Below are positions 1 through 64,000 of a stretch of DNA of 64,000 nucleotides, piece by piece. The DNA comes from Armatimonadota bacterium (GTDB lineage Bacteria; Armatimonadota; Fimbriimonadia; Fimbriimonadales; Fimbriimonadaceae). The first letter of the stretch is position 1, and each line of letters opens with the position of its first letter. The position numbers and the translations under genes are program-made. Under the pieces are notes generated by a model. That model ran no database searches. It was given only the letters and a program-made list of their open reading frames with translations, and was not told the DNA's origin. The stretch is taken from the NCBI GenBank assembly GCA_018268395.1, contig JAFDWQ010000001.1, positions 285,720 to 349,719 on the forward strand, written 5' to 3'.

Positions 1-12
1 GGTTCAACGTGA

Positions 13-18
13 TATATT
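13..18 (+). promoter_or_regulatory. -10 box (TATATT) for the BTAD regulator
   Basis: TATATT ends 6 nt before the GTG at 25 and there is no Shine-Dalgarno sequence. This suggests a leaderless transcript. The same spacing recurs before other genes in the window. The -35 region lies outside or at the edge of the window. Confidence 0.45.
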
Positions 19-24
19 TCCAGC

Positions 25-3012
25 GTGTCCGATCACGAGCGGACCGGCATAAGGGAAGACCGCTGGCGCATTCAGACTCTGGGGGCGTTCAAAGTGTCCT
101 TGGGCCAACGTTCCGCCGCGTTCCCGACTCGGAAAGCGGCCGGGATGCTGGCCTATCTTGCGTATTACTCTGGCAAAGCCGTACCGCGGGACGTGCTCGC
201 CGGCGTCTTTTGGCCGGACTCCGGTCCCGACCGCGCGCGCCAGTCGGTCCGCAACGCTCTGACGCAGATCCGGACGAGCCTCAAGCACGACGACTTCGAC
301 GTCGACGGACTGTTCCTCGCCTCGGCGGGCACGGTCGAGTGCCGGGAGGGATCGTTCCACGTCGACGCTGCGGAGTTCCGTCGCTCCGCGGAGGCCCTGA
401 TCGGTCGGCCGGATTCGGTGACGACGTCCGAACTCATTGCTGCGTTCGACCTGTACCAAGGGCCGTTCCTCCCAGGTTTCGACGAAGAATGGGTCGTCCC
501 TCAATTGCTGGACCTCGAAGAGCTCTTCGTCACGTTCGCCGAAAAGCTGTGCGAACGGTTGATCGCCGAAGACCTGACCGAACAGGCGGTCGCGACGGGC
601 CGGAAAGCGGTCACGGTATGCCCTTTGAGGGAAGAGTGCCACGTCGCCCTCATGAAGGCGTATGCGGCCGAGGGCCGGACGAGCGCCGTCTTCCGCCAGT
701 TCGAAGCTTTGGAGAAGATGATGGACGGTGAATGGGGAGAACCGCCTTCGACGGCGGCCGTCCAGATCCTCGAGTCGTTGCCCTCGGCCGATCGTCCACC
801 TGCGCGGAGCACGAAGGGCGGGTCCGGCGCGTCACGCCCGGCGACCGGTCGCCTGTTCGGCCGGGACGAGGCCTCCGAGGAGCTGACCGGCTGGCTCAAG
901 CCCGGCGGCGCGTTCCGCTCCGTGACCCTCGTCGGCATGGGAGGTCTAGGGAAGACGGCCCTGGCCGAACAGACCCTCGCCGAACTCGCGACGAACTATC
1001 CCGGCCGGTGCTGGAACGTGCCGATGGTCGCCCTACAGTCGGCCCTACAGATCCCGGAAGCGGTCTTGGACGTCGTCGGAAAGGCACGGCCCATGGGCCC
1101 GGATCCGATCGACGATGTCGCAAGGGCCATTGGGCCAGGACCTGCCATCGTCCTTTTCGACAACGTCGAGCAGTTGCTGCCCGCGGCCCGACAGGTGATC
1201 GACGGGTTTCTCGAACGCTTGCCGCAGCTTCGGATCCTTGCCACGTCCCGTTTGCCGGTGGGGTGCCGCAACGAGCGGGTCTGGCCGATCCGACCGGTCG
1301 CCCTTCCTACCGATCCCCGGAACCTCGAAGCCCTCCGCGAGAACCCGAGCGTCAAGATGCTCGTCGACCGCGCCCAAGCCGTCCGACCCGGGTTCTGCGT
1401 CACCCCTGTCACGGCCCGGAGCGTCTACGAGCTGTGCCACCGGCTCGAGGGCGTGCCCCTGGCGATCGCGATCGCGGCCACACACTTGGCGACGCAAAGT
1501 CCCGCCCAACTTCTCGGTTCCTTGGGACGTAGCCTTGACCTAGGTGCGGCAGGAGGGACGGTTCCCGAACGCCACCAGAGCCTCCGGGCCGTCGTCGCTT
1601 GGAACCATGAGCGGCTCGCTCCCGGCGTCAAGGACGGTTTCGAACGGCTGAGCGTGTGTCGAGGGGGCTTCAACGGGGAGCTTGGACGGTCGATCGTCGG
1701 CAATGGATCCGACGTCGTCTTGAAGGAACTGGTCTCGCACGGACTCTTGGGTTGGACCGAGACGGAGGCGGAACTTCGTTTCGAGGCCCTCGAGACCGTC
1801 CGCGATTACACCTTTCAGAAGTTGTCCGAGCGGCCGGACGCCCTCCTTGAGGCCGTCGAAGCCCATTTCAGGTACTGCGAGGACCTCGCTCAAGACCCGA
1901 CGTCGGTCAGCGACCCCGCCGCATGGACGCAGCGCGTGGAGGCCGATCTCGCCAACGTGTTAGAGGCCTTGGCCGCCGCCGCGTCGGGCCGCATCGAAGC
2001 CGGACGCGGGTGGTCTTTGGCGCAGTCCCTCAAGGAACTGATCCGTCGTCGTGGTCGGTCGCACGTCTGGTCCGAATCGTTCGCGAAGCTCCTGGAGGGC
2101 ACGGATCCGGCGATCGATGCCGTGACGAGGGCTGAGGCCCACCTCCTCCTGTCGCAGACGAACTACGGCATGCGGGACATTGCGGCGACCTATCGGCACA
2201 GTCTGGAGGCGGTGACAGCCGCGGACGCATCCGGCGACGACAAGCTCCGGGCCGTGGCCCGGATCGAAACCGCGATCCCTGGCTCGCTTCTTGGGCGGTT
2301 CGAGGAGGCACGTGCGCATTTGGAGTCGGCCCGCACAATGCTCGATGATGCGGGCGACACGGCCGGACTGGCCGATTGCGAGATCAATCTTGGTTGGCTC
2401 GAGTTCGATTCAGGCGACGAGGAAGCGGCCAGGGCGACTCTGCTTGCCGCACTCCGGCACGCCGAGGAGACGGGGGACGGGTCGTTGGTCTCGGACGCGC
2501 TCGTCGCCTATGGCTCGGCCTTGGGGCCAGGCCTGTACGACGAAGCGGCGGCCCATATGGACCGAGCTTTGGCCATCCGGGAGGGACTCGGCTATCCCCA
2601 ACAAGTCGCTCACGCTCTCTACTACCGAGCTTTCTTGGACTATCGCGCCGGACGGAGCGGGTCCGCACTGGGAGGGTTGGTCCGGTCATTGGACCTGTTC
2701 GTCTCGAACGGGATCCGGCTCGGTCAGACGCCGTTGTCGGTGAGCGGACTTGTTTTCGCGGCGATCGGTCAGCCGTTGCTCGCGGCCGCCTTTTGGGGAC
2801 GCGCTCTCGAATCGTGCCGTCGTTACGGCATGCAGATGTTCCCTGTCGTCAAGGCTTGTTTCGAATCCGAGCGGGAACGGGCCGTCGCTTCTTCGGGCGC
2901 CCTGGCCTGGGAAGCGGCCCTCCAGCGAGGAGCGTTGGCCGACGACGAGACCCTTCTAGCGATGGTCGCCGAAGCCGAACGGACGCCGTCGGCCGTCGTC
3001 GTTCCGGGTTGA
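25..3012 (+). CDS. SARP/AfsR-like regulator: BTAD + NB-ARC ATPase + TPR
   Basis: This 995-aa protein is a likely transcriptional regulator. Residues about 14-100 form an OmpR/SARP-type winged helix and about 100-255 look like the bacterial transcriptional activation domain. A P-loop (GMGGLGKT, residues 304-311) and a Walker B-like LFDN around residue 378 define an AAA/NB-ARC ATPase. The C-terminal 400 residues are alpha-helical TPR-like repeats. The architecture matches AfsR and LAL-type signalling ATPases, in which the repeats sense a ligand and the wHTH binds DNA. The target is unknown. The GTG start is chosen from the -10 box 6 nt upstream. The gene stands alone, with the polymerase gene starting 17 bp downstream from its own -10. 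Confidence 0.85.
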   Translation: MSDHERTGIREDRWRIQTLGAFKVSLGQRSAAFPTRKAAGMLAYLAYYSGKAVPRDVLAGVFWPDSGPDRARQSVRNALTQIRTSLKHDDFDVDGLFLASAGTVECREGSFHVDAAEFRRSAEALIGRPDSVTTSELIAAFDLYQGPFLPGFDEEWVVPQLLDLEELFVTFAEKLCERLIAEDLTEQAVATGRKAVTVCPLREECHVALMKAYAAEGRTSAVFRQFEALEKMMDGEWGEPPSTAAVQILESLPSADRPPARSTKGGSGASRPATGRLFGRDEASEELTGWLKPGGAFRSVTLVGMGGLGKTALAEQTLAELATNYPGRCWNVPMVALQSALQIPEAVLDVVGKARPMGPDPIDDVARAIGPGPAIVLFDNVEQLLPAARQVIDGFLERLPQLRILATSRLPVGCRNERVWPIRPVALPTDPRNLEALRENPSVKMLVDRAQAVRPGFCVTPVTARSVYELCHRLEGVPLAIAIAATHLATQSPAQLLGSLGRSLDLGAAGGTVPERHQSLRAVVAWNHERLAPGVKDGFERLSVCRGGFNGELGRSIVGNGSDVVLKELVSHGLLGWTETEAELRFEALETVRDYTFQKLSERPDALLEAVEAHFRYCEDLAQDPTSVSDPAAWTQRVEADLANVLEALAAAASGRIEAGRGWSLAQSLKELIRRRGRSHVWSESFAKLLEGTDPAIDAVTRAEAHLLLSQTNYGMRDIAATYRHSLEAVTAADASGDDKLRAVARIETAIPGSLLGRFEEARAHLESARTMLDDAGDTAGLADCEINLGWLEFDSGDEEAARATLLAALRHAEETGDGSLVSDALVAYGSALGPGLYDEAAAHMDRALAIREGLGYPQQVAHALYYRAFLDYRAGRSGSALGGLVRSLDLFVSNGIRLGQTPLSVSGLVFAAIGQPLLAAAFWGRALESCRRYGMQMFPVVKACFESERERAVASSGALAWEAALQRGALADDETLLAMVAEAERTPSAVVVPG

Positions 3013-3016
3013 CGGC

Positions 3017-3022
3017 TATAAT
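3017..3022 (+). promoter_or_regulatory. -10 box (TATAAT) for the Y-family polymerase gene
   Basis: A perfect TATAAT lies exactly 6 nt before the GTG at 3029, immediately after the stop codon of the upstream gene. No ribosome-binding site is visible, so the mRNA is probably leaderless. Confidence 0.6.
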
Positions 3023-3028
3023 AGACAC

Positions 3029-4369
3029 GTGTCTGCTTCTTCTGTCGTGCAGCACGAGGCCCCGGCGTCCCGGCCGCTCAGCGTCCTCTTCCTGGACCTG
3101 AATTCCTATTTTGCGAGCGTCGAGCAAGCGGAGCGTCCTGAACTCCGGGGTCGGCCCACGGCGGTCGTCCCCCTGATGGCCGATACGACGTTCGTGATCG
3201 CGGCGAGCTATGAAGCGAAGAAGTTCGGCGTCAAAACGGGAACAAGGGTCAAGGACGCAAAACGGATGTGCCCCGAGATCGAACTCGTCTTGGGTCGGCC
3301 ACCGCTTTACGTCCACTACCACCGCCGCATCATCGACATCGTCGAAAGCGTGTTGCCCGTCGACAAGGTCTGTAGCATCGACGAGATGCGGTGCAAGCTC
3401 TTGGGAGCTGAGCGCCAGCCCGCGATGGCCCGGGAGCTCGCCCTCAAGATCAAGAAGGCGATCCGCGAAGACGTCGCAGAGAACATGTCGTGCAGTATCG
3501 GTGTGGCGCCGAACTCGTTTCTCGCAAAGGTCGCGACCGAGATGCAAAAGCCGGACGGGCTCGTCGTCCTCCAAGCCGAAGACCTTCCAGGCAGTCTGTG
3601 CACTCTGAAGTTGACCGACTTTCCAGGGATCAACGTGCGCATGAAGGCACGTCTGAACGCGCACGGGATCTTCTCGACCGCCGACTTGATATCACGTTCT
3701 GAGCGCGAGCTTCGGACCGCCTTCGGCGGCTACCACGGCGAAAGGTGGTGGGCGATGCTCCGCGGACACGACGCCGGACTCGACATCGAAGAAGGCAAGA
3801 CACTCTCCCACTCGCACGTCCTTCCTCCGTCGTTGCGGAACGACCTTGGGTGCCGGGAGGTCTTGCTACGGTTGGCCCACAAGGCGGCCGCCCGATTGAG
3901 GTCGAAGGGGCTGTGGGCGACAGCGATGGGCGTGTTCGTGAGCGGGAAATCGAGTTGGCACGCGCACTGCGAACTTCCCCCGACCCAAGACAGCGTGACC
4001 GTCACCGAGCGCCTCCTGGAGCTTTGGGAGGGCCGTGACTTTCACGACCCCTTGAGCGTCGGCGTGGTCTTTTCGGGTCTGTTGGAGCCCGAACTCGTGA
4101 CGCCGAGCCTCTTCGACGACACCGTCGGGCGGGCTCGCCTCAGTCAAGCCGTCGACCGGCTCAATCAGAAGTTCGGGAAAAACTCTGTGTTCTTAGCGTC
4201 CCTGGAAAAGGTGAAGGACAAGGCTGACGAAAAGATCGCGTTCAACAAGACGTGGCTGTTCAGCGAAGGGAAAGGCGACAACGAGTGGCCGGACACGTTC
4301 CGAGGCAACCCCAGATCGAAGTCCGAATACCCTCCCCCGAACGAGGATCCATGTTCACCCGAAAGCTAA
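3029..4369 (+). CDS. Y-family DNA polymerase (Pol IV/UmuC-like)
   Basis: The 446-aa protein is a translesion polymerase. The catalytic carboxylates are present: D23 in FLDLNSYFAS and D118-E119 in CSIDEM. It is therefore an active-site-intact enzyme, unlike ImuB. A conserved block SIGVAPNSFLAKVATEMQKP follows, then helix-hairpin-helix and little-finger regions. A PSLFDD stretch near residue 360 could be a beta-clamp contact, but this is uncertain. The C-terminal tail after about 400 is charged and not recognised. The GTG start follows a TATAAT box by 6 nt. The 3' end overlaps the next gene by 19 nt, suggesting co-transcription. No LexA-type box was recognised. Confidence 0.88.
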   Translation: MSASSVVQHEAPASRPLSVLFLDLNSYFASVEQAERPELRGRPTAVVPLMADTTFVIAASYEAKKFGVKTGTRVKDAKRMCPEIELVLGRPPLYVHYHRRIIDIVESVLPVDKVCSIDEMRCKLLGAERQPAMARELALKIKKAIREDVAENMSCSIGVAPNSFLAKVATEMQKPDGLVVLQAEDLPGSLCTLKLTDFPGINVRMKARLNAHGIFSTADLISRSERELRTAFGGYHGERWWAMLRGHDAGLDIEEGKTLSHSHVLPPSLRNDLGCREVLLRLAHKAAARLRSKGLWATAMGVFVSGKSSWHAHCELPPTQDSVTVTERLLELWEGRDFHDPLSVGVVFSGLLEPELVTPSLFDDTVGRARLSQAVDRLNQKFGKNSVFLASLEKVKDKADEKIAFNKTWLFSEGKGDNEWPDTFRGNPRSKSEYPPPNEDPCSPES

Positions 4370-4914
4370 CCGCGCCGTGGCCGGTCGGCGTCGTCCTCTT
4401 CGTGACTGCCACCGTTTTCACCGTATGCCAATGGCGGTCGCAAGGGACGGCCCACTTGTTCGTCGGCCTTCTGATCTTTCCCGGCCTCATGGCCGTTATC
4501 GTCACGGGCTTCGTCGGGACGTTCGTTCGGCGACAGGTTCCGATCGGCGTTTTCATAGTCGGCCTAGCGGCCGCACTATCGACCGTCGGCGCCGGCGCGG
4601 CCCTCGAACCATCGTTAAGATCGACGTATGTCCTGGACCATCGCCGACCGTTGGCCCCGCTCGTCGAAGAAGCACGTCGCGAGTCCGAGCGGACAAAGGC
4701 CGACTTCGTCTTGGACGATGACCGTGTGCGTTCGGCAGGCGCCGTGCGGATCCGGGCCGTTCGCCGTGACGAAGGGTCCGTGATCGAGATCGACACTCCA
4801 CACGGACCAAGCCTCGAAACGACCGCTGTGTCCCCGGTTCCTTTAAAGTCGGGCCGGAACCTGCAGCTACTGACGAAAGACGGGACCGGTTATTGGTACC
4901 TCGTCGACCCTTAG
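4351..4914 (+). CDS. Hypothetical membrane protein
   Basis: This 187-aa protein is not recognised. Three hydrophobic segments lie in the first 95 residues (about 8-26, 31-56 and 62-88). A soluble, probably extracytoplasmic C-terminal half follows, containing several beta-strand-like stretches. The ATG at 4351 is preceded by GAGG at a suitable distance. It overlaps the polymerase gene end and so is probably translated from the same mRNA. Its last bases overlap the end of the convergent ABC permease gene by 4 nt. Confidence 0.65.
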   Translation: MFTRKLTAPWPVGVVLFVTATVFTVCQWRSQGTAHLFVGLLIFPGLMAVIVTGFVGTFVRRQVPIGVFIVGLAAALSTVGAGAALEPSLRSTYVLDHRRPLAPLVEEARRESERTKADFVLDDDRVRSAGAVRIRAVRRDEGSVIEIDTPHGPSLETTAVSPVPLKSGRNLQLLTKDGTGYWYLVDP

Positions 4915-5681
4915 GCCGCGTCTTCGCGGGGCGAATATTCGAACCGCCCTGCCCACCACGAACAGAGCCCCCACAGCCCGGCCACGATGACGGTGAGCAC
5001 CGTCCACGCCATCGGTTCGGGCACCGATTTCGGCGCAAGCGCCCCTGTGATGACGTCTCCGAGACTCGGCCCCCCAGCGACCACGGCGTGCGGCGCCGCC
5101 GACCGCAGATAGGTCAGGATCGACATGTAGTACATGTCTCCCGGCATGTTCGGGACGAACGTCTCCCAACCGAACGCGAACAGAAGGGACAGGATGAGCG
5201 ACCGGGCGACGACAAGGCTCAAGAACACGAAGAACCCGGTGTAGGCCAGGACTCCGACCGCAAGGACGGCCACGTCCGCGAAGATCCCCGGAGCGGTCAC
5301 GAACCCCGGCCCGAGGACGGCGAGACCTGCCGCGACGAGGCTGGCCAGTCCGATCCCAAAGCTGACGAGTGAAGCCGCAAGCATCCGGCCCAAGAGAAGC
5401 AGGTTCCGCGGGACCGGCCGTGTGATCAGATAGACGATCGTCTTCTGCTCGACCTCATGACTAAGGACCATCGTGCCGAACACCGCGGCGGCCAGGGCGA
5501 TCACCCGTACGACGACGGCTTGCTCGACCCGCCCGAAGGAGTCCTCCGGCGTGAGGTCGGCCGCCAAAACCGACCACACCTTCCCGATGAGGAAGACCAT
5601 GGCGACGACCCCTACCCAGGCCGCGACGCGTTGCGGGCGCACCAAGTCCCGCAAAGTCGTTGAAAAGACGTAGCCCGTCAT
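4911..5681 (-). CDS. ABC-2 type transporter permease (second pair)
   Basis: The 256-aa hydrophobic protein has about six membrane segments. It carries the usual ABC-2 cytoplasmic sequence after the second helix (HEVEQKTIVYLITRPVPR), as in NosY/YhaP-type permeases. It is the last gene of a four-gene minus-strand operon. Its start overlaps the stop of the ATPase at 5678 (ATGA-type overlap). It probably pairs with that ATPase to form an exporter or a complex acting on membrane-bound substrates. The substrate is unknown. Confidence 0.8.
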   Translation of the reverse strand: MTGYVFSTTLRDLVRPQRVAAWVGVVAMVFLIGKVWSVLAADLTPEDSFGRVEQAVVVRVIALAAAVFGTMVLSHEVEQKTIVYLITRPVPRNLLLLGRMLAASLVSFGIGLASLVAAGLAVLGPGFVTAPGIFADVAVLAVGVLAYTGFFVFLSLVVARSLILSLLFAFGWETFVPNMPGDMYYMSILTYLRSAAPHAVVAGGPSLGDVITGALAPKSVPEPMAWTVLTVIVAGLWGLCSWWAGRFEYSPREDAA

Positions 5682-6595
5682 GAGGTCACCAGGTACTGGA
5701 AGACCGCTTCCAGATTGTTGTCAGGGCTGTAAAGGCCGGAGATCGGGACGTTTTCTTCCAGCACGAGCTTCGGCAACGTCTCGTAGAACGCGTCAGGCTG
5801 GCGCGTCTGCACTTCAAGGGAGCCTCCGTCCGCGCCGATCTGTGCGCTGACGACGAACGGAAGGCTGATCAGATAAGCGGCGAGGATCCTCGGTTCCGAG
5901 GTCTCGATACGGATCCGATGGGGATGACGGTCGATGTAGGCCCGAATGGCGCCAAGGTCCCCGCTTGCCAGAAGCCGACCTCGGTGCAGAAGCAGGATCG
6001 ATCGTGTCATCTGCTCGACTTCGAACAAGACGTGCGACGAGACGACGACAGACTTTCCGCTCTCCGCGAGCTTGTGGAGAACGTCCATGAACTGCCGCCG
6101 TCCGACGGGGTCGAGACCGTTCAGAGGTTCGTCGAGGAGAAGGACGTCAGGATCATGGACGACGGCCTGGGCCAGCTTGATGCGTTGCCGCATGCCTTTG
6201 CTGAAGCCCTTAAGCCGCCGATCGGCCCGGTCCTCCATGCCGACCAGTTCGACGGCACGGCCCGTCCGCTCTTGGGCTTCGTTCTCCGAGTACCCGGCGA
6301 GCCGCGCCATCCGGTGCACGAACTGACGGCCCGTCAGATGCTCGGGAAAGCTGTCGATGTCCGGGCAGTAGCCGAGCTTTCGGTAGACGTCGGGGTTCGC
6401 GAAGGGGTCCATCCCAAAGACCCTGACTGTGCCGGTCGTCGGCCTCAATTGGCCCGTGACGAGCTTCAGCATGGTGCTCTTTCCGGCACCGTTCTGACCG
6501 AGGAGGGCGGTCACGCCGGGCCCGATTTCGCACGTGACGTCGTTCACGCCGATCACTTGGCCGTACCAACGGCTTGCCGCTTCGAAAACGATCAC
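5678..6595 (-). CDS. ABC transporter ATP-binding protein (second pair)
   Basis: The 305-aa ATPase has Walker A GQNGAGKST, the signature around FSKGMRQRIKLAQAVVHDP, Walker B VLLLDEPLNGLDP and an H-loop SSHVLFEVE. The C-terminal 80 residues form the extra domain typical of CcmA/NodI/DrrA-like exporters. The start is taken as the GTG at 6595, because it forms a GTGA overlap with the stop of the upstream permease gene. A longer reading frame upstream is only read-through over that gene. It works with the downstream permease. Confidence 0.88.
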   Translation of the reverse strand: MIVFEAASRWYGQVIGVNDVTCEIGPGVTALLGQNGAGKSTMLKLVTGQLRPTTGTVRVFGMDPFANPDVYRKLGYCPDIDSFPEHLTGRQFVHRMARLAGYSENEAQERTGRAVELVGMEDRADRRLKGFSKGMRQRIKLAQAVVHDPDVLLLDEPLNGLDPVGRRQFMDVLHKLAESGKSVVVSSHVLFEVEQMTRSILLLHRGRLLASGDLGAIRAYIDRHPHRIRIETSEPRILAAYLISLPFVVSAQIGADGGSLEVQTRQPDAFYETLPKLVLEENVPISGLYSPDNNLEAVFQYLVTS

Positions 6596-7554
6596 TTGAC
6601 GACCTCCACGGCACGGATGCGCTTCCATGCAAGGGCGATGCCTCCGACGGCGATCAAGACCATCGGCACGACGACCAAAGCCGCTGGCGGCGCCGCCATC
6701 TGGGGCATGTTCCCTCCTGCCCCGAACGGTTGGGACCCGTCGGTCCCAAGGACGACCTTTGCCCAGCCGATTTGAAGACCGTCGATGGACAGGTAGTACA
6801 GGCGCTCGGCCGTCGCCCCAAGGAACTCGTTCGGCTTGTGACGACGGCCACCTTGGCTCACGGCCCAAGCGATGAACATCAGGAACGAAAAAAAGGTCAG
6901 CAGGAAAAACGCGGCGGCATAGGCTGCACCCGCCATCCGGCCCTTGTTGAACAACGAGCTGATCCCAAGGATCAAACTCGCCTGGAACGCGGCCGCACCG
7001 AGGACCATACCGATCAGCCGGAACCCGAGTGCAGGGTCTTGCTCGATGAACCGATACTCCCGGAAATTCAAGAGTCCGTAGAGGAAGAAGAACGCGGTCG
7101 GCACCGCCATTCCGACGGCCAAGGGGACGAAAACTCCGGTCCACTTGCCGATCAGATAGTCGATCTTACGGCACGGCTTGCTGAGATAGACGAGAAGCGC
7201 GTTCGTCCCGTTGTCGTTCGCGACCGCTCCGACCCCGACCATCAACCCTAAGGTGAGCCAGATCAACTGAGAGTACGTGAATCCGGTCAAGAACTGGTCC
7301 TTCCACACCAGACGGTTGAAGACTTGTTCCGAGATGCCTGGCATCTTTTGCGCGATCCCGAGCTGCTCGAGCACGTACAGGAACGCGATCATGACGAGGT
7401 AGTACCAAGCGGCCAAACTCGTGAAGACCCAATACGCGCGCTTCTTAAAGGCCGTCTTCCAGCCCATCCGGGCGATGACGAGCCACCGGCCTCGCGCCTC
7501 CAAGTGGGCGCCGGAGTAATCGCGGTAGCTGAGGTCCGCGATGGGCTCAGACAT
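6592..7554 (-). CDS. ABC transporter permease (first pair)
   Basis: The 320-aa protein has six or more hydrophobic segments separated by charged loops. It is consistent with an ABC-2 permease subunit. The ATG at 7554 gives an N-terminus MSEPIADLSYRDYSG followed by a first helix around residue 40. The start overlaps the stop of the upstream ATPase by 8 nt and the stop overlaps the next start. A glycine/methionine-rich loop sits near residues 265-280, between the last helices. The substrate cannot be inferred. Confidence 0.75.
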   Translation of the reverse strand: MSEPIADLSYRDYSGAHLEARGRWLVIARMGWKTAFKKRAYWVFTSLAAWYYLVMIAFLYVLEQLGIAQKMPGISEQVFNRLVWKDQFLTGFTYSQLIWLTLGLMVGVGAVANDNGTNALLVYLSKPCRKIDYLIGKWTGVFVPLAVGMAVPTAFFFLYGLLNFREYRFIEQDPALGFRLIGMVLGAAAFQASLILGISSLFNKGRMAGAAYAAAFFLLTFFSFLMFIAWAVSQGGRRHKPNEFLGATAERLYYLSIDGLQIGWAKVVLGTDGSQPFGAGGNMPQMAAPPAALVVVPMVLIAVGGIALAWKRIRAVEVVK

Positions 7555-8464
7555 CGACGGCCTCCAGGAACGCGTCTTCCAACGACCGCTCTGCCGGAGC
7601 CATGCCCCGGATCTGGGATCCTGACGCGCGAGCCGCCCGGAACAGAAGGGCGGCGGTGTCTTCGGGGCCGCCCGGACCTCGGAACCGATAGTCGACGCCT
7701 TCGTTCCGGACGGCTTCAAGGCCGAGCGCGGCGGCCTCTTCCGCGAACGTCGCACTGGGCGAACGGAGGGACACGTCCATGGGGTGCCCTTCGACGCGCT
7801 TCAAGTCTGCGATCCGTCCCTGCGCGATCAAGCGGCCCTTCGACAGCACGATGACGTCGTCGCAAGTCCGTTCCACGTCCGGCAACAGATGACTGCTGAC
7901 AAGGACGTTGACGCCTTTGTCGTGCGAGATCGATCGGATGAGGGACAACGTCTCTTCGCGTCCGATGGGGTCCAACCCGTTGGTGGGTTCGTCGAGCAGG
8001 AGGAGCCTCGGGCCGTGCACGAGCGCCTGGGCGAGCTTGATCTTCTGTTTCATTCCCGTCGAGTAGGTTTCGACGTGCCGATAGCGGGCGTCCCCTAGAC
8101 CACAGTATTCCAAGACTTCGTGCGCCCGGCGCAACGCCTGGTTGGACGGCAGTCCGCCGAGTTCGCCGGCGTAGGCGACGTATTCGACCGCGGACAGTCC
8201 GGGAATATGACAGTCCTGTTCCGGCATGTAACCGACCGCCTGACGGATCTGAAGGTCGTGCTTCCCGATCTGCCGTCCGAGCACCGTCCCGCCGCCTCCG
8301 CCCGGGTCGACGAACCCGAGGAGGGTCTTGATGAGGGTGGTCTTCCCCGCTCCGTTCGGACCCAGGAGCCCCACGCATCCTTCGGGCACCGTGACGGAGA
8401 AGTCCTTGAGGGCGACGAACGAGCCATAGCGGACGGTCAGGTCACGGATTTCGGCTACTGGCAT
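7547..8464 (-). CDS. ABC transporter ATP-binding protein (first pair)
   Basis: The 305-aa ATPase is the first gene of the four-gene export operon. It shows Walker A GPNGAGKTT, a signature around YSTGMKQKIKLAQALVHGP, Walker B LLLLDEPTNGLDP and the H-loop SSHLLPDVE. It has a C-terminal extension of the CcmA/DrrA type. The start ATG at 8464 gives MPVAEIRDLTVRYGSF, the usual first strand of the domain. The second ATPase downstream is clearly related, so the operon probably arose by duplication of an ATPase-permease pair. The complex may be a hetero-assembly or two separate exporters. Confidence 0.88.
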   Translation of the reverse strand: MPVAEIRDLTVRYGSFVALKDFSVTVPEGCVGLLGPNGAGKTTLIKTLLGFVDPGGGGGTVLGRQIGKHDLQIRQAVGYMPEQDCHIPGLSAVEYVAYAGELGGLPSNQALRRAHEVLEYCGLGDARYRHVETYSTGMKQKIKLAQALVHGPRLLLLDEPTNGLDPIGREETLSLIRSISHDKGVNVLVSSHLLPDVERTCDDVIVLSKGRLIAQGRIADLKRVEGHPMDVSLRSPSATFAEEAAALGLEAVRNEGVDYRFRGPGGPEDTAALLFRAARASGSQIRGMAPAERSLEDAFLEAVDV

Positions 8465-8604
8465 GGTTCGTCCCGGTCTGCGACCCCAGGTTACCGGACC
8501 GCCCCCAGAGCCCACCGACAGACTCGGTGTCCGTAAGAGCCTCCGGCGCCTGTCATGCGGACCAAATCCCCAGTTGGTCGCTCCGGTGCGGTCCGGCGGC
8601 CCGG

Positions 8605-8610
8605 TATCCT
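8605..8610 (+). promoter_or_regulatory. -10-like box (TATCCT) for ndk
   Basis: TATCCT ends 8 nt before the GTG of ndk with no Shine-Dalgarno motif between. It is consistent with a nearly leaderless transcript. Confidence 0.35.
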
Positions 8611-8618
8611 CGCCCGCC

Positions 8619-9032
8619 GTGAACGAAACGACTTTAGTCCTCATCAAGCCGGGCGGCGTGAAACGCAACCTTATCGGCGAGATCACCCGCCGGGTCGAGG
8701 CCCGTGGCCTCGTCGTCTCCGGGCTCAAGCTCGTCAACGCTGACCGCAACACGGTCGAAGAGCACTATTCCGAGCACAGCGAGCGGCCGTTCTTCAACGA
8801 CGTGTGCGACTACCTCACCAGCGGCCCGATCGTCTGTATGGCCGTCACCGGCGTCAACGCCGTCAAGGCGATCCGTGCGATGATGGGCGCCACGAACCCG
8901 ATCGAAGCGGCCCCCGGAACCGTCCGGGGCGACTTTGCCCTGACGATCGACGACAACCTCACCCACAGTTCGAGCGATCCCGAAGCCGCAGCGAGGGAAC
9001 TCGGCCTCTGGTTCCCTGAAGGCACCGTCTAA
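8619..9032 (+). CDS. ndk: Nucleoside diphosphate kinase
   Basis: The 137-aa protein has the normal size for Ndk and begins MNETTLVLIKPGGVKRNL. It transfers the gamma-phosphate from ATP to NDPs through a phosphohistidine. The conserved blocks HSERPFFNDVCDYLTSGP, a GATNPIEAAPGTVRGDF loop and NLTHSSSD are present. The histidine in the last block (residue 115) is the active site. The usual HGSDS is replaced here by HSSSD, a mild variation. The start is the GTG after a -10-like box. Longer N-terminal read-through covers the divergent promoter region and is not used. Confidence 0.93.
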   Translation: MNETTLVLIKPGGVKRNLIGEITRRVEARGLVVSGLKLVNADRNTVEEHYSEHSERPFFNDVCDYLTSGPIVCMAVTGVNAVKAIRAMMGATNPIEAAPGTVRGDFALTIDDNLTHSSSDPEAAARELGLWFPEGTV

Positions 9033-9163
9033 GAGCGAGTTCGGTTCGTTCGGAGGTTCGGGGCGGTTCGGAGGTACGGGTTCGTCCGGGTCAGATTGGA
9101 TCTCGTCGATCGCTGATGCCGCACTCCCGGATTTCCAGTCCGATCCGAACCTCCAAACCGAGC
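9033..9163. repeat. Short direct and inverted repeats in the ndk/LuxR intergenic region
   Basis: The 130-bp gap between two convergent genes contains several copies of GGTTCGGAGG or close variants. An inverted match (CCGAACCTCC) lies about 90 nt downstream. It may form a weak bidirectional terminator. No T-tract is evident and no gene is seen. Confidence 0.3.
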
Positions 9164-9787
9164 TTAGTGCTCCCAATCCTCGTCCGAGCTGGCCAGGACA
9201 AGGAGCAGCGGCGAGTCAGTGCTGAGCCGCTTCACCAACCATCGACACCGGACCTCCCCGCTCGGCACGATCATCGACGCACGGAACCGAAGCCCCTCGC
9301 TCGAACTGACCGCTAAACGGAGCGCAGAGGCGAACGCGTCCGCATCTCCCTTTTCGATGCGGTCGACAAGGCTCGACCCTAGGTCGACCACCGCTTGGAA
9401 GGTCCGCACGGACGTCGCGTTGCGGGCCACGACGGTGCCGTCCGGCAGGGCCACCAGGGCACCGACGGGCAAGGCGTCGAACACGTCCTGGGCCAACGCC
9501 TCTCCCGCGCCGCTCTCGTACTCCGTGGCCTTCTCAGCGACGAGCATTGCGGTCGACAGCACCGACCCGGCACACCCGCGCGTCGCACAGGCGGCCGCGA
9601 CCTGGGCCCGGTTGATCAGGCCCGTCTTCCTGCGCACCCGGCTCCAGTGCGTCCCCAAAGTGCCTTGCGAGATTTGGAGGCGCCTGCAGATCGAGGAGTC
9701 TTTGAGCCCTAAGGTCGCGAGCCGGACGACCGCTGATTCGCGGACCGAAAGCGTCGAGAGGCAGTCGTTCAAAAGGATGCTATTCAT
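9164..9787 (-). CDS. LuxR-type HTH protein with C-terminal sensor-like domain
   Basis: The 207-aa protein has its LuxR/GerE-type helix-turn-helix at the N-terminus (residues about 12-65, beginning LSVRESAVVRLATLGLKDSS). The remaining region (about 90-205) resembles a small PAS-like fold with the phrase ALPDGTVVARNATS. LuxR-type regulators usually have the HTH at the C-terminus, so the order is reversed. The ATG at 9787 follows GGGAGAAAC, a good ribosome-binding site. The regulated genes are unknown. Confidence 0.7.
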   Translation of the reverse strand: MNSILLNDCLSTLSVRESAVVRLATLGLKDSSICRRLQISQGTLGTHWSRVRRKTGLINRAQVAAACATRGCAGSVLSTAMLVAEKATEYESGAGEALAQDVFDALPVGALVALPDGTVVARNATSVRTFQAVVDLGSSLVDRIEKGDADAFASALRLAVSSSEGLRFRASMIVPSGEVRCRWLVKRLSTDSPLLLVLASSDEDWEH

Positions 9788-9927
9788 GTTTCTCCCTTTT
9801 TTGCCGAACGATCGTCCGGCATGTCGGCATTGTTCCCGACATCGTGCGGGAATGTCTACCCTTATTTCCCGTTTCCTGACGGATTTGCGGGCGGACGCTG
9901 CGACCCGTCGACCGGCCGGACTCCAGG

Positions 9928-10506
9928 TCAGTCGCGGGACTTGGCGCCGGGAAGGGCGACCCAAGTCTCTTCGGCCTCGACCAGACCCTTCGTCACGAAG
10001 TTGATCCCGGGGAAGCAGCACGGTCTACGCATGCCCTTGGAAAGCTTGTCGATGCCGACCTCGATACGTCGCTCCCGGGTCTCGCCCAGCTTGGCCGAGG
10101 CGACCCATCGCACCCATTCCCTTCGGGCCATAGGGGTCACCTTCTCGTACAGGGCCAGCGCCTCAGGGGCCGCCTCTAGGGCTTCGACCCAGTCCGCCGG
10201 CACGCGGACCTCCGGCTCGTCACCGACCCGGGTGACCTCGACGTTCACGTTCGATCCTGGTCGGGCCTTGACCGCCTTCAACAGGGCTTCGCTCAGGGCC
10301 AGGCCGAGACGTCCTCCGTCCATCCTGGCGACGGGTGCACGGAACGGGAACGCGTCCATCGTCCCCTCGATCTGCAGGCCGTCCTCAGTGTCGAGTGCGG
10401 CCTGGAGACCCTCGGGCAATTCGAAGCAGGCTCCTTCTCGGCATTGAAGGACTTCGGCGGAGAACCTTGTCGTCGGTCGTCCTGCATCGGGTTTCTCGCG
10501 GGCCAT
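9928..10506 (-). CDS. DUF1905/YdeI-like (OmpD-associated) protein
   Basis: The 192-aa protein combines an N-terminal beta-barrel-like DUF1905 region (residues about 12-95) with a C-terminal YdeI/OmpD-associated region. The recognisable parts are VPADWVEALEAAPEALALYEKVTP and REWVRWVASAK followed by TRERRI. YdeI-family proteins are linked to peptide and stress resistance, but the molecular role is not established. The ATG at 10506 is preceded 7 nt upstream by TAAACT, another -10-like box with no Shine-Dalgarno sequence. Confidence 0.75.
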   Translation of the reverse strand: MAREKPDAGRPTTRFSAEVLQCREGACFELPEGLQAALDTEDGLQIEGTMDAFPFRAPVARMDGGRLGLALSEALLKAVKARPGSNVNVEVTRVGDEPEVRVPADWVEALEAAPEALALYEKVTPMARREWVRWVASAKLGETRERRIEVGIDKLSKGMRRPCCFPGINFVTKGLVEAEETWVALPGAKSRD

Positions 10507-10594
10507 CCTGTACAGTTTACTGTCGGATGCCGAAGAGCCGGGCCGGGCCGGATCATGTACCGTGGCCAAGAGCACGGTACGGGCGACTGCGGGC

Positions 10595-12328
10595 CTACTT
10601 TCCGCCCAGGCCGCTCAATTGGACACCGTCGACGAAGTACTTCTGGCCGAAGACGAACACGAGGAGCACGGGCACGGTCGCCATCGTCGCGAACGCCGTC
10701 AGGAGACCGAAGTCGCCGCTCTTGTCCGCGCTGAACAACTGGAGCGCATAGGAGACGGGCATTTTGTCCGACGAAGAGACGTAGATGAGGGGCGACATGA
10801 AGTCGTTCCAAACGCCCATGAACGTCCAGACCCCGATGACGGCCAGCGCAGGTTTCACCTGAGGCAACATCACCCTCCAGTACGTCCGCAGAGGGCCGCA
10901 ACCGTCCATCTTCGCCGCGTCCTCCAACTCTGACGGCAACGTCCGGAAGAACTGTCTCAGCAGGAAGACGTAGAACGTCGAGGCCGTGAAGCTGGGCAAC
11001 CATACGGGGACGAGCGTGTCCACGGCCCCAAGGGAGCGCCAGATCAAAAACCGAGGCAACATCGTGACGGCCGAAGGCAGCATCATGGTCGCGATCATCA
11101 CCGCGAACAAGGCTTTGCGGCCCGGAAAGCGGATCCGGGACATGCCGTAGCCCACCAGGGAGCAACTCAAGAGGGTACCGACGACGCTCGCCAAAACGAG
11201 CCATAGCGAGTTCTTGACGTAGGCGAGGCCCGAATCCGTGTCCGGAGGCAGCCATTCGAGGGCCTCCGTGTAGTTCTGCCACCGGACTCCTGGCCGTCGG
11301 ACGGGCTCGGTCACTTGGGCCGTCGTTTCGAAGACCGTTCCTTTCAGGTCGGCCGGTACAAGGACCTCGACCGTCCGGCCGCCTCCAGCTTCTTCTCGGC
11401 GAACGAACGCTTCGACCTTGCGGCCTTGAAACTCGGCCGTGACGACGGTTCCCGTCCTGGATTCAGGGCGCGTCGCCGACTCCAGTGCCTCGATCCTCCA
11501 ACCACGGAACGGATAGGGCCGTTCGATGTCCAAGAGCAGCCGTCCGCCGTTGCGGCCGACGACGGCGGCCGTGACCTCCTTCCCGCGCCAAAGGGTTTTG
11601 ACGAGCGGGCGATCGGGGTCGATGAAGGGATGCTGGAGTGTGACTTGAGGCACCCACACCAAGTTCGCCCCCGCGTTGTCCTGCTGATCCTTGAAACTGG
11701 TCAGCAGGAGCCAGACGAGCGGTACCGAGAAGACCACGGAGCCGCAGACGAGCGCGAAAACGACCGCAACCTGCTTGCCCAGCCCTCTGGAGCGGAAGGC
11801 CCTTGACGTCGCTTGGACGATGGCGACAGAGACGACGAAGAGCACGACGGTCGCGATCACGGCTTCCGGCCGAAGCGGGATCGCTCCCCGTAGGAGCTCC
11901 GGGCGGATCCCTAGCGCTTGAGCCCAGATCCAGCACATTGCCAGACCGACAACCCAGCCGACGACGGACTTCCAGCCGGCAGTACGTCCTGCCGTTCCGA
12001 CCGCTCCAATGGCCTGCACGATACGGACGAGAGCACCCAAAGCACAAGCCAGTCCGATCCAAAAAGGAAACGTCATCACGGGCCAGACGATCGGAAGGAC
12101 GGGAATGCCGGATGCGGGGCGGCCCGGAACCGGAGGCGCGCCGAGACCGCAGAGCCACAGCACCGCTCCAGAAGCGGCCGACACCATCGAGGCGCGCAGG
12201 TGCCGTGGATCGCGGCCGGCTCTTGGAGCGACCGCCCATGTGACCGCTTTGGCCGTCGCTGCGAGAAGCAGCACTCCACCGGCCCAAGTGGCGCACGTCG
12301 CGAGGAGGAAGAGGAGGTCGAGGGTCAC
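10595..12328 (-). CDS. Carbohydrate ABC transporter permease (MalG-like) with extended N-terminus
   Basis: At 577 aa this is roughly twice the usual CUT1 permease length. The C-terminal 280 residues contain the membrane core and the EAA loop (LEDAAKMDGCGPLRTYWRVM then LPQ). The N-terminal part has four or five extra hydrophobic helices (about residues 5-175). After the helix at about 185-210 a soluble insert (residues about 215-350) with beta-rich character precedes the permease core. The GTG start at 12328 overlaps the stop of the binding-protein/permease fusion (GTGA). It is thought to pair with that protein. No ATPase gene is linked, so a shared MsmX/UgpC-type ATPase is likely encoded elsewhere. 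Confidence 0.82.
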   Translation of the reverse strand: MTLDLLFLLATCATWAGGVLLLAATAKAVTWAVAPRAGRDPRHLRASMVSAASGAVLWLCGLGAPPVPGRPASGIPVLPIVWPVMTFPFWIGLACALGALVRIVQAIGAVGTAGRTAGWKSVVGWVVGLAMCWIWAQALGIRPELLRGAIPLRPEAVIATVVLFVVSVAIVQATSRAFRSRGLGKQVAVVFALVCGSVVFSVPLVWLLLTSFKDQQDNAGANLVWVPQVTLQHPFIDPDRPLVKTLWRGKEVTAAVVGRNGGRLLLDIERPYPFRGWRIEALESATRPESRTGTVVTAEFQGRKVEAFVRREEAGGGRTVEVLVPADLKGTVFETTAQVTEPVRRPGVRWQNYTEALEWLPPDTDSGLAYVKNSLWLVLASVVGTLLSCSLVGYGMSRIRFPGRKALFAVMIATMMLPSAVTMLPRFLIWRSLGAVDTLVPVWLPSFTASTFYVFLLRQFFRTLPSELEDAAKMDGCGPLRTYWRVMLPQVKPALAVIGVWTFMGVWNDFMSPLIYVSSSDKMPVSYALQLFSADKSGDFGLLTAFATMATVPVLLVFVFGQKYFVDGVQLSGLGGK

Positions 12329-14760
12329 TCGCCGACCTCATAGTAGACCGACCTGCGACCGATCCAGAACTGCACCGCAGTCACGGCGAGGATGACGAGG
12401 AACACGACCCACGCAAGGGCCGAGGCGTATCCCAGGCGAAAGTAACCGAAGGCACTCGTGAACAGGTGGTAGACCGGGACCAGGAGCGTATCGTTCGGGC
12501 CAGAGCCGTACCCGCCCGTCGCGACATAGACCGGGTCGAACACCTGGAGGGCGCCGATGAACCCGGTCACCGCATTGAAGAAGACGAGGGGGCTGAGCTG
12601 AGGAAGCGTCACCGTCCAGAACTGCACTGTCGGTGTCGCGCCGTCCAAAGACGCGGCTTCATAGAGTTCGCGCGGTACACCTTTGAGCCCTGCGAGCCAT
12701 ACGATCACCCCGCCTCCGGCTCCCCAGAGACCCATCAAGATCAGCGCCGGTTTCGCCCATTCTTCGGACGCCGTCCATGCCGGAGGCTGCAACCCGAACC
12801 ACGGGCCGAGCGTGACGGACCACAGCCCGTTCGCCAGACCCATCCTTGGATCGGGGGCCAAGATCCAGACCCAGAGGACGACCGTCGCGACTCCCGGGAC
12901 GATCGAAGGCAGCATGAACAACGTCCGGAACGCGGCGATCCCACGGACGGACACGTTCAACAGAAGGGCAAGGGACAGGCCGGTCACGAGCCCGAGCGGA
13001 ACGCCGATCCCGGCGAGATAGAACGCGTTCGAAAACGCCTTGACGAGAAGCCCACGGTCATGGACCGCGACGTCCTCAAAGTTCTTCCAGCCGACCCAAT
13101 GCGCTTCTTGGAGGCCGTTGTACTGGGTGAAGGCCAATACGACGGACGCCAGCATCGGCCCGGCGGTCAAAACCAGAAACCCGATGATCCACGGACTGAC
13201 GAAGAGCAGCCCCCAGAACGCTTCCTTTCGGTGCAACGGACCGAGCTTCTTCTTCTGGAACCACGCGGCGAACAACCCGGCCCCGATCACGAGACCGAAG
13301 AGCCCGACGACCGTCGGGATCCGGAGGTCGGCGACGGCAAGCCGGTCCTTTCCGAAGTGCTCGTCCAGCACCCGCTGGACGTTTTCGCGCGCCTTTTTCA
13401 GGGCCGACTCCGGCGAGGCGCTGCCGTGAAGCGCAGCGTCCGTCGCCCGGTTCTGTTCGTCCCACATGACCTTGCCGGCCATGGACACCGGGCGCACTTT
13501 GGCGTTCGGCAACAACGCGAAGTGGAGACGGACGGCGTCGGCCAAGTCCTTGTCCCTCGGAAGGTAGTCGCGCAGGGACGCCTCGTTCATCGCTTTCTGG
13601 GCTGTCAACCGGGGAAAGGTCATTTGCCCGCGCGAACGGTTCAGATCGTCTTGGCGCTCGACTTCGAGGATCCTGCCCTCAAGGCTGGTGACGAACTTGA
13701 CGAACGTCCAGGCCGCCTCGGTGTGGCGGGCACCTCGTGGGATGCAATAGGCGAAGCCCCCGGCCCAGGTCGACCAGACGTCCGCGACTCTGGCGAATCG
13801 TCCGCGCCTGTGAAAGCGGTCGTCCGGGACGGGCGGTGGCGCGGATCCGAAGTCCAACTTCGGCGCATAGCGCGCGATGCCTCCTAACGCCCAGTCGCCG
13901 TCGATCTTCATCGCGACCTGGCCCGTGAAAAACGCGTCGTTCGTTTCGCCGCGGAACGTGGAGCGGAAACGGTCGGCGTTCTCGATGCCACCGAGGACGG
14001 CGTAGCATTCCTTCATGAAGGTCAGGGCCTGGACCGTTTCGGGGGAGTCGAGCGTGCACGTCCGTCCGTCTGCGCTCAATGTCTGGGCTTCGTTCAGGCC
14101 CGCGTACATCGTCAGCCACGAGTCCCCGAAGCTCGGAATGAACCCGGCACGTTTCAATGTCCCGTCAGGGTTCTTCTCGGTCAGGACTCGGCTGTAAGCC
14201 AGCAGCTCCGTCCACGTCCTCGGAGCCCTGCCCGGGTCGAGGCCGGCCGATTTCAACGCGGCCGCCCTTTCCTGGAAGACGGACCGGTTCCAGACTAAGA
14301 TCCGGTCGTCGGCCATCCAAGGCACACCGTAGACCTTGCCTCCGAAACTCGCTTCGTCCCACGTCGCGGCGAAGTACTGCTCGCGCGTCGGGGTCGTCGG
14401 ATCGGTCCTCCGGTCGCGCTCGATCAGGTCGTCGAGTTCGCGAAAGGCGCCGCGGCTCGCCCAATCTGCCAACGTGAAGCGGTCTTGGTAGACCACGTCG
14501 GGAGGAGCGCCCCCGACGATCGCCGTCATGAGCTTCTGCGAACTCATGCCGCCCGAGCCCATCATCAGTGTCTTCACGCGGATGCCCGGGTTGCGGCGTT
14601 CGAACTCCCGGAAAACGTCGTTCTGGCCTTTGTCGTTCGGGCCGAGGTTGACGCCCCAGACGACCAGTTCGACGGTTCTGCCCTCGGTGCGAGGGGTACA
14701 GGACAGCGCGCAGGCGGCAGCCAACGCGGCGGCCAGGGCCCTCAGTGCGCGCGCCCTCAT
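12325..14760 (-). CDS. Fused sugar-binding lipoprotein and MalF-like ABC permease
   Basis: The protein joins two CUT1 parts in one chain. It begins with a signal sequence and lipobox ending ALSC, followed by an extracellular solute-binding protein type 1 (residues about 25-455). A linker leads to a first helix near residue 475, then a MalF-like permease with the EAA loop YEAASLDGATPTVQFWTV (then LPQ). The binding domain would sit outside the membrane, tethered to the permease. The ATG at 14760 is preferred because CACAAT lies 8 nt upstream; an in-frame ATG at 14778 is an alternative. It is translationally coupled to the downstream MalG-like gene. The substrate is probably an oligosaccharide, but this is unproven. 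Confidence 0.85.
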   Translation of the reverse strand: MRARALRALAAALAAACALSCTPRTEGRTVELVVWGVNLGPNDKGQNDVFREFERRNPGIRVKTLMMGSGGMSSQKLMTAIVGGAPPDVVYQDRFTLADWASRGAFRELDDLIERDRRTDPTTPTREQYFAATWDEASFGGKVYGVPWMADDRILVWNRSVFQERAAALKSAGLDPGRAPRTWTELLAYSRVLTEKNPDGTLKRAGFIPSFGDSWLTMYAGLNEAQTLSADGRTCTLDSPETVQALTFMKECYAVLGGIENADRFRSTFRGETNDAFFTGQVAMKIDGDWALGGIARYAPKLDFGSAPPPVPDDRFHRRGRFARVADVWSTWAGGFAYCIPRGARHTEAAWTFVKFVTSLEGRILEVERQDDLNRSRGQMTFPRLTAQKAMNEASLRDYLPRDKDLADAVRLHFALLPNAKVRPVSMAGKVMWDEQNRATDAALHGSASPESALKKARENVQRVLDEHFGKDRLAVADLRIPTVVGLFGLVIGAGLFAAWFQKKKLGPLHRKEAFWGLLFVSPWIIGFLVLTAGPMLASVVLAFTQYNGLQEAHWVGWKNFEDVAVHDRGLLVKAFSNAFYLAGIGVPLGLVTGLSLALLLNVSVRGIAAFRTLFMLPSIVPGVATVVLWVWILAPDPRMGLANGLWSVTLGPWFGLQPPAWTASEEWAKPALILMGLWGAGGGVIVWLAGLKGVPRELYEAASLDGATPTVQFWTVTLPQLSPLVFFNAVTGFIGALQVFDPVYVATGGYGSGPNDTLLVPVYHLFTSAFGYFRLGYASALAWVVFLVILAVTAVQFWIGRRSVYYEVGE

Positions 14761-14783
14761 GTCGACCGATTGTGGCATGAGAG

Positions 14784-14819
14784 AACGCCGAAGGCCTTGG
14801 AGTCAAAGCCCTCGGCGTT
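14784..14819 (-). terminator. Hairpin between repeat-protein gene and ABC operon
   Basis: AACGCCGAAGGC and GCCCTCGGCGTT form a 12-nt inverted repeat (one mismatch) with a 12-nt loop. It lies directly after the stop of the minus-strand repeat-protein gene and before the ABC fusion gene. Followed in the minus sense by CTCTC, it is a weak U-poor terminator or attenuator. Confidence 0.5.
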
Positions 14820-14827
14820 GTGCGCCG

Positions 14828-16390
14828 TTAAGGACCGGTCTGTCGGCCCTTGGATTCCGAAGCGGCGGCCGCTTGAGCATTGAACGCCGAGCCCTTGGAC
14901 AGCGGTTGGCCATAAAGTTCGGGGTGCTGGTACGTGCCGCGATCGTTGTCCGGCTTCATCGCGACGTCCGGTCTGACATGAGCCCTGGCATAAGGGTCGT
15001 TCCGGACGGCTTCGACGCGCCAGGACACTTCGACGTCCGGAGCGCTCGAGCGGACGACGAACGTGTTGCCTCGGATCTTTCGGACGACTTTAGCGGACAC
15101 GAATCCGTCGCGGTCGCCCTCGTCGACGACGGTCAGTTGATACCGGGCGTCCCGGTTGACGGCTTCGAAGTAGTCGGGCAGACGGACCGTCGCATAGCCT
15201 TTGGCGTCCGTCCGCACGTTGCCCGAGTAGGCGTTCAAGGCTTCCGCGCCTTCCGTGCAAAAGTGGGTCAGATACTTGTTCGTCGGATCCAAGGGATGGT
15301 CGATCCGGAACGCCTTGATACCGGTCGATGCAAAGTCGCCCAGACAATAGACGCCCCAACCGGACGTGCTGTCGGCCTGGCCGATCACGCCGAAGTTCTC
15401 GCCCGAAGTCGACGAGGCCCAACCTTGGACCGCGATCCCCTCGGGCGAAAGGGCCTTGCTCAAAACACCCCGGTTCGACCCGCTCGCCGCGTTCTGGAGC
15501 GCATAAGCGGCATAGCCCGACGGACTGTCGGTGCGGAAGTACCCGGCGGCCGGATTGCCCGAAGTCGAGGACGCGAAAGCGAAGACGCCGTACCCTGCGC
15601 TCGAACTCGTCTGGAAGTAGCCGCCGTAGTTCGCGCCGGTCGCGGCCGTCGCGTTGCCGCGCACTCCGACGTTGTCGACCGAAGTGCCGAACACGCCGAC
15701 TCCGTTCGGGCTCGTCGACGTCCCGTAGACGCCGTACGTCGCTCCGCTGGAGGCCGTCGCCATGCCTTGGACGCCCCGACCACTATTGCTGTTGGACGTG
15801 AACAGACCTCCGAACGTCGTGCCGCTCGTCGCGCTCGCAAGCCCTTGGACGCCCGTCCCGAAAGTGCTGTAACTACGGAACGAACCACCGATGGTCAGGC
15901 CCGTGGTGGACATGTTCGCGCCGTAGACACCCGTCCCTTCGTCGCCGTTCGACTGGAACGTCCCTCCGACCCCGTCACCGGCGCTGGAGAGGCTTTCGCC
16001 GCGAACGCCGTCTCCGTTGGGCATGACGGATTGTCCCGTGACTCCCGTACCGGATTGCGACGCCGTATAGCCGAAGACACCGTACGTCGTGCCAGAAGGC
16101 GACGAAGCGTAGCCCGTGATTCCGATCCCGTTCGTAGCCGAAGTGACTCCCTGCACGGCGGCCACGCCCGATGTCGACACCGTGACCCGGCCCGCCAAGA
16201 GAGTTCCGGAGATGTTGGCGTGGCCCGTCTGTTGCTGTCCAGGCGTCGTCGACTGGATCCGGACGAACGCGGGCAGACTGCCTTCGACCTGGGACCGCGC
16301 TTGGCGCGCTGAGACGGCCAAGAGGCAAACGGCAAGAGCGGCTCCGGCCAGGCCGATGCCGGCGCGAGTGCGAAAGGCTTTGAAGTCCAT
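14828..16390 (-). CDS. Exported GVYG-type repeat protein
   Basis: The 520-aa protein starts with an N-terminal signal/anchor (hydrophobic residues 9-27, then SARQARSQ). Residues about 70-370 contain roughly twelve degenerate repeats of 20-30 residues. Their core is G-V-x-G with SATSGTTYG or SSTSG; examples are TSPNGVGVFGTSVDNVG and SSAGYGVFAFA. This pattern suggests a beta-solenoid. The C-terminal 150 residues form a conserved-looking globular domain (GAEALNAYSGNVRTD, then GYATVRLPDYFEAVN). Its function is unknown; a surface or adhesive role is possible. AAGGA lies 10 nt before the ATG. Confidence 0.7.
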   Translation of the reverse strand: MDFKAFRTRAGIGLAGAALAVCLLAVSARQARSQVEGSLPAFVRIQSTTPGQQQTGHANISGTLLAGRVTVSTSGVAAVQGVTSATNGIGITGYASSPSGTTYGVFGYTASQSGTGVTGQSVMPNGDGVRGESLSSAGDGVGGTFQSNGDEGTGVYGANMSTTGLTIGGSFRSYSTFGTGVQGLASATSGTTFGGLFTSNSNSGRGVQGMATASSGATYGVYGTSTSPNGVGVFGTSVDNVGVRGNATAATGANYGGYFQTSSSAGYGVFAFASSTSGNPAAGYFRTDSPSGYAAYALQNAASGSNRGVLSKALSPEGIAVQGWASSTSGENFGVIGQADSTSGWGVYCLGDFASTGIKAFRIDHPLDPTNKYLTHFCTEGAEALNAYSGNVRTDAKGYATVRLPDYFEAVNRDARYQLTVVDEGDRDGFVSAKVVRKIRGNTFVVRSSAPDVEVSWRVEAVRNDPYARAHVRPDVAMKPDNDRGTYQHPELYGQPLSKGSAFNAQAAAASESKGRQTGP

Positions 16391-16519
16391 AAGAAAGTCC
16401 TTGACGAAGTCAGTGTACGAGGGGCTGCGCAAACGCACCGCTAAGCAGGCGACGACCGATTATTGGACAGCTTTAAGGATTCCGGCACTCCGGACGACCG
16501 TCGCCAGGTAAACAAAGGC

Positions 16520-16933
16520 ATGCCTGAACAAGACATGGATCAATTCATCACGACGGTCGGCAGCACGTTCATCTGGCACGAGCTCTACGCGCCACAGGGC
16601 CGGCCCGCGATCGACTTCTACACCGAGTGTCTGGACTTTGGGACTCAGGAAATGGACATGGGCGAAATGGGCAAGTACCACATGCTCACGAAAAACGGCC
16701 GTGGGATCGCGGGCGTCATGGCGACGTCAGAGATGCCCGACATGAAGGACGTCCCGCCGCACTGGGCGGTCTACCTTTCCGTCGACGACGTCGACGCCAG
16801 GCTTGAGAAGTGCACATCGAAAGGCGCCGAAGTCATCGTCCCGCCGTTCGACGTTCCGACCGTGGGCCGGATGTCCCTGATGAAGGATCCGTTCGGCGCT
16901 CACATCTGGCTCTTTAAGCCGGCCCCCATGTAG
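16520..16933 (+). CDS. VOC-family (glyoxalase/dioxygenase superfamily) protein
   Basis: The 137-aa protein shows paired beta-alpha-beta-beta-beta modules of the vicinal oxygen chelate fold. It contains FIWHELYAPQGRPAIDFYTE, HWAVYLSVDDVDAR and MKDPFGAHIWLFKP. Metal-ligand positions (H in WHEL, E/H equivalents) are plausible but the substrate is unknown. Many relatives are annotated only as VOC proteins. The ATG at 16520 is chosen because AAAGG precedes it; the frame is open further upstream but lacks a better start. Confidence 0.8.
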   Translation: MPEQDMDQFITTVGSTFIWHELYAPQGRPAIDFYTECLDFGTQEMDMGEMGKYHMLTKNGRGIAGVMATSEMPDMKDVPPHWAVYLSVDDVDARLEKCTSKGAEVIVPPFDVPTVGRMSLMKDPFGAHIWLFKPAPM

Positions 16934-16990
16934 CCGTCCCTCGTTACGTGCGGGATCAACCCTGTCACAGGTCGGCCAGAATGGACTGTC

Positions 16991-18949
16991 ATGCTCAGTA
17001 CCGTTCTGGCCGCCTCGATTCTTGGTGCGACATCGGTCAAGACGGACCATTACATCGTGCACAAGTTCATGGTGCCGATCGGCGACGAGTCGGCAACGGT
17101 CCGGACCATTGGCGGAAAGACCGTCACGGACGTCCGGTTCCAGTTCACAGACCGCGGTAGCCCGGTCCGATTGACGGCGAAGCTCGTGGCAGGCAAGGAT
17201 TCAAGCCCGAAGTCGATGGTCATCAAGGGCTCGGTCGCCCGGATGGTACCGATCGACCTGAGCGTCGACGTGACAGGCCGACAGGCCAAAGTCACCGTCG
17301 CGGGAAAAGTCCGGACCGAGCCCGTTTCAGGCAAGCCGGCTTTGGTCAGCGGCTACGCGCCCGCGACGTTTCAAGGCCGGTTGATCCGCACCTGGATTGC
17401 GGCGGGCAAGCCCGCGACCCTTCGCACCGTTCCGGCCGGAACCGTCGAAATCCGGCACAGTAAGACCGATTCGTTCGACCTGAACGGCCGCAAGGTCAAA
17501 CTGGAACGTTACACCGTCAAAGGGCTGATCTGGGGCATCGAGACGGTCTGGACCGATGCAGGAGGCGGACTTGCGGCCGTGATCTGCCGCGATGCGGAGT
17601 TCGACCATTTCGAGGCCGTGGCGGACCGGTTCGAACCGCTCTTGAGCCGGTTCGCGGCCTTGGCCGGTCAGGACGCGACGGAAGAACTGGCCCGAGTTTC
17701 CAAGGGGGCGCTCGGACCTCCTGCGCCGTTAACGGCCCTTGTCGGAGGTCGCCTTTTCGACGGAACCGGCTCTGCCGTCCTCGAGGACTCGGTCATCGTC
17801 CTGAAGGGCGGTCGGATCGCCCAGATCGGGCCGCGGGCCAGCACGCCCGTACCTTCCGGGGCAAAGGTCGTGGACGCCCGGGGCAAGACCGTCCTTCCCG
17901 GCCTTTGGGACATGCACGCCCACTACGAGCAAGCCGAGTGGGGCCCCGTGTACCTGGCCGCGGGCGTGACGACGATCCGTGACTGTGGGAACGTGTTGGA
18001 GTTCATTACCGCTGTCCGCGACTCGGTCGCGTCGGGCAAAGGTATCGGTCCACGCCTCCTGCTCGCCGGCATCCTCGACGGTGACGGCCCCTATGCCTTG
18101 GGGAGGCAACGCGTCAACAGTGTCGCCGATGCTAAGGCCGTCGTCGGGCTCTATAAGTCGAAAGGCTTCGATCAGATCAAGATCTACAGCTCCCTGAAGC
18201 CCGAGCTCGTCAAAGCGGTCTGCGACGAGGCCCATAACGTCGGAATGACGGTCACTGGACACCTTCCGGACGGCGTGGGACTGCTCGACGGCATCGCGGC
18301 CGGCATGGACATGGTCAACCATGTGGGCTACCTGTCCCAATACGCCGGACGCGACCGTGACCTCGACGCCCCGAAGTTCTTGGAAGCGGTCGAAGCGATG
18401 CGAAGCCATGGGACGGTCTTCGATCCCACCCTCGCCGTCTTCGAATCCATGATGCACGACAAGACCGTCCCGGCTCTTTCGCTCGAGCCGGGGCTCGCCT
18501 TCGTCGCCCCGGCACTCAAGCCGACCTTGATGTCCGGTCGGCAAGGGGGCGAAGCTTCCGATGCCCGGAACTTCGAGTCGCTCTGCAAGGTCGTCGGCCG
18601 GGCCTACAAGGCTGGCGTCAAAGTCGTTGCCGGAACAGACCAGACGGTACCGGGCCACAGCCTTCACCGTGAACTCGAGCTCTACGTCAAGGGCGGACTG
18701 ACGCCTACAGAGGCCCTTCTCACGGCGACCAGGATCCCGGCCGAAGTCATGGGTCGGCTCAAGGACAGTGGCACCGTCGAAGTCGGAAAGCGGGCCGACC
18801 TTGTCATCGTCGACGGGAACCCGGTCCAGTCCATCCATGACATCCGAAACGTTCGCACGGTCGTGGCGGCGGGCCGCGTCTACGATCCGGCACGACTTTG
18901 GAGACTTGCGGGCTTTGCGCCGCCCCGGTTCCGCCGGTCCGAAGGTTGA
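16991..18949 (+). CDS. Secreted amidohydrolase family protein
   Basis: The 652-aa protein has a short hydrophobic N-terminus (possible signal) and about 220 unrecognised residues. An amidohydrolase domain with the composite beta-sandwich then starts at about residue 245 (LVGGRLFDGTG). The metal-site motifs are visible: DMHAHYE (HxH), a TGHLPDG histidine, NHVGY and GTDQT aspartate. The closing PVQSIHDIRNVRTVVAAGR stretch is typical of imidazolonepropionase-like and Xaa-Pro dipeptidase-like members. It probably hydrolyses a peptide, lactone or amide in the periplasm. The ATG is preceded by CAGAAT 8 nt upstream. Confidence 0.82.
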   Translation: MLSTVLAASILGATSVKTDHYIVHKFMVPIGDESATVRTIGGKTVTDVRFQFTDRGSPVRLTAKLVAGKDSSPKSMVIKGSVARMVPIDLSVDVTGRQAKVTVAGKVRTEPVSGKPALVSGYAPATFQGRLIRTWIAAGKPATLRTVPAGTVEIRHSKTDSFDLNGRKVKLERYTVKGLIWGIETVWTDAGGGLAAVICRDAEFDHFEAVADRFEPLLSRFAALAGQDATEELARVSKGALGPPAPLTALVGGRLFDGTGSAVLEDSVIVLKGGRIAQIGPRASTPVPSGAKVVDARGKTVLPGLWDMHAHYEQAEWGPVYLAAGVTTIRDCGNVLEFITAVRDSVASGKGIGPRLLLAGILDGDGPYALGRQRVNSVADAKAVVGLYKSKGFDQIKIYSSLKPELVKAVCDEAHNVGMTVTGHLPDGVGLLDGIAAGMDMVNHVGYLSQYAGRDRDLDAPKFLEAVEAMRSHGTVFDPTLAVFESMMHDKTVPALSLEPGLAFVAPALKPTLMSGRQGGEASDARNFESLCKVVGRAYKAGVKVVAGTDQTVPGHSLHRELELYVKGGLTPTEALLTATRIPAEVMGRLKDSGTVEVGKRADLVIVDGNPVQSIHDIRNVRTVVAAGRVYDPARLWRLAGFAPPRFRRSEG

Positions 18950-18997
18950 CAAGGCGGTTCTCACGGCCCACCGGCCGCTCGAAACGAAAAGCGAGCC

Positions 18998-19003
18998 TAT
19001 AAT
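18998..19003 (+). promoter_or_regulatory. -10 box (TATAAT) upstream of the glycosyltransferase gene
   Basis: TATAAT is 43 nt before the first ATG. This gene therefore has a true 5' leader, and purine-rich ribosome-binding sequences (GTGAGGCGGG, GGAGGAG) precede its two candidate starts. Confidence 0.45.
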
Positions 19004-19046
19004 GGTCCGACCGGTGCCGCTCTGATCGGAACCGGGGTGAGGCGGG

Positions 19047-20633
19047 ATGGAGGAGTCCATGGACGTACAAGCGCCGGTCGAGGCCGAAGCCCGGCGTGCT
19101 GTCGCAAAAGGCGGCACCGTCGTCGCCGTCGTGCTTCTCGCCGTGACTACGGCCCTCTTTGCGCCTCTCGTACCCAGGCCGCTCGACGGCGACCCCGCGC
19201 TATACGCCTATGTCGGCGACCGGCTTTTGCACGGTGACGGCCTCTATAAGGACGTCTGGGACGTCAAACCTCCCGGCTTTCCGTTCCTCTATTCAGCCGC
19301 GTTCGCCGTGTTCGGCCGCCACATGTGGGCGCCTGCGCTGTTGGACGCCCTTTTCGCGTTCGCTACGGCCGCAGGTGTCTTCGTCCTAACGTCCCGGTAC
19401 GCGGGCCGACCGGGTTCCTGGTGCGCGGCCCTGTTCGCCCTCGTGGCCTATTGGGGAGTGGCGGTCTCCGGCCTGGGTCTCCAGGCCGAGGGTTTCGCCG
19501 CACCGTTCTTGATCTGGGCTTTCGTTTTGAGGGGTGCAGACCGGACAGGATGGGCCGTGAACCTCCTTTCCGGAGCCCTGTTAGCCTATGCCGTCATGGT
19601 CAAGACCCCCCTCGCCGTATTCGCGATACCGTGGACGTTCCTGGGTGCGGGCAAAGGTCGGAACGGGCCAGCCCTCGTCGGTGCGGCCGCAGTCTTCGGG
19701 GCCGTTCTCGTCTACCTGAAGGCGCACCATGCCGTCTCCGAAGCCGCTTACACCCTTTTCGAATTCGCAGGCAGTTTTGTCGCACAGCGGACGAAGCCGC
19801 CGTTCGATCCGTTGGCGTGGCTCGCGGCGATGGCGGGCGGTCTGTGGCTCGTCATCATCGCCAATTGGGCGGGCGTCGTCGTCGCGTTCAAGGAGAGGTC
19901 GCTCAAGCCGGTGGCGTGGGCCGTCCTCGCCGCACTCGCATTGACCGTCTATCAAGGCGCGTATTGGAGCTACCACTGGTATCTCGTCAACGTCTTCGCC
20001 GCAGTCGGCGTCGGCGTCGGGTTCGAAAGACTGACCGCCGCCACGAAGAAGCCTGCGGCTCTGGTCGGAGGGCTGGCCGCCGTCATTCTCGTCGCCTTGA
20101 ACGTCTCCACGTTCCTGAAACCAGGCGAAGAGCAGGGCCGTGAGCCGTCGCTCGTCGGGCAATGGGCCCGGATCGGTACCCTCGTCGCGACCCGGGACTG
20201 GGACGCCTATGCGGCGAAGTTCTTGACCTCTTACGGCGACCCTCCACTGACGCAGGCCGACATGGGCGCCCTTGCCAAAAGGATCGCGAAGCAGACGTCG
20301 GCGTCCGACACCGTCTGGACGACCCAAATGCCCCCGACCTTGAGCTTCCTAGCAGAACGGCGCGAGCCCGTCCGGTTCATCTATCCCGACGGCCTTGAGG
20401 TCCAGGCCCCTCGGCGCACCGTCTGGACTCGGGAATTCATCGAAGACATCGTACGGAAGCGTCCCGCAGTCATCGTCGTGGCGCGGGTGTGGCGTATGCC
20501 GTTCCAAAAACCGATCGACGGCATCGTCCGCATCCAGCGCACCCCCGTCCTTGGCGAGTTCTTCGCGCAGAACTATGAGCTCGAGACATCGGTCAAGGGC
20601 GCGCTCGACGTCTACCGCCTGAAACGGCCTTAA
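19047..20633 (+). CDS. GT-C family membrane glycosyltransferase (PMT/ArnT-like)
   Basis: The 528-aa polytopic protein has ten or more hydrophobic segments. The conserved first loop is present: RPLDGDPALYAYVGDRLLHG with an acidic DGDP, then DVWDVKPPGFPFLYS. This is typical of dolichyl- or undecaprenyl-phosphate-sugar-dependent transferases. It would transfer a sugar from a polyprenyl carrier on the outer face of the membrane. A C-terminal soluble domain follows the last helix (residues about 360-528). Two ATG starts are possible (19047 and 19059), both with ribosome-binding sequences. The acceptor is unknown. Confidence 0.8.
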   Translation: MEESMDVQAPVEAEARRAVAKGGTVVAVVLLAVTTALFAPLVPRPLDGDPALYAYVGDRLLHGDGLYKDVWDVKPPGFPFLYSAAFAVFGRHMWAPALLDALFAFATAAGVFVLTSRYAGRPGSWCAALFALVAYWGVAVSGLGLQAEGFAAPFLIWAFVLRGADRTGWAVNLLSGALLAYAVMVKTPLAVFAIPWTFLGAGKGRNGPALVGAAAVFGAVLVYLKAHHAVSEAAYTLFEFAGSFVAQRTKPPFDPLAWLAAMAGGLWLVIIANWAGVVVAFKERSLKPVAWAVLAALALTVYQGAYWSYHWYLVNVFAAVGVGVGFERLTAATKKPAALVGGLAAVILVALNVSTFLKPGEEQGREPSLVGQWARIGTLVATRDWDAYAAKFLTSYGDPPLTQADMGALAKRIAKQTSASDTVWTTQMPPTLSFLAERREPVRFIYPDGLEVQAPRRTVWTREFIEDIVRKRPAVIVVARVWRMPFQKPIDGIVRIQRTPVLGEFFAQNYELETSVKGALDVYRLKRP

Positions 20634-20645
20634 GCTAAGGGGGGC

Positions 20646-21782
20646 TTAGGGCGCGATCATCCAGACGGCTTTGTCCGCTTCGTGGCACCAAAGGGCGACC
20701 GCCGTCGCCCCCACCGCCCGCACCCGGTAACGGGCCTTCACCGCCGACCCGGCCCCGACGTACCGTGACAACGTTCCCGTGCCGACCACGTCCTGCTCAC
20801 CGTAGACCGTATTGATCGGTGCGACCGAGACGTCGGTCGGGTCGAACACGCCCGCCTGCTGGTCGAAGAGCTCGAGCGTCTGCTGGAACTGACCGCCGTT
20901 GACCGTGTGTGCGCGCAGGCGGAAGACGAATTCCGTCGGATTGGCGATCGGCGACGTGCCGCTCACTTCGACGTTCACCGGTGCCGCGCTTTGGTTCGGC
21001 ACGACGAACTTGCAGACTTTGAACGCGTTCCCATCGCTCGCCAGAAGGCTCGTCAACGAACCTGCCGTGAGCTTGCCGAGTTTGACCGCGACCGAGCCAG
21101 GAGCCGCCCGCTGGAACACCTTCGTCTCGGTGACGGTGTGGTTGATCCCGACGAAGTCGCCGACCGACGTCGTCCTGTACTCCAGGTCGATCCTGTCGCC
21201 CGTGTCGAGCAAGTGCCCGGTCAAGGCGGCGGCGCCGCCCGATCCGGCCGAGAAGTCCATCGGGACCGCGCGTGAGTACGCGTCGCCCGAGGCGATGCTT
21301 CCGGTCGAGACCTGGACGCCACGGACGAAGAGGAACCAGTCGTTCGAACGGCCGATGTCGCGGCCCATCCACGTGTTGCCGGCCATATTGACCCTGGCCG
21401 GACGGGGCGCTGTGAACCTCGATTTGCCGTGGGTCGTTCCGACGCCGTTGGTCGGGTCCCAGGAGTGGCAGACGATGTCTCCGGCGACGAAATCGTGGGC
21501 AAAAGTTTCGGACCCGTTGCTGCGAAAATAGAACGGCAGGCGGTTGTTACCGTCCTCGGACTTCGCCCATCCGGGCTGGGCAATGGCCCAGCCCCCCAGG
21601 TTCCGCTGCCACCAGTCGACGTGCGGGAGAAGGTTCTCGCCCTCAGTGAACGACCAGACGCCGTTCGGGTTGCTGCCTTCGTTCCAGTCGGCCTTCAAGT
21701 CGTAGACGTCGGCCATCGCCGTGCACCCCGCCACGGCCGCCAGGCACGTCAGGGCGCTCCGAAATCGTCGCATCGGCTTCAC
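20646..21782 (-). CDS. Secreted protein of unknown function
   Basis: The 378-aa protein has a signal peptide (MKPMRRFRSALTCLAAVAGC then TAMA). The mature part is rich in beta-strand sequence and aromatic residues, including NPNGVWSFTEG and DWWQRNLGGWAIAQPGW. Such features occur in bacterial exported proteins often carrying PEP-CTERM-like tails, but no sorting motif is seen here. The GTG at 21782 is chosen over the ATG nine bases downstream, because TACCAT lies exactly 6 nt upstream of it. It converges on the glycosyltransferase gene with 12 bp between the stops. Confidence 0.65.
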   Translation of the reverse strand: MKPMRRFRSALTCLAAVAGCTAMADVYDLKADWNEGSNPNGVWSFTEGENLLPHVDWWQRNLGGWAIAQPGWAKSEDGNNRLPFYFRSNGSETFAHDFVAGDIVCHSWDPTNGVGTTHGKSRFTAPRPARVNMAGNTWMGRDIGRSNDWFLFVRGVQVSTGSIASGDAYSRAVPMDFSAGSGGAAALTGHLLDTGDRIDLEYRTTSVGDFVGINHTVTETKVFQRAAPGSVAVKLGKLTAGSLTSLLASDGNAFKVCKFVVPNQSAAPVNVEVSGTSPIANPTEFVFRLRAHTVNGGQFQQTLELFDQQAGVFDPTDVSVAPINTVYGEQDVVGTGTLSRYVGAGSAVKARYRVRAVGATAVALWCHEADKAVWMIAP

Positions 21783-21788
21783 GCCGTT

Positions 21789-21794
21789 ATGGTA
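21789..21794 (-). promoter_or_regulatory. -10 box (TACCAT) for the secreted protein gene
   Basis: On the minus strand TACCAT is followed after 6 nt by GTG. The spacing equals that of the other leaderless-type starts in the window and decides the start codon. Confidence 0.45.
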
Positions 21795-22032
21795 CAGGCG
21801 GTTTGCGCCGAAGAGGCCAAGGACGGGCCTGACATTTGCGACAGGTTTTTGTCCGGCAGGGGGGCGAGGGCAAGGGTCGGAACCCGCGACCTGTCTCGGA
21901 GGAGCTTGTCCGACCACGTCCCGGTCCGGGCCTGGCCCCCCGAACCGACCCGTACGTCCGGACCAGCCGAACCCAAGGCCTCCGATCGTCCTGGCATCCT
22001 TGCCGGCTGGCACGAATCGCGACTTACAGGCG

Positions 22033-22038
22033 TATAAT
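22033..22038 (+). promoter_or_regulatory. -10 box (TATAAT) for the riboswitch transcript
   Basis: A perfect TATAAT lies just before the first paired segment of the c-di-AMP riboswitch. No convincing -35 hexamer is seen at the usual distance. Confidence 0.55.
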
Positions 22039-22041
22039 AGT

Positions 22042-22185
22042 GACAGGCGGTGTCCGCACCGCCGATTCCGAGGCCTAATGCGCCGCCTGTGGGCGCTACG
22101 GGGGACCCAGACCTGGGGTGAATGCCGAGCGATCGGCAAGGGTGGTTCTTGGCCCTAACCCGTCAGCTAACCTCGTCGGCCGATG
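22042..22185 (+). ncRNA. Cyclic di-AMP riboswitch (ydaO/yuaA class)
   Basis: The region carries the class hallmarks in order: a GC-rich 5' segment, GGGGGACCCA, CTGGGGTGAATGCCGAG, and then CCCGTCAGCTAACCTCGTCG. The last block is the strongly conserved 3' core of ydaO motifs. The transcript starts from a TATAAT 4 nt upstream. These riboswitches bind c-di-AMP and usually turn off cell-wall or potassium/osmolyte genes. Here the only following reading frame before a terminator is a 68-codon one. A small hairpin (CCGGG-CTTGT-CCCGG) follows and abuts a GGAGGAG ribosome-binding site, suggesting translational control. Confidence 0.85.
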
Positions 22186-22218
22186 CAAGAACCGGGCTTG
22201 TCCCGGAGGAGGAGTCGA

Positions 22219-22425
22219 GTGATTTGCGCATTGGACATCGACCGTAGAGACCGCCCCACGGGCGTCGTCGAAGCGTGTCGTGCCGGTGCGTCGAACCCCT
22301 TGGCACTGACGACCACCCGGGCCCTTTCGGGGGCGCGGTTCAGTGTCCATGAACCTCCAGAACGCCTGACCGGCGGCCAAGGCCCTCTGTCACCACTGGG
22401 GCCGGAAGCGGACCGGCGGCCATAA
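22219..22425 (+). CDS. Small hypothetical ORF behind the c-di-AMP riboswitch
   Basis: This is a 68-codon frame starting with GTG, preceded at a good distance by GGAGGAG. The peptide is rich in R, P, G and A and resembles no family I know. Its codon bias is less clear than that of neighbours, so it may not be coding, or may be what is left of a longer gene. Its position between a riboswitch and a terminator is the main support. Confidence 0.3.
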   Translation: MICALDIDRRDRPTGVVEACRAGASNPLALTTTRALSGARFSVHEPPERLTGGQGPLSPLGPEADRRP

Positions 22426-22446
22426 CCGAAAATCTCGCTCCTTCAT

Positions 22447-22488
22447 GGCGGCGCCCTTCGAAGCTGAAGGGGGCCGCCCTTGTTTTCG
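22447..22488 (+). terminator. Rho-independent terminator ending the riboswitch transcript
   Basis: GGCGGCGCCCTTC and GAAGGGGGCCGCC pair with a single mismatch around a short loop, followed by CTTGTTTTC. It separates the riboswitch unit from the MFS gene, which has its own -10 box. Confidence 0.75.
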
Positions 22489-22497
22489 GCCCGCCGC

Positions 22498-22503
22498 CAT
22501 AAT
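22498..22503 (+). promoter_or_regulatory. -10 box (CATAAT) for the MFS gene
   Basis: CATAAT ends exactly 6 nt before the TTG at 22510. No ribosome-binding site is visible. This supports TTG 22510 over the upstream ATG at 22480, which lies within the terminator and promoter DNA. Confidence 0.5.
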
Positions 22504-22509
22504 CGGGCC

Positions 22510-23700
22510 TTGCGCCACAAGCCGCTGCTCGCCGTCTTCTTCACGGTCATGTTCGACATGCTCTCGTTCGGAACGGTCATCCCGGACGTGCAGCTCCGGG
22601 CCGAGTCGCTCGGTGCCCGTGGCGTCCTCGCCGGATTGGTGCTCGCGACCTTCAGCGTCGCTCAGCTCGTGTTCGCGCCCCTGTTGGGCCGATGGAGCGA
22701 CATTGCGGGCCGCCGGAGGGTCTTGATCGTGACCTGCTCCCTGGCGGCCGTCTCGTCGGTGGTGTACGGATTCGCCCACAGCCTGCCGACGATGTTCGTC
22801 TCCCGCGCATTGCTCGGCGTTGCGGGGGCCAACCTCGGCGTCGCCTACGCCTATGTCAGCGACGTGACGAAGCCTGAAGAGCGGGCGGGCGCGATGGGGC
22901 GTCTCGGCATGGCGTTCGGAATCGGTTTCATGATCGGCCCGCCTCTCGGCTCGCTGATGATCCGGCTCGGTCACGGCGACCCGTTGTTGTTGGGCCTGAC
23001 GTCGGCCGCGTTCGCCGTCGTCAACCTGCTGTTCGTCTCGTTCTTCCTCGAGGACGCGCCCCCGAAAGACTCCGAGCCGGAAGCATTCCACGGCAAAGGA
23101 CCGGTCGGAAAGCTCCTCATGGCGTTACAGACGCCCGGATTGGGTTTCCTGCTCGTGTTGTTCCTTTTGGCGAACTTCGCGTTCTCGAACCTCGAGAGCA
23201 CGTACTTCCGTCTGGCCCATGACGTGTTCCACATCGACCAACTCCAGACTTCTGGCGTCCTTGTCCTTGTGGGTGCGACGGCAGCGGTGTTCCAAGGCGC
23301 TTTCATCCCTCGACTGGTACGACGTTACGGAGAAGTGAACTTGATGCGGATCGGCTATCTCGTCCAAGCCCCGGCACTGGCCGTCGTCCCCTTCGCCCCG
23401 GTCTGGATCCCGCAGTTGCTCGGTGCCATGGGTCTCGGCATCGGCTCCGGACTGTCCGGCCCGAACCTGAGCAGCTTGATTTCCAGGGCTGCGCCCGCCG
23501 CGATCGTGGGCGGCATCTTCGGCGTGACCCAATCGCTCGGCGCGGTCGCCCGGATCTCGGGCCCGATCGTCGGCAACGCGCTTTACGAAACCGCGCCGTG
23601 GCTGCCCTACGCGTTCGCCGGTGGGGCCATGCTCGCACCGGTCGTCATGTCCCGCCTTGTCCGCCAACCGGAAGCCGCCGCACCTCGGGCGGTATCCTGA
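22510..23700 (+). CDS. MFS transporter (TetA/multidrug-like)
   Basis: The 396-aa protein has twelve predicted helices. The MFS motif A is in the 2-3 loop (GRWSDIAGRRRVL). A motif C-like GXXXGPPLG stretch occurs in helix 5 (GIGFMIGPPLGSLM). The first helix contains the acidic DMLSFGTVIPD typical of 12-TMS TetA-type proton antiporters. It likely exports a drug-like compound. The start is TTG 22510, judged from the -10 box 6 nt upstream and from the immediate hydrophobic N-terminus. It is insulated from the upstream riboswitch by a terminator. Confidence 0.85.
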   Translation: MRHKPLLAVFFTVMFDMLSFGTVIPDVQLRAESLGARGVLAGLVLATFSVAQLVFAPLLGRWSDIAGRRRVLIVTCSLAAVSSVVYGFAHSLPTMFVSRALLGVAGANLGVAYAYVSDVTKPEERAGAMGRLGMAFGIGFMIGPPLGSLMIRLGHGDPLLLGLTSAAFAVVNLLFVSFFLEDAPPKDSEPEAFHGKGPVGKLLMALQTPGLGFLLVLFLLANFAFSNLESTYFRLAHDVFHIDQLQTSGVLVLVGATAAVFQGAFIPRLVRRYGEVNLMRIGYLVQAPALAVVPFAPVWIPQLLGAMGLGIGSGLSGPNLSSLISRAAPAAIVGGIFGVTQSLGAVARISGPIVGNALYETAPWLPYAFAGGAMLAPVVMSRLVRQPEAAAPRAVS

Positions 23701-23728
23701 ACGAGAATGCCGCACTGCCGACCGTTGC

Positions 23729-24097
23729 GTGAGGTTCCGATTGCCCGGTAATCGCCGGGACGGCTTCGCGCTGTCGGTCGGCGGTCTTGTGTTCTTGGCC
23801 GGCCTCGCCCTGATCGGAGCGACGTTCTGGCAGGCGTACGACCTGTTCACTAAGGCGCCACAGATCAATCTCGGCATCGCTCCAGGCAAGCCGATCGACT
23901 TTAACGTCGTCGGGCTGAACTTCGTCCGGTTGATCGTCAAGATCCTGCTCTTGGTCGTGATGGCCGTCATCGGTTCGCTGTTCGCGACGAAGGGTGTGAA
24001 GATGTACTCCTCGGCCCCCGAGTCCTTTTCGAAGCCCGATCGGTCGGAGCAAGGCCCGGAGGAGGGCCGCCCTACCGCGACGGCGAAGGATGTATAA
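23729..24097 (+). CDS. Small hypothetical two-helix membrane protein
   Basis: This is a 122-aa protein with two membrane segments (about residues 12-35 and 65-90) separated by a loop containing LGIAPGKPIDFNVVGLNF. The charged C-terminus includes EEGRPT. The family is unknown. The start is probably the GTG at 23729, since the longer upstream frame has no hydrophobic or conserved character. Its stop codon overlaps the TATAAT box of tRNA-Pro. Confidence 0.55.
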   Translation: MRFRLPGNRRDGFALSVGGLVFLAGLALIGATFWQAYDLFTKAPQINLGIAPGKPIDFNVVGLNFVRLIVKILLLVVMAVIGSLFATKGVKMYSSAPESFSKPDRSEQGPEEGRPTATAKDV

Positions 24098-24098
24098 T
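24093..24098 (+). promoter_or_regulatory. -10 box (TATAAT) for tRNA-Pro
   Basis: TATAAT ends 13 nt before the first base of mature tRNA-Pro. It overlaps the stop codon of the upstream gene. Confidence 0.6.
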
Positions 24099-24111
24099 CC
24101 GTGATCCCAGT

Positions 24112-24188
24112 CGGGATGTGGCTCAGCTTGGTAGAGCGCCTCGTTCGGGACGAGGAGGTCGGAGGTTCGAATCCTCTCATCCCGACCA
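24112..24188 (+). tRNA. tRNA-Pro (anticodon CGG)
   Basis: The cloverleaf is complete. The acceptor CGGGATG pairs with CATCCCG, the anticodon stem CCTCG/CGAGG encloses TTCGGGA, the T-arm contains GGTTCGAATCC, and CCA is encoded. The anticodon CGG reads CCG. Confidence 0.97.
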
Positions 24189-24244
24189 GACTTCCCGGCC
24201 CGTCCGCCAGGACGGAACGTTTCTAAGGAACACCTTCCGCGGTC

Positions 24245-24922
24245 GTGTACGTCCCGCCCTACTTCCCTGAACCGATCACGGTGTCCGGCAACGTCGCGGA
24301 CGCGAGGTACCGCGAGCGGGTGCGCTTCTTGCGCACGGTCGTCGGACGGCACTTTCTCTCCGTCGCGGTGGTCGCCGCGTTCGGGCTCTGGCGGCCGTTC
24401 GAAGGCACGACGACGTTCTGGGCCTTCGCTTTCGCTGCCGGCCTGGTCGCGCTGACCTTTGTCCGGCGCACCGCCTCCGGATCTCGGTGGGACGGTGCGG
24501 TCAGCCTGGCCGTGTTGCTCCCTGTCCTTGCTTTTGCGGGTCTGTGGTTGCGGGGCTTGGACGACAACGAGTTCCCTGTGTTCTCGTTTGCGGTGGTCTC
24601 GTCGGCGCTCGGGGCCTATTCCCTGTTCTGCGGACAAGACTTTAGTTACACGGGCCAGTTCGTCCTTTGCAACGTGGCGTCGGCGTTGTTCTGCGTCTCG
24701 ATGACCCTGGCCGGTCGGGTGCCGGGTTGGAACGCGGCCGCGGGATGGGCGGTCGGCGCGCTCTACACCTTCTATTACACGTACGACCTCTCGATGATCG
24801 TGAAGCGGCGACGTCCCGACGAAGCGTGGGCGGCGGTGGCGGACCTCTACCGCGACCTGATCAATTTTTCGACCTATCCGGTGAGGGTGTTCCTGCACTG
24901 GCGGAGGTTCAGTAACATCTAG
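24245..24922 (+). CDS. Bax inhibitor-1-like membrane protein
   Basis: The 225-aa protein has six or seven hydrophobic helices after a short N-terminus. The C-terminal part follows the BI-1/YccA pattern: YTFYYTYDLSMIVKRR, then ADLYRDLINFSTYPVRVFL. In YccA the equivalent is a YDT motif and LYLDIINLF. In bacteria such proteins interact with FtsH (YccA is an FtsH modulator), and ftsH is encoded about 5 kb away on the other strand. The GTG start is supported by AAGGAACA about 12 nt upstream. The assignment is from short motifs only. Confidence 0.55.
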   Translation: MYVPPYFPEPITVSGNVADARYRERVRFLRTVVGRHFLSVAVVAAFGLWRPFEGTTTFWAFAFAAGLVALTFVRRTASGSRWDGAVSLAVLLPVLAFAGLWLRGLDDNEFPVFSFAVVSSALGAYSLFCGQDFSYTGQFVLCNVASALFCVSMTLAGRVPGWNAAAGWAVGALYTFYYTYDLSMIVKRRRPDEAWAAVADLYRDLINFSTYPVRVFLHWRRFSNI

Positions 24923-24990
24923 TCCCCCGGTCGTGCGAATTCTTTCGGGGTTTGAAGCGTCATAATGGGGCGCGAGGCACCAACGGAAGC

Positions 24991-26670
24991 ATGCGAACCC
25001 GGATAGTCCCGACCCTCCTTTTTGCCGGAACCCTGTCGACGACGGCGTTCGCCGGCATCACCCTCTCTCCCAACGTCAAAGACGGGGACAAGATTTCCGG
25101 CGAGTACACGTTCCGGATCGGCGTCACGTCGGACAGCCTCGTCACGAGTGTCGAGTTCTATGTCGGCAAAGACCTCAGGGACACCGACGAAAGCACCCCG
25201 TACGAGTTCACCGTCGACACGTTGACCGAACCGCAAGGCGAGTTCGAAGTGACTTTCGCCGCGTTCAACAAGGCGGGAGAGTCGGTCAAGCGGACCGTCA
25301 AAGTCACGATCGACAACGGCTTGAACGCGGGCATCGGCGCGCACTTGGACAAGGCCCGCGACGCTGTCGCCCAAGGCAACTGGGACGAAGCGATCGCCGC
25401 AGCCAAGGTCGCCTTGAAGATCGATGCGAACAGCAACCCGGCCCGACTGTTGATGGCCCGGGCGAACGTTGGCAAGGGCGTTTTCGACATGGCCGAGAAG
25501 TACGTCGGTGACGTGCTCGCCTCGTCGCCGAACGACGCCGAGGCCCTCAGCGTCGCGTCGACCGTCTACCTGCGTAAAGCGTTCGCCACTGCCGCGGCCG
25601 GTGGCGACCAGATGTCGGCGGCGACCGCGATGAACGACGCGTTGTTGAAGGCTACGACCTACCGCCGGGCGGCACTGGACCATGTGGTCGATTCGATCGG
25701 CACGATCGACGACTCGAACCGGATGGCCAAGATGGACGCGTTGATCGGTGCGGGCGCCTACTCGAGGGTCATCAGCGAACTCGATCCGATCTTCAAGAAG
25801 GACTTCCGGAACAACGATGTCGCGAACCGATTGATCTATTCCCAGATCCGTGCGGGCCGCTTCTCACAGGCCGTGCAGGCGATCGAAAACGTCAAAAAGT
25901 ACGGTTCGGCCGACGGATACGGCTACGCGCTCCGATCATGCCTCAAGGCGTATTTCGGCGAGACCGCCGAGGCCCTTGATGCCGAGAAGGAAGCGATCTT
26001 GGACGATCCGACCGGTCTCGGCGTCAAGACGGCTCAGGCGTATCTCGCCCTCCGTCGCGCCGACACGAAGACCGCCGCCAATATCCTGACCTCTCTCGCC
26101 AACGCCGAGGGGCAGGATCCCGTCATCAACTACGACATTTGCGCCCTCGCCTTCATGGCTTCGGACTTCGACCAGTCTCGGACTCGGTTCGAGACCGCCT
26201 TGCTCGCCGAACCTGCGGCTTACGACGTCCTCGTCGAAAGGGCCAACCAAGCGGTCTACTTCTCCCTTCGCACCGACATGGAGAAGGATCCGGACTATGC
26301 CAAGCGGCAACGGCTGTTGGCCAAGGGGTACCTCGACGCGGCCCTGGGCGGTAAGCCCGGTTCGTTCGAAGCCCTGACCGGCCTCTCGATCGTGGCGCTC
26401 ATGGACGGCCGGAGCGCAGACGCGATCAAGATGGGTCGCGCGGCCGTCGCTGCGGGCCCGGACTACGCGCCGGCCCACTGGGCTTACGCGGCCGCCTTGT
26501 TCACTCAGACGGGAGAGACCGCCCGCGACCTCGCCAAAGAGGAAGTGAAGAAGGCCGAAACGCTCGATCCGAACAACCTCGAAGGTAAATCCTATCCGAA
26601 CGCCAGGACGGCTTGGGAGTACTTCTTCGGCAAGGGCCGCATCCCGTGGCTGATCGCTCCAGGTAAGTGA
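24991..26670 (+). CDS. Exported TPR-repeat protein
   Basis: The 559-aa protein has a signal peptide (MRTRIVPTLLFAGTL then STTAFA). An Ig-like beta domain spans about residues 22-110, including NVKDGDKISGEYTFRIGVTS. Tandem TPR-type helices make up the rest of the protein. It is probably a periplasmic scaffold or assembly factor. A CATAAT box lies at 24961 and GGAAGC precedes the ATG. It is followed by 4 bp and then the end of the convergent glutamine amidotransferase gene. Confidence 0.7.
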   Translation: MRTRIVPTLLFAGTLSTTAFAGITLSPNVKDGDKISGEYTFRIGVTSDSLVTSVEFYVGKDLRDTDESTPYEFTVDTLTEPQGEFEVTFAAFNKAGESVKRTVKVTIDNGLNAGIGAHLDKARDAVAQGNWDEAIAAAKVALKIDANSNPARLLMARANVGKGVFDMAEKYVGDVLASSPNDAEALSVASTVYLRKAFATAAAGGDQMSAATAMNDALLKATTYRRAALDHVVDSIGTIDDSNRMAKMDALIGAGAYSRVISELDPIFKKDFRNNDVANRLIYSQIRAGRFSQAVQAIENVKKYGSADGYGYALRSCLKAYFGETAEALDAEKEAILDDPTGLGVKTAQAYLALRRADTKTAANILTSLANAEGQDPVINYDICALAFMASDFDQSRTRFETALLAEPAAYDVLVERANQAVYFSLRTDMEKDPDYAKRQRLLAKGYLDAALGGKPGSFEALTGLSIVALMDGRSADAIKMGRAAVAAGPDYAPAHWAYAAALFTQTGETARDLAKEEVKKAETLDPNNLEGKSYPNARTAWEYFFGKGRIPWLIAPGK

Positions 26671-26674
26671 CGCG

Positions 26675-27301
26675 CTAAGAGCCGTGTCCGTCCGACGATC
26701 GGGCGGACACGACCGCGTCCACAAAGTTCCTCACGATCTGGATCCCGTTTTCCGTCATCACGGACTCGGGGTGGAACTGGACGCCCTCGATCGGCAAGGT
26801 CTCGTGCCGGACGCCCATGATCTCGTCGTCGTCGAGCGATCGGGCTGTCACGATGAAGCCGGTCGGCACCGCACCGTTCAAGATGGAGAGCGAATGGTAT
26901 CGGACGGCCGTCATCGGGTTCGGGAGACCTGAGAACAATCCTCGTCCGTCGTGTTCGACCAAGCTGGTTTTCCCGTGCCGGATGGTCCTCGCCCGGTCGA
27001 CCGTTCCGCCCCCCACCGTCCCGATCGCTTGGTGCCCGAGGCAGACGCCGAAGAGCGGAAGGCCGTAGACGGCCGTGCCTGGAGAGAGCGCGGACTTTGC
27101 GATGTCGAGGCACACTCCAGAGTCGGTCGGCCGACACGGTCCAGGGGAAAGCAGGATGCCGTCCGGACTTAGCGCGGCGACTCCTTCGAGGTCCGTTTCG
27201 TCGTTCCGCCGGACGGTGCACTCCGCTCCGCACTGCCCCAAGTACTGAACCAGGTTGTAAGTGAAGCTGTCGTAGTTGTCGATGACGACGATGCGGGGCA
27301 C
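26675..27301 (-). CDS. Glutamine amidotransferase, anthranilate/aminodeoxychorismate synthase component II
   Basis: The 208-aa protein is a class I glutamine amidotransferase of the TrpG/PabA family. It begins with IDNYDSFTYNLVQYLG, has SPGPCRPTDSG, the nucleophile in FGVCLGHQAIG and the His-Glu pair in GVQFHPESV. It supplies ammonia for anthranilate or 4-amino-4-deoxychorismate synthesis. Which of the two, or both, cannot be said, since the partner TrpE/PabB is not in the window. The GTG start is 5 nt downstream of TACAAT, again leaderless-like. Confidence 0.92.
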   Translation of the reverse strand: MPRIVVIDNYDSFTYNLVQYLGQCGAECTVRRNDETDLEGVAALSPDGILLSPGPCRPTDSGVCLDIAKSALSPGTAVYGLPLFGVCLGHQAIGTVGGGTVDRARTIRHGKTSLVEHDGRGLFSGLPNPMTAVRYHSLSILNGAVPTGFIVTARSLDDDEIMGVRHETLPIEGVQFHPESVMTENGIQIVRNFVDAVVSARSSDGHGS

Positions 27302-27306
27302 ACAAG

Positions 27307-27312
27307 ATTGTA
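27307..27312 (-). promoter_or_regulatory. -10 box (TACAAT) for the trpG/pabA-type gene
   Basis: On the minus strand TACAAT is followed by 5 nt and the GTG start. No Shine-Dalgarno motif is present. Confidence 0.45.
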
Positions 27313-27436
27313 GTCGCTTGAGGCGCCGGAGCCCGGTCGACGGGTGCTGGGACCTGCGCGTCCCTTAACGTTCGGGGTCGAAACTGGCTTGAGCCGCCCG
27401 TCAGAGGCCGGCAAGAGGAAGAGTGAAGCTCGATGG

Positions 27437-27468
27437 GCGGGACAGTGCTCCCGCTCTCTTTTTCAGCA
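27437..27468 (+). terminator. Plus-oriented hairpin with T-tract in the trpG/TPR gap
   Basis: GCGGGA-CAGTGC-TCCCGC followed by TCTCTTTTTC is a good terminator on the plus strand, although the flanking genes are both on the minus strand. On the minus strand no T-tract follows. It might end a short plus-strand RNA from 27,310-27,460 or antisense transcription. Confidence 0.5.
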
Positions 27469-27807
27469 GTATTTGATCTGGCGCTGGGCGTTCTCGTGAT
27501 CGGGATTGCGCCGTAAGATCTCGTGGAACTCGGCGCAGGCTTCGTCCGAGTACCCCAGCATGTTATAAGTCATGGCTAGGTCGTTGCGGACTTCGAGTTC
27601 GTCGGGAAACTCGTTCACGATCTTCTTCAGCCCGTCGAGAGAACCGTCGAAATCCCCCTGAAACCCTTGGATCAGAGCCACTTGCCATCGGGCCCGCCAG
27701 AATTCCGGATCGGTCGCCAGCACCTGCTGGAACCACATGAGGGCTTCCCCATAGCGGCCCTCACAGCGCAACCCGAACCCCCGGTCATATTGTTCTTGGA
27801 CGCTCAT
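27463..27807 (-). CDS. Small TPR protein
   Basis: The 114-aa protein consists of three TPR-type helix pairs: YDRGFGLRCEGRYGEALMWF, then AALIQGF-like and DLAMTYNMLGYSDEACAEFH. It probably mediates protein contacts. The ATG at 27807 is preferred, with GAAAGG before it. The upstream ATGs at 27837 and 27834 form part of TATGAT, which looks like the -10 box. It lies 46 bp behind ftsH on the same strand and could also be expressed with it. Confidence 0.65.
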   Translation of the reverse strand: MSVQEQYDRGFGLRCEGRYGEALMWFQQVLATDPEFWRARWQVALIQGFQGDFDGSLDGLKKIVNEFPDELEVRNDLAMTYNMLGYSDEACAEFHEILRRNPDHENAQRQIKYC

Positions 27808-27852
27808 GAACCTTTCGAGTGAAGAGAGCGTCATCATACCGCATCGGTGTGA

Positions 27853-29793
27853 TCACGCCGTACCTGGTTCGAGTCTCGGCGGCGCCGGTTGAGTCGGCCG
27901 TTCGACCGCGTCCTCCGTGCCCATGTCCTCCGTCGGTTCGGCCTTTTCAGCTGCGGGCGGCATCGGTCGCCCTTCCATGATCGACATGAACTCTTCGCGG
28001 CTGAGGGTCTCGCGGTCGAGAAGGGCTTCGACCACCGTGTCCATCTTTTCCCGGTTCTGGGTCAGGATTTCCGTGGCCCTTTGGCGGCAAGTATCGACGA
28101 TGTGGCGGACTTCTTCATCGATCAGCCGCGCCACCTCTTCGGAATAATCGCGGTCTTCAGCATAGTCACGGCCGAGGAACGGGTTCCGCGACCGGCGTCC
28201 GACCGCCAACGTCCCGAGTTTGTCGCTCATGCCGAATTCACAGACCATGGCGCGCGCGATCCTGGTGACCCGCTCGAGGTCTCCACTCGCTCCCGTCCAC
28301 CGTTCACCGAACACGAGTTCTTCGGCCACGAGGCCGCCAAGCGCCATCGCGATATCGTCGAACAGTTCCGATCGGCTGACGCTGTACTTTTCGATCTCCG
28401 GCAGGGACCACGTGATGCCGAGGGCCATGCCGCGAGGCAAGATCGTGACCTTATGGATCGGGTCGCAGTGCTCGAGCAGTTCGCCGACGATCGCGTGCCC
28501 TGCTTCGTGGTAAGCGGTGAGTTCCCGGTCCTTCTGGATCATGCGGCGGCTCTTTCGCGCCGGGCCGACCATGACGCGGTCGAGGGATTCTTCGATGTCG
28601 CCCATCGAGACCTTCGTCCGGTTGCGCCGGGCTGCGAGAAGCGCGGCTTCGTTCAAAGCGTTCGCGAGGTCCGCTCCCGTAAAGCCAGGCGTCCGTTTGG
28701 CGATGATCGCGAGGTCGACCTCGTTGTCCAGCGGCTTGCCCTTCGCGTGGATCTTCAGGATCATTTCCCGTCCTCCCGCGTCCGGGGCGTCGACGACGAT
28801 CTGCCTGTCGAACCGGCCCGGCCGCAACAGGGCGGGGTCCAGGACGTCGGGCCTGTTGGTGGCCGCGATCAGGATGACGCCCGAGTTCGGGTCAAAGCCG
28901 TCCATCTCGACGAGCAGTTGGTTCAACGTCTGCTCCCTTTCGTCATGGCCGCCTCCCAAGCCGGCGCCGCGCTGACGTCCGACCGCGTCGATCTCGTCGA
29001 CGAAGATCAGGCACGGCCGGTGGGCTTTCGCCGTTTCGAAAAGGTCTCGGACGCGGGCCGCACCGACGCCGACGAACATCTCGACGAAGTCCGAGCCGCT
29101 GATATGGAAGAAGGGGACTCCCGCTTCGCCCGCAATGGCCCGCGCCAAGTGGGTCTTACCGACGCCGGGAGGGCCTGTCAGAAGGATGCCCTTCGGAATC
29201 TTGGCCCCGAGGGCGACATATTTCTTCGTGTTGCGCAGGAAGTCGACGATTTCGAAGAGTTCGGCCTTCGCTTCGTCGATGCCCGCCACGTCCTCGAACG
29301 TGACTTTGGGGCCGTGTTCGCCTGCCCGTCGGGCCCGGCTCCGGCCGAAGTTCATGGCCTGGTTGCCGCTCGCTTGCGAGGCCCTCATGATGAAGAACCA
29401 GATCGCCGCGAGCATGATGATCGGCATCAAGATGTAACTGAGGATCGTGAGCGCGACCTGGCCGCCGGCTCCGGATTCGATCTTGACCTTGATGCCCTTT
29501 TCGCGCCACGTAGACTGAAGCTGGCCGGCGTTCTGCGAGTTCGGGTCTCCGAACCCTTCGACGATGAACCGGCTCCCGTCGGTGAACTTGCCCGTCAGGT
29601 CGAGCTGCTGCCACGTCACTTCTTCGACCCGCTGGTTGTTCACTTCCTTGGTGAACCGGACGGAGTCGAGCTTCTCGGGCGCCGGTCCGGCCAACGGCCA
29701 CTTTCCGGACCCGCCGAACATGTTCGCCCCGAAGATCAGGAGCAGAACGACGGCGGCGGCGACGACGAGGATGGTCGAACTAGGTCTCTTCAA
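27853..29793 (-). CDS. ftsH: ATP-dependent zinc metalloprotease FtsH
   Basis: The 646-aa protein has the FtsH layout: an N-terminal helix (residues 8-27), a periplasmic domain, and a second helix at about 115-137. The AAA module has Walker A GPPGVGKT and Walker B LIFVDEID, the SRH region is [18 protein letters not shown], and zinc-binding HEAGH is near residue 420. It extracts and degrades membrane and some soluble proteins. The start is a TTG with GGAG 8 nt upstream. It follows tilS by 79 bp, the classical bacterial tilS-ftsH order. Confidence 0.97.
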
Positions 29794-29872
29794 GCTATCT
29801 CCACCGGCAACAGCGGCCTTCTGGTGTACCTACGTCCCACGGCTTCAGAGCGTTCCGTCGCCGAACCTGGGT

Positions 29873-31249
29873 CTAGGACGGAAACGGAGCCAAACGGAAC
29901 AAAAGGCCTTGTCGTGAATTCTCGGTTATTTTGACCCTTTCTGCAAGGGCGAGACCAGGCACCCATACGGGCCCCGCCATGTCGCACACGATCGGAAGCC
30001 TTGAGCGGGCGGCCTGCGTCAAGCGGGATTCCTGGAACAGGTCGCTCAGTTTCTTCGACCCGGACATCCCCAAAGGCACGATCGAGTCGCCCGGAGTCGC
30101 GGCCCTCAAGTGGACGCCGGCGACCAAAGCGTCGGCATCGACGACGGCTTCGAGCGCGCCGCGGGGCCGTACGAAGCCTTCTGTCGGCGCGACGACGGAT
30201 TCGAGCGCCCACCCGAAGTAATCGCTTTCCAACCGACCGGGGACCGTCAACAGCTCCCGGTGTGGCCCGTCCGGAGCCAGGTTGCGGGCGTGAAGCACAC
30301 CCTCGGACCACTCGATCGCCGCTTCCCCCCCTTCCAGGGTCCAGGAGCCGGTGGTGGACTCCAAGGACGACATCAGGCGCAAGGTCGCGTCGTGGTCGAG
30401 GCCAGGGCCGAAGAAACCTGCGAGCAGTCGTAACGCCCGGACCGACGCCACCCGCGGGGCCGCCAAGACTTTCGGAAGGTCGAACGCGGCCTCGCAGTCC
30501 TTGGTCAAGAACCACAATCGGCCGTTCAATCGGACTTCGGCCGACTCCAAGACCCCCGCAGCGATGCCGTTCAGGAACGCCGTTTCCTCCGCCGCGATCG
30601 CCGCGAGCCGGACGATCGATCGGGCGGCTCCGGGGTGGGCCGCTTCGAGACCTGGGACGACCTCGGCCCGGATCCGGGAGCGGGCGTTCGCGAGATCGTC
30701 GTTCGCAGGATCGTCGTGGAACCACAGGTCGAGCTCCGTACAGTAGCGGCGGGTCTCTTCGCGGCGGAAGTCGAGGAGAGGCCTCACGAGGCCTTCGGAC
30801 TTCGCGGGAATGCCAGAAAGGCCGTCTAGACCCGTACCTCGGGCCAAATGGAAGAGGACGGTCTCGATCTGGTCGTCCATCGTGTGGGCCGTCGCGACCA
30901 CGTCACAGGACGCGGCCGCTTTCGCCGATGCGAACCAGGAGTACCGGGCTTTGCGACCGGCTTCTTCCAATCCGATTTTAAAGTCGCGGGCGATCGCAGG
31001 CACGTCCGCCGTCCCCCCGACGAACTCGACCCCGAGGCTGTCAGCGAACGCGGCGCAACGCTCGGCTTCGGCTCCGGCTTCGGGCCGTTGAAGGTGGTTC
31101 AGGTGGGCGGCGACCACGTCGATTCCGCAACCGTGCAACAAATGGAGCAAGCACGTCGAGTCGGCTCCGCCCGAGTAGCCTAAAAGGACTCTTGCGCCGG
31201 CCGGGATCAGCCCGGTAGATTGGAGGCTCGCCCGGAACTCGCTCAGCAC
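29873..31249 (-). CDS. tilS: tRNA(Ile)-lysidine synthase
   Basis: The 458-aa protein carries the PP-loop GYSGGADSTCLLHLL and HTMDDQIETVLFHLARGT. It has a full C-terminal domain, as in longer TilS forms. It ligates lysine to C34 of the CAU-anticodon tRNA, so that AUA is read as isoleucine. The GTG at 31249 follows TACCCT by exactly 6 nt, with no ribosome-binding site. It is the first gene of a likely tilS-ftsH transcription unit. Confidence 0.93.
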   Translation of the reverse strand: MLSEFRASLQSTGLIPAGARVLLGYSGGADSTCLLHLLHGCGIDVVAAHLNHLQRPEAGAEAERCAAFADSLGVEFVGGTADVPAIARDFKIGLEEAGRKARYSWFASAKAAASCDVVATAHTMDDQIETVLFHLARGTGLDGLSGIPAKSEGLVRPLLDFRREETRRYCTELDLWFHDDPANDDLANARSRIRAEVVPGLEAAHPGAARSIVRLAAIAAEETAFLNGIAAGVLESAEVRLNGRLWFLTKDCEAAFDLPKVLAAPRVASVRALRLLAGFFGPGLDHDATLRLMSSLESTTGSWTLEGGEAAIEWSEGVLHARNLAPDGPHRELLTVPGRLESDYFGWALESVVAPTEGFVRPRGALEAVVDADALVAGVHLRAATPGDSIVPLGMSGSKKLSDLFQESRLTQAARSRLPIVCDMAGPVWVPGLALAERVKITENSRQGLLFRLAPFPS

Positions 31250-31255
31250 TGCGGA

Positions 31256-31261
31256 AGGGTA
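31256..31261 (-). promoter_or_regulatory. -10 box (TACCCT) for tilS
   Basis: TACCCT on the minus strand is separated by 6 nt from the tilS GTG. The spacing is the same as at positions 13 and 3017. Confidence 0.4.
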
Positions 31262-31386
31262 CCGCCTGAGCCCCGGAAGGGCGTGACGACTATGGACGCT
31301 TCAAGTCTTAGCCAAGGTGGACGCGAAGGAAGAGCGGGCTAGGACGCCCGGCCCTCGCTTCCGCCAGAAAGGAACGGTGGATCACG

Positions 31387-32784
31387 ATGGCGAGGAGACC
31401 GGACAACACGAAGAGCGGGAACCTGGCGGAACGGCTGCGAGCGCTGGTCGCGTCGAACGACACGAGGTTCATCCAGGAAGAACTCGCGACCGAACGCGTC
31501 GAGGACATCGCGTCCGCGTTGGGCCGCCTTCCTCTTGAGGAGGGGCTCGAAATCCTGTCGCACCTTGAAGAGCTCCAGGCCGCGAACGTCATGGTCGAAC
31601 TACCGACCGAGACGGCACGCCGGTTCGCGTCGGAACTTCCCGATCCGATCCTGGCCGCTTATCTTGACGTCCTTCCGATGGACGACGCGATCGATCTCCA
31701 AGAGGAGCTCGACCCTGAGCGGTTCGAAGCGCTCCTTCAGGTCATTCCTGACGAGGACGCCAAAGAGATCCGCCGCCTGATGCGCTATCCGAGGGGGTCC
31801 GTCGGCCGGATCATGACCGAGCGCTTCTTCGAAGTGCGTCCGGACACCACGATGTGGCAGCTCCTCGCCGATCTTCGAACGGCACCGCTCGAGAAGTACG
31901 AGACCGTCAACGACGTCTACGTCCTCGACGAAGAGGGGTTCCTCCAGGGCGTGTTCAGCCTTCGAAAGGCGTTGAGGGCCGACCCAGCGACCGAGGCCTC
32001 GGAGATCATGAAGCGGGACATGGTCGTCTCGCACGCAGATGAACCGGACGAAGACGCCGCGCGGCGCATGGCCAAGTACGGGTTCTACGGTCTCCCGGTC
32101 CTGAACGAGCGGGGCCGGATGATGGGGCTGTTCACGGGTGACGACGCCCAGACGATCCTTCGCGAGGCCGACACGAAGGACGTGCTCGCCCTTGGTGCCG
32201 TTTCGGGTACCGCCGAGTCCTACGTCTCGCTCGACGTCTGGCAGTTGTTCAGAAGGCGGTTCCCCTGGCTCCTTGGTCTGTTCGTCGCGGAGTCCTTGAC
32301 GGGCCAGGTCATGCGCCACTACGGTCGCGGCGAAGACCTCAATTTGGCCCCGCTGACGTTTTTCATCCCGTTGATCATCGGCGCGGGTGGAAACAGCGGG
32401 TCCCAGGTCACGACGACCATCACCCGCGCTTTGGCGATCGGCGAGATCAATCCGAAGGACTGGTTCCTGGTGTTCCGGCGCGAAATGGCGACGGCGCTTC
32501 TCATCGGAGCCGCGCTCGGGGTCGCTGGGTATTTCCGGGCGAGTCTGCCTTTCCCGCTCGGATGGTCGAGCGGGGCGACGCTCTCGATGGTCGTCGCGAC
32601 GTCGTTGCCCGTCATCGTGCTTTGGGCCGCGACCGTCGGATCGGTGCTCCCCTTGCTCGCCAAGGCCGTCCGGCTCGACCCGGCCGTCATGAGCGCGCCC
32701 TTCATCTCGACGTTCGTGGACGCGACGGGCCTGATCATCTACTTCGAGATCGCCCTTGGCTTCTTTAAGACCCACTTACAATAG
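31387..32784 (+). CDS. mgtE: Magnesium transporter MgtE
   Basis: The 465-aa protein has the family layout. An N-terminal helical superhelix (about 10-135) is followed by two CBS domains (about 140-265, with MTERFFEVRPDTTM and MKRDMVVSHADEPD). The five-helix channel domain contains PLIIGAGGNSGSQVTTTITRA and the ion-site region APFISTFVDATGLIIYF. It imports Mg2+ and is gated by cytoplasmic Mg2+. AAAGGAACGG precedes the ATG. The 137-bp leader shared with tilS shows no recognisable M-box. Confidence 0.95.
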   Translation: MARRPDNTKSGNLAERLRALVASNDTRFIQEELATERVEDIASALGRLPLEEGLEILSHLEELQAANVMVELPTETARRFASELPDPILAAYLDVLPMDDAIDLQEELDPERFEALLQVIPDEDAKEIRRLMRYPRGSVGRIMTERFFEVRPDTTMWQLLADLRTAPLEKYETVNDVYVLDEEGFLQGVFSLRKALRADPATEASEIMKRDMVVSHADEPDEDAARRMAKYGFYGLPVLNERGRMMGLFTGDDAQTILREADTKDVLALGAVSGTAESYVSLDVWQLFRRRFPWLLGLFVAESLTGQVMRHYGRGEDLNLAPLTFFIPLIIGAGGNSGSQVTTTITRALAIGEINPKDWFLVFRREMATALLIGAALGVAGYFRASLPFPLGWSSGATLSMVVATSLPVIVLWAATVGSVLPLLAKAVRLDPAVMSAPFISTFVDATGLIIYFEIALGFFKTHLQ

Positions 32785-32964
32785 GCACGGTCTGCCCGTA
32801 GGATTGCCGGGACCGGACGAACCGCACTGAACCGACCGGCGCGGAGCGGCGTCAAATTTCGTGTCGCCGGCCAAAAATTGCGGAACAATCCCGTATCATG
32901 GTCGAGTTTCCCGTGGTGTGGGGCTCCGCACCCGTCGCGGACGAACCGACGCTTTCAAGAAGAC

Positions 32965-34203
32965 ATGTTGACGATCAAGACCCTTCGTAACCTGGCGATC
33001 GCTGCAACCGCCCTGGCGCCGTCTGCAGCCGTCGTCGCTCAGACGCCTCAATCCATGGCTCCTGCGGACCGCGACCTGGTCCTGCGCGACATGGAGAAGT
33101 ACATCACCCAGAACGCCTATGTTCCGGGAGTGGACTTCACGAAATGGCCTGCCCTCGTCGCCAAACACAAAGGCGAGATCGATAAGGCCGACGACCAGAT
33201 CAAGTTCACCAAGGTCATGAACGAGGCGTTGGAGGAGTTCGGCTTCAGCCACATCGTCCTCTTCTCGCCGCAACTGGCGGAAGCCCGGACGAACCGGAAA
33301 ATGGTCGGACTCGGCATCCGGATCCAGCCTGAAGAGAAGGGCCTTCGGATCGTCATGATCTTCCCGGGAACGCCCGCCTTCGAAGCCGGCATGCACGAGG
33401 GCGACCTCATCATCGAGCGCGACGGCAAGCCCGTCAAGACGACGAACGACCTCGCGGGCGAAGAAGGCTCCAAGGTCAAGGTGACGGTCGACCGCAGCGG
33501 CTCCCGCAAGGACTTCGACATCACCCGCCGCGCGTTCTCGACCGACGTCCCCGAGACGATCAAATGGATCGATAAGGAAACGGCGATGGTGACGGTCCCG
33601 ACGTTCGACCTCGGCTACAAGAAGTCGCGCGTGACCGACATCATGAACGAGGCGATGACGGCGAAGAACCTCATCCTCGACCTTCGCAGCAACGGCGGCG
33701 GCCAGGTCATCAACCTGCTCCATCTCTCGAGCTTCTTTATGGAAACGAACGTCCCGCTGGGCACGTTCGTGAACCGGAGCATGGCCAACGCCTTCGCGAA
33801 GGAAACGGGCAAGCCTGGCACCGACGCGCTCGAGGTGGCCAAGTGGTCCAAGAGCAAGCTCTATCCGAGTTTCGCGCGTTCCGAGCATTTCGAGGGCAAG
33901 ATCGTCGTCCTCGTCAACGGCGGGACGGGGAGCGCGAGCGAAATGATGGCCGCGGCTCTCAAAGAGCAGAAGGGCGCCAAGATCGTCGGTTCGAAGTCGG
34001 CCGGTGCCGTGCTCGCGTCGCTGATGACGCCGATCGCCCAACGGTTCGTGCTGCAGTACCCGGTCATGGACTACGTCACCGTCAAGGGTCACAGGCTGGA
34101 AGGCAACGGGCTCGTCCCGGACGTTTCCGCCCCCGCGGCCCAATTCGGAAAGGAAGACGAAGCGGTCAAGCTCTCGCTCAAAGTCTTCACGTCGACGGAC
34201 TGA
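32965..34203 (+). CDS. Secreted S41 family peptidase with PDZ domain
   Basis: The 412-aa protein has a signal peptide (hydrophobic residues 8-28, ending AVVAQ). A PDZ domain spans about residues 110-180 (GLGIRIQPEEKGLRIVMIFP, then DLIIERDGKPV). The tail-specific protease core follows: LILDLRSNGGGQ, nucleophile serine in GGTGSASEMMAAALK and lysine in GSKSAGA. It cleaves proteins at C-termini in the periplasm. The ATG at 32965 gives a proper signal peptide and has AAGAAG upstream. A TATCAT at 32894 may be the -10. Confidence 0.88.
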   Translation: MLTIKTLRNLAIAATALAPSAAVVAQTPQSMAPADRDLVLRDMEKYITQNAYVPGVDFTKWPALVAKHKGEIDKADDQIKFTKVMNEALEEFGFSHIVLFSPQLAEARTNRKMVGLGIRIQPEEKGLRIVMIFPGTPAFEAGMHEGDLIIERDGKPVKTTNDLAGEEGSKVKVTVDRSGSRKDFDITRRAFSTDVPETIKWIDKETAMVTVPTFDLGYKKSRVTDIMNEAMTAKNLILDLRSNGGGQVINLLHLSSFFMETNVPLGTFVNRSMANAFAKETGKPGTDALEVAKWSKSKLYPSFARSEHFEGKIVVLVNGGTGSASEMMAAALKEQKGAKIVGSKSAGAVLASLMTPIAQRFVLQYPVMDYVTVKGHRLEGNGLVPDVSAPAAQFGKEDEAVKLSLKVFTSTD

Positions 34204-34228
34204 ATCCCCGTTGGCTCGACGAAAACGT

Positions 34229-34266
34229 AGGCCGCTCCACCCTTCGGGATGGAGCGGCCTCTTCAT
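34229..34266. terminator. Bidirectional terminator between S41 peptidase and tyrS
   Basis: AGGCCGCTCCA and TGGAGCGGCCT form a perfect 11-bp stem, with an inner CCC-TTC-GGG. CTTCATT follows on the plus side and ACGTTTTC on the minus side. It serves both convergent genes. Confidence 0.85.
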
Positions 34267-34279
34267 TGGCCCGGGAACC

Positions 34280-35473
34280 TTAAGCGATGAGCTTGCGGAA
34301 CTGGTGTTTGCCGACTTTCAAGACCTTCCCGGCTAGTGCGTCGACCGCCAATTTCGCAAAGGGGTCTTCGACTTTCTCGCCGTCCAGGCTGACGCCGCCC
34401 TGCTTGATGATGTCCCGCGCGTTGCCGTTGCTCTTGGCCATCCCGAGCGCGGCGATGAGGGCGGCCAGCGGGACGTGGCCGTCCTGCACGAGGTCTGTCG
34501 GGACCTGGGCTTCCTCGGCCTCGACGGGCTGCTGCCGCTGGCTGAACGTCTCCCTGAAATAGGCGTCGGCGGCGTCGGCCGCTTCGGCGGAATGATAGAG
34601 GGAGACGATCTCCTTGGCCAGACGTTTTTTCGCCTCGTAGGGGTTGTCTGAAACGGCGGAACGGACCTCGTCCATCGGGACGTCGGTGCAGAGCTCGAAC
34701 CAGTTGACGAGGAGTTCGTCGGGGATCGACATCGTCTTTCCGTACATGTCGTCCGGCGTGTCGATGACGCTGATGTAGTTGCCGAGCGACTGCGACATCT
34801 TCTCTTTGCCGTCGGTGCCGATCAGGAGCGGGCACAACATGACGACCTGGCTCTCTTGGCCAAAGTCGGCCTGTAGGTCGCGACCGACGAGGTTGTTGAA
34901 CTTTTGGTCGTTGCCGCCGAGTTCGACGTCCGACCGGACCATGACCGAGTCGTAGCCTTGGCAGAGCGGGTACAGGATCTCGTGCATCGAGATCGGCCGG
35001 TGCTCGTTCCAACGTTTCGTAAAGTCGTCGCGCTCCATGATCCGGGCGACCGTGTACTTGCTGCAGAGCTTGATCACGTCGGCGAAGCCCATCGTCCCGA
35101 GCCAGTCGGCGTTGTACGTGATCTCCGTCTTGTCCGGGTCGAGGATCTTGTAGACCTGTTCGCTCACTGCGGCGACGTTGCGCTGGACGTCTTCGCGGGT
35201 GAGTTGCGGGCGGGTCTTGCTCTTGCCGCTGGGATCGCCGATCTGGGCGGTGAAGTCTCCGATGATCAAGACGGCGGTGTGCCCGAGCCGTTGAAAGTCG
35301 CGGAGCTTGCGGAGGACGACCGCCCATCCGAGGGTCACGTGGGCGACGGTCGGGTCGACGCCGAGCTTGACGCGCAAGGGCTTTCCCGACTCCAGCTTCT
35401 TACGCAGGTCGGCTTCGCTGATGATCTCGCACGTACCCCGGCGCAGCAGGGCGAGTTGCTCGTCCACGGTCAT
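34280..35473 (-). CDS. tyrS: Tyrosyl-tRNA synthetase
   Basis: The 397-aa class I synthetase has the HIGH-equivalent HVTLGWAVVLRKL, the specificity stretch YPLCQGYDSVMVRSDVELGG, and KMSQS in DGKEKMSQSLGNY. A C-terminal S4 RNA-binding domain is present (ARDIIKQGGVSLDGEKV). It matches the TyrZ-like subgroup. The ATG at 35473 is 10 nt after a minus-strand TATAAT, so the leader should be only a few bases long. The longer N-terminal reading frame is not coding. Confidence 0.95.
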   Translation of the reverse strand: MTVDEQLALLRRGTCEIISEADLRKKLESGKPLRVKLGVDPTVAHVTLGWAVVLRKLRDFQRLGHTAVLIIGDFTAQIGDPSGKSKTRPQLTREDVQRNVAAVSEQVYKILDPDKTEITYNADWLGTMGFADVIKLCSKYTVARIMERDDFTKRWNEHRPISMHEILYPLCQGYDSVMVRSDVELGGNDQKFNNLVGRDLQADFGQESQVVMLCPLLIGTDGKEKMSQSLGNYISVIDTPDDMYGKTMSIPDELLVNWFELCTDVPMDEVRSAVSDNPYEAKKRLAKEIVSLYHSAEAADAADAYFRETFSQRQQPVEAEEAQVPTDLVQDGHVPLAALIAALGMAKSNGNARDIIKQGGVSLDGEKVEDPFAKLAVDALAGKVLKVGKHQFRKLIA

Positions 35474-35483
35474 GGGAAGGTCG

Positions 35484-35489
35484 ATTATA
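35484..35489 (-). promoter_or_regulatory. -10 box (TATAAT) for tyrS
   Basis: On the minus strand TATAAT is followed by 10 nt and the tyrS ATG. No T-box or long leader is possible at this spacing. Confidence 0.55.
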
Positions 35490-35609
35490 GCGTTTGGGAC
35501 CGGTGGAACCGGAGTCCGACCGTAGGGTCGGCAAACGTCCGCCTGACAGGTCCGGTCGAACGGCGTCCCTGTGCACCGGACCGGTCGCTGAGGTACAATG
35601 AACCCCTTC

Positions 35610-35695
35610 GCGCGGGTGGCGAAATTGGTAGACGCACTACCTTGAGGTGGTAGCGCCCACAAGGCATGAAGGTTCGAGTCCTTTCCCGCGCACCA
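35610..35695 (+). tRNA. tRNA-Leu (anticodon GAG)
   Basis: The acceptor GCGCGGG pairs with CCCGCGC. The anticodon stem CTACC/GGTAG encloses TTGAGGT, a long variable arm follows, the T-arm has GGTTCGAGTCC and CCA is encoded. A TACAAT box at 35594 precedes it. The mobile region begins right behind this gene, which marks it as a probable integration site. Confidence 0.97.
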
Positions 35696-35707
35696 TGATT
35701 CTTCGTA

Positions 35708-35761
35708 GGTTCAATTGAACCCGCCTCTTGGGCCCTTGTAGCCCACTCTTCTGGGCTACAA
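35708..35761. repeat. Palindrome and perfect inverted repeat behind tRNA-Leu
   Basis: A 14-bp palindrome (GGTTCAATTGAACC, 35708-35721) is followed by a perfect 10-bp inverted repeat (TTGTAGCCCA / TGGGCTACAA, 35736-35761, 6-nt loop). The second may end the tRNA transcript. Both could also be arm-type or core sites for the integrase. No second copy was seen in the window. Confidence 0.5.
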
Positions 35762-35812
35762 CAGGTAGATATCCGTTGCGATCGCGGCCCTTTGTGGCTG
35801 AGAAAAAGTCCG

Positions 35813-35818
35813 TAAAAT
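35813..35818 (+). promoter_or_regulatory. -10 box (TAAAAT) for the first MBL gene
   Basis: TAAAAT ends 7 nt before the ATG at 35826, and no ribosome-binding site is present. The island gene thus uses the same start architecture as the chromosome. Confidence 0.4.
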
Positions 35819-35825
35819 CGCAGGC

Positions 35826-37082
35826 ATGAGGCCCATCTGCGTCGCGTCCCGCTTCCATCCAGTTGGGCAGGGGCTTTTCTATTCCGCTCACTTTTGTAGC
35901 GGGACAGACCGCCGATTCACATACGTGTTCGACTGCGGCACTCTTTCGAAGCAAGCCTGGCTCGCGCGCGAAATCAAGGGGCTAGGGGTTCCTCTCAACG
36001 GCGACCGGATTGACCTGCTCTGCATCTCCCACTTCGACCGTGACCACGTAAGTGGTGTCCGACGAATTCTTGCCGACCATGGCACGCGCGTGATTGTGAT
36101 GCCGTACATGTCCTTGGCTGAACGGTTGGCGCTAGCCGTGGAAGACGATGCTGCAGACGACTACCTTGAATTCTTGATCGACCCGGCCGGTGCGCTTGTA
36201 GGAGCCGAAGGTGACAGCACTCAGGTTATCTTCATTGCAGCGGGGCCCGATCCAAGCGATCCTCCAAGCACGGACAGAGATGACCCTGATCGGCACTCAA
36301 ACGAGGGTGACAACTATTCATTCGAACCTGACTTGCCAGAAGGAGATCCCAGTAGCGAGGCAGACTCACCACTTTCGAGTCCCCAGCTAAAGGGGCGCAT
36401 TCGCATCTGCACGCACGATCAGCCGATCAATCTGCGGGGGCTTTGGGAGTTCGTTTTCTATAACGAGAACAGGCCCGACGTGAATCTCACTCATCTTGAA
36501 AAGCAAATCCTGGCATTGATAGCTAAGCACAAGGATGCGCGTGGAAAGTTCCAGTCAGCTGACTTCCTGCCCCAGGTTCGCAAGCTCTACGAGTCCACCT
36601 TTGGAACTGGCGGTCGAAATGCGAATCGAATTTCACTGGTATTGTTCTCCGGGCCCCAAGGTAGACGTCAACTCGATTGGCGACGCCATCATCCCTTTGA
36701 GATTGAATGCTATTGGTGTCTGGCCGAGCGGCTGCATTGTCTCCACCCCGACGATCAAGTTCATGCACGTGGTCACCTGATTGCAGGCAGCCTTCTTACC
36801 GGGGACATCTTCTTTGACAAGCCTGGAGCTGTCTTGGCAGCTCAGCGGCACTTCACTCGCAGGCGATGGAACAGGATCGAGACGCTTCAGGTTCCTCACC
36901 ATGGCTCTAGCCATTCTTGGCATTCCGGCGCAGCAGACCTTTTTTCTCACTCGGTTAGCGTGGTGTCAGCAGCTTCCACCAACCGGAAGCACCCAGGCAA
37001 ACTGGTGATTGAAGACTTGGATGCTACGTGGTTGGTGCGTGTGGACGAGCACAGGGGGCACTCGACATTTGGATGGATCTAG
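35826..37082 (+). CDS. Metallo-beta-lactamase-fold protein (ComEC-type MBL) of the island
   Basis: The 418-aa soluble protein has the MBL metal motif CISHFDRDH (H69, D71, D73, H74), a later LLTGDI and QVPHHGSSHSWH. The last is typical of the ComEC/Rec2-like nuclease branch. An acidic, proline- and serine-rich insert (about 135-195) is likely disordered. There is no membrane part, so it is not a DNA uptake channel. Stand-alone proteins of this branch are common in mobile and defence loci. Its codon use is clearly less GC-biased than the chromosome. It is the first gene after tRNA-Leu and converges on the integrase gene, with stops 2 bp apart. Confidence 0.72.
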   Translation: MRPICVASRFHPVGQGLFYSAHFCSGTDRRFTYVFDCGTLSKQAWLAREIKGLGVPLNGDRIDLLCISHFDRDHVSGVRRILADHGTRVIVMPYMSLAERLALAVEDDAADDYLEFLIDPAGALVGAEGDSTQVIFIAAGPDPSDPPSTDRDDPDRHSNEGDNYSFEPDLPEGDPSSEADSPLSSPQLKGRIRICTHDQPINLRGLWEFVFYNENRPDVNLTHLEKQILALIAKHKDARGKFQSADFLPQVRKLYESTFGTGGRNANRISLVLFSGPQGRRQLDWRRHHPFEIECYWCLAERLHCLHPDDQVHARGHLIAGSLLTGDIFFDKPGAVLAAQRHFTRRRWNRIETLQVPHHGSSHSWHSGAADLFSHSVSVVSAASTNRKHPGKLVIEDLDATWLVRVDEHRGHSTFGWI

Positions 37083-37083
37083 G

Positions 37084-38163
37084 CTACGCAGATTGGACTT
37101 GGGTCACCTCTGAATTGCCGTCCTCACACCGTAGATGATCCCAGAAGCGCTCCATCCACCGCCGTTTTTGTTCGATTTTCACGTGCGAATACCCATCGGT
37201 GGTACTACGCGCCGAATGCCCTGCGAGGGCCATGACCACCGTCCGAGGCGCTTCGACCTCATTGTCCATGAGGCTGATAAAGGTATGCCGGAGCTCGTGC
37301 GGGCTCACCCGAGGCACCTCCGCCTTCGTGCATGCCGCAGTGAGCTCCCGAGTGATGTTCTTTGGCCGGACATATCCGCCCTTCGAATCGGAGCACACCC
37401 AGATCCCACTCACTTGGCCAGCGTTCAGCAGAACTTCAAGCATCCCTTCGGACAAAGGGATGTCCCTTCGACTGTTGCTGGTCTTCAGAGACTGAGACAC
37501 TTCGCAGCGTCCCTTGAGCTGAAGCACCTGCTGCCTGACTGAGAGCACGGCATCTTTGGAACAAGCCGCTCGAGTGACGCCGAGTGCTTCGCCGAGCCGT
37601 AGCCCGGCGCATCCTGCGAGCACCACAAATGGTCTCACGAGCGGCCCAGCAGCCGCGATTAGGGCCCTTAGCTCGTCGAAGGTCAGGGCGGTCTTTTCAA
37701 CGGCATCCTTGGGCGCTAGACGCACAAACGCGAGGGGGTTGGAGACGATGATTTCGTCTGCCATCGCCAGCCGCAAAATGCCGGAGAGCACGATCTTCAC
37801 TTTGCCGACACTCGACGCCTTCATGTCCTTTCCAAGTCCATTGAAAAAGAGTTGGAGCTCAGGTCGTTTAAGCTCTCTCAGGTCACGGTGCCCGAACTCT
37901 GGAACTACGTACTTGTCCATGGCCCAGCCAATCTGAGCAAGCCAATTCTGGCTTCGATGCTTGACCGTGGGAAGGTACACGTTCGAGTAAAAGGAGAATA
38001 GGGAGTAGTCGTCGGTCGTTCCGAATGACTTGGCCGCTTTGCGCGCGGCCTCGTCACTTGATGCGCCGAAGTAGTTCTTGCGTTTGAGGGTAACTGGATC
38101 GATTCCCTTTGCGGCCCAGAGCCCGGGTCGATGCTTCACTTCGTATGCTTTTGGTGTCTTCAT
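37084..38163 (-). CDS. Tyrosine recombinase/integrase
   Basis: The 359-aa phage-type integrase has an N-terminal arm-binding and SAM-like core-binding region (about 60-150). The catalytic domain shows GCAGLRLGEALG (Arg), PHELRHTFIS (His-x-x-Arg), LAGHS and DGYSHV (Tyr nucleophile). It probably integrates the element at the neighbouring tRNA-Leu gene, as such enzymes often do. The N-terminal region overlaps the excisionase-like gene by about 110 nt. Confidence 0.93.
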   Translation of the reverse strand: MKTPKAYEVKHRPGLWAAKGIDPVTLKRKNYFGASSDEAARKAAKSFGTTDDYSLFSFYSNVYLPTVKHRSQNWLAQIGWAMDKYVVPEFGHRDLRELKRPELQLFFNGLGKDMKASSVGKVKIVLSGILRLAMADEIIVSNPLAFVRLAPKDAVEKTALTFDELRALIAAAGPLVRPFVVLAGCAGLRLGEALGVTRAACSKDAVLSVRQQVLQLKGRCEVSQSLKTSNSRRDIPLSEGMLEVLLNAGQVSGIWVCSDSKGGYVRPKNITRELTAACTKAEVPRVSPHELRHTFISLMDNEVEAPRTVVMALAGHSARSTTDGYSHVKIEQKRRWMERFWDHLRCEDGNSEVTQVQSA

Positions 38164-38365
38164 GTCTGGGTTCTAGCACTTGGTCTCGCTCGGCGCGAAG
38201 TAGACAGATGGCTTCGTCTAAGTCGTCATAGGCATACCAGTCCCTCCGAAGCGGGCGGATGATTCGCCGGGCGCGAAGCTCTTCGAACATCGTCTTGGAG
38301 CAGCCAAGGTACAGGCGAGCCCCTGCGCTGTTGGTTCCGGCCGCCGGTCGAGGACTGTGGCTCAT
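38054..38365 (-). CDS. Excisionase-like HTH protein
   Basis: The 103-aa protein has a MerR/HTH_17-type winged helix: LYLGCSKTMFEELRARRI, then PLRRDWYAYDDLDEAI. The C-terminal half is basic. Its position just ahead of the integrase gene, overlapping its start by 110 nt, fits an excisionase or recombination directionality factor. An alternative is a regulator of the integrase. Confidence 0.6.
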   Translation of the reverse strand: MSHSPRPAAGTNSAGARLYLGCSKTMFEELRARRIIRPLRRDWYAYDDLDEAICLLRAERDQVLEPRHEDTKSIRSEASTRALGRKGNRSSYPQTQELLRRIK

Positions 38366-38481
38366 CTGGAACTCAGTGTCTCCGAGCCCTCGGAGAGGGA
38401 CAGCTTCTTTCTTGACTTCTTTAGGCGGGACTAAAGCGCCCCAACCGAGAACCGAGTAGCATTCGAGGCAACAGGATTGAA

Positions 38482-39621
38482 GTGCCTGCTATGTCAAACG
38501 CGGCCACCAGAGACCCCGCCCAACAGATCATTGACGACCTTACCGAAGAACTCGAAGCACTACAACCTCGGGCTCTTGCCGCTGCGTCTTCGGTAACCGG
38601 AAGTAACTTCTCCCTTCAGAGTCTAAACGCAAAGATTGGAAGCAAATACAACGTCTATATGGACAGCGTGAGGGAGTCGTTCCAAAACGAACGAGACTTT
38701 CTCGCTCGATGGTTTCAGGGACTTCATGAGGCCTATTTGAAGGATAAAGCTGAGGAGGAAGCCCGAGAGGCCCGTGGCTGGCCGTCGCATCTTGATAACA
38801 AGTCCTCAACTCGACAGATACGCCTGCTTCAGAACCCTATTGTTCTTGAATATGCCAAAAAGCTCATTGTCCGCACCTTCTACCGAACGAGGCACGAGAG
38901 AACTCGTCACAAGCCACATGAGGATCTTTGGTCGCTTTGGTTCAATGAGAACAAGCAGATTTGGGGCCTGTTGATTTCGCCCGCCTATCGCAATGACGAA
39001 TGGGTCAACGATAAGAGCGAAATGAGGCGAGCAGCGTTCGGCTACTGGACGGTTGGGCACATTCTGTCAACGGGGTTAGTGGTGCCCGGTAGCCGGGACA
39101 AGACGGAGTTTGCTGATGTAAATCAGTTGACGACCTTCTATCGAAATGTCCTCAGCAAGGGTTCTTGCTCACATTATGAGCAGGCCATTTACGATAAGTA
39201 TATCGACTACGTCCGCAATTCGAGCAATCCCGACACGGAACCCTTGCTTATCCCTGAACTGCGCTACGAGGGTCGAGACAAGCAGCATAAGTACAGGTTG
39301 GACTTCTCCATTCTAAACTCCCACGTCCAGGAGCAGACGGGGTTTGAGCTCAGCCCAGCGTCCACGCACATGAACGTCAATGATACTGCGACGCCTATGA
39401 CAAGGACGGCGGCAAACGCTTCGGTTTCAAAGAAGTGGAGCACTGAGATGCAGAAGCGGAACGATTACTTCGCCAAATTTGGCATCTCGGTCGTCACCTT
39501 TGCCGACTCTGATCTGCAGGAAATAGATAGCTGTTGGACAGTGATGAGGAGCTATCTCAAGAAGCGCCCTACGAAACCTCTGGTACTTGAAGATGAGCTT
39601 GACGCGCTCTTGAAGATTTAG
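38482..39621 (+). CDS. Putative PD-(D/E)XK nuclease-like protein, uncharacterised
   Basis: I do not recognise the family of this 379-aa protein. The N-terminal half is charged and helical. The C-terminal half has LLIPELRYEGRDKQHKYRLDFSI followed by TGFELSP and later MQKRNDYFAKFGISVVTFAD. The spacing of D (RLDF) and E (GFELS) resembles a restriction-endonuclease-like core, but the catalytic lysine is not clear. A GTG at 38482 has AGGA just upstream; the ATG at 38491 is the alternative. It stands alone between the integrase and a minus-strand operon. A defence nuclease is possible. Confidence 0.5.
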   Translation: MPAMSNAATRDPAQQIIDDLTEELEALQPRALAAASSVTGSNFSLQSLNAKIGSKYNVYMDSVRESFQNERDFLARWFQGLHEAYLKDKAEEEAREARGWPSHLDNKSSTRQIRLLQNPIVLEYAKKLIVRTFYRTRHERTRHKPHEDLWSLWFNENKQIWGLLISPAYRNDEWVNDKSEMRRAAFGYWTVGHILSTGLVVPGSRDKTEFADVNQLTTFYRNVLSKGSCSHYEQAIYDKYIDYVRNSSNPDTEPLLIPELRYEGRDKQHKYRLDFSILNSHVQEQTGFELSPASTHMNVNDTATPMTRTAANASVSKKWSTEMQKRNDYFAKFGISVVTFADSDLQEIDSCWTVMRSYLKKRPTKPLVLEDELDALLKI

Positions 39622-39662
39622 TCGACGGGTAAGTCGGGAAAGCGGAAATGGCGTAGTCGGGC

Positions 39663-40127
39663 TCATCGACCTCTTGTAATGAGCCGGAAAAGCAGGGACA
39701 AGACAGCTCGCACAATGCCGACAAGTACATGGGCGCACGCCATCCAAAGCTTCTCTATGAAGCTCTGGCCACGAGGCCCGAACAGCCACGAAATCAGCAC
39801 AGACAGGAAGCCGAAGGTGACCAAAAGTTCCAGCAAGTGGCCGAACCACAGTCGGAACACGAAATCAAGAGTCCGACCAAGTGACCCGAGAATGTGCGGG
39901 CCAATGGAGAAGCCAAGGACGCAGAGTCCCAAGATAAGAATTGGCCGAAGGTTGACCGAAGGCGTGCCGCGCGTAAGCTGGCGGCTACCACACTGTGAGC
40001 AAACCCGTGAGTTCACCGCGCTGACGTGGCCCTCGGGGCATCGCCGGTGACCCAGCGACGATCCGCATCCACCACAAAAAGGAGATCCGCGACGGGCAGC
40101 CCTGCCGCACTTCAAGCAAAGGATCAC
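39663..40127 (-). CDS. Double zinc-ribbon membrane protein
   Basis: The 154-aa protein has two zinc ribbons at the N-terminus (CLKCGRAARRGSPFCGGCG and CPEGHVSAVNSRVCSQCG). Two or three hydrophobic helices (about 62-82, 95-120 and 128-148) follow. Its role is unknown. The GTG start overlaps the stop of the Replic_Relax gene (GTGA), so it is the last gene of a three-gene operon with a VirD4-like ATPase. Confidence 0.6.
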   Translation of the reverse strand: MILCLKCGRAARRGSPFCGGCGSSLGHRRCPEGHVSAVNSRVCSQCGSRQLTRGTPSVNLRPILILGLCVLGFSIGPHILGSLGRTLDFVFRLWFGHLLELLVTFGFLSVLISWLFGPRGQSFIEKLWMACAHVLVGIVRAVLSLLFRLITRGR

Positions 40128-40828
40128 GAACTCACCTCCGTGCTAGCCTCTATAGCTGCGATGGTCGGCAGGGTAGTCACCCTCACTTCCAAACTCGGAA
40201 ACTGGCTGGCCAGGGCCCGAATCAGTCGGCAGCGTCGTTTGCCGGTCGTCGCAAACAGCAGAGTTAGCGAACGGTTCGGATAGGTTGCCTTAAAGACCCC
40301 GAACTTAATGTAGGCATCGTAACTCTCCAGCTTTGCCTTTAGCTTGGAAGCCGAAGCATGCCCAAGGTCAACTTCCACAAAAACAGCTGCAGTCGGCTTT
40401 AGGATTGCTCCGTCTGGCCTCACATCAACCAGCGCGGAACGCACGCCGTGGGGGATGGAGAACCGATGTCGCACTTGCTGTTCATGGAGCCATGTCGAGC
40501 CACCAGCAAGCGCAATTCGCGCGTCGACGACCGCTATGGAGTGCGCGATGAAGCGAGGTGACCCCGTTCGCCCTGACACAAGAGCGGCAACCCGAGGCTC
40601 CAAAAGAGAGGCAGCCTTTCGCTTCACGGCATACAGGAAGAGGGCCGATTCCGAGAGGTGTTCCTGACCCAACCGTCGAATGAGGCCAGCCTTGCGAAGG
40701 GAGAGCAGCCTCGCATTGGCTCGCTGAGTGGAGCTAAAGAACCCCAAGGCAATGAGTTGGTTACGATTCACCACTTGGTGGAGCGCGATTTCTGTGAGCA
40801 GATTACGATCACGGGTGGTCAGCCTCAC
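40124..40828 (-). CDS. Replication-relaxation (Replic_Relax) family protein
   Basis: The 234-aa protein has an N-terminal winged helix (RDRNLLTEIALHQVVNRNQL, then RLLSLRKAGLIRRL). A C-terminal domain of the Replic_Relax type contains VDVRPDGAILKPTAAVFVEVDLG followed by KLESYDAYIKFGVFK. Such proteins are found on plasmids and integrative elements and are thought to help relaxation or initiation of DNA transfer. It is in an operon with the VirD4-like gene (GTGA overlap). Confidence 0.75.
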   Translation of the reverse strand: MRLTTRDRNLLTEIALHQVVNRNQLIALGFFSSTQRANARLLSLRKAGLIRRLGQEHLSESALFLYAVKRKAASLLEPRVAALVSGRTGSPRFIAHSIAVVDARIALAGGSTWLHEQQVRHRFSIPHGVRSALVDVRPDGAILKPTAAVFVEVDLGHASASKLKAKLESYDAYIKFGVFKATYPNRSLTLLFATTGKRRCRLIRALASQFPSLEVRVTTLPTIAAIEASTEVSS

Positions 40829-42207
40829 AGGTCACCTCCCAGTGTCCAGGGAGTGTCGTGAGACGTGAATCGCTCCCGTACGGTCACTGAGCGCTTGAGG
40901 TGAGCTTCAGCCTCTGCGCGAGGCAGAGCTCGCTTCAACACTTCCGTGCGATAGGTTTGCAAAACATCGTTCGTTGCCTGGATGTCGTGTAATTTGACTT
41001 TGCAAAACAGCGCCTCGTCGCCGCGCGGCATGAGCAGTGCTTCACCCGGAGCGAAGGAGACGAGCTCGTCCGCCGTGAATCCTTCGGGCAGTTCTCGCTC
41101 CAATTCTCGGGCATCCTGGTAGCCGCAGGAGAAGAGTGCCTGGAAGCCTACGTTGTTGCGGATCACCGACCGAAGCCGCGTGGGAAGTTGGGCCAAGTTC
41201 TGATGGCTCAGCACGAGCGACAGCTTGAAACGGCGACCTTCGGCGATCAGGCCCTCAAAAGCCTCGGTCGCCATCGCCTCGAATTCGTCAACGTAGAGGC
41301 GGGCTGGCACTCGCCGATCCTCCGGCACATTGACTCTGGCAAGCATGCTCCGAGTGATCGCCGCAACCACGAGGGCCCCGAACATGCGGCCAGATCGGTG
41401 GAGTTCGTCCACCGCCAGTGACACGAGCACGATGCTTCCCTTTCGAGAAAGTTCGTTCTCCAAATCAATTGGCTTTGGAGAGCCGAACACTGCCCTTAGC
41501 CCCGGAGTAGCGAGCAGGGGCGTTACCTTGTTCATGACCGGGAGTGCCCACGCAAGCTGCCTCTCTTCGGAAAGCCCTGCATATCGCTCAAAGAAGCCGT
41601 GGACGGTCGGCTCCTCACATTCCTGGAGGAGTTGGTTTGCAAACTCCATGTCGAACAGCACGCGTTCCAGATCGGTGACCGATCGCTGAGCATGCGCCAA
41701 GAGCAGCAGCGCGTTCCGAAGCGTCTCTTCGAGCTGCACTCCCCACGAGTCAGATTCGGATCGAACAACGTCAAGAAGGTGAAGCGACCGGACAAAAGGT
41801 TCGGACGACCCCGCGAGCGGGTTGAAGCCCACTACCCGCTCCTTTTCTCGCAGGTCAAGAAGGGTCACGCGCTCCGGCGCAACCTTCCGGGCCGCGCAAA
41901 GAGCAAGGACACGGTTGACAAGGTCGCCGCGCAAATCGACCACCACCACGCTGTGGCGCCGCTCAAGGTCTCGTGCAAGGAGCTCCAAGATGAAGTTGGT
42001 CTTCCCTGAGCCAGTAGCACCGAGAACGTAGAGGTGGCGCGCCAGTTGCTCGGGGCGCAACGCGACAGGTTCGCCCCAAGTAGAATCCAATAGGGACGTG
42101 CCGATTGTATGCAAAGGCAAAGCATTGGTAGCTGCCTTTCGTTCTTTCTGGCACAGTTCAGAGAGCCAAATGATCGGAGCTTCAATTAGCCGGAACAACC
42201 ATTCCAT
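40825..42207 (-). CDS. VirD4/TraG-like coupling ATPase
   Basis: The 460-aa ATPase has Walker A VLGATGSGKTNFI and Walker B RLYVDEFEAMATEAF. A following SHQNLAQLPTRLRSVIRNNV stretch is typical of conjugative coupling proteins (TraD/TraG type). One N-terminal hydrophobic stretch (about 3-16) may be a membrane anchor. It would drive DNA transfer to a partner or through a type IV secretion channel. No other T4SS genes or a relaxase are visible in the window, so the element is probably mobilisable rather than self-transmissible, or is decayed. Confidence 0.82.
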   Translation of the reverse strand: MEWLFRLIEAPIIWLSELCQKERKAATNALPLHTIGTSLLDSTWGEPVALRPEQLARHLYVLGATGSGKTNFILELLARDLERRHSVVVVDLRGDLVNRVLALCAARKVAPERVTLLDLREKERVVGFNPLAGSSEPFVRSLHLLDVVRSESDSWGVQLEETLRNALLLLAHAQRSVTDLERVLFDMEFANQLLQECEEPTVHGFFERYAGLSEERQLAWALPVMNKVTPLLATPGLRAVFGSPKPIDLENELSRKGSIVLVSLAVDELHRSGRMFGALVVAAITRSMLARVNVPEDRRVPARLYVDEFEAMATEAFEGLIAEGRRFKLSLVLSHQNLAQLPTRLRSVIRNNVGFQALFSCGYQDARELERELPEGFTADELVSFAPGEALLMPRGDEALFCKVKLHDIQATNDVLQTYRTEVLKRALPRAEAEAHLKRSVTVRERFTSHDTPWTLGGDL

Positions 42208-42228
42208 GGCTCATGCTGGGAGAGCAAC

Positions 42229-43323
42229 ATGGCCGCTTCGAGAGCAAGCGCGGATTCTTTAGTCGCAACTAAAGGGACAGCCTTCGGGCAACGACTCCGC
42301 ATCGCCATCAAGGAGGAGTTCGGCACGAACAAGGAGTTCGCCCGCGCCATGGGCGTCAGCGAAGGCCGCGTGTCTCAGATCCTCAAGGGAAGCGAGGTTC
42401 TCACGTCCGTCACGCTTGACGCCGTGCTCGCCAGCTTCTCGAACCTTGGCCGGCAGGAGCGTATTCACGCGGCCTGGATCGACACCTACGCGCCCGGGCC
42501 GATGCAAGGAGAGAATCTCCTTGACACCGAGTCTCAGGAAACGTTCCTGCAGTCCTTGCCTGAACTGATCCAGGCGGGCCGATCGAGAGAAGTGCTCCAG
42601 CGGCTACTTGAGGTGAGGAGTTACGTCGAGGACACTCAGCGCTGGATGCATTTGAGCCGGGCCACAACCGAGCTGGCCCTGCGACTCGAGCGACCAAGCG
42701 TGGCATTTGGCGTCGCTCAGGAGCTGTACGGACGAGCCACCGACTTGGGGGAACTTGGCTGGGCTGCTACCGGTCTCTGGACTGCAGCGATAGCGCTTCG
42801 CAACATGCCCCATCTCCCCGCCGCTGACACGATCCAGGGGCATGAACGGGCCGTGGAGTTTCTGGGTCAGTGGTCGCCCCCCAATCCAACGTTGAAACGT
42901 GACGCGACTCAGGCGCTCCAGCGCGATCGGGCCCTGACCCTCATTGCCGTGGCCGAGAAGCGATCAATACCACTAGAGCAATTCAGCCACGAGCACAAAA
43001 TCCTTCAGGCTTCTCTCACCAGGATCGAGGATCCAACTGCCCTGGCGATCGGCACGGAAGTACTCGCTCGCTTGAGCCTTGCTGCAGAAAATCTGTTCCT
43101 CGCGGAAGAAGAACTCGAGAGCTCGCAGACCTTTCATCCCTCAGCTGAACACTCAATCAAGGGAGCCATTCTCCGAGCAAAGATCGAACACGGTCGCAGG
43201 GACTCACCATACCGAGACACCCTCACGTCGGCTCTTGAAGAAGCTTGGTGCACGGACGACCTCCACCACGTTCAGGTCATCGAGCGGCTTTTGATGAAAC
43301 TTGAGCTGGGGCGGCCCCTATAG
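42229..43323 (+). CDS. XRE-type HTH protein with helical repeat domain
   Basis: The 364-aa protein has an N-terminal Cro/CI helix-turn-helix (FGTNKEFARAMGVSEGRVSQ, residues about 31-50). A long helical region with TPR-like character (about 90-350) follows. It could be a peptide- or signal-responsive regulator of the divergent VirD4 operon, whose start is only 21 bp away. GGGAG lies 8 nt ahead of the ATG. The gene is followed by a strong terminator. Confidence 0.68.
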   Translation: MAASRASADSLVATKGTAFGQRLRIAIKEEFGTNKEFARAMGVSEGRVSQILKGSEVLTSVTLDAVLASFSNLGRQERIHAAWIDTYAPGPMQGENLLDTESQETFLQSLPELIQAGRSREVLQRLLEVRSYVEDTQRWMHLSRATTELALRLERPSVAFGVAQELYGRATDLGELGWAATGLWTAAIALRNMPHLPAADTIQGHERAVEFLGQWSPPNPTLKRDATQALQRDRALTLIAVAEKRSIPLEQFSHEHKILQASLTRIEDPTALAIGTEVLARLSLAAENLFLAEEELESSQTFHPSAEHSIKGAILRAKIEHGRRDSPYRDTLTSALEEAWCTDDLHHVQVIERLLMKLELGRPL

Positions 43324-43389
43324 TTCCCGCCCTCCCGCCCTGTCTTGCTGCGCTGCTTCAGGGATCTTGTTCGTTGTCAGGTAGAGCAA

Positions 43390-43418
43390 CGCCCCGAGCA
43401 GAGTTGCTCGGGGCGCTT
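43390..43418 (+). terminator. Rho-independent terminator after the XRE/TPR gene
   Basis: CGCCCCGAGCA and TGCTCGGGGCG form a perfect 11-bp stem with the loop GAGT, followed by CTTG. The T-tract is short. Confidence 0.7.
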
Positions 43419-43551
43419 GAACTCAGTTCAGGTTAGAAGGAGAACCGGACTTTCTTTGTCTGAATTCCTCCCCACCCAAAGACCTGTCTTGCCGGCGGGG
43501 CTGGTGGGGATAACCAGGCCGTCGCCGTTGTTCTTTCTAAATACTGTCTTT

Positions 43552-43878
43552 CTATTGTTGCTCCTCGGATTCTGAAACGCTATTGATTGCTTTCTGATAC
43601 ACCCTGGCGCGGGCACTGTGGATAAGTCCCTTGGTGCGCAACGATTGCACCGCTTTCCAAACCGTCTCACTGGAGCGTCCTGTGCGAACCATGAGCTTGC
43701 GGTACGGGAGCACCACGGTGGCGTTAGGCTTGTTCCAGCCGGTCGTTTGCCTGAGGAGGATCAAGAGGATCCTCAGCTCCGTGTCGGTGAGTGTTGGCAG
43801 GAGCACTTGAATCAGGTGGTTCGGAACCTTCGTCCACGGCGTCAGGGGCCGGGGCAGGTTGAGCTTTATCCTTGGCAT
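43552..43878 (-). CDS. Replication-protein-O-like winged-helix protein
   Basis: The 108-aa protein follows the phage replication protein O N-terminal pattern: PWTKVPNHLIQVLLPTLTDT, then ELRILLILLRQTTGWNKPNA and the HTH TGRSSETVWKAVQSLRTKGLI. It likely binds DNA at an origin or regulates replication of the element. The ATG at 43878 is chosen; the frame is open further. It overlaps the upstream gene by 155 nt in another frame. The last gene of the four-gene minus-strand unit. Confidence 0.6.
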   Translation of the reverse strand: MPRIKLNLPRPLTPWTKVPNHLIQVLLPTLTDTELRILLILLRQTTGWNKPNATVVLPYRKLMVRTGRSSETVWKAVQSLRTKGLIHSARARVYQKAINSVSESEEQQ

Positions 43879-44107
43879 AGTAGAACTCTTTAGGTGGGCT
43901 GTAGTTGTGGCGGATGGCCTCAATGATGAGGGCCTCCGGGCGCTTGGCTTTACGGAACGGGAGGAAGGCGAGTTGGCGCTCGATTTCGACGTAGGGGTGG
44001 CTCACGAGCAATTCGATGATGCCTTTGTGGCTCACACCGATCTTCATGAGCTCATGCCCAATCCGCGCTGCACGCTCCCGTCCAGTTGGGGAGTCTAGAT
44101 CGTTCAC
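43724..44107 (-). CDS. Hypothetical protein of the XRE/Mrr operon
   Basis: The 127-aa protein has an N-terminal conserved-looking part (RIGHELMKIGVSHKGIIELL, then YVEIERQLAFLPFRKAKRPE). An alanine/proline-rich tail follows, probably disordered. The first part resembles small plasmid proteins of unknown role. The GTG start overlaps the Mrr-like gene stop. The tail lies over the 5' part of the wHTH gene, so its true 3' limit deserves care. Confidence 0.5.
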   Translation of the reverse strand: MNDLDSPTGRERAARIGHELMKIGVSHKGIIELLVSHPYVEIERQLAFLPFRKAKRPEALIIEAIRHNYSPPKEFYYAKDKAQPAPAPDAVDEGSEPPDSSAPANTHRHGAEDPLDPPQANDRLEQA

Positions 44108-44607
44108 GTGGTTTCTGCTAGAAATGAAATAATCCTAAACGACTGGGATTCAAGTTCGGAAAAGAAGGCGTAGTCGACGTCGTCTGCGCCGCGCGTTCCG
44201 ATCTGGTACTTGATGAGCATGCGGGCAAGGGAGGGGCCGTCGATCACTTCGATCCGCACCGGCAGGTGGCTTCCGACCAGTTTTTCGGCGGATTTCGCAA
44301 CGGATTGCGGCGTGACGATGAGGCCGAAGTCGGCCCTCCGGCGCACCACAGTTCCTGCCAGCTCGTCAAGCATCCTCAGACGCACCACGTCGTTGACGAC
44401 CTTTACCACCACCTTGACCGGCAGACCACCAAGTTCGGTTTCGCAGAGGAGCTCATGTCCTCCGAAGCGCGTTTTTTGCTTGTTCTGCCTGCGGTCTAGA
44501 ATCTGTACATCACCGAAGCCCGAGCGGGAAAGAGCTTTCGAGGTGAGGATGAGCAACGCATGCAGCGAGCTTGCTCGCAGCGCGTGCGCCATTGGTTCTG
44601 TCTTCAC
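44104..44607 (-). CDS. Mrr-like restriction-endonuclease-fold protein, possibly degenerate
   Basis: The 167-aa protein shows the layout of the Mrr_cat fold: an N-terminal helix, then LLCETELGGLPVKVVVKVVN and RADFGLIVTPQSVAKSAEK. The expected D and (E/Q)xK positions read H-E and V-V-K, so catalysis is doubtful. It may be a DNA-binding protein derived from a nuclease. The GTG start overlaps the XRE gene stop (GTGA). Its location in a phage/plasmid-like operon fits an element-encoded function. Confidence 0.5.
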   Translation of the reverse strand: MKTEPMAHALRASSLHALLILTSKALSRSGFGDVQILDRRQNKQKTRFGGHELLCETELGGLPVKVVVKVVNDVVRLRMLDELAGTVVRRRADFGLIVTPQSVAKSAEKLVGSHLPVRIEVIDGPSLARMLIKYQIGTRGADDVDYAFFSELESQSFRIISFLAETT

Positions 44608-45029
44608 CGTGCTCCTTTCTCCGGAAATCCGGTGGGATAGTTACGAGTCACCCAGGTTCCTGGCTTGACTCCGCTAAATGCAGGTTTGATGGCTCCAAAT
44701 TCATCGGAGGCTGTTTCCGGGAGGCACCCCGGGCAGCCAACTAGATCGCAGGCACAGCGAGTCAAGAACAGACCCGACTCCGCAATGAGGTCACCCGGGT
44801 GGATGGGGAACCCGAACGTCCGCTCCAATGCCTGCGCCAAGCGCATGACCATGAGAAAGGACGGATTCCGCATCCCATGGATGATCTTGGACACCGCGCC
44901 GGGTGTCACGCCCGCGTCGAGCGCGAGACGCGTTGTGCCTCGAAAGGCGTACCGATCTGAATGCGCCATCACATCGAGAAACCGATTGACGGCCGGCCCG
45001 AAGGCCTGGGTTGAGGGTGGGTGTTTCAT
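44604..45029 (-). CDS. XRE-family transcriptional regulator
   Basis: The 141-aa protein has a helix-turn-helix (TTRLALDAGVTPGAVSKIIH, residues about 32-51). A C-terminal extension contains a cysteine cluster (CACDLVGCPGC, four or five Cys) that could bind a metal or an Fe-S cluster. It is the first gene of the minus-strand unit running to 43552 and probably controls it. It diverges from the serine recombinase genes. Confidence 0.68.
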   Translation of the reverse strand: MKHPPSTQAFGPAVNRFLDVMAHSDRYAFRGTTRLALDAGVTPGAVSKIIHGMRNPSFLMVMRLAQALERTFGFPIHPGDLIAESGLFLTRCACDLVGCPGCLPETASDEFGAIKPAFSGVKPGTWVTRNYPTGFPEKGAR

Positions 45030-45105
45030 ACCTCCATCTCAACACACCGAACAAAAGCCGAGCAAGAACTCAGCCGTCGAGGCAACCGTTTCCAAAAGGG
45101 TTGTG

Positions 45106-45348
45106 GTGTTGAGAGACCATTGCACCATGCTCCACGCTCTTTGTATGTGGCTTCCCACCTTGAGCGAGCAGCAGGCAGTCGAATTCCAGGCCTTGGCAAA
45201 GGCTGAATTTAAGTTAGAGTTGGACTTGCCGACGGCACGCGATTGGGGGACGCGACTCTTACAAATCTATTTCCTGAAAACCTATGCGTATCGCAATCTA
45301 CGCTCGGAAGTCAGAGGAGCGAGAGGACAGGCAAGTCCAGAGTCTTGA
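45106..45348 (+). CDS. Small protein encoded ahead of the serine recombinase
   Basis: An 80-codon frame with the sequence LPTLSEQQAVEFQALAKAEF followed by KLELDLPTARDWGTRLLQIY. This pattern resembles small helical proteins that precede serine recombinase genes in several mobile elements. AAAAGGG precedes a run of GTG/GTG/TTG starts; 45106 is a choice among them, with an ATG at 45127 as alternative. It overlaps the recombinase start by 65 nt in another frame. A recombination directionality factor is one possibility; this is inference. Confidence 0.5.
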   Translation: MLRDHCTMLHALCMWLPTLSEQQAVEFQALAKAEFKLELDLPTARDWGTRLLQIYFLKTYAYRNLRSEVRGARGQASPES

Positions 45349-46861
45349 AGACCAGATCCGCGAGCTCACCCGACTCGCCAAGAAGGAGGGACACACCTTG
45401 GTCGAGGTGTTCCAAGAAGCACGCTCAGCCATGGAGCCCTTCAATCGTCCCGAGTTTGACCGTTTGATGCTCGGCTTTGAGCAGGGTGCCTTTGATGCCG
45501 TCTATGTGTGGTCAGTGAACCGACTGGCTCGCAACGATTGGGAGGGAGGGAAGGTGTCGCACTTCCTGAGGCGAGGCAAGATCGCTTTCATCCGGGCGAT
45601 CGATCGGACATTCCTGCCATCGGACAACGCCCTCATCCTTTCGGTGGAAATGGGCATGTCGGTGGCCTACGTACAGAAGCTCCAGATTGATGTGGCACGC
45701 GGCATGCGAGGCAAAGTGGAGCGTGGGTGGCACACCTGCAAAGCACCAGTGGGTTACCGCAATGACCCGGAGTCGCGGGAGATACTGGTCGATTCCGACC
45801 GATTCCCCCTGGTGCGCAAGGGCTGGGATCTTGTCATTGACGGAAAGCACAGCCTGGCCGAGATCCACCGAATGCTACAGAAACTTGGGCTCTCAGTGCG
45901 GACAAAGAACGGCGTCACAAAGCCGATTTCCTATGCCCGCCTGATCGCGCTGTTTCGCGAACCGTTCTACATGGGTCAGATCGTGTTTATGGGCGAGACC
46001 TATCCTGGCAAGCACCAGCCTATGGTCTCCGCTGCGGAGTTTGAGATCGCTCAGGAGCGACTTAACCATAAGGTGGCTGACCGTCGCCCCATCAAGAGGT
46101 CAATGCCATTTGCAGGGGCCATGAAGTGCGGCGTTTGCGGGTGTAGCGTCGTAGGCGAAGTACGGCACAAGGAATATCGCAAGACGGGAAACTCTGCGAC
46201 CTACATCTACTACCACTGCAGTGGATCGAAGGGTTGCCCGAAGCGCGGCGTCAGTCAGGACTACCTGCAGGGCCTCTTTGAGGACAGGATCGAGCGGATT
46301 GCCATTCCCGAGACTACCGCTAACTGGTTGAAGGACGCCCTGGTGCAGTGCAGTGAGGCTGACCTAGCGACTGTAGCATCCTCGCTTACCAACCTCGAGA
46401 CAGACGAACGGCTGCTCACCACACGGTTAGACCGGCTCATGGACATGCGGCTCGATGGTGAGATTGATCCCGGCGCGTACCGTCTCCGAAAGGACAGAAT
46501 CGAAAGCAAGCTCCTGCAGCTGAAGACGCAGAAGGAGCGAGCGACTAACCGTGAGCAGCTTGCACTACGCGTCGCATACGAGCAGCTTGACCGCGCGATC
46601 GAAGCGGAGTCGTGGATGCAGGAGGAGCGAAACTTGGCCACGCTGGGCAAGCTAATGCCGCTTGTCGGTCAGTCCACTCTAACTCTGGGAAAGCTCCAAA
46701 TCGAGCTCCATCCGATACTACGCGAAATCGCCGCCTTCGAACCTCTCCAAAATGGCTCTGAGAGGCCCCAAAGGGGCGATTCCGTACCTAAGTCTTCAGT
46801 TTGGTGGGCCTTGGTACGTGAGCTTCGAAAGATTTCCTTAAGAGAGACAGCATGTGAATAG
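45284..46861 (+). CDS. Large serine recombinase
   Basis: The 525-aa protein has the resolvase catalytic domain (RIAIYARKSEE with Ser10, then NRLARNDWEGG and RAIDRTFLPS). A recombinase domain (about 160-270) and a zinc ribbon (MKCGVCGCSVVG then CSGSKGCPKR) precede a long coiled-coil region (about 370-450) and a C-terminal tail. It resembles integrases and transposases of integrative elements. The start ATG lies inside the preceding small gene, so translation may be coupled. A terminator lies 3 bp after the stop. A relic of a second copy is found 1.4 kb downstream. Confidence 0.9.
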   Translation: MRIAIYARKSEEREDRQVQSLEDQIRELTRLAKKEGHTLVEVFQEARSAMEPFNRPEFDRLMLGFEQGAFDAVYVWSVNRLARNDWEGGKVSHFLRRGKIAFIRAIDRTFLPSDNALILSVEMGMSVAYVQKLQIDVARGMRGKVERGWHTCKAPVGYRNDPESREILVDSDRFPLVRKGWDLVIDGKHSLAEIHRMLQKLGLSVRTKNGVTKPISYARLIALFREPFYMGQIVFMGETYPGKHQPMVSAAEFEIAQERLNHKVADRRPIKRSMPFAGAMKCGVCGCSVVGEVRHKEYRKTGNSATYIYYHCSGSKGCPKRGVSQDYLQGLFEDRIERIAIPETTANWLKDALVQCSEADLATVASSLTNLETDERLLTTRLDRLMDMRLDGEIDPGAYRLRKDRIESKLLQLKTQKERATNREQLALRVAYEQLDRAIEAESWMQEERNLATLGKLMPLVGQSTLTLGKLQIELHPILREIAAFEPLQNGSERPQRGDSVPKSSVWWALVRELRKISLRETACE

Positions 46862-46863
46862 CA

Positions 46864-46895
46864 AAGAGCCCCGGCGGTTGCCGGGGCTCTTGGAG
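46864..46895 (+). terminator. Rho-independent terminator after the serine recombinase
   Basis: AAGAGCCCCGGC and GCCGGGGCTCTT form a perfect 12-bp stem with the loop GGTT, starting 3 nt after the recombinase stop codon. Confidence 0.85.
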
Positions 46896-47448
46896 TCACC
46901 TACTGCAGTAGGCTAGATGTGTGAGGTTCTGAACTTCCATCACACCGATACGAAGTAACGTTCCATAGTGCATCGCTGTGCACGCCCTCATGGTGAGGGG
47001 GAAAGAATACTCCTTCAGCAATCCCTTGGGACTACCGCCGTAGCAAGCACTGGGAACTTGTGTCGGCCATTACCTGGCAGCCACATGCAAGTGTAGAACA
47101 GCAGCTCTGCTGATAGATCTCAACTGCAGTCGAGACCGACTTTCTACGTCGACACAGGAGACTCTTGGTCTCACTCATCTGTGGCATTGCTGCCTGATGT
47201 GCGTCATGCACGCTTACACAGTTCCAGCGTTCAGACGGATACCAATTCTGCGAGACCTTCTCATCTTTCACACCGCGTATGTGTTCTGCGGGAATCCTGA
47301 GTAACGGTGAGGTATCACCTGGTGTATCATGGGTTCTTTGGTAGAAGTACCTGGGGCTCTCAACGATTCCCTCTACCCAAACCTAACACCTGTTCTGCTG
47401 TTCGTTTGCCAACAGCGTAACATCTGGATTTCAACAGACGGATTGTTC
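46896..47448. other. AT-richer stretch with no convincing gene
   Basis: The 550 bp have lower GC than either side. One minus-strand 79-codon frame (47032-47271, GTG start) encodes a peptide with seven cysteines, six of them in its C-terminal half (SCCSTLACGC and SSQC). It has no clear ribosome-binding site, and no modification enzyme is nearby. I see no repeats, tRNA or terminators inside. Confidence 0.4.
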
Positions 47449-48009
47449 TCAATCAGCGAGAATAGGATGACTCATTGCGTAAGCACCTTCCAGGTGGCGG
47501 CTCAGCTCTGTGACAAGCTTGAACATATCCACTCTGTCCATGCACAAACGCATTGATAAACCCATATCGAGATTCAATTCGATAGATTTACAGCCATTCC
47601 GCTGCTTCTTTCCGAATCGAACTGTCACTCGAAGAGAACCACTTCCAGAACCAGTTCTACCTCGCACAAAGGGCCCTGCTCCCACTTCCGTGAAAGACAT
47701 GAGTCCTCTCATGAGCCACCCTGGTAAGAGGGGGTTGCATGCGCCGAGAAGATCTTGATGGCTTGCGCCATATTCGATAGTGATTCCTTGGGAATCAGGA
47801 GTCCACGCCAAGCTGTTCGTGAGGGCATCTGACTCTGGGTAAATGACCAGAGGGATTACCACGCCACTAAGCTTGTCTCTTTCTTCCAAAGCTAGCTGGA
47901 AAAACCCAGCCTTTAGGCGAGGGACTTCCTCATTACTCTGGAGGTCTCGTCGGTATTCCCGAACGGACAAGATTCCTATTCCTGGGAGAAACACACTCTT
48001 GATAAGCAT
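47449..48009 (-). CDS. Hypothetical protein in AT-rich insert
   Basis: The 186-aa frame (start ATG 48009, or GTG 48036) is not recognised. It reads like a real soluble protein, with beta-strand and helix alternation such as GVVIPLVIYPESDALTNSLA and LRVTVRFGKKQRNGCKSIEL. A glycine/serine-rich stretch (RGRTGSGSGS) lies in the middle. No signal peptide or metal motif is seen. It sits alone between a recombinase and a recombinase relic, so it may be cargo of the element. Confidence 0.45.
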   Translation of the reverse strand: MLIKSVFLPGIGILSVREYRRDLQSNEEVPRLKAGFFQLALEERDKLSGVVIPLVIYPESDALTNSLAWTPDSQGITIEYGASHQDLLGACNPLLPGWLMRGLMSFTEVGAGPFVRGRTGSGSGSLRVTVRFGKKQRNGCKSIELNLDMGLSMRLCMDRVDMFKLVTELSRHLEGAYAMSHPILAD

Positions 48010-48218
48010 GTTGGAAAGGGCCACACCGGATCTCACGATTGAGTTCTGGAGCCCTGCTTTTTGGGCAAGGAGATCTTTATCTCACATTTGGAGAGAATTG
48101 TCAAGTATCTAGACGTTCAGGGCAGATGAACCAAACTAAGATTCTAACTACTTTGAATCTGGAAATGTGCTTGAAACATCCAGCCGTAACAATAGGCAAC
48201 GTACGTTCAAAATGAAAA

Positions 48219-48248
48219 ACAGGCTACAAGAGCCTGCCTTTCATTTTG
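48219..48248 (+). terminator. Small hairpin before the recombinase relic
   Basis: CAGGCT-ACAAG-AGCCTG followed by CCTTTCATTTTG forms a short 6-bp stem with a T-rich tail. No plus-strand gene lies directly upstream; it may act on antisense or relic transcription. Confidence 0.4.
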
Positions 48249-48254
48249 ATGTTA

Positions 48255-48359
48255 CTTTGGTGGGCCCTAGTGCGTGAACTTCGAAAGATTTCCTTAGCGG
48301 AAGTAGGATCGGTCCCCGGAAATGAAGAACATCTGCGAGAAGTCCGCTCTGTCCCTTGA
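48255..48359 (+). pseudogene. 3' relic of a second serine recombinase gene
   Basis: In frame, these bases encode LWWALVRELRKISLAEVGS and a stop at 48357. The first 13 residues match the C-terminus of the intact recombinase (WWALVRELRKISL). All four base differences in that stretch are synonymous, so this is a homologous gene end and not a recent copy. The rest of the gene is absent. The relic runs into the left end of the IS remnant. Confidence 0.7.
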
Positions 48360-48886
48360 AGAGGGCGGAAAGGACACACATGAAGAAGAACAAGTACACG
48401 GAAAAGCAGATCGTCAACATCCTCCAAGAGGCGACCGAGGTCGCAAGACGCAGGCTGAGCTTTGTCGCAAGCACAGCGTGACCCGAACACGTTCTTCGTC
48501 TGGAAGCGCAAACCCTCGGGGTTCGTGACGCAGGATGTCAAACATCTGCGCGAGTTCGAGGCAAGAACAACGCCCTGAGCCGGCTGCAATCTGAGCGCGA
48601 CTGGGAGGCGGAGTCCGCGCTCAGGCTATTCAGAAAGAGAGGTGAGCACTCCCAAGTGTGTCGGTTGCGCGGCTACTGATGGACGTTGGCAGAGCGGCCA
48701 CGCCTAGAGCTTCGTTTCTCGCGTGCGGGCCGAGATCCTGGACACCCAAATGTTCTGACCTGCTCCTCGTACGACTTCTTCCAAGATTGAGGGCACTGAT
48801 GCTGGTCGTCGCCGGCAAGGTCAAGCACTCGCGCGTGAACTCGAGGATGATTGGCCTCCCCGCCCCTTAAAGGGACGGAGCGGACT
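48341..48886 (+). mobile_element. Degenerate IS3-family element with terminal inverted repeats
   Basis: The left end AGTCCGCTCTGTCCCTTGAA (48341-48360) and the right end (48867-48886) are inverted repeats matching at 18 of 20 positions. Inside lies a broken orfA and traces of further transposase sequence, but only 546 bp remain. The element is therefore internally deleted and non-autonomous. No flanking target duplication was confirmed. Confidence 0.7.
48380..48640 (+). pseudogene. Frameshifted IS3-family transposase orfA
   Basis: The start reads MKKNKYTEKQIVNILQEATE after an AAAGGA ribosome-binding site, which is the usual opening of IS3-group OrfA. Other frames then give AELCRKHSVT, FFVWKRK, VKHLREFEA and NNALSRL, all parts of the same family. 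At least three frameshifts have therefore occurred and the gene is dead. Confidence 0.75.
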
Positions 48887-48940
48887 ACTCTAATGACTTC
48901 TTCATTTCCGATGGGACAGACAACTGTCCCGAAATCATTC

Positions 48941-49123
48941 CTATGTATTACTCCTTGTCAATCGTTTAAATATTGCGAATCCCATAATGAAGAAGGTAAT
49001 CAAGCCGGAAGCACCGACCCACATTGGAAGTCCTGGAATCAATAACAAAAGGCTTCCGACTACGAGAAACACAACAATCGAAGAAATCGATCCTGCAATT
49101 AGTGATGCGATCCATGGTTTCAT
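48941..49123 (-). CDS. Small two-helix membrane protein coupled to the RHS gene
   Basis: The 60-aa protein has two membrane helices (about 5-27 and 33-53) with a short loop GLPMWVGAS. Its ATG overlaps the stop codon of the RHS-repeat gene (ATGA), so it is translated with it. Genes in this position after RHS genes often encode immunity proteins to the C-terminal toxin, but that is inference. No family was recognised. Confidence 0.6.
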   Translation of the reverse strand: MKPWIASLIAGSISSIVVFLVVGSLLLLIPGLPMWVGASGLITFFIMGFAIFKRLTRSNT

Positions 49124-52100
49124 GGCAAAACTCCAGGAGTTGCTTTGGGTTTGAGCCAAGGCAGAGCTCCCCAATCGGCGCTCCAATATCTGGTCTTACC
49201 TGCATAGATGCCGCCGCCAACTGAGGGGCCAATGTGTCCTCCGCCTGCTGAAAAGCCAATCGGAAACGCACCATTACAGTCAAAATCAAGAATCACGTTC
49301 CCACCTGGGCCCTCACCTGCAAAGCCTGCTATTGTAACAGTCGAATCAGCTGTGCCGCTAGAATTGTCGCCGTTTCCAAAACCGACCCCCGGGCCAATTG
49401 AACCTCCAGCTCCCAACCCAAGTCCGCCTCCAAAGCTGACATCGCCACCAATGTGTCCCCGGCCATCGAGGCAAACTTCGGCATTAGCCCAGATGCCAAT
49501 TGGGCCAATCCCTCCAACGCCTCCTGCGCCTATACAGAACCGCCAGAATCCATTAGGATCAATCATGTTGACCGGACTGCCGTTGCAGTATGCGTAGAGA
49601 TTAGCACCACCTAGGTAACTTACGGGGTCACGTTTTAGCCATCTTCCCTGTGATGGTTCCAGATACCGATGGCCGCAAAGATACATACCTGTCTCGGAGT
49701 CGTAGTAATATCCCCAGCGACCGTTCCAGCGGAAGCAATCAGCGACGCCAAGCACCCCGGGGACAGCGATAAACTGGCCGTAAGCCTCATACATCTGCGA
49801 GCTCGACACGTTGCCGCTTGCGTCGAGATGGTGCACCACTGAGCCCTGCTGATCGAATTGGAAGTACTTCCACGAAGAGCCATTGTAGCGCGCGACCAAT
49901 CCGTCCGGTGCGAAAACGTTGATGCCGATGACGCTACCGTTCACGTCGGTTTCCAAAACAGGCTCACCGCCGTCATAGTAGAAGTACCGTGCGGTCGTCG
50001 TAGGGTTGTTTCCGCTTGGCGACGTGCCCGTTGCACTATCCTTCCATGCCCGCAGTCCGTCCGAGCGATAACCGTACCAGCGGTACTGGCTACCGTTGGT
50101 GATGGTCACAAGTCGTAAAGCCTCGTCCCAGCCGAACGTGGCTCCGGCATACGTCGTGGGCGAGCCGTTGCCGTCGAAGGCATACCCTGTCGCGCTACGC
50201 TGGTTGTCCGAGTTGAAGCTCTGGCTTGCACCCCGAAAGGTCGTCGGGTTTCCGGCGTCGTCGAAAGCGAACGACTGCGTGTAGCTGATGCCGCCCCCAC
50301 TAGGATACTTCGTGTACTGCTCGGCGGTCATGCGGTCCTTCGCGCCGTATGTCCAAGAATACGTCCCTTTAAAGTCCGTTGCCACATGTGTGGAAGCGAC
50401 CCGTGAGGTCAGGTTCAAGGCGTCGTCCCAACCGAAGGTGTCGTATGCGCTGCGGACCGTGCCTCCAGAGGACTTGTTCGTGACCGAGTAAGGCAGCCCA
50501 AGATTGTCCCACGTGTTCTCCGTGTAGCAGCCGTTCGGCAGCGTCCTCGTCTGCTCCCAGCCATTATCGTAGTAACTAACCGACAGCCCGGTGGAGCTTA
50601 CGTCGGCCGGCGAATGCAGGCTGGTGCAGTTGCCGTTGCCGTCATATCCGTACGTCCACGTGCCGACGGACGTCGTGTTCACGGTCAGCTCCATTTCCGA
50701 GCGGCTGCCGTCGGCGTAGTAGGAATGATCGCTCGTCACGGCCGGCGGGTTCACGCTCGGGCCCCCGTAGTCGCGGAACCCTTGCATGACGTTGCCGAGA
50801 TCGTCGTACGTCCAAGACGCCGTCGGGTTGGTGCGGCCCGAGTTCGGCGCGGCGCCGGTCGAATCCCATAACTTCGAGGGCCTATCGAACACGTCGTAGT
50901 CGACTTCGACGTCCTTGCCGGAAAGTCCAGTGTAGGCGACCTTTGACAAAAGACCGTCGTCGGCTGACGAAGCGCCGTATGTGAACGTCCGCACTTGACC
51001 AAGGCCGTCGGTCAGGGAGAGGACTTGGCCTTGCAGGTCGAAGGAGTCGTAGGTGATCTTGTCAAAGGAGCCAGTCGATGCACCTGGGTACTCGACTTTG
51101 GTGAGCATCCCTTTGGCGGCATAGAAGTATTCAGTCTCGTTGTCGTTGCCGTCTTTGAACGTCTTCGTCCTGTAGACCGGATCGTAAGTGTAGGCTGATT
51201 CTTCCGCGTCTCCGGTGACGCCGGCCAAGTGCCCTTCCTTCCCGTATGAGTAGTAAACGGTACGGTCTGCCGTCGAATGTCCCGGCCCGAACGCCTCGAC
51301 CTTCTTCAGCGGACCGTTGGGCCACAGGTAGGTCGACTTCCTCGTTCCATGATTCGAGCCCGTTGTCTGGACTGGAAGCGTCACAGTGTCCGGCTGGCCC
51401 CAATAGTAGTACGACATCGTCGTCTCGATCCCGGTCGGATCGATCGAGTTCGTAACGTGGTGGCGGCCGTCCCAGCGCAAGTGCTGCGTCGTGTCGGTCG
51501 AGCTCGAGACGTTCGTCGTCACCGTGATCGGCTCCCCAAGACGCTCGGATTGCGAGTGCGAACCGTCCGTTGTGTAACCGTAGGAGACGACGTGGGTGCT
51601 GACTGCGTTGTTCCCGGGCGAGGTGACGGTCGCGACGTTACCGAGGGATGTATAGGTGATCGTGGTCGTCTGCTGGCTGGACGTGCCGCTCTGACCAGGG
51701 ATCGGGCTCAGGACTTCGTGCAGTGGACCACTGATCTGGTTCGTCCCAGCGCTGTAGTAGGTGAAGTTTGTCGCAGTCTGGTAGGTCGATCCTTGGTGGG
51801 TCTGCACCTTGTTCAATCTTCCCAAAAGGCACAGATCGTCAGAGCTGTCGGATTCCAGGTTCCAGTCGTACTGTGTGACGATCCCTGAAGGGGTTGTCGA
51901 CTCGGTCAGCCTTCCGTGCGAGTCCCAGTCGTACTCCCACGTCCGTGTCAGACCGCCACCCGCGTTCGAATAGTGCTTCTTGACCTGGGTAGGCCGATAA
52001 GAGGCGGTAGAGGAGTAGGACGGGTACTCGATGACCGGATTTCCGTCTGGATCATAGACTCCTGAGATCATCATGTTGCCGTAGTACTTCGCAAAGTACG

Positions 52101-54360
52101 TATAGACCGGGCTGTTCGTGCCGTCCGAAATCTCGACGAGCGTTTTCGGTTGACTGTCGACGTTGTACGTGAATTGAGTCTTGTTGCCGTTGGCATCGAT
52201 GATGTTGTCGACCTTGCCTCCCGCCAGGTAGTTGATTTCCAGTGTTTCGGTCAGCAGGTGACCGGAGCCGTCCACTGCTCCGGTAGGGGTGGGCCCGGTC
52301 AGCGAACTCAGGTAAGGGACAGTGTACGAGGAAGTCCCCGCCTGGTAGTTGGTGTAGCCGTAGACGTAGCGTGCGGGTGGGCTGCCCGTACTCCCGGACT
52401 GCATCTGAGAGACCTGGTCGAGCTCCCAGCTCACCGAGGAATCAGAGCCTGTTCCCGTGCACGGATAGTCGGCGACGTTGTAGTAGACGATCCGACCGTC
52501 CTTATCAGTCGCGGACTCTGCGTTGCCGTATCCATCGAGGTCGAGGGTCAAAAGGGCGTTGCCCGAGGAGTCTTTGATGGCGGTCAGCCTGCGGACGTTC
52601 GAGCGGGTGTCACCGGGATCGAAGTCGTCGTATTCGAACTGTATATACCTTCCGAAACTGTCATACCACTTCTGCGGTCGGCGCATACCTATCGTCTCGC
52701 TATGGAAGTGGGAGTAGTCGCCGAACACGATGTCGATGGAGTCGTCCGTGTTCCACGACCCGTAGATCGGCCTTCCGTCGCGGGCGAAAATGGCGACCGA
52801 ACCGTTCGCCTCGTCCGGCGTCATTTCGCTCGGGTTGTACAGGGCCACCGTCGCGTAGTTAGGGTAAACGATCATCCCGTCGTACCACACGTCGTTGATC
52901 TCGTACGGAGGGAACACCATATAGTTGTACGGATGGGTCCAGCCCATGCCGAACGAACTGTCGTAGTCCATCAGGCTGTAGTACGAGCGCTGCCAGACTA
53001 CACCTGGGCCGATCGGGTTGTAGACGACGAGATCTGGGCCAGGCTTATACTCTTCTTCCCCTGAAGCGAGGTTCACGGGATCCTCGCATAGGTTGCCGTT
53101 CTTGGCGGCAACTGGCAAAGCAAACGTGCCGCCCATGTGACCTGCTGACCTGACAAAATTGCCGCAGCCTTGCATGGGACAGGGGTCACACGGGACACAA
53201 TGTGGCCCCTGAAGCCGGTGGGGGTACTGGAACGCAAGTGAACCCTCGGCAGCTTCGATACCCTTGGAGAGCTTCCCCGCGATATCGGGCTTGACAGCTA
53301 CGGCGGCCGCTACCGACCTGGCGTCCAACGACTTCCAGGCCCTAAGCCAGTATTCCACTGAGGACAGGTCTGTTAATCCTTCGAGTGCCTTAACAAGGCT
53401 TCCATCGGGCTTGCTTAGGGCCGCATAGGGTCCAGGATCCATCAAGCGCCACTGCTTCCATGTGACTTCAAGCTCGCCTCCGGGCCATGGGCCGCAATCA
53501 GTGCACATGTATGTCACGCCGCTCTTGTCGGCTTTCACGGCCGTAACGTAGTGGTCCCGCTCGACCAGAACCACGACGGGCATACCGTTGTTCTCCTTCA
53601 ATGTGTCGATCAGGAGTTCAGGTGTTTTGAGGGTGAACGGGACCGCGCGGAGCCCAAAACTGCTTGCTCCCTTATCGATGTCGCGGAGCGAACTGCCAAG
53701 CCCGGTGTGCGGCACGTTCTGTTCGATATCTGATCGTTTGTAGGGTTTTCCAAGCTTGTCGAGCGCGATCGCGACCGAGGCAGCACCGGCCATCGGGTCG
53801 GAAAACGCCGGCTGCCTGATCCCCGCCTTGGCGTGCTCCTCATGGTACGCGGCGCAGGCAAAGGCCTTTCGCTCCCAGATCGCCAGCACCTTAGGGTTGA
53901 TGACCGAGTGGTTGTCGTGAATCAGATCGTCCAGTTCTCGCTGGGCTGCCTTGTAGCGTCCGGAGTAGAAAAACGCCATGGCCCGGTCGAAATGAGCCAA
54001 GGACACAGCCGATCTATCAACAGGCCTGAGCCTGAGTACCTCGCTGAATTTCGTTTCAGCTGCGAACGGGTCACGTTTCAGGCCAAGGTCGATTTCGCCG
54101 AGTCGGATCAAGGCCTTGGCCCGAACTTCTACGTCGTCGGACTTGCAGTCGTCGTTCCACTTCGAGAGCGTCGCAGCATCGATAGGCTGCGTGAGCCGTT
54201 GACCTTGATCGAGTTGCGTCGGCATCTTCTCGACCATTGGCCGCACGATGACTTTCGGACGTGCCGGGGACGTGTCTACGATCGGCAGAAGCCTGGTGGC
54301 GGCGTCAGACGGGACTGAAGCGAGTATCGAGAGCGATGCGAGAAGTCCGATGAACGCCAT
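49120..54360 (-). CDS. Secreted RHS/YD-repeat protein with degenerate C39-like domain
   Basis: The 1746-aa protein has a signal peptide (MAFIGLLASLSILASV, then PSDAA). TPR-like helices (about 80-165) precede a C39/papain-like domain (about 175-310). In that domain the position of the usual nucleophile cysteine is occupied by a SDPMAGAAS stretch, while the histidine (RDHYVTAV) remains. YD/RHS repeats run from about 430 to 1580. The RHS core ends with EPSQGRWLKRDPVSYLGGAN and DPNG at about 1640. The last 110 residues are glycine-rich (GGGLGLGAGGSIGPGVG) and occupy the place of the variable toxin tip. That segment has visibly lower GC. GGGAGG precedes the ATG. Confidence 0.85.
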   Translation of the reverse strand: MAFIGLLASLSILASVPSDAATRLLPIVDTSPARPKVIVRPMVEKMPTQLDQGQRLTQPIDAATLSKWNDDCKSDDVEVRAKALIRLGEIDLGLKRDPFAAETKFSEVLRLRPVDRSAVSLAHFDRAMAFFYSGRYKAAQRELDDLIHDNHSVINPKVLAIWERKAFACAAYHEEHAKAGIRQPAFSDPMAGAASVAIALDKLGKPYKRSDIEQNVPHTGLGSSLRDIDKGASSFGLRAVPFTLKTPELLIDTLKENNGMPVVVLVERDHYVTAVKADKSGVTYMCTDCGPWPGGELEVTWKQWRLMDPGPYAALSKPDGSLVKALEGLTDLSSVEYWLRAWKSLDARSVAAAVAVKPDIAGKLSKGIEAAEGSLAFQYPHRLQGPHCVPCDPCPMQGCGNFVRSAGHMGGTFALPVAAKNGNLCEDPVNLASGEEEYKPGPDLVVYNPIGPGVVWQRSYYSLMDYDSSFGMGWTHPYNYMVFPPYEINDVWYDGMIVYPNYATVALYNPSEMTPDEANGSVAIFARDGRPIYGSWNTDDSIDIVFGDYSHFHSETIGMRRPQKWYDSFGRYIQFEYDDFDPGDTRSNVRRLTAIKDSSGNALLTLDLDGYGNAESATDKDGRIVYYNVADYPCTGTGSDSSVSWELDQVSQMQSGSTGSPPARYVYGYTNYQAGTSSYTVPYLSSLTGPTPTGAVDGSGHLLTETLEINYLAGGKVDNIIDANGNKTQFTYNVDSQPKTLVEISDGTNSPVYTYFAKYYGNMMISGVYDPDGNPVIEYPSYSSTASYRPTQVKKHYSNAGGGLTRTWEYDWDSHGRLTESTTPSGIVTQYDWNLESDSSDDLCLLGRLNKVQTHQGSTYQTATNFTYYSAGTNQISGPLHEVLSPIPGQSGTSSQQTTTITYTSLGNVATVTSPGNNAVSTHVVSYGYTTDGSHSQSERLGEPITVTTNVSSSTDTTQHLRWDGRHHVTNSIDPTGIETTMSYYYWGQPDTVTLPVQTTGSNHGTRKSTYLWPNGPLKKVEAFGPGHSTADRTVYYSYGKEGHLAGVTGDAEESAYTYDPVYRTKTFKDGNDNETEYFYAAKGMLTKVEYPGASTGSFDKITYDSFDLQGQVLSLTDGLGQVRTFTYGASSADDGLLSKVAYTGLSGKDVEVDYDVFDRPSKLWDSTGAAPNSGRTNPTASWTYDDLGNVMQGFRDYGGPSVNPPAVTSDHSYYADGSRSEMELTVNTTSVGTWTYGYDGNGNCTSLHSPADVSSTGLSVSYYDNGWEQTRTLPNGCYTENTWDNLGLPYSVTNKSSGGTVRSAYDTFGWDDALNLTSRVASTHVATDFKGTYSWTYGAKDRMTAEQYTKYPSGGGISYTQSFAFDDAGNPTTFRGASQSFNSDNQRSATGYAFDGNGSPTTYAGATFGWDEALRLVTITNGSQYRWYGYRSDGLRAWKDSATGTSPSGNNPTTTARYFYYDGGEPVLETDVNGSVIGINVFAPDGLVARYNGSSWKYFQFDQQGSVVHHLDASGNVSSSQMYEAYGQFIAVPGVLGVADCFRWNGRWGYYYDSETGMYLCGHRYLEPSQGRWLKRDPVSYLGGANLYAYCNGSPVNMIDPNGFWRFCIGAGGVGGIGPIGIWANAEVCLDGRGHIGGDVSFGGGLGLGAGGSIGPGVGFGNGDNSSGTADSTVTIAGFAGEGPGGNVILDFDCNGAFPIGFSAGGGHIGPSVGGGIYAGKTRYWSADWGALPWLKPKATPGVLP

Positions 54361-54526
54361 GTCTGTTCCCTCCCTTGTTCACGGTGTTACCGCGTGCCGG
54401 TCGAATTACAGATATCACAAATATTGATAGACACTCCTTTTTATTAGTTATTTCTAATGCGTCAAGCCATCTCCTGCAGTCCTATAGTGAGCGTCGGCCA
54501 ATCCGGCGGGTCTGACGCTCCAATGA
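54361..54526. other. RHS upstream region
   Basis: This gap between two minus-strand genes contains the AT-rich leader of the RHS gene. No small gene was recognised. A TGTAAT at about 54403-54408 (minus) is a possible -10. Confidence 0.35.
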
Positions 54527-54551
54527 AGAAGCCCCGCTTATCGCGGGGCTC
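54527..54551 (-). terminator. Terminator of the DprA/SLOG-like gene
   Basis: AGCCCCGC and GCGGGGCT form an 8-bp stem around a 5-nt loop that contains the stop codon of the 198-aa gene. On the minus strand it is followed by TCTTCATTGG. Confidence 0.65.
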
Positions 54552-55134
54552 GGAACGGGTTCGCCAATGAGCGTGTCAGTGGATTGACAGGGCTTGAAAG
54601 ACCCGGCCACTTTCCGTCGGCAAGTGCCAGGATCAAGCGATCAACCGTGTGGTTGACACAGGAATAGGTTGGCAGCTTTCTTGGTGCACGGCGGGAAACT
54701 GCGAGATCGGTCTTGGGATCCCATTGGTAGCGCCACAGCCTTCCAGCTCGGAAGGGTTCGTCGCGAAGGTCGAACCCTAAATGGAACCGGATACCACCTG
54801 AGAAGACGACTATCCGGGGTGTGCCCCACCGAAGTGGAACGACGGCAGCCCGACGATGTGCTTCGTTATGTACGCCGCAAACAAGTATTTCGGCATTCAG
54901 AACTCTCCGCTCAGCTTCGCGTTCGATTTCGTCGAGAGCACTGCGATCCCATGGGCGATCTCCCATGGCACTCTCGATGCAGGCGAGCTTGCCGTGCAGC
55001 AGTCGGACGTTTCCGTACAGCCAGAGCCCGCCGGATTCATAGTAGCTGGGTTCGTCCTCATATCGGGTGCATCTTCGTGAATGAGGTTCAGGACGCAGAT
55101 GATCGGATGGGTCAGATATGTTTGTAAGGGGCAT
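54538..55134 (-). CDS. DprA/SLOG-like protein, uncharacterised
   Basis: The 198-aa protein has AEILVCGVHNEAHRRAAVVP, then WGTPRIVVFSGGIRFHLG and later WDPKTDLAVSRRAP. The order of a strand, a glycine and a small-residue turn followed by a further strand ending in SGG suggests a Rossmannoid DprA/SLOG-type nucleotide-binding domain. The match is loose and function is unknown. SLOG domains act as nucleotide sensors in some defence systems, and its neighbour is a patatin gene on the same strand. The frame may start further in (MGDRPWDRSALDEI). Confidence 0.45.
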   Translation of the reverse strand: MPLTNISDPSDHLRPEPHSRRCTRYEDEPSYYESGGLWLYGNVRLLHGKLACIESAMGDRPWDRSALDEIEREAERRVLNAEILVCGVHNEAHRRAAVVPLRWGTPRIVVFSGGIRFHLGFDLRDEPFRAGRLWRYQWDPKTDLAVSRRAPRKLPTYSCVNHTVDRLILALADGKWPGLSSPVNPLTRSLANPFRAPR

Positions 55135-55249
55135 TGTCGAGACCTCTCGACCCGCTTGCGGCAGTGCGTGCCGGGCGTGTCCTTGCCATCAAACAGGCGC
55201 AAAAGAGGTGACGCACCTTACGCGCTGTTCAGGAAACATTGGGGCAGGC

Positions 55250-56497
55250 CTAGTCAGCTGTGAGGCCAAGAAGGCATCCGCAATGCTGACGCAATACACA
55301 GGTCATCACCTGATCGCCACGTAAGACCAGGGCGTTGATGTCCTCCTCCTTCATTGCGGAAAAGTCTGTCGGGTAGCTGTTCACGCGCTCACGCGGTATG
55401 AAGTCGGCAGGTCGGTTATCGAGCTTTTGGTCATTCTGTCCGAGGTACGCGAGAGCAAACCCTGTTATGGCCTTTGCCTCCTTCTGAGCGTGAAGCATGG
55501 CCATCCCGGAATCTTGGAGCTTTCTAAACTGGATGCCGGTGACAGCCAACAGCCGAGGAAGCAGCCAATATGGCAGGGACAGCTCAGAGGGTCGCCCGAG
55601 GCCAGCGGACGAGCACAATATGAAGTCGACCTTTACCGCAAGGGCGCTGATGGAAGGATCCTTCGCAGGATCCAGCGCAGAGATTCCCAGGTTGTCGTAA
55701 ACTCCACCGTCCGTCAGCAAAACCCGCTGATTATTTGCCCCGCCAAGGGACAGCCGAAGGTCTAGAGCAGGCAGAACCGGTGGGAAGGCCGCGGAAGCCG
55801 CCACAGCCGTCGCGAGCGAAACTCGGTTTGCTTCTGCCTTGCCCAGTTGATAGTTAGCCGCTCCTCGTTTGCTGAACCGAAATGCCGTCCCGGTTCGGAG
55901 TTCGCAGGCATTTACAATCAGTTCCAAATCATCCCGGTTTCCGTCAGCAAGAGACCCTGGAAAGAGCTTGCGAAGTGAACGCTCAAAAGCCGTCGTTCGA
56001 GAAGCCCACCGGCAGAAAGGGGGCTGGATCCGTTTCCAAGCTCCACGCCTGGTCAAGCCCAATGTCCAAGAGACGAAATGCACGACTCCACGGGCAACCA
56101 GCACAGTCGCATTGATCGGGTGCGCCACGATTACCGTACCGAGCCACAGCAGGAGGTGGTTAGGGTGCATCGCTGCAAGAACAATGTCCCGTACGAGGCC
56201 CCGCTTCAATAGAGACCGCACGTGAACCTCAAAGTCGTCGAACGGTTGCTCGACCGCCGACCGAGTCCAAAGAGCTCCGATCACAGAGCCGCCCGACACG
56301 GTTGACAGGACAGAAACCTGCGACAAGAGTCCGACTCGATCAAGGGCCCGCATCGCCCCCAGATGAAAGGCGATCGCACGTGAGCCGCCTCCGGAGAGGG
56401 CTAGGCCGATCTTGGGACTGGCGCCCGCTTCCTGCCGGGCACATTCGTCTATGTTCGTAGCCGTAGCCTTATCTGAATCTAGCGCTTCGTCTACCAT
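55250..56497 (-). CDS. Patatin-like phospholipase
   Basis: The 415-aa protein has the oxyanion motif ALSGGGSRA (34-41), the nucleophile in STVSGGSVIGA (S71) and the Asp in LLTDGGVYDNLG (D263), so the Ser-Asp dyad is intact. A strongly hydrophobic segment (about 105-148) suggests membrane association. It should cleave membrane phospholipids. Patatins serve as membrane-degrading effectors in CBASS (CapV) and related systems. The gene diverges from the MBL/E2-E1-JAB operon, with 65 bp between starts, so the two could share control. There is a short leader and no clear ribosome-binding site. Confidence 0.85.
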   Translation of the reverse strand: MVDEALDSDKATATNIDECARQEAGASPKIGLALSGGGSRAIAFHLGAMRALDRVGLLSQVSVLSTVSGGSVIGALWTRSAVEQPFDDFEVHVRSLLKRGLVRDIVLAAMHPNHLLLWLGTVIVAHPINATVLVARGVVHFVSWTLGLTRRGAWKRIQPPFCRWASRTTAFERSLRKLFPGSLADGNRDDLELIVNACELRTGTAFRFSKRGAANYQLGKAEANRVSLATAVAASAAFPPVLPALDLRLSLGGANNQRVLLTDGGVYDNLGISALDPAKDPSISALAVKVDFILCSSAGLGRPSELSLPYWLLPRLLAVTGIQFRKLQDSGMAMLHAQKEAKAITGFALAYLGQNDQKLDNRPADFIPRERVNSYPTDFSAMKEEDINALVLRGDQVMTCVLRQHCGCLLGLTAD

Positions 56498-56546
56498 AAA
56501 GGGAAGCTAACATATGAAAGCACTATACCCGTGGCCGGAAAGAAGG

Positions 56547-56552
56547 TATACT
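56547..56552 (+). promoter_or_regulatory. -10 box (TATACT) of the MBL/E2-E1-JAB operon
   Basis: TATACT ends 10 nt before the ATG at 56563, predicting a leader of a few bases only. The 65-bp gap also has to hold the promoter of the divergent patatin gene. Confidence 0.45.
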
Positions 56553-56562
56553 GACGTCCACT

Positions 56563-57693
56563 ATGCATAAAGCGACGGTGTTCCCCCTTGGCAATGCGGA
56601 AACCTTGCGGCTCGACATCAACGACGGCCTGAGGAAGGTCTTGGTTGATTATGCAGATACGCGCGATCCTAACAACAGCTTTGACCTCAGATGCAAGTTG
56701 GCCGATCTCCTTCTCGCCGACTTGGCTGCTGCCAAGCGCAAAGACTACGACGCTGTCGCCTTCACGCACTTGGACGACGACCATACGTGCGGGGCAGGCG
56801 ACTTTTTCTACTTCGAGCACGACAAGACGCGACAAGGCGACGACCGGATCAAGATGACCGAGCTCTGGGTTCCTGCCTTTGCCGTGCTGGAGACGAATCT
56901 TGACGGGGACAAGCTCCTCATCAGGAAGGAGGCTCGGTGGCGACTAAAGGAGCTCGGCGGCAAGGGAGTGCGTGTGTTTTCAGCCCCGGGCACCCTGAAG
57001 AAATGGTTCGAAGATAACGACCTGGATCTCGATGACTACAGGAAGCGAGGCATCGTGCTTGACGCTGGCAAACTTGTTCCTAGCTTTTCGCTCGCGAACG
57101 ACAATGCCGAGTTCTTCATTCACTCGCCCTTTGCGTCCCGAACCGAGGATGGCGAACTCCACGTGCGAAACACCGACGCCATTGTCATGCAAGCTGTGTT
57201 CCAGTGCGAGGACGGGAGCCAAACCAAGTTCCTGATTACCGCAGACGTTCCGTACAGCCAACTGGACGAAATCGTTCGGGTGACGAAGCTTAAGAAGAAC
57301 GAGGCACGGCTCCAGTGGGACATTTACGACACCCCGCACCACTGTAGCTATACCGCGCTCGGCCCAGAAAAGGGCGAATCCAAAACCAAACCGAGCGACA
57401 ACGTCAAGTGGCTCTTGGAACAGGGTCAGCCAGGTTCCCTAATCATTTCCAGTAGTGATCCCATCCCAAACGTGGACACCGATCAGCCGCCCCACCGGCA
57501 AGCCGCAGCCACCTACCGGGACACAGCAAGTGACCACGGTGGAGAGTTCACAGTGACAATGGAGCACCCTAAGGCTGCCAACCCCAAGCCGCTAGTAATC
57601 GAGATCACGTCGCTGGGTGCGGCGATCGTCCGAGAGGCTTTGCCTGCCGCCGGCGTTGTCGCAACGAGCCAGCCGGCTCATCGCGTGGGATGA
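56563..57693 (+). CDS. Metallo-beta-lactamase-fold protein linked to E2-E1-JAB
   Basis: The 376-aa protein has the MBL metal motif AVAFTHLDDDHTCG (H69, D71, D73, H74), ITADVP and DTPHHCSY. The layout is that of ComEC-branch MBL hydrolases. A long flexible tail follows about residue 330, ending in PAHRVG, so the last residue is glycine. The gene overlaps the E2-E1-JAB gene by ATGA and both should be made together. In type II CBASS the enzyme whose C-terminus is conjugated by an E1-E2 is a CD-NTase. Here an MBL protein takes that position, which suggests it may be the conjugated partner. Confidence 0.8.
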   Translation: MHKATVFPLGNAETLRLDINDGLRKVLVDYADTRDPNNSFDLRCKLADLLLADLAAAKRKDYDAVAFTHLDDDHTCGAGDFFYFEHDKTRQGDDRIKMTELWVPAFAVLETNLDGDKLLIRKEARWRLKELGGKGVRVFSAPGTLKKWFEDNDLDLDDYRKRGIVLDAGKLVPSFSLANDNAEFFIHSPFASRTEDGELHVRNTDAIVMQAVFQCEDGSQTKFLITADVPYSQLDEIVRVTKLKKNEARLQWDIYDTPHHCSYTALGPEKGESKTKPSDNVKWLLEQGQPGSLIISSSDPIPNVDTDQPPHRQAAATYRDTASDHGGEFTVTMEHPKAANPKPLVIEITSLGAAIVREALPAAGVVATSQPAHRVG

Positions 57694-59945
57694 TGGGGGA
57701 CGACTGGGAAGCTCCCGGAGAAGTTTGCCCCGTCGAATCCTTGGCTGTTGAGCGCGCCCGGGACTTTGCGAGGCTCGTCGGCTCTGGTGCTAGTCCCTTC
57801 GCAGAGGTTTTCGAGACACGCAAGCATGCCGACGGCACCGAGGTGGTCGTCCTCGAAGTGGCAGCGACAGTACCCCAGCGTCCGAAGGTTGCCATTGCTC
57901 GGATCGAGCGCCTCTCCGTTGCTTTTACGCATGCGGACTCCCACTATCCCGACATTCGTGCTCTGAGGCAGGACTTCCCGAGGGATCGCGTTCTGCACCT
58001 GAACGGTGGCGTGCCAGACTCGGAACCCGCGAGCCTTTGCTTGTTCGAAGAAGCCTGGCCCGACGTTCGGATCCGCCTGACCGCTGCTGAGCTTCTCTTC
58101 CGTATTCAGAATTGGCTGACAGACACGGCCTCCGGAAAGCTACACCGTAAAGACCAGCCGCTCGAGCCAGCCTTTATGGCCAGGTTCACGCCGCTCGTAC
58201 TTAGTTCCACCACAGTCGAGAGGCTAGCGACCGATCTGAACTCGCTGAATCTGGGCATTGTTACGTCCCCCTGGGGCGATGTACTTTTCGAGCAACGGCT
58301 AGACCGTAATCCAACGGGCAAAGCTCCGCCTGCCCTTGTCCTGGGAGTGGTAAGTGCGCCCCATGGTCACTCGATCCGCCTCGATGCTCCGACCAACCTC
58401 GCTGACCTGCACTCAAGCTTGGAAGCGGTCGGAATCGACCTTCTCTCGGCCGTCAGGGAACGTCTTCTAGGGCAGTCGGATGAACAGCTCACAGAGAACA
58501 GGTTCATGGTTATTACCGTGCTCCTGATGCGTCAGAGAACCGAAGGATCTGAAGCGGAACCGGAGTTGGTCGCCTTCACGTGCACAGCCGCACCTGTTCA
58601 GACTTCGAATCTGATCACGTTTCGGGCGGCCGTGGGCCTTACCGGTCAAAACCTCGATCAGTCGAAGAAGGGTGAATCCATTGTCGTGCGACATCTTAGC
58701 GTTCGCTTCGACCTCTCGCCCCAGCTTGCGGCACGATACAGTGGAGAAAGCCCGAGCGAGTATAAGCTCGTGGGGATCGGCGCTGGCGCGCTAGGATCCC
58801 AAATCGTAATGAACGCCGTCCGAGGCGGACTCGCCGACTGGCATATTGTTGACAACGATGTCATCCTCCCTCATAACCTGGTGAGACATGCCCTTTCAGG
58901 CCCTCACCTTGGACATCCTAAGACCGCCGCACTCGCCTCTGAAGCGAACACCATTCTTGACGTCGGTCTAGTTCGGCCAGTGTTTGCTGACATGCTTGCC
59001 GCCACGACGGGCGAGGCTCTAAATGTGGCACTGGACGCCGCCTCCGCCATCGTGGACATGTCGGCGAGCGTCGCAGTGGCAAAGCACATAGCCTCCGACC
59101 TTGCTAGCGCTGCGAAACGATGCTCCATCTTCGCCGCACCTTCGGGCCGTGATCTGGTGTTTCTCGGAGAAGACGGTGCTCGTCAGTTTCGCCTAGACCA
59201 CCTGGAGGCACAGTACTACCGTGCAGTCGCAGAGGAGGGCAACCTCAAGGGCCACATGCTTGGTGCCCGAACGATTGGCAGTTGCCGCGACATCACGGCG
59301 GCCGTCTCCCAGGCCTTGATCGGGGGGCATGCTGGCCAAGGGTCGCGAATTCTCAGAGACTGGTTGAAGGTAGATGTCCCAGTAGCGCTCGTACTGAGGT
59401 CCAACCAAGTGGACTATGGTCAAACCCAGTGCACGATCCCCTTGGGAGTACCCGTCGAGGTCGGAGCGCTAGGTGACTGGTCGGTGCACACGGACACGAG
59501 GCTCCTCGAATCGCTCCGAAAACAGCGACTCGAACATCTGCCTAATGAAACCGGTGGTGTCCTACTCGCGCACTTGGATATTCAGCGTAAGACGATTTAC
59601 GTCTGCCATGCGATACCGGCGCCCTCAGACAGCGATCGGCAGCCGACTGTCTACATCCGGGGAACAGCCGGTCTCTTAGAGGAATACGAACGCATTCGGG
59701 CTGAGACGCTTGGCGGCCTCGTGTATGTCGGCGAGTGGCACTCGCATCCTGACGGATCCGCGTGCTCGCCGAGTGATGATGACTTCGAGGCTGGCATCTC
59801 GCTCGCGGAACAAACCAGACCAACTTCCATTCCGGGCCTGCTCCTTATTGTGGGAGAACGTCAAGAGACCTGTTGGATGCTTTGTCAGGGTCCAGAAGCG
59901 GACGGTGAACCAGCAGTCCTCCGTTTGACGTGGAACGCCGATTAG
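57690..59945 (+). CDS. E2-E1-JAB triple-fusion ubiquitin-type conjugation/deconjugation protein
   Basis: The 751-aa protein joins three enzyme types. Residues about 60-165 resemble prokaryotic E2 domains, with candidate catalytic C117 in PASLCLFEEAWP and the downstream WLTDTASGKL helix. Residues 165-350 are an unassigned spacer. An E1/ThiF-like adenylation domain starts with VGIGAGALGSQ (362-371) and continues with DND and HNLVRH. C532 (TIGSCRDIT) is a candidate E1 cysteine. The C-terminal JAB/JAMM domain has E620, HSHP (H684, H686) and S695/D698. A complete conjugation and removal cycle is thus encoded in one chain. No ubiquitin-like gene is seen. Confidence 0.88.
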   Translation: MMGDDWEAPGEVCPVESLAVERARDFARLVGSGASPFAEVFETRKHADGTEVVVLEVAATVPQRPKVAIARIERLSVAFTHADSHYPDIRALRQDFPRDRVLHLNGGVPDSEPASLCLFEEAWPDVRIRLTAAELLFRIQNWLTDTASGKLHRKDQPLEPAFMARFTPLVLSSTTVERLATDLNSLNLGIVTSPWGDVLFEQRLDRNPTGKAPPALVLGVVSAPHGHSIRLDAPTNLADLHSSLEAVGIDLLSAVRERLLGQSDEQLTENRFMVITVLLMRQRTEGSEAEPELVAFTCTAAPVQTSNLITFRAAVGLTGQNLDQSKKGESIVVRHLSVRFDLSPQLAARYSGESPSEYKLVGIGAGALGSQIVMNAVRGGLADWHIVDNDVILPHNLVRHALSGPHLGHPKTAALASEANTILDVGLVRPVFADMLAATTGEALNVALDAASAIVDMSASVAVAKHIASDLASAAKRCSIFAAPSGRDLVFLGEDGARQFRLDHLEAQYYRAVAEEGNLKGHMLGARTIGSCRDITAAVSQALIGGHAGQGSRILRDWLKVDVPVALVLRSNQVDYGQTQCTIPLGVPVEVGALGDWSVHTDTRLLESLRKQRLEHLPNETGGVLLAHLDIQRKTIYVCHAIPAPSDSDRQPTVYIRGTAGLLEEYERIRAETLGGLVYVGEWHSHPDGSACSPSDDDFEAGISLAEQTRPTSIPGLLLIVGERQETCWMLCQGPEADGEPAVLRLTWNAD

Positions 59946-60085
59946 GGTCCTAGCTACGGATCCTTGCCGAACCGGCTCCAAGTTGGCGATTATTCATGCG
60001 TCGGCTCACGGTGAAGTTGGCGGCACTGCCGCACTCCCTATAGGAGCGATCACCGACATGCAATTTGAAAAGTCCTGCGGCGTGA

Positions 60086-60970
60086 TTGACCTCGAATGTG
60101 TCTGAACGCATCTACGAGGCGGTCACCGCCCACATCACTAACGCCCTCATGCGAGGGGTCGTGCCATGGCGAAAACCTTGGCGCGGCAGTCACTCGATGC
60201 CTTTCAACGCGGTCAGCAAGAAGCATTACCGTGGTATCAACGTCTTTCTTCTTGCCCTCGCACACTTTACCGATCCGCGGTGGGTTACATTCAACCAGGC
60301 CCGCGAACTCGGCGGCACTGTTCTCAAAGGCGAGCGGGCAATGCCTGTGGTCTTCTGGAAGCCATGGTCTACAGAAGGCATAGACCAAGAGACCGGCGAG
60401 GTCTACGTTTGGCGCGTGCCGCTGCTCAAGCGGTTCCACGTGTTCAATGTGGAGCAGTGCGACGGCCTTGAGCTCCCGACGCTGTCAACCACGGCAGTCA
60501 ATGAGCACGCGAGGATTGAGCGTGCAGAAGCCTTCTTGAGCCAGATAACCGACCCTCCTGAAGTACGGCAGCAAGGCACCTCGGCCTGGTATCGACCAGC
60601 AGAAGACCTTGTCCAAGTGCCGCCGCTTGAGTGGTTCGAGACCGCGGACTCCTTCTACGGGACCCTCTTTCACGAGCTCGGTCACGCGACAGGGCACGAG
60701 AAGCGTTTGAACCGCCCATCGGTGACGGGGGAAGTTCAGTTTGGGTCAGGATCCTATAGCCGCGAGGAGCTCATTGCGGAGCTCACGTCGGCGTACTGTT
60801 GCGCAAGCATCGGCCTTGACAACTCGCTGATCGAGAATTCGGCAAGCTACATTCAGTCTTGGCTCTCGGCTCTGCGCACGGACAAGCGCGCTCTTGTCGT
60901 GGCTGCCTCCAAGGCACAGAAAGCGGCCGACTATCTCCAGGGCATGTTCAGCAGCGACCACCCAGTCTAG
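60086..60970 (+). CDS. ArdC-like antirestriction protein
   Basis: The 294-aa protein has an ArdC N-terminal ssDNA-binding domain (AVTAHITNALMRGVVPWRKP then FNAVSKKHYRGINVFLL). A zincin-type metallopeptidase domain follows with FHELGHATGHEKRL (HExxH-like) and EELIAELTSAY as the third-ligand region. ArdC protects incoming plasmid DNA against restriction. The start is a TTG at 60086, or the GTG at 60098; neither has a clear ribosome-binding site. It lies upstream of the R-M pair but faces it. Confidence 0.85.
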   Translation: MTSNVSERIYEAVTAHITNALMRGVVPWRKPWRGSHSMPFNAVSKKHYRGINVFLLALAHFTDPRWVTFNQARELGGTVLKGERAMPVVFWKPWSTEGIDQETGEVYVWRVPLLKRFHVFNVEQCDGLELPTLSTTAVNEHARIERAEAFLSQITDPPEVRQQGTSAWYRPAEDLVQVPPLEWFETADSFYGTLFHELGHATGHEKRLNRPSVTGEVQFGSGSYSREELIAELTSAYCCASIGLDNSLIENSASYIQSWLSALRTDKRALVVAASKAQKAADYLQGMFSSDHPV

Positions 60971-60972
60971 TT

Positions 60973-61005
60973 CACCCCTCACCATTTGGTGGGGGTTTTT
61001 TCTTC
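60973..61005 (+). terminator. Rho-independent terminator after ardC-like gene
   Basis: ACCCCTCACC-ATTT-GGTGGGGGT (one bulge) is followed by TTTTTTCTTC. It begins 3 nt after the stop codon. Confidence 0.85.
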
Positions 61006-61008
61006 TCT

Positions 61009-61284
61009 TCACCAACCGAGAAGACGCTTGCCTACGAGCAAGAGCACGGCGAACGCAAGCAAGACGAGCACAGCAAGGTCGTTGCGTCGGGCATAGAGGA
61101 GGTCACGTTTGTCGATCCGGCTTGCGCACCAACGGCAAACGACCCGCATCCCGTAATGTGATTGCACATGGCTCACCGACGCCTTAGGGTAACGCTTGCG
61201 AATCCACTCGCCGGTTTTGACCCGCCGGCGCAGCTGGCGGCTCTTTGGATCAATCGAGTTGCCGCACACATAGCAGTTGGGCAT
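61009..61284 (-). CDS. Small zinc-binding protein with C-terminal membrane helix
   Basis: The 91-aa protein has CYVCGNS and VCRWCASR, two CxxC pairs about 45 residues apart that probably bind one zinc, then a basic stretch. A single hydrophobic helix (about 72-89) ends the protein. Its function is unknown. The ATG at 61284 is preferred to a GTG two codons upstream. It lies behind the R-M genes on the same strand, and converges on the ardC-like gene. Confidence 0.55.
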   Translation of the reverse strand: MPNCYVCGNSIDPKSRQLRRRVKTGEWIRKRYPKASVSHVQSHYGMRVVCRWCASRIDKRDLLYARRNDLAVLVLLAFAVLLLVGKRLLGW

Positions 61285-61349
61285 GCCCACTTGGTCTCAC
61301 GGTTCACAGCCTTGCGCGATGATCGGGCCGTTCAGGAACAGACTTCCAG

Positions 61350-62261
61350 CTACGCCTTGAGTGAGACAAGCCAGTCGGTGAGCTCACTCAGGTGGTGAGC
61401 CCAGAAGAGCGTCAGTCCCTTGGCCTGTGCGCTCTCAAGGTTGTGGAGTTTGAATACTCCACCAAGAACGGCAGTGGGGACGACGTTGATTGAACCCATG
61501 TGACTATCCCAATACACCGCCTTCACTGCCGCATCATTGTTCAAGCGCTTCACAGAGTTTGTTGAGGAATTGGAGACCTTGCACTCGATCGGCATGCACC
61601 GCCCGTCGTATAGCCCGACTAAGAAGTCCGCCTTCCTTTCGCCAAGGTGACTTTCCCCGCAGAACTCACCGGGCCCGGGAGCAAGTGAAATATTGGTGGC
61701 CTTGCGAGTCGGCACATTTGTGTAACCGATGTCCAGTAGGGCCTGCGCGACCTGGGCTTCCTGAGCCTTCTTCCCATCGCTTCGTCTCAGGGTCGCTGTC
61801 TTCTGGGCTGCAACGAGTGCGGCGCTAGCAATCGTGGCTGCTGTCCGCTCGGCTTCAGTTGACTCGCGGGACTCAGTAAACCAAGGGAATCTCCGCCGAT
61901 CAAGCCCGTCTCTCAGGATCGATACAACGCGCGTGGCGCCCTCAGGGTCGGCCTTGAGTGCCGCCTTGCTGAGTTTGCTTTCCGCCAGCACCACGAGGTC
62001 ATCGGTTGAGACGGGAGGGCCTGTCAAGTACCGCAGTGCAATGAGCGTGTCTTCATCGGTCATCAGCTCAGAGGCCTGTGACTCAAGCTCTTTGAGATCG
62101 ACCGTCCGCTCCAAGACTTCTTCGAAGATCGTGACGAACTTGTCGAAGTAGTGGAGGTACGCCTCAAGCGGCTCCTCCATACGCTGCTTCTTGAAGACCT
62201 CAATGGCCTGCTGACGCTCATTCTCAAGCGTTTCCTTCGTCCATCGGGGCGGCGCAATCAT
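61350..62261 (-). CDS. XamI-like type II restriction endonuclease
   Basis: The 303-aa protein matches what I recall of the XamI family: APPRWTKETLENERQQAIEV, DRRRFPWFTESRE and ERKADFLVGLYDGRCMPIECKVSNSSTNSVK. The last block fits a PD-(D/E)XK active site (D in ADFLVG, E-C-K). XamI cuts GTCGAC, as does SalI; the exact specificity here is inferred. The ATG overlaps the methylase gene stop (ATGA), so the methylase is made first. This is a normal order for protecting host DNA. Confidence 0.85.
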   Translation of the reverse strand: MIAPPRWTKETLENERQQAIEVFKKQRMEEPLEAYLHYFDKFVTIFEEVLERTVDLKELESQASELMTDEDTLIALRYLTGPPVSTDDLVVLAESKLSKAALKADPEGATRVVSILRDGLDRRRFPWFTESRESTEAERTAATIASAALVAAQKTATLRRSDGKKAQEAQVAQALLDIGYTNVPTRKATNISLAPGPGEFCGESHLGERKADFLVGLYDGRCMPIECKVSNSSTNSVKRLNNDAAVKAVYWDSHMGSINVVPTAVLGGVFKLHNLESAQAKGLTLFWAHHLSELTDWLVSLKA

Positions 62262-63895
62262 GCAGTTTGCTGGATGAGCACCTTTGGAGTCGGTACAAGG
62301 AGCCGCTCCATTTCGCGTGGCTCAAACTTGGTGAGGCCGCCAGCGTACGTGCGTCCCATTGCAGCATCGATGTTTCTGGACAGGAATCGGACGAGCCCCC
62401 GTATTACATGGTCGGAGAGGGATTCGCGAGGATAGAGCCCATGCGCGATGTTGATGTGCCGAGCCTCCGCTCGATTGATCACAAAGCCCGGAGATCGTCT
62501 AGCCATATACGTGGCCAGGATTGGTGCGGGCTTCCGAAGACGAACGGCCCACCACGACTTTCTGTTTTGAGCGACGTACCCCTGATCACCACCGAGCTCC
62601 CGGGCTACCGTGAGAAAACGGTCGACCAGCTTTCGATCGGTTTTGTCAAGGATGTCTAGATCATCGGGGAGATCGATCACGCGCTTCAGAACCGAGGCGT
62701 CGGCAAGTTCTTCGCCGAGTGCAAGAATCTCTCTCGCCCGCGTAACTGTCGGCTGAAGCACCGCTTCAGGAAGAAAGGAGCTGTGCTCTCCAGCAATCCA
62801 TACGTGGTTCGCCCCTGTAACTGTCCCCCTGTGCACCCGGCAGAGTTCGCCAAGCTCGACATAGTCCTCAGGCACGATCTGTGCAGTTCGCGTGAGGTGT
62901 GACCACCTCGGCTCCGACTCCAACCGCTCGCGCCGCACCGCTCGGGTGTGCTTCGGTGTGAGCAGTTCGTCAAGTGCCTTCACGCGGGTCAGCATGATGC
63001 GGGGTGCCCTTGATCCGACCTTGAAGTAAGTGACCGCACCAGTAACGGCCGCATCGGGGAACGGTTGAGCAGTCGGATCAACGACCACGATGCCCTGCCC
63101 TCCGAGCCTGTTGAGAAAGAGCTCTCTCACAAGGCTGCCGTAGTTCACGTCCAACCATTCTGAAGCGGTGATGTAGGCTCCGTAGTCACCTTCCTTGGCG
63201 GTGAGAGCCGTAGCCAGGAAAAAGTGAACGTGGAGCCCCGCCAGCTGGCTCGCTCGGATCCCCAGGTTCTCTGCTTGAGAAGATAGCCATCCCTTCCACT
63301 CGGGCTCAATGCCGTGGTGACGCACGTAGGGAGGGTTTCCAAGATACACGGACGTGCCTGTTACTCCTGGCAAGGAAACCGAGCGGAAGTCTTGCAGGTG
63401 GACTTCGGAGCGCTTGCCAAGTCCCGCCGCGGCCAGCGTTCCACGAGCAACGATCGAAGCCACGGGGTCAATTTCCACGCCCACTAGCCGTGCGTCAGCG
63501 ATCTTTGACCCCGCAACACGGAGGTAGCGACCCGAACCGCAACCAGGGTCGATAATCCGCTGGGGTGCGCCCTGACTTGCGGCCCACGTAGCCATTGCTT
63601 CAACAATGGCCTCAGGCGTATACGTCGCTCCCAAGGCGCGTCGGGTCTGGCTCGATCGAAGCGAAAGGAACGCTTCGCCGAGTACGTCCTGACCAGCGAG
63701 AATGGCCGCCTCAACTTCCTCGACCTTCATGCTCGGCACGTCGTGCGCCGTTTGCGCGAGCGCTTCTTCTTGGGCGTGCCATCCGGCCACCGAGCGCGCA
63801 CCGAGTCGGAGAGCCACGCCGATGAGCGTTTCTTCAGACCACTGGTCAAACAGGTTCAGCTGGTCATCTCTGATCGATCTCGCCACGGCCATCTC
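62258..63895 (-). CDS. Type II N6-adenine DNA methyltransferase of the XamI/SalI type
   Basis: The 545-aa protein has the SAM motif IIDPGCGSGRYLRVA, then VGVEIDP and the catalytic VYLGNPPYVRHHG (NPPY), which mark an N6-adenine methylase. The C-terminal part (about 290-540) is the target recognition domain. It should methylate adenine in GTCGAC-type sites. The ATG at 63895 is chosen because GAGGTGG precedes it, and a TAGAAT -10 (63909-63914) lies inside the longer frame that would start at 63943. It is followed by its endonuclease gene. Confidence 0.85.
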   Translation of the reverse strand, partial: EMAVARSIRDDQLNLFDQWSEETLIGVALRLGARSVAGWHAQEEALAQTAHDVPSMKVEEVEAAILAGQDVLGEAFLSLRSSQTRRALGATYTPEAIVEAMATWAASQGAPQRIIDPGCGSGRYLRVAGSKIADARLVGVEIDPVASIVARGTLAAAGLGKRSEVHLQDFRSVSLPGVTGTSVYLGNPPYVRHHGIEPEWKGWLSSQAENLGIRASQLAGLHVHFFLATALTAKEGDYGAYITASEWLDVNYGSLVRELFLNRLGGQGIVVVDPTAQPFPDAAVTGAVTYFKVGSRAPRIMLTRVKALDELLTPKHTRAVRRERLESEPRWSHLTRTAQIVPEDYVELGELCRVHRGTVTGANHVWIAGEHSSFLPEAVLQPTVTRAREILALGEELADASVLKRVIDLPDDLDILDKTDRKLVDRFLTVARELGGDQGYVAQNRKSWWAVRLRKPAPILATYMARRSPGFVINRAEARHINIAHGLYPRESLSDHVIRGLVRFLSRNIDAAMGRTYAGGLTKFEPREMERLLVPTPKVLIQQTA

Positions 63896-63908
63896 CACAT
63901 CCACCTCT

Positions 63909-63914
63909 ATTCTA
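63909..63914 (-). promoter_or_regulatory. -10-like box (TAGAAT) for the R-M operon
   Basis: TAGAAT on the minus strand lies 13 nt before the ATG at 63895, with GAGGTGG in between. It decides the methylase start. Confidence 0.4.
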
Positions 63915-64000
63915 GCCCAATAGGTAGACAAAAGTGCGTGCATACAGGGCGCTTCTGGCAGAGGTCACGTCCCTCTAGACGTGTCACCGGACTCAAAAGC

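Follow-up and report, generated by a model that had tools for sequence, protein, structure and literature searches.

The window, by which we mean the whole 64,000-nucleotide stretch of DNA analysed here, contains a c-di-AMP-type riboswitch that appears to control an RNA without a conserved protein product, the switch having been retained after its gene was lost; we give this reading a probability of about one half. It rests on comparison of sequences, which points to a genuine aptamer, the absence of a core protein family, a retained expression platform and an RNA module in four genera, and a non-coding action of the RNA is suggested by these together. The window would hold a self-contained riboswitch transcription unit of ~440 nt with its own terminator, if its start is placed by the -10 box. 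In the ancestral arrangement, the riboswitch would have stood before a small protein of ~94 residues and probably controlled its translation, through a platform in which the 3' strand of the aptamer pseudoknot overlaps a hairpin adjoining a strong Shine-Dalgarno sequence, part of which may also be covered by a proposed outer helix, P0. The protein gene would then have been lost in the clade of the window genome, and the retained switch would now govern an RNA lacking a conserved protein product, the working part of which is probably a conserved 3' module of ACCTCC block, CACCAC-loop hairpin and terminator. The fuller version, a takeover from protein to RNA in which a common ancestor lost the gene and the riboswitch persisted through about ten genera to serve a non-coding regulatory RNA as its sensor, is put forward tentatively, as a little short of an even bet.

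The comparison covers 85 genomes of the family, including the window's own, 74 of which have an RF00379 match, and a set of 131 loci (the window, 70 of the 75 first-scan loci outside its genome, and 60 more). Fifteen loci in 10 genera have a window-type riboswitch without the small protein and are here called class C: the window, G001, G002, G003, G010, G013, G090, G027, G007, G018, G087, G024, G032, G033 and G004, among which G024 (72% complete) and G002 (88%) are incomplete genomes. A solute-binding/permease fusion or a major facilitator superfamily (MFS) match lies beside 13 of the 15; of the other two, the window has the MFS gene and G090 was placed by its platform only.

A covariance-model search of the 64-kb window, as suggested in an earlier note on this DNA that had recognised a ydaO-type motif, matched RF00379 at 22062-22196 on the forward strand (as are all features of the unit) with 76 bits, where the gathering score is 38 (E 7.3e-16). 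This is far beyond chance, and by its sequence the c-di-AMP (ydaO/yuaA) aptamer is real; a genome-wide search found it to be the sole RF00379 match in its own genome. The aptamer would be expected to bind c-di-AMP, with which the single diadenylate cyclase domain of the genome (PF02457, E 1.3e-38) is consistent, though no more than that. The other elements that had been described are likewise present: a TATAAT at 22033-22038 (by eye), a hairpin at 22192-22206 (CCGGG-CTTGT-CCCGG), a Shine-Dalgarno-like GGAGGAGGAG at 22205-22214 that was read directly and is kept in the genus, a 68-codon frame from GTG 22219 to TAA 22425, and an intrinsic terminator at 22447-22486, also kept in the genus, with a stem (22447-22478) of 13 positions and one mismatch followed by CTTGTTTT. 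A simple terminator scan did not list this terminator. TATAAT, TATACT or CATAAT was seen by eye 5' of the aptamer in 13/15 class C loci. The promoter the earlier note had assigned to the MFS gene itself did not emerge from a promoter scan, in which neither strand of 21700-24300 showed a sigma-70-like site; the same scan missed the TATAAT of the riboswitch, presumably for want of a -35 match.

How might the switch work? Strand GGTTCTTG (22144-22151) forms 8 Watson-Crick pairs with CAAGAACC (22186-22193), and pairing is found at the expected place in 13/15 class C loci, the exceptions being G024 and G004, a count that has no null test behind it. A pseudoknot is named for the c-di-AMP riboswitch in the available text of a published report (PMC5393176); the mapping of its strands is ours. 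Directly 5' of an SD-like sequence there is a stem in 15/15 class C loci and in 12/12 small-protein loci tested, G074 and G077 being omitted because their stems are arranged otherwise. The stems themselves differ (for example CCGGG/CCCGG, CCGGAGT/GCTCCGG, CCAGGC/GCCTGG and CTGGTCG/CGACTGG), with single-locus P from 0 to 0.16 and 0.04 for the window alone. Since pseudoknot and hairpin share the CC at 22192-22193, they should compete. The candidate helix P0 would pair CGATTCC (22063-22069) with GGAGTCG (22211-22217) and cover part of the Shine-Dalgarno sequence; cognate pairs exceed permuted ones over 27 loci (P 0.004, or 0.014 when each genus is represented by a single class C locus), yet P0 stays a proposal because it is not significant within class C (P 0.21) or within the small-protein loci (P 0.43). 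With no terminator directly behind the aptamer and a platform next to the Shine-Dalgarno sequence, translational control is plausible, presumably with an OFF-type direction. A translational c-di-AMP switch has been proposed for Corynebacterium glutamicum nlpC (PMC9960051) and, as far as the available part of that report goes, it likewise lacks a terminator directly behind the aptamer and has its platform beside the Shine-Dalgarno sequence; it controls a peptidase gene, whereas the frame behind the window's switch is unconserved. We also considered a long-range helix between the Shine-Dalgarno sequence and CTCGCTCCTTC, which appears when the window sequence is folded at minimum energy, and rejected it, as its RNAduplex energy did not beat dinucleotide shuffles in any one of 14 class C loci (P 0.13-0.94). 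The stretch 22197-22495 as a whole is just slightly more stable than its shuffles (z -1.59).

The strong Shine-Dalgarno sequence retained beside the switch invites the view that a real small protein, evolving fast, is read from the GTG frame, or that translation itself matters, in replacement of the ancestral protein under the same riboswitch. The earlier note had likewise considered a small new c-di-AMP-regulated peptide and proposed looking for conservation of its frame in relatives, which was not found in convincing form in the 84 other family genomes: a search with the 68-aa sequence over all 85 returned itself and weak matches (best E 0.006, with internal stops), none of them at orthologous loci. 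Within the genus, mean pairwise identity is 0.80 in the aptamer, 0.72 in the hairpin and Shine-Dalgarno sequence, 0.38 in the frame interior (22225-22338), 0.68 over blocks A-B and 0.76 in the terminator. GC by codon position (.72/.62/.67) is unlike that of neighbouring genes (about.65/.47/.82), and a frame at least as long from that GTG is expected by chance in dinucleotide shuffles (P 0.36). The reading frame also shifts within the genus: the spacing between two conserved blocks is 40 nt in the window, 39 in G001, 34 in G002 and 39 in G003, which does not keep the two blocks in one frame.

Two weaker signals favour translation and are what survives of the peptide proposal. Codon usage is better than in shuffles in the window (P 0.004), G090 (<0.002) and G013 (0.02), with G002 at 0.064, but it is unremarkable in G001, G003, G010, G007 and G027. 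Frames from the SD-proximal start end 11-35 nt 5' of the terminator in 7/12 class C loci measured (the window, G001, G002, G003, G010, G090 and, from a CTG, G013), where the 36-nt stop window was set after looking; each frame length has a P of 0.26-0.40 singly, and a comparable frame is not present in five loci (G007, G027, G018, G087 and G024). Frame openness and codon usage thus hint at translation in g1, g8 and g11, and because of them we leave the peptide or its translation about one chance in five. On the sequences compared, we judge that the 68-codon frame is not a conserved gene.

What stood behind this riboswitch before? Among 219 candidate frames of 50-250 codons 3' of aptamers, 24 match a seed small protein at E<0.01, and an iterated profile, which may have drifted, takes in 43 of them. 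We define the core family, A1, by an alignment of 14 members (consensus MLTEFEVRxR...RKARxLLRLxRSL). It looks helical. A PDB search gave two weak matches, one of them a designed coiled coil going by its name. Two members tried had no Pfam match and no NCBIfam match above cut-off (one sub-threshold line, E 0.018), and PADLOC returned nothing for all 14. Synteny ties the family to the window locus: in G069 a solute-binding/permease fusion (813-aa type, PF01547 + PF00528) is divergent from riboswitch, small protein and MFS gene, G019 has riboswitch, small protein and MFS gene in this order, and in G015, G074 and G077 fusion and small protein occur at the riboswitch locus. The loci of the ~94-aa family thus resemble the window in riboswitch type, hairpin/Shine-Dalgarno platform and syntenic position; they differ in that the core profile fits no frame of the window unit and nothing in the class C genomes. 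Standing directly behind c-di-AMP riboswitches in the order, this ancestral family is a candidate c-di-AMP output. In many relatives the 813-aa-type fusion lies where the window has a divergent 374-aa frame (20646-21770, reverse strand), for which there was no Pfam or NCBIfam match.

We rejected the window frame as a member of the family: no window frame is among the 12 best matches to the A1 profile, and there are 0 matches in its own genome. The class C matches do no better than shuffles, except for an 82-aa frame of G004, whose weak similarity (9.2 bits against 7.7 for the best shuffle) we do not claim as relationship. A whole-genome search with A1 at E<=0.01 found nothing in any of the 15 class C genomes. 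G105 gave a single weak match, which lies within a 492-aa frame, and the matches were strong in 12 genomes that had been chosen because they carry A1. As relatives' syntenic riboswitches precede a gene of ~94 codons, this agrees with the other option of the earlier note, that the original gene was lost. In an rpoB tree, rooted only for drawing, one group (support 100/100) unites 12 class C rows with G105, a genome that has a different riboswitch, and leaves the 12 carriers outside; G032, G087 and G024 were not placeable. A second family of the order has carriers too (G040, G042, G044, G046, G050 and G054), which makes loss in the class C lineage the simplest reading. Loss of the protein gene in the clade containing the window genome is accordingly supported by the sequence comparisons, if only as a probable history. 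It would have happened once, and it looks old, with the RNA unit retained since, which the earlier note did not foresee. Counting against complete loss, a wider iterated profile also picks up small proteins that follow other riboswitches in G013 (G013:C1:511828) and G032 (G032:C34), so that a distant relative may persist elsewhere in these two genomes. The rpoB gene of the window's own genome has its 3' end split over two frames (G000:C5:423218-424277, the last 30 profile positions lying in a separate 122-aa frame), either an assembly error or a frameshift.

A riboswitch that has lost its gene could be a decaying relic, aptamer and terminator being what is left. The disappearance of the core family would fit this, as would the missing locus in 7/8 genomes of g30 (it is also missing in G036 and G089, both incomplete), and aptamer scores are slightly lower in class C (mean 78.8 bits) than in gene-bearing loci (82.5 bits; P 0.07), with several poor terminator tails. 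However, the unit has been retained in 10 genera, its aptamers scoring well above threshold, the pseudoknot persists in 13 of 15 loci, all 15 platform stems are kept with different pairs, and a 3' module is conserved across four genera. As the drop in aptamer score is not clear-cut and the hairpin persists through ten genera with varied paired stems, we consider a mere relic improbable.

The alternative that we prefer, an RNA acting without a conserved protein, draws on this 3' module. In the window, the terminator-bounded unit has no conserved open reading frame but does have conserved RNA structure and sequence outside the aptamer. Three stretches 3' of the start are conserved in the genus, namely the GAACCTCC block, GTCACCACTG(G/A)GG, and C(T/G)CGCTCCTTC with the terminator. 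Mapped onto the window, genus conservation marks block A, CCATGAACCTCC, at 22347-22358 and the pyrimidine-rich CTCGCTCCTTC at 22434-22444, 5' of the terminator; between them lies a hairpin at 22381-22403 (stem 22381-22386 / 22398-22403) with CACCAC in its loop. RNAalifold on five sequences yields two helices only, this hairpin and the terminator. CACCAC lies within a hairpin loop in 7/8 sequences, G027 being the exception, where shuffled flanks give 0.15-0.35 each. Covariation of its stem over the 8 sequences, with 71% of cells paired and 5/9 pairs changed on both sides, is by itself not significant, given that 55-157/500 shuffles reach the measures and that the structure slid by +1 scores slightly higher (0.341 vs 0.313). 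For the terminator in four genus members, both sides are changed in 3/13 pairs, which 10/500 shuffles reach. Terminator-like hairpins were seen by eye in 14 class C loci, with T-poor tails in G010, G013, G018, G027 and G090.

A covariance model of the module, R1, was built from the window, G001, G002, G003 and G010 (genera g1 and g8) and scanned over 15 other loci. Its top ranks fall at the right place in G013 (26.4 bits, E 2.9e-5) and G027 (17.4 bits, E 0.006). Third is G090, also at the right place, at an E of 0.25 that is no better than the stray matches in L051, L037 and L130 (E 0.3-0.6). R1 finds nothing in five syntenic small-protein loci, and it does not recognise the module in G007, G018, G087, G024, G032, G033 and G004. 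Across the family, each of the five genomes that it was built from has one copy, and one further match, in G005, is borderline (E 0.04). By the criterion of these matches, the module of CACCAC-loop hairpin and terminator is recognisable in four genera. Besides RF00379, Rfam families gave only matches far under curated scores in the unit.

Regarding targets, block A is complementary to GGAGGTTCATG, of which 4 genomes of the genus have 16 sites in all, the locus itself accounting for 3. The sole orthologous gene pair among them is a lipoprotein-like frame of 44-45 aa (G000:C1:709341 and G001:C89; L183, L184), in which Shine-Dalgarno sequence and start (GGAGGTTCATG) make up the part complementary to block A. 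We regard this as a weak target guess, and the match is not evidence because, on a rough estimate, ~1 is expected by chance. The exact pattern TCACCACTGGGGC occurs in 7/85 genomes, 4 times at the locus and 3 times elsewhere; one of the latter sites lies inside a gene read as that of a penicillin-binding protein.

Could the terminator instead be an attenuator within a long expression platform, with the downstream MFS gene (22510-23700, PF07690) as the true target? No cell-wall, ion or osmolyte gene lies behind the window riboswitch, and this MFS gene, beyond the terminator, is the next one. An MFS gene follows on the same strand in the window, G001, G013, G027, G007 (there behind an opposite-strand frame), G018 and G087. 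Yet at the corresponding place in several relatives it is broken (G002), inverted (G004) or absent from searches, there being no MFS match in the stretch examined in G003, G010, G090, G024, G032 and G033, and the unit is kept in all of these; in addition, no antiterminator pairing survived a test. Because the unit persists where the MFS gene is broken, inverted or not found, the gene seems dispensable for its retention and control of it by attenuation is very unlikely. The window MFS protein (22510-23697, forward strand) resembles NCBIfam tetracycline-efflux families far under their cut-offs (148 vs 475 bits) and is a generic drug-efflux-like transporter. In G002 (L034) several stops and frame changes break the MFS gene, next to an intact riboswitch unit.

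Riboswitches are nearly always interpreted by way of the gene that follows. Known genes of c-di-AMP riboswitches include transporters, cell-wall genes and genes of the osmotic response, according to the available part of one report (PMC7266159). With RF00379 riboswitches the window shares an over-threshold aptamer, the pseudoknot pairing and a cyclase in the genome; it differs in having no cell-wall, K+ or osmolyte gene, and the unit behind the aptamer encodes no recognised protein. Regulatory RNAs derived from riboswitches are known from SreA (SAM) and Rli55/EutX (B12) (PMC8383071, in its available text). These combine riboswitch and regulatory RNA in one transcript, as we propose for the window, but on that account answer to B12 or SAM through another aptamer class, whereas for the window RNA there is one weak target guess; the window RNA, in contrast to them, stands where relatives have a protein gene. 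Our literature searches found no report of a c-di-AMP-controlled regulatory RNA, and nothing on a c-di-AMP riboswitch in Armatimonadetes or a riboswitch in Fimbriimonas. If a non-coding RNA under the retained switch is indeed what the window holds, c-di-AMP would regulate an RNA rather than a protein, and the origin of riboswitch-controlled RNAs could be traced by comparing living relatives.

Finally, other frames were seen behind c-di-AMP riboswitches of the family. A second small-protein type, with a start like MRLLxxxExxF, lies directly behind other such riboswitches in G014:C26, G005:C1:57540, G008:C1, G018:C1:165698, G025:C97, G034:C1:2523209 and G067:C6:943701; three members were seen to end in PFMEY or PFMEF, and neither Pfam nor NCBIfam gave a match for the G034 member as printed. 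In genus g30 (G032:C34, G102-G108) the riboswitch is 5' of another small protein, MSFVSQIMRKASIVERS..., the G105 member of which is likewise without a match in either database. A hisB-like gene (imidazoleglycerol-phosphate dehydratase), which is an unusual target for this riboswitch class, lies downstream of a c-di-AMP riboswitch at L006 1875-2453 (G005; PF00475 checked), and hisB-like frames, judged from their N-terminal sequence, also follow such riboswitches in G023, G030, G009:C5, G034 and G019:C2.
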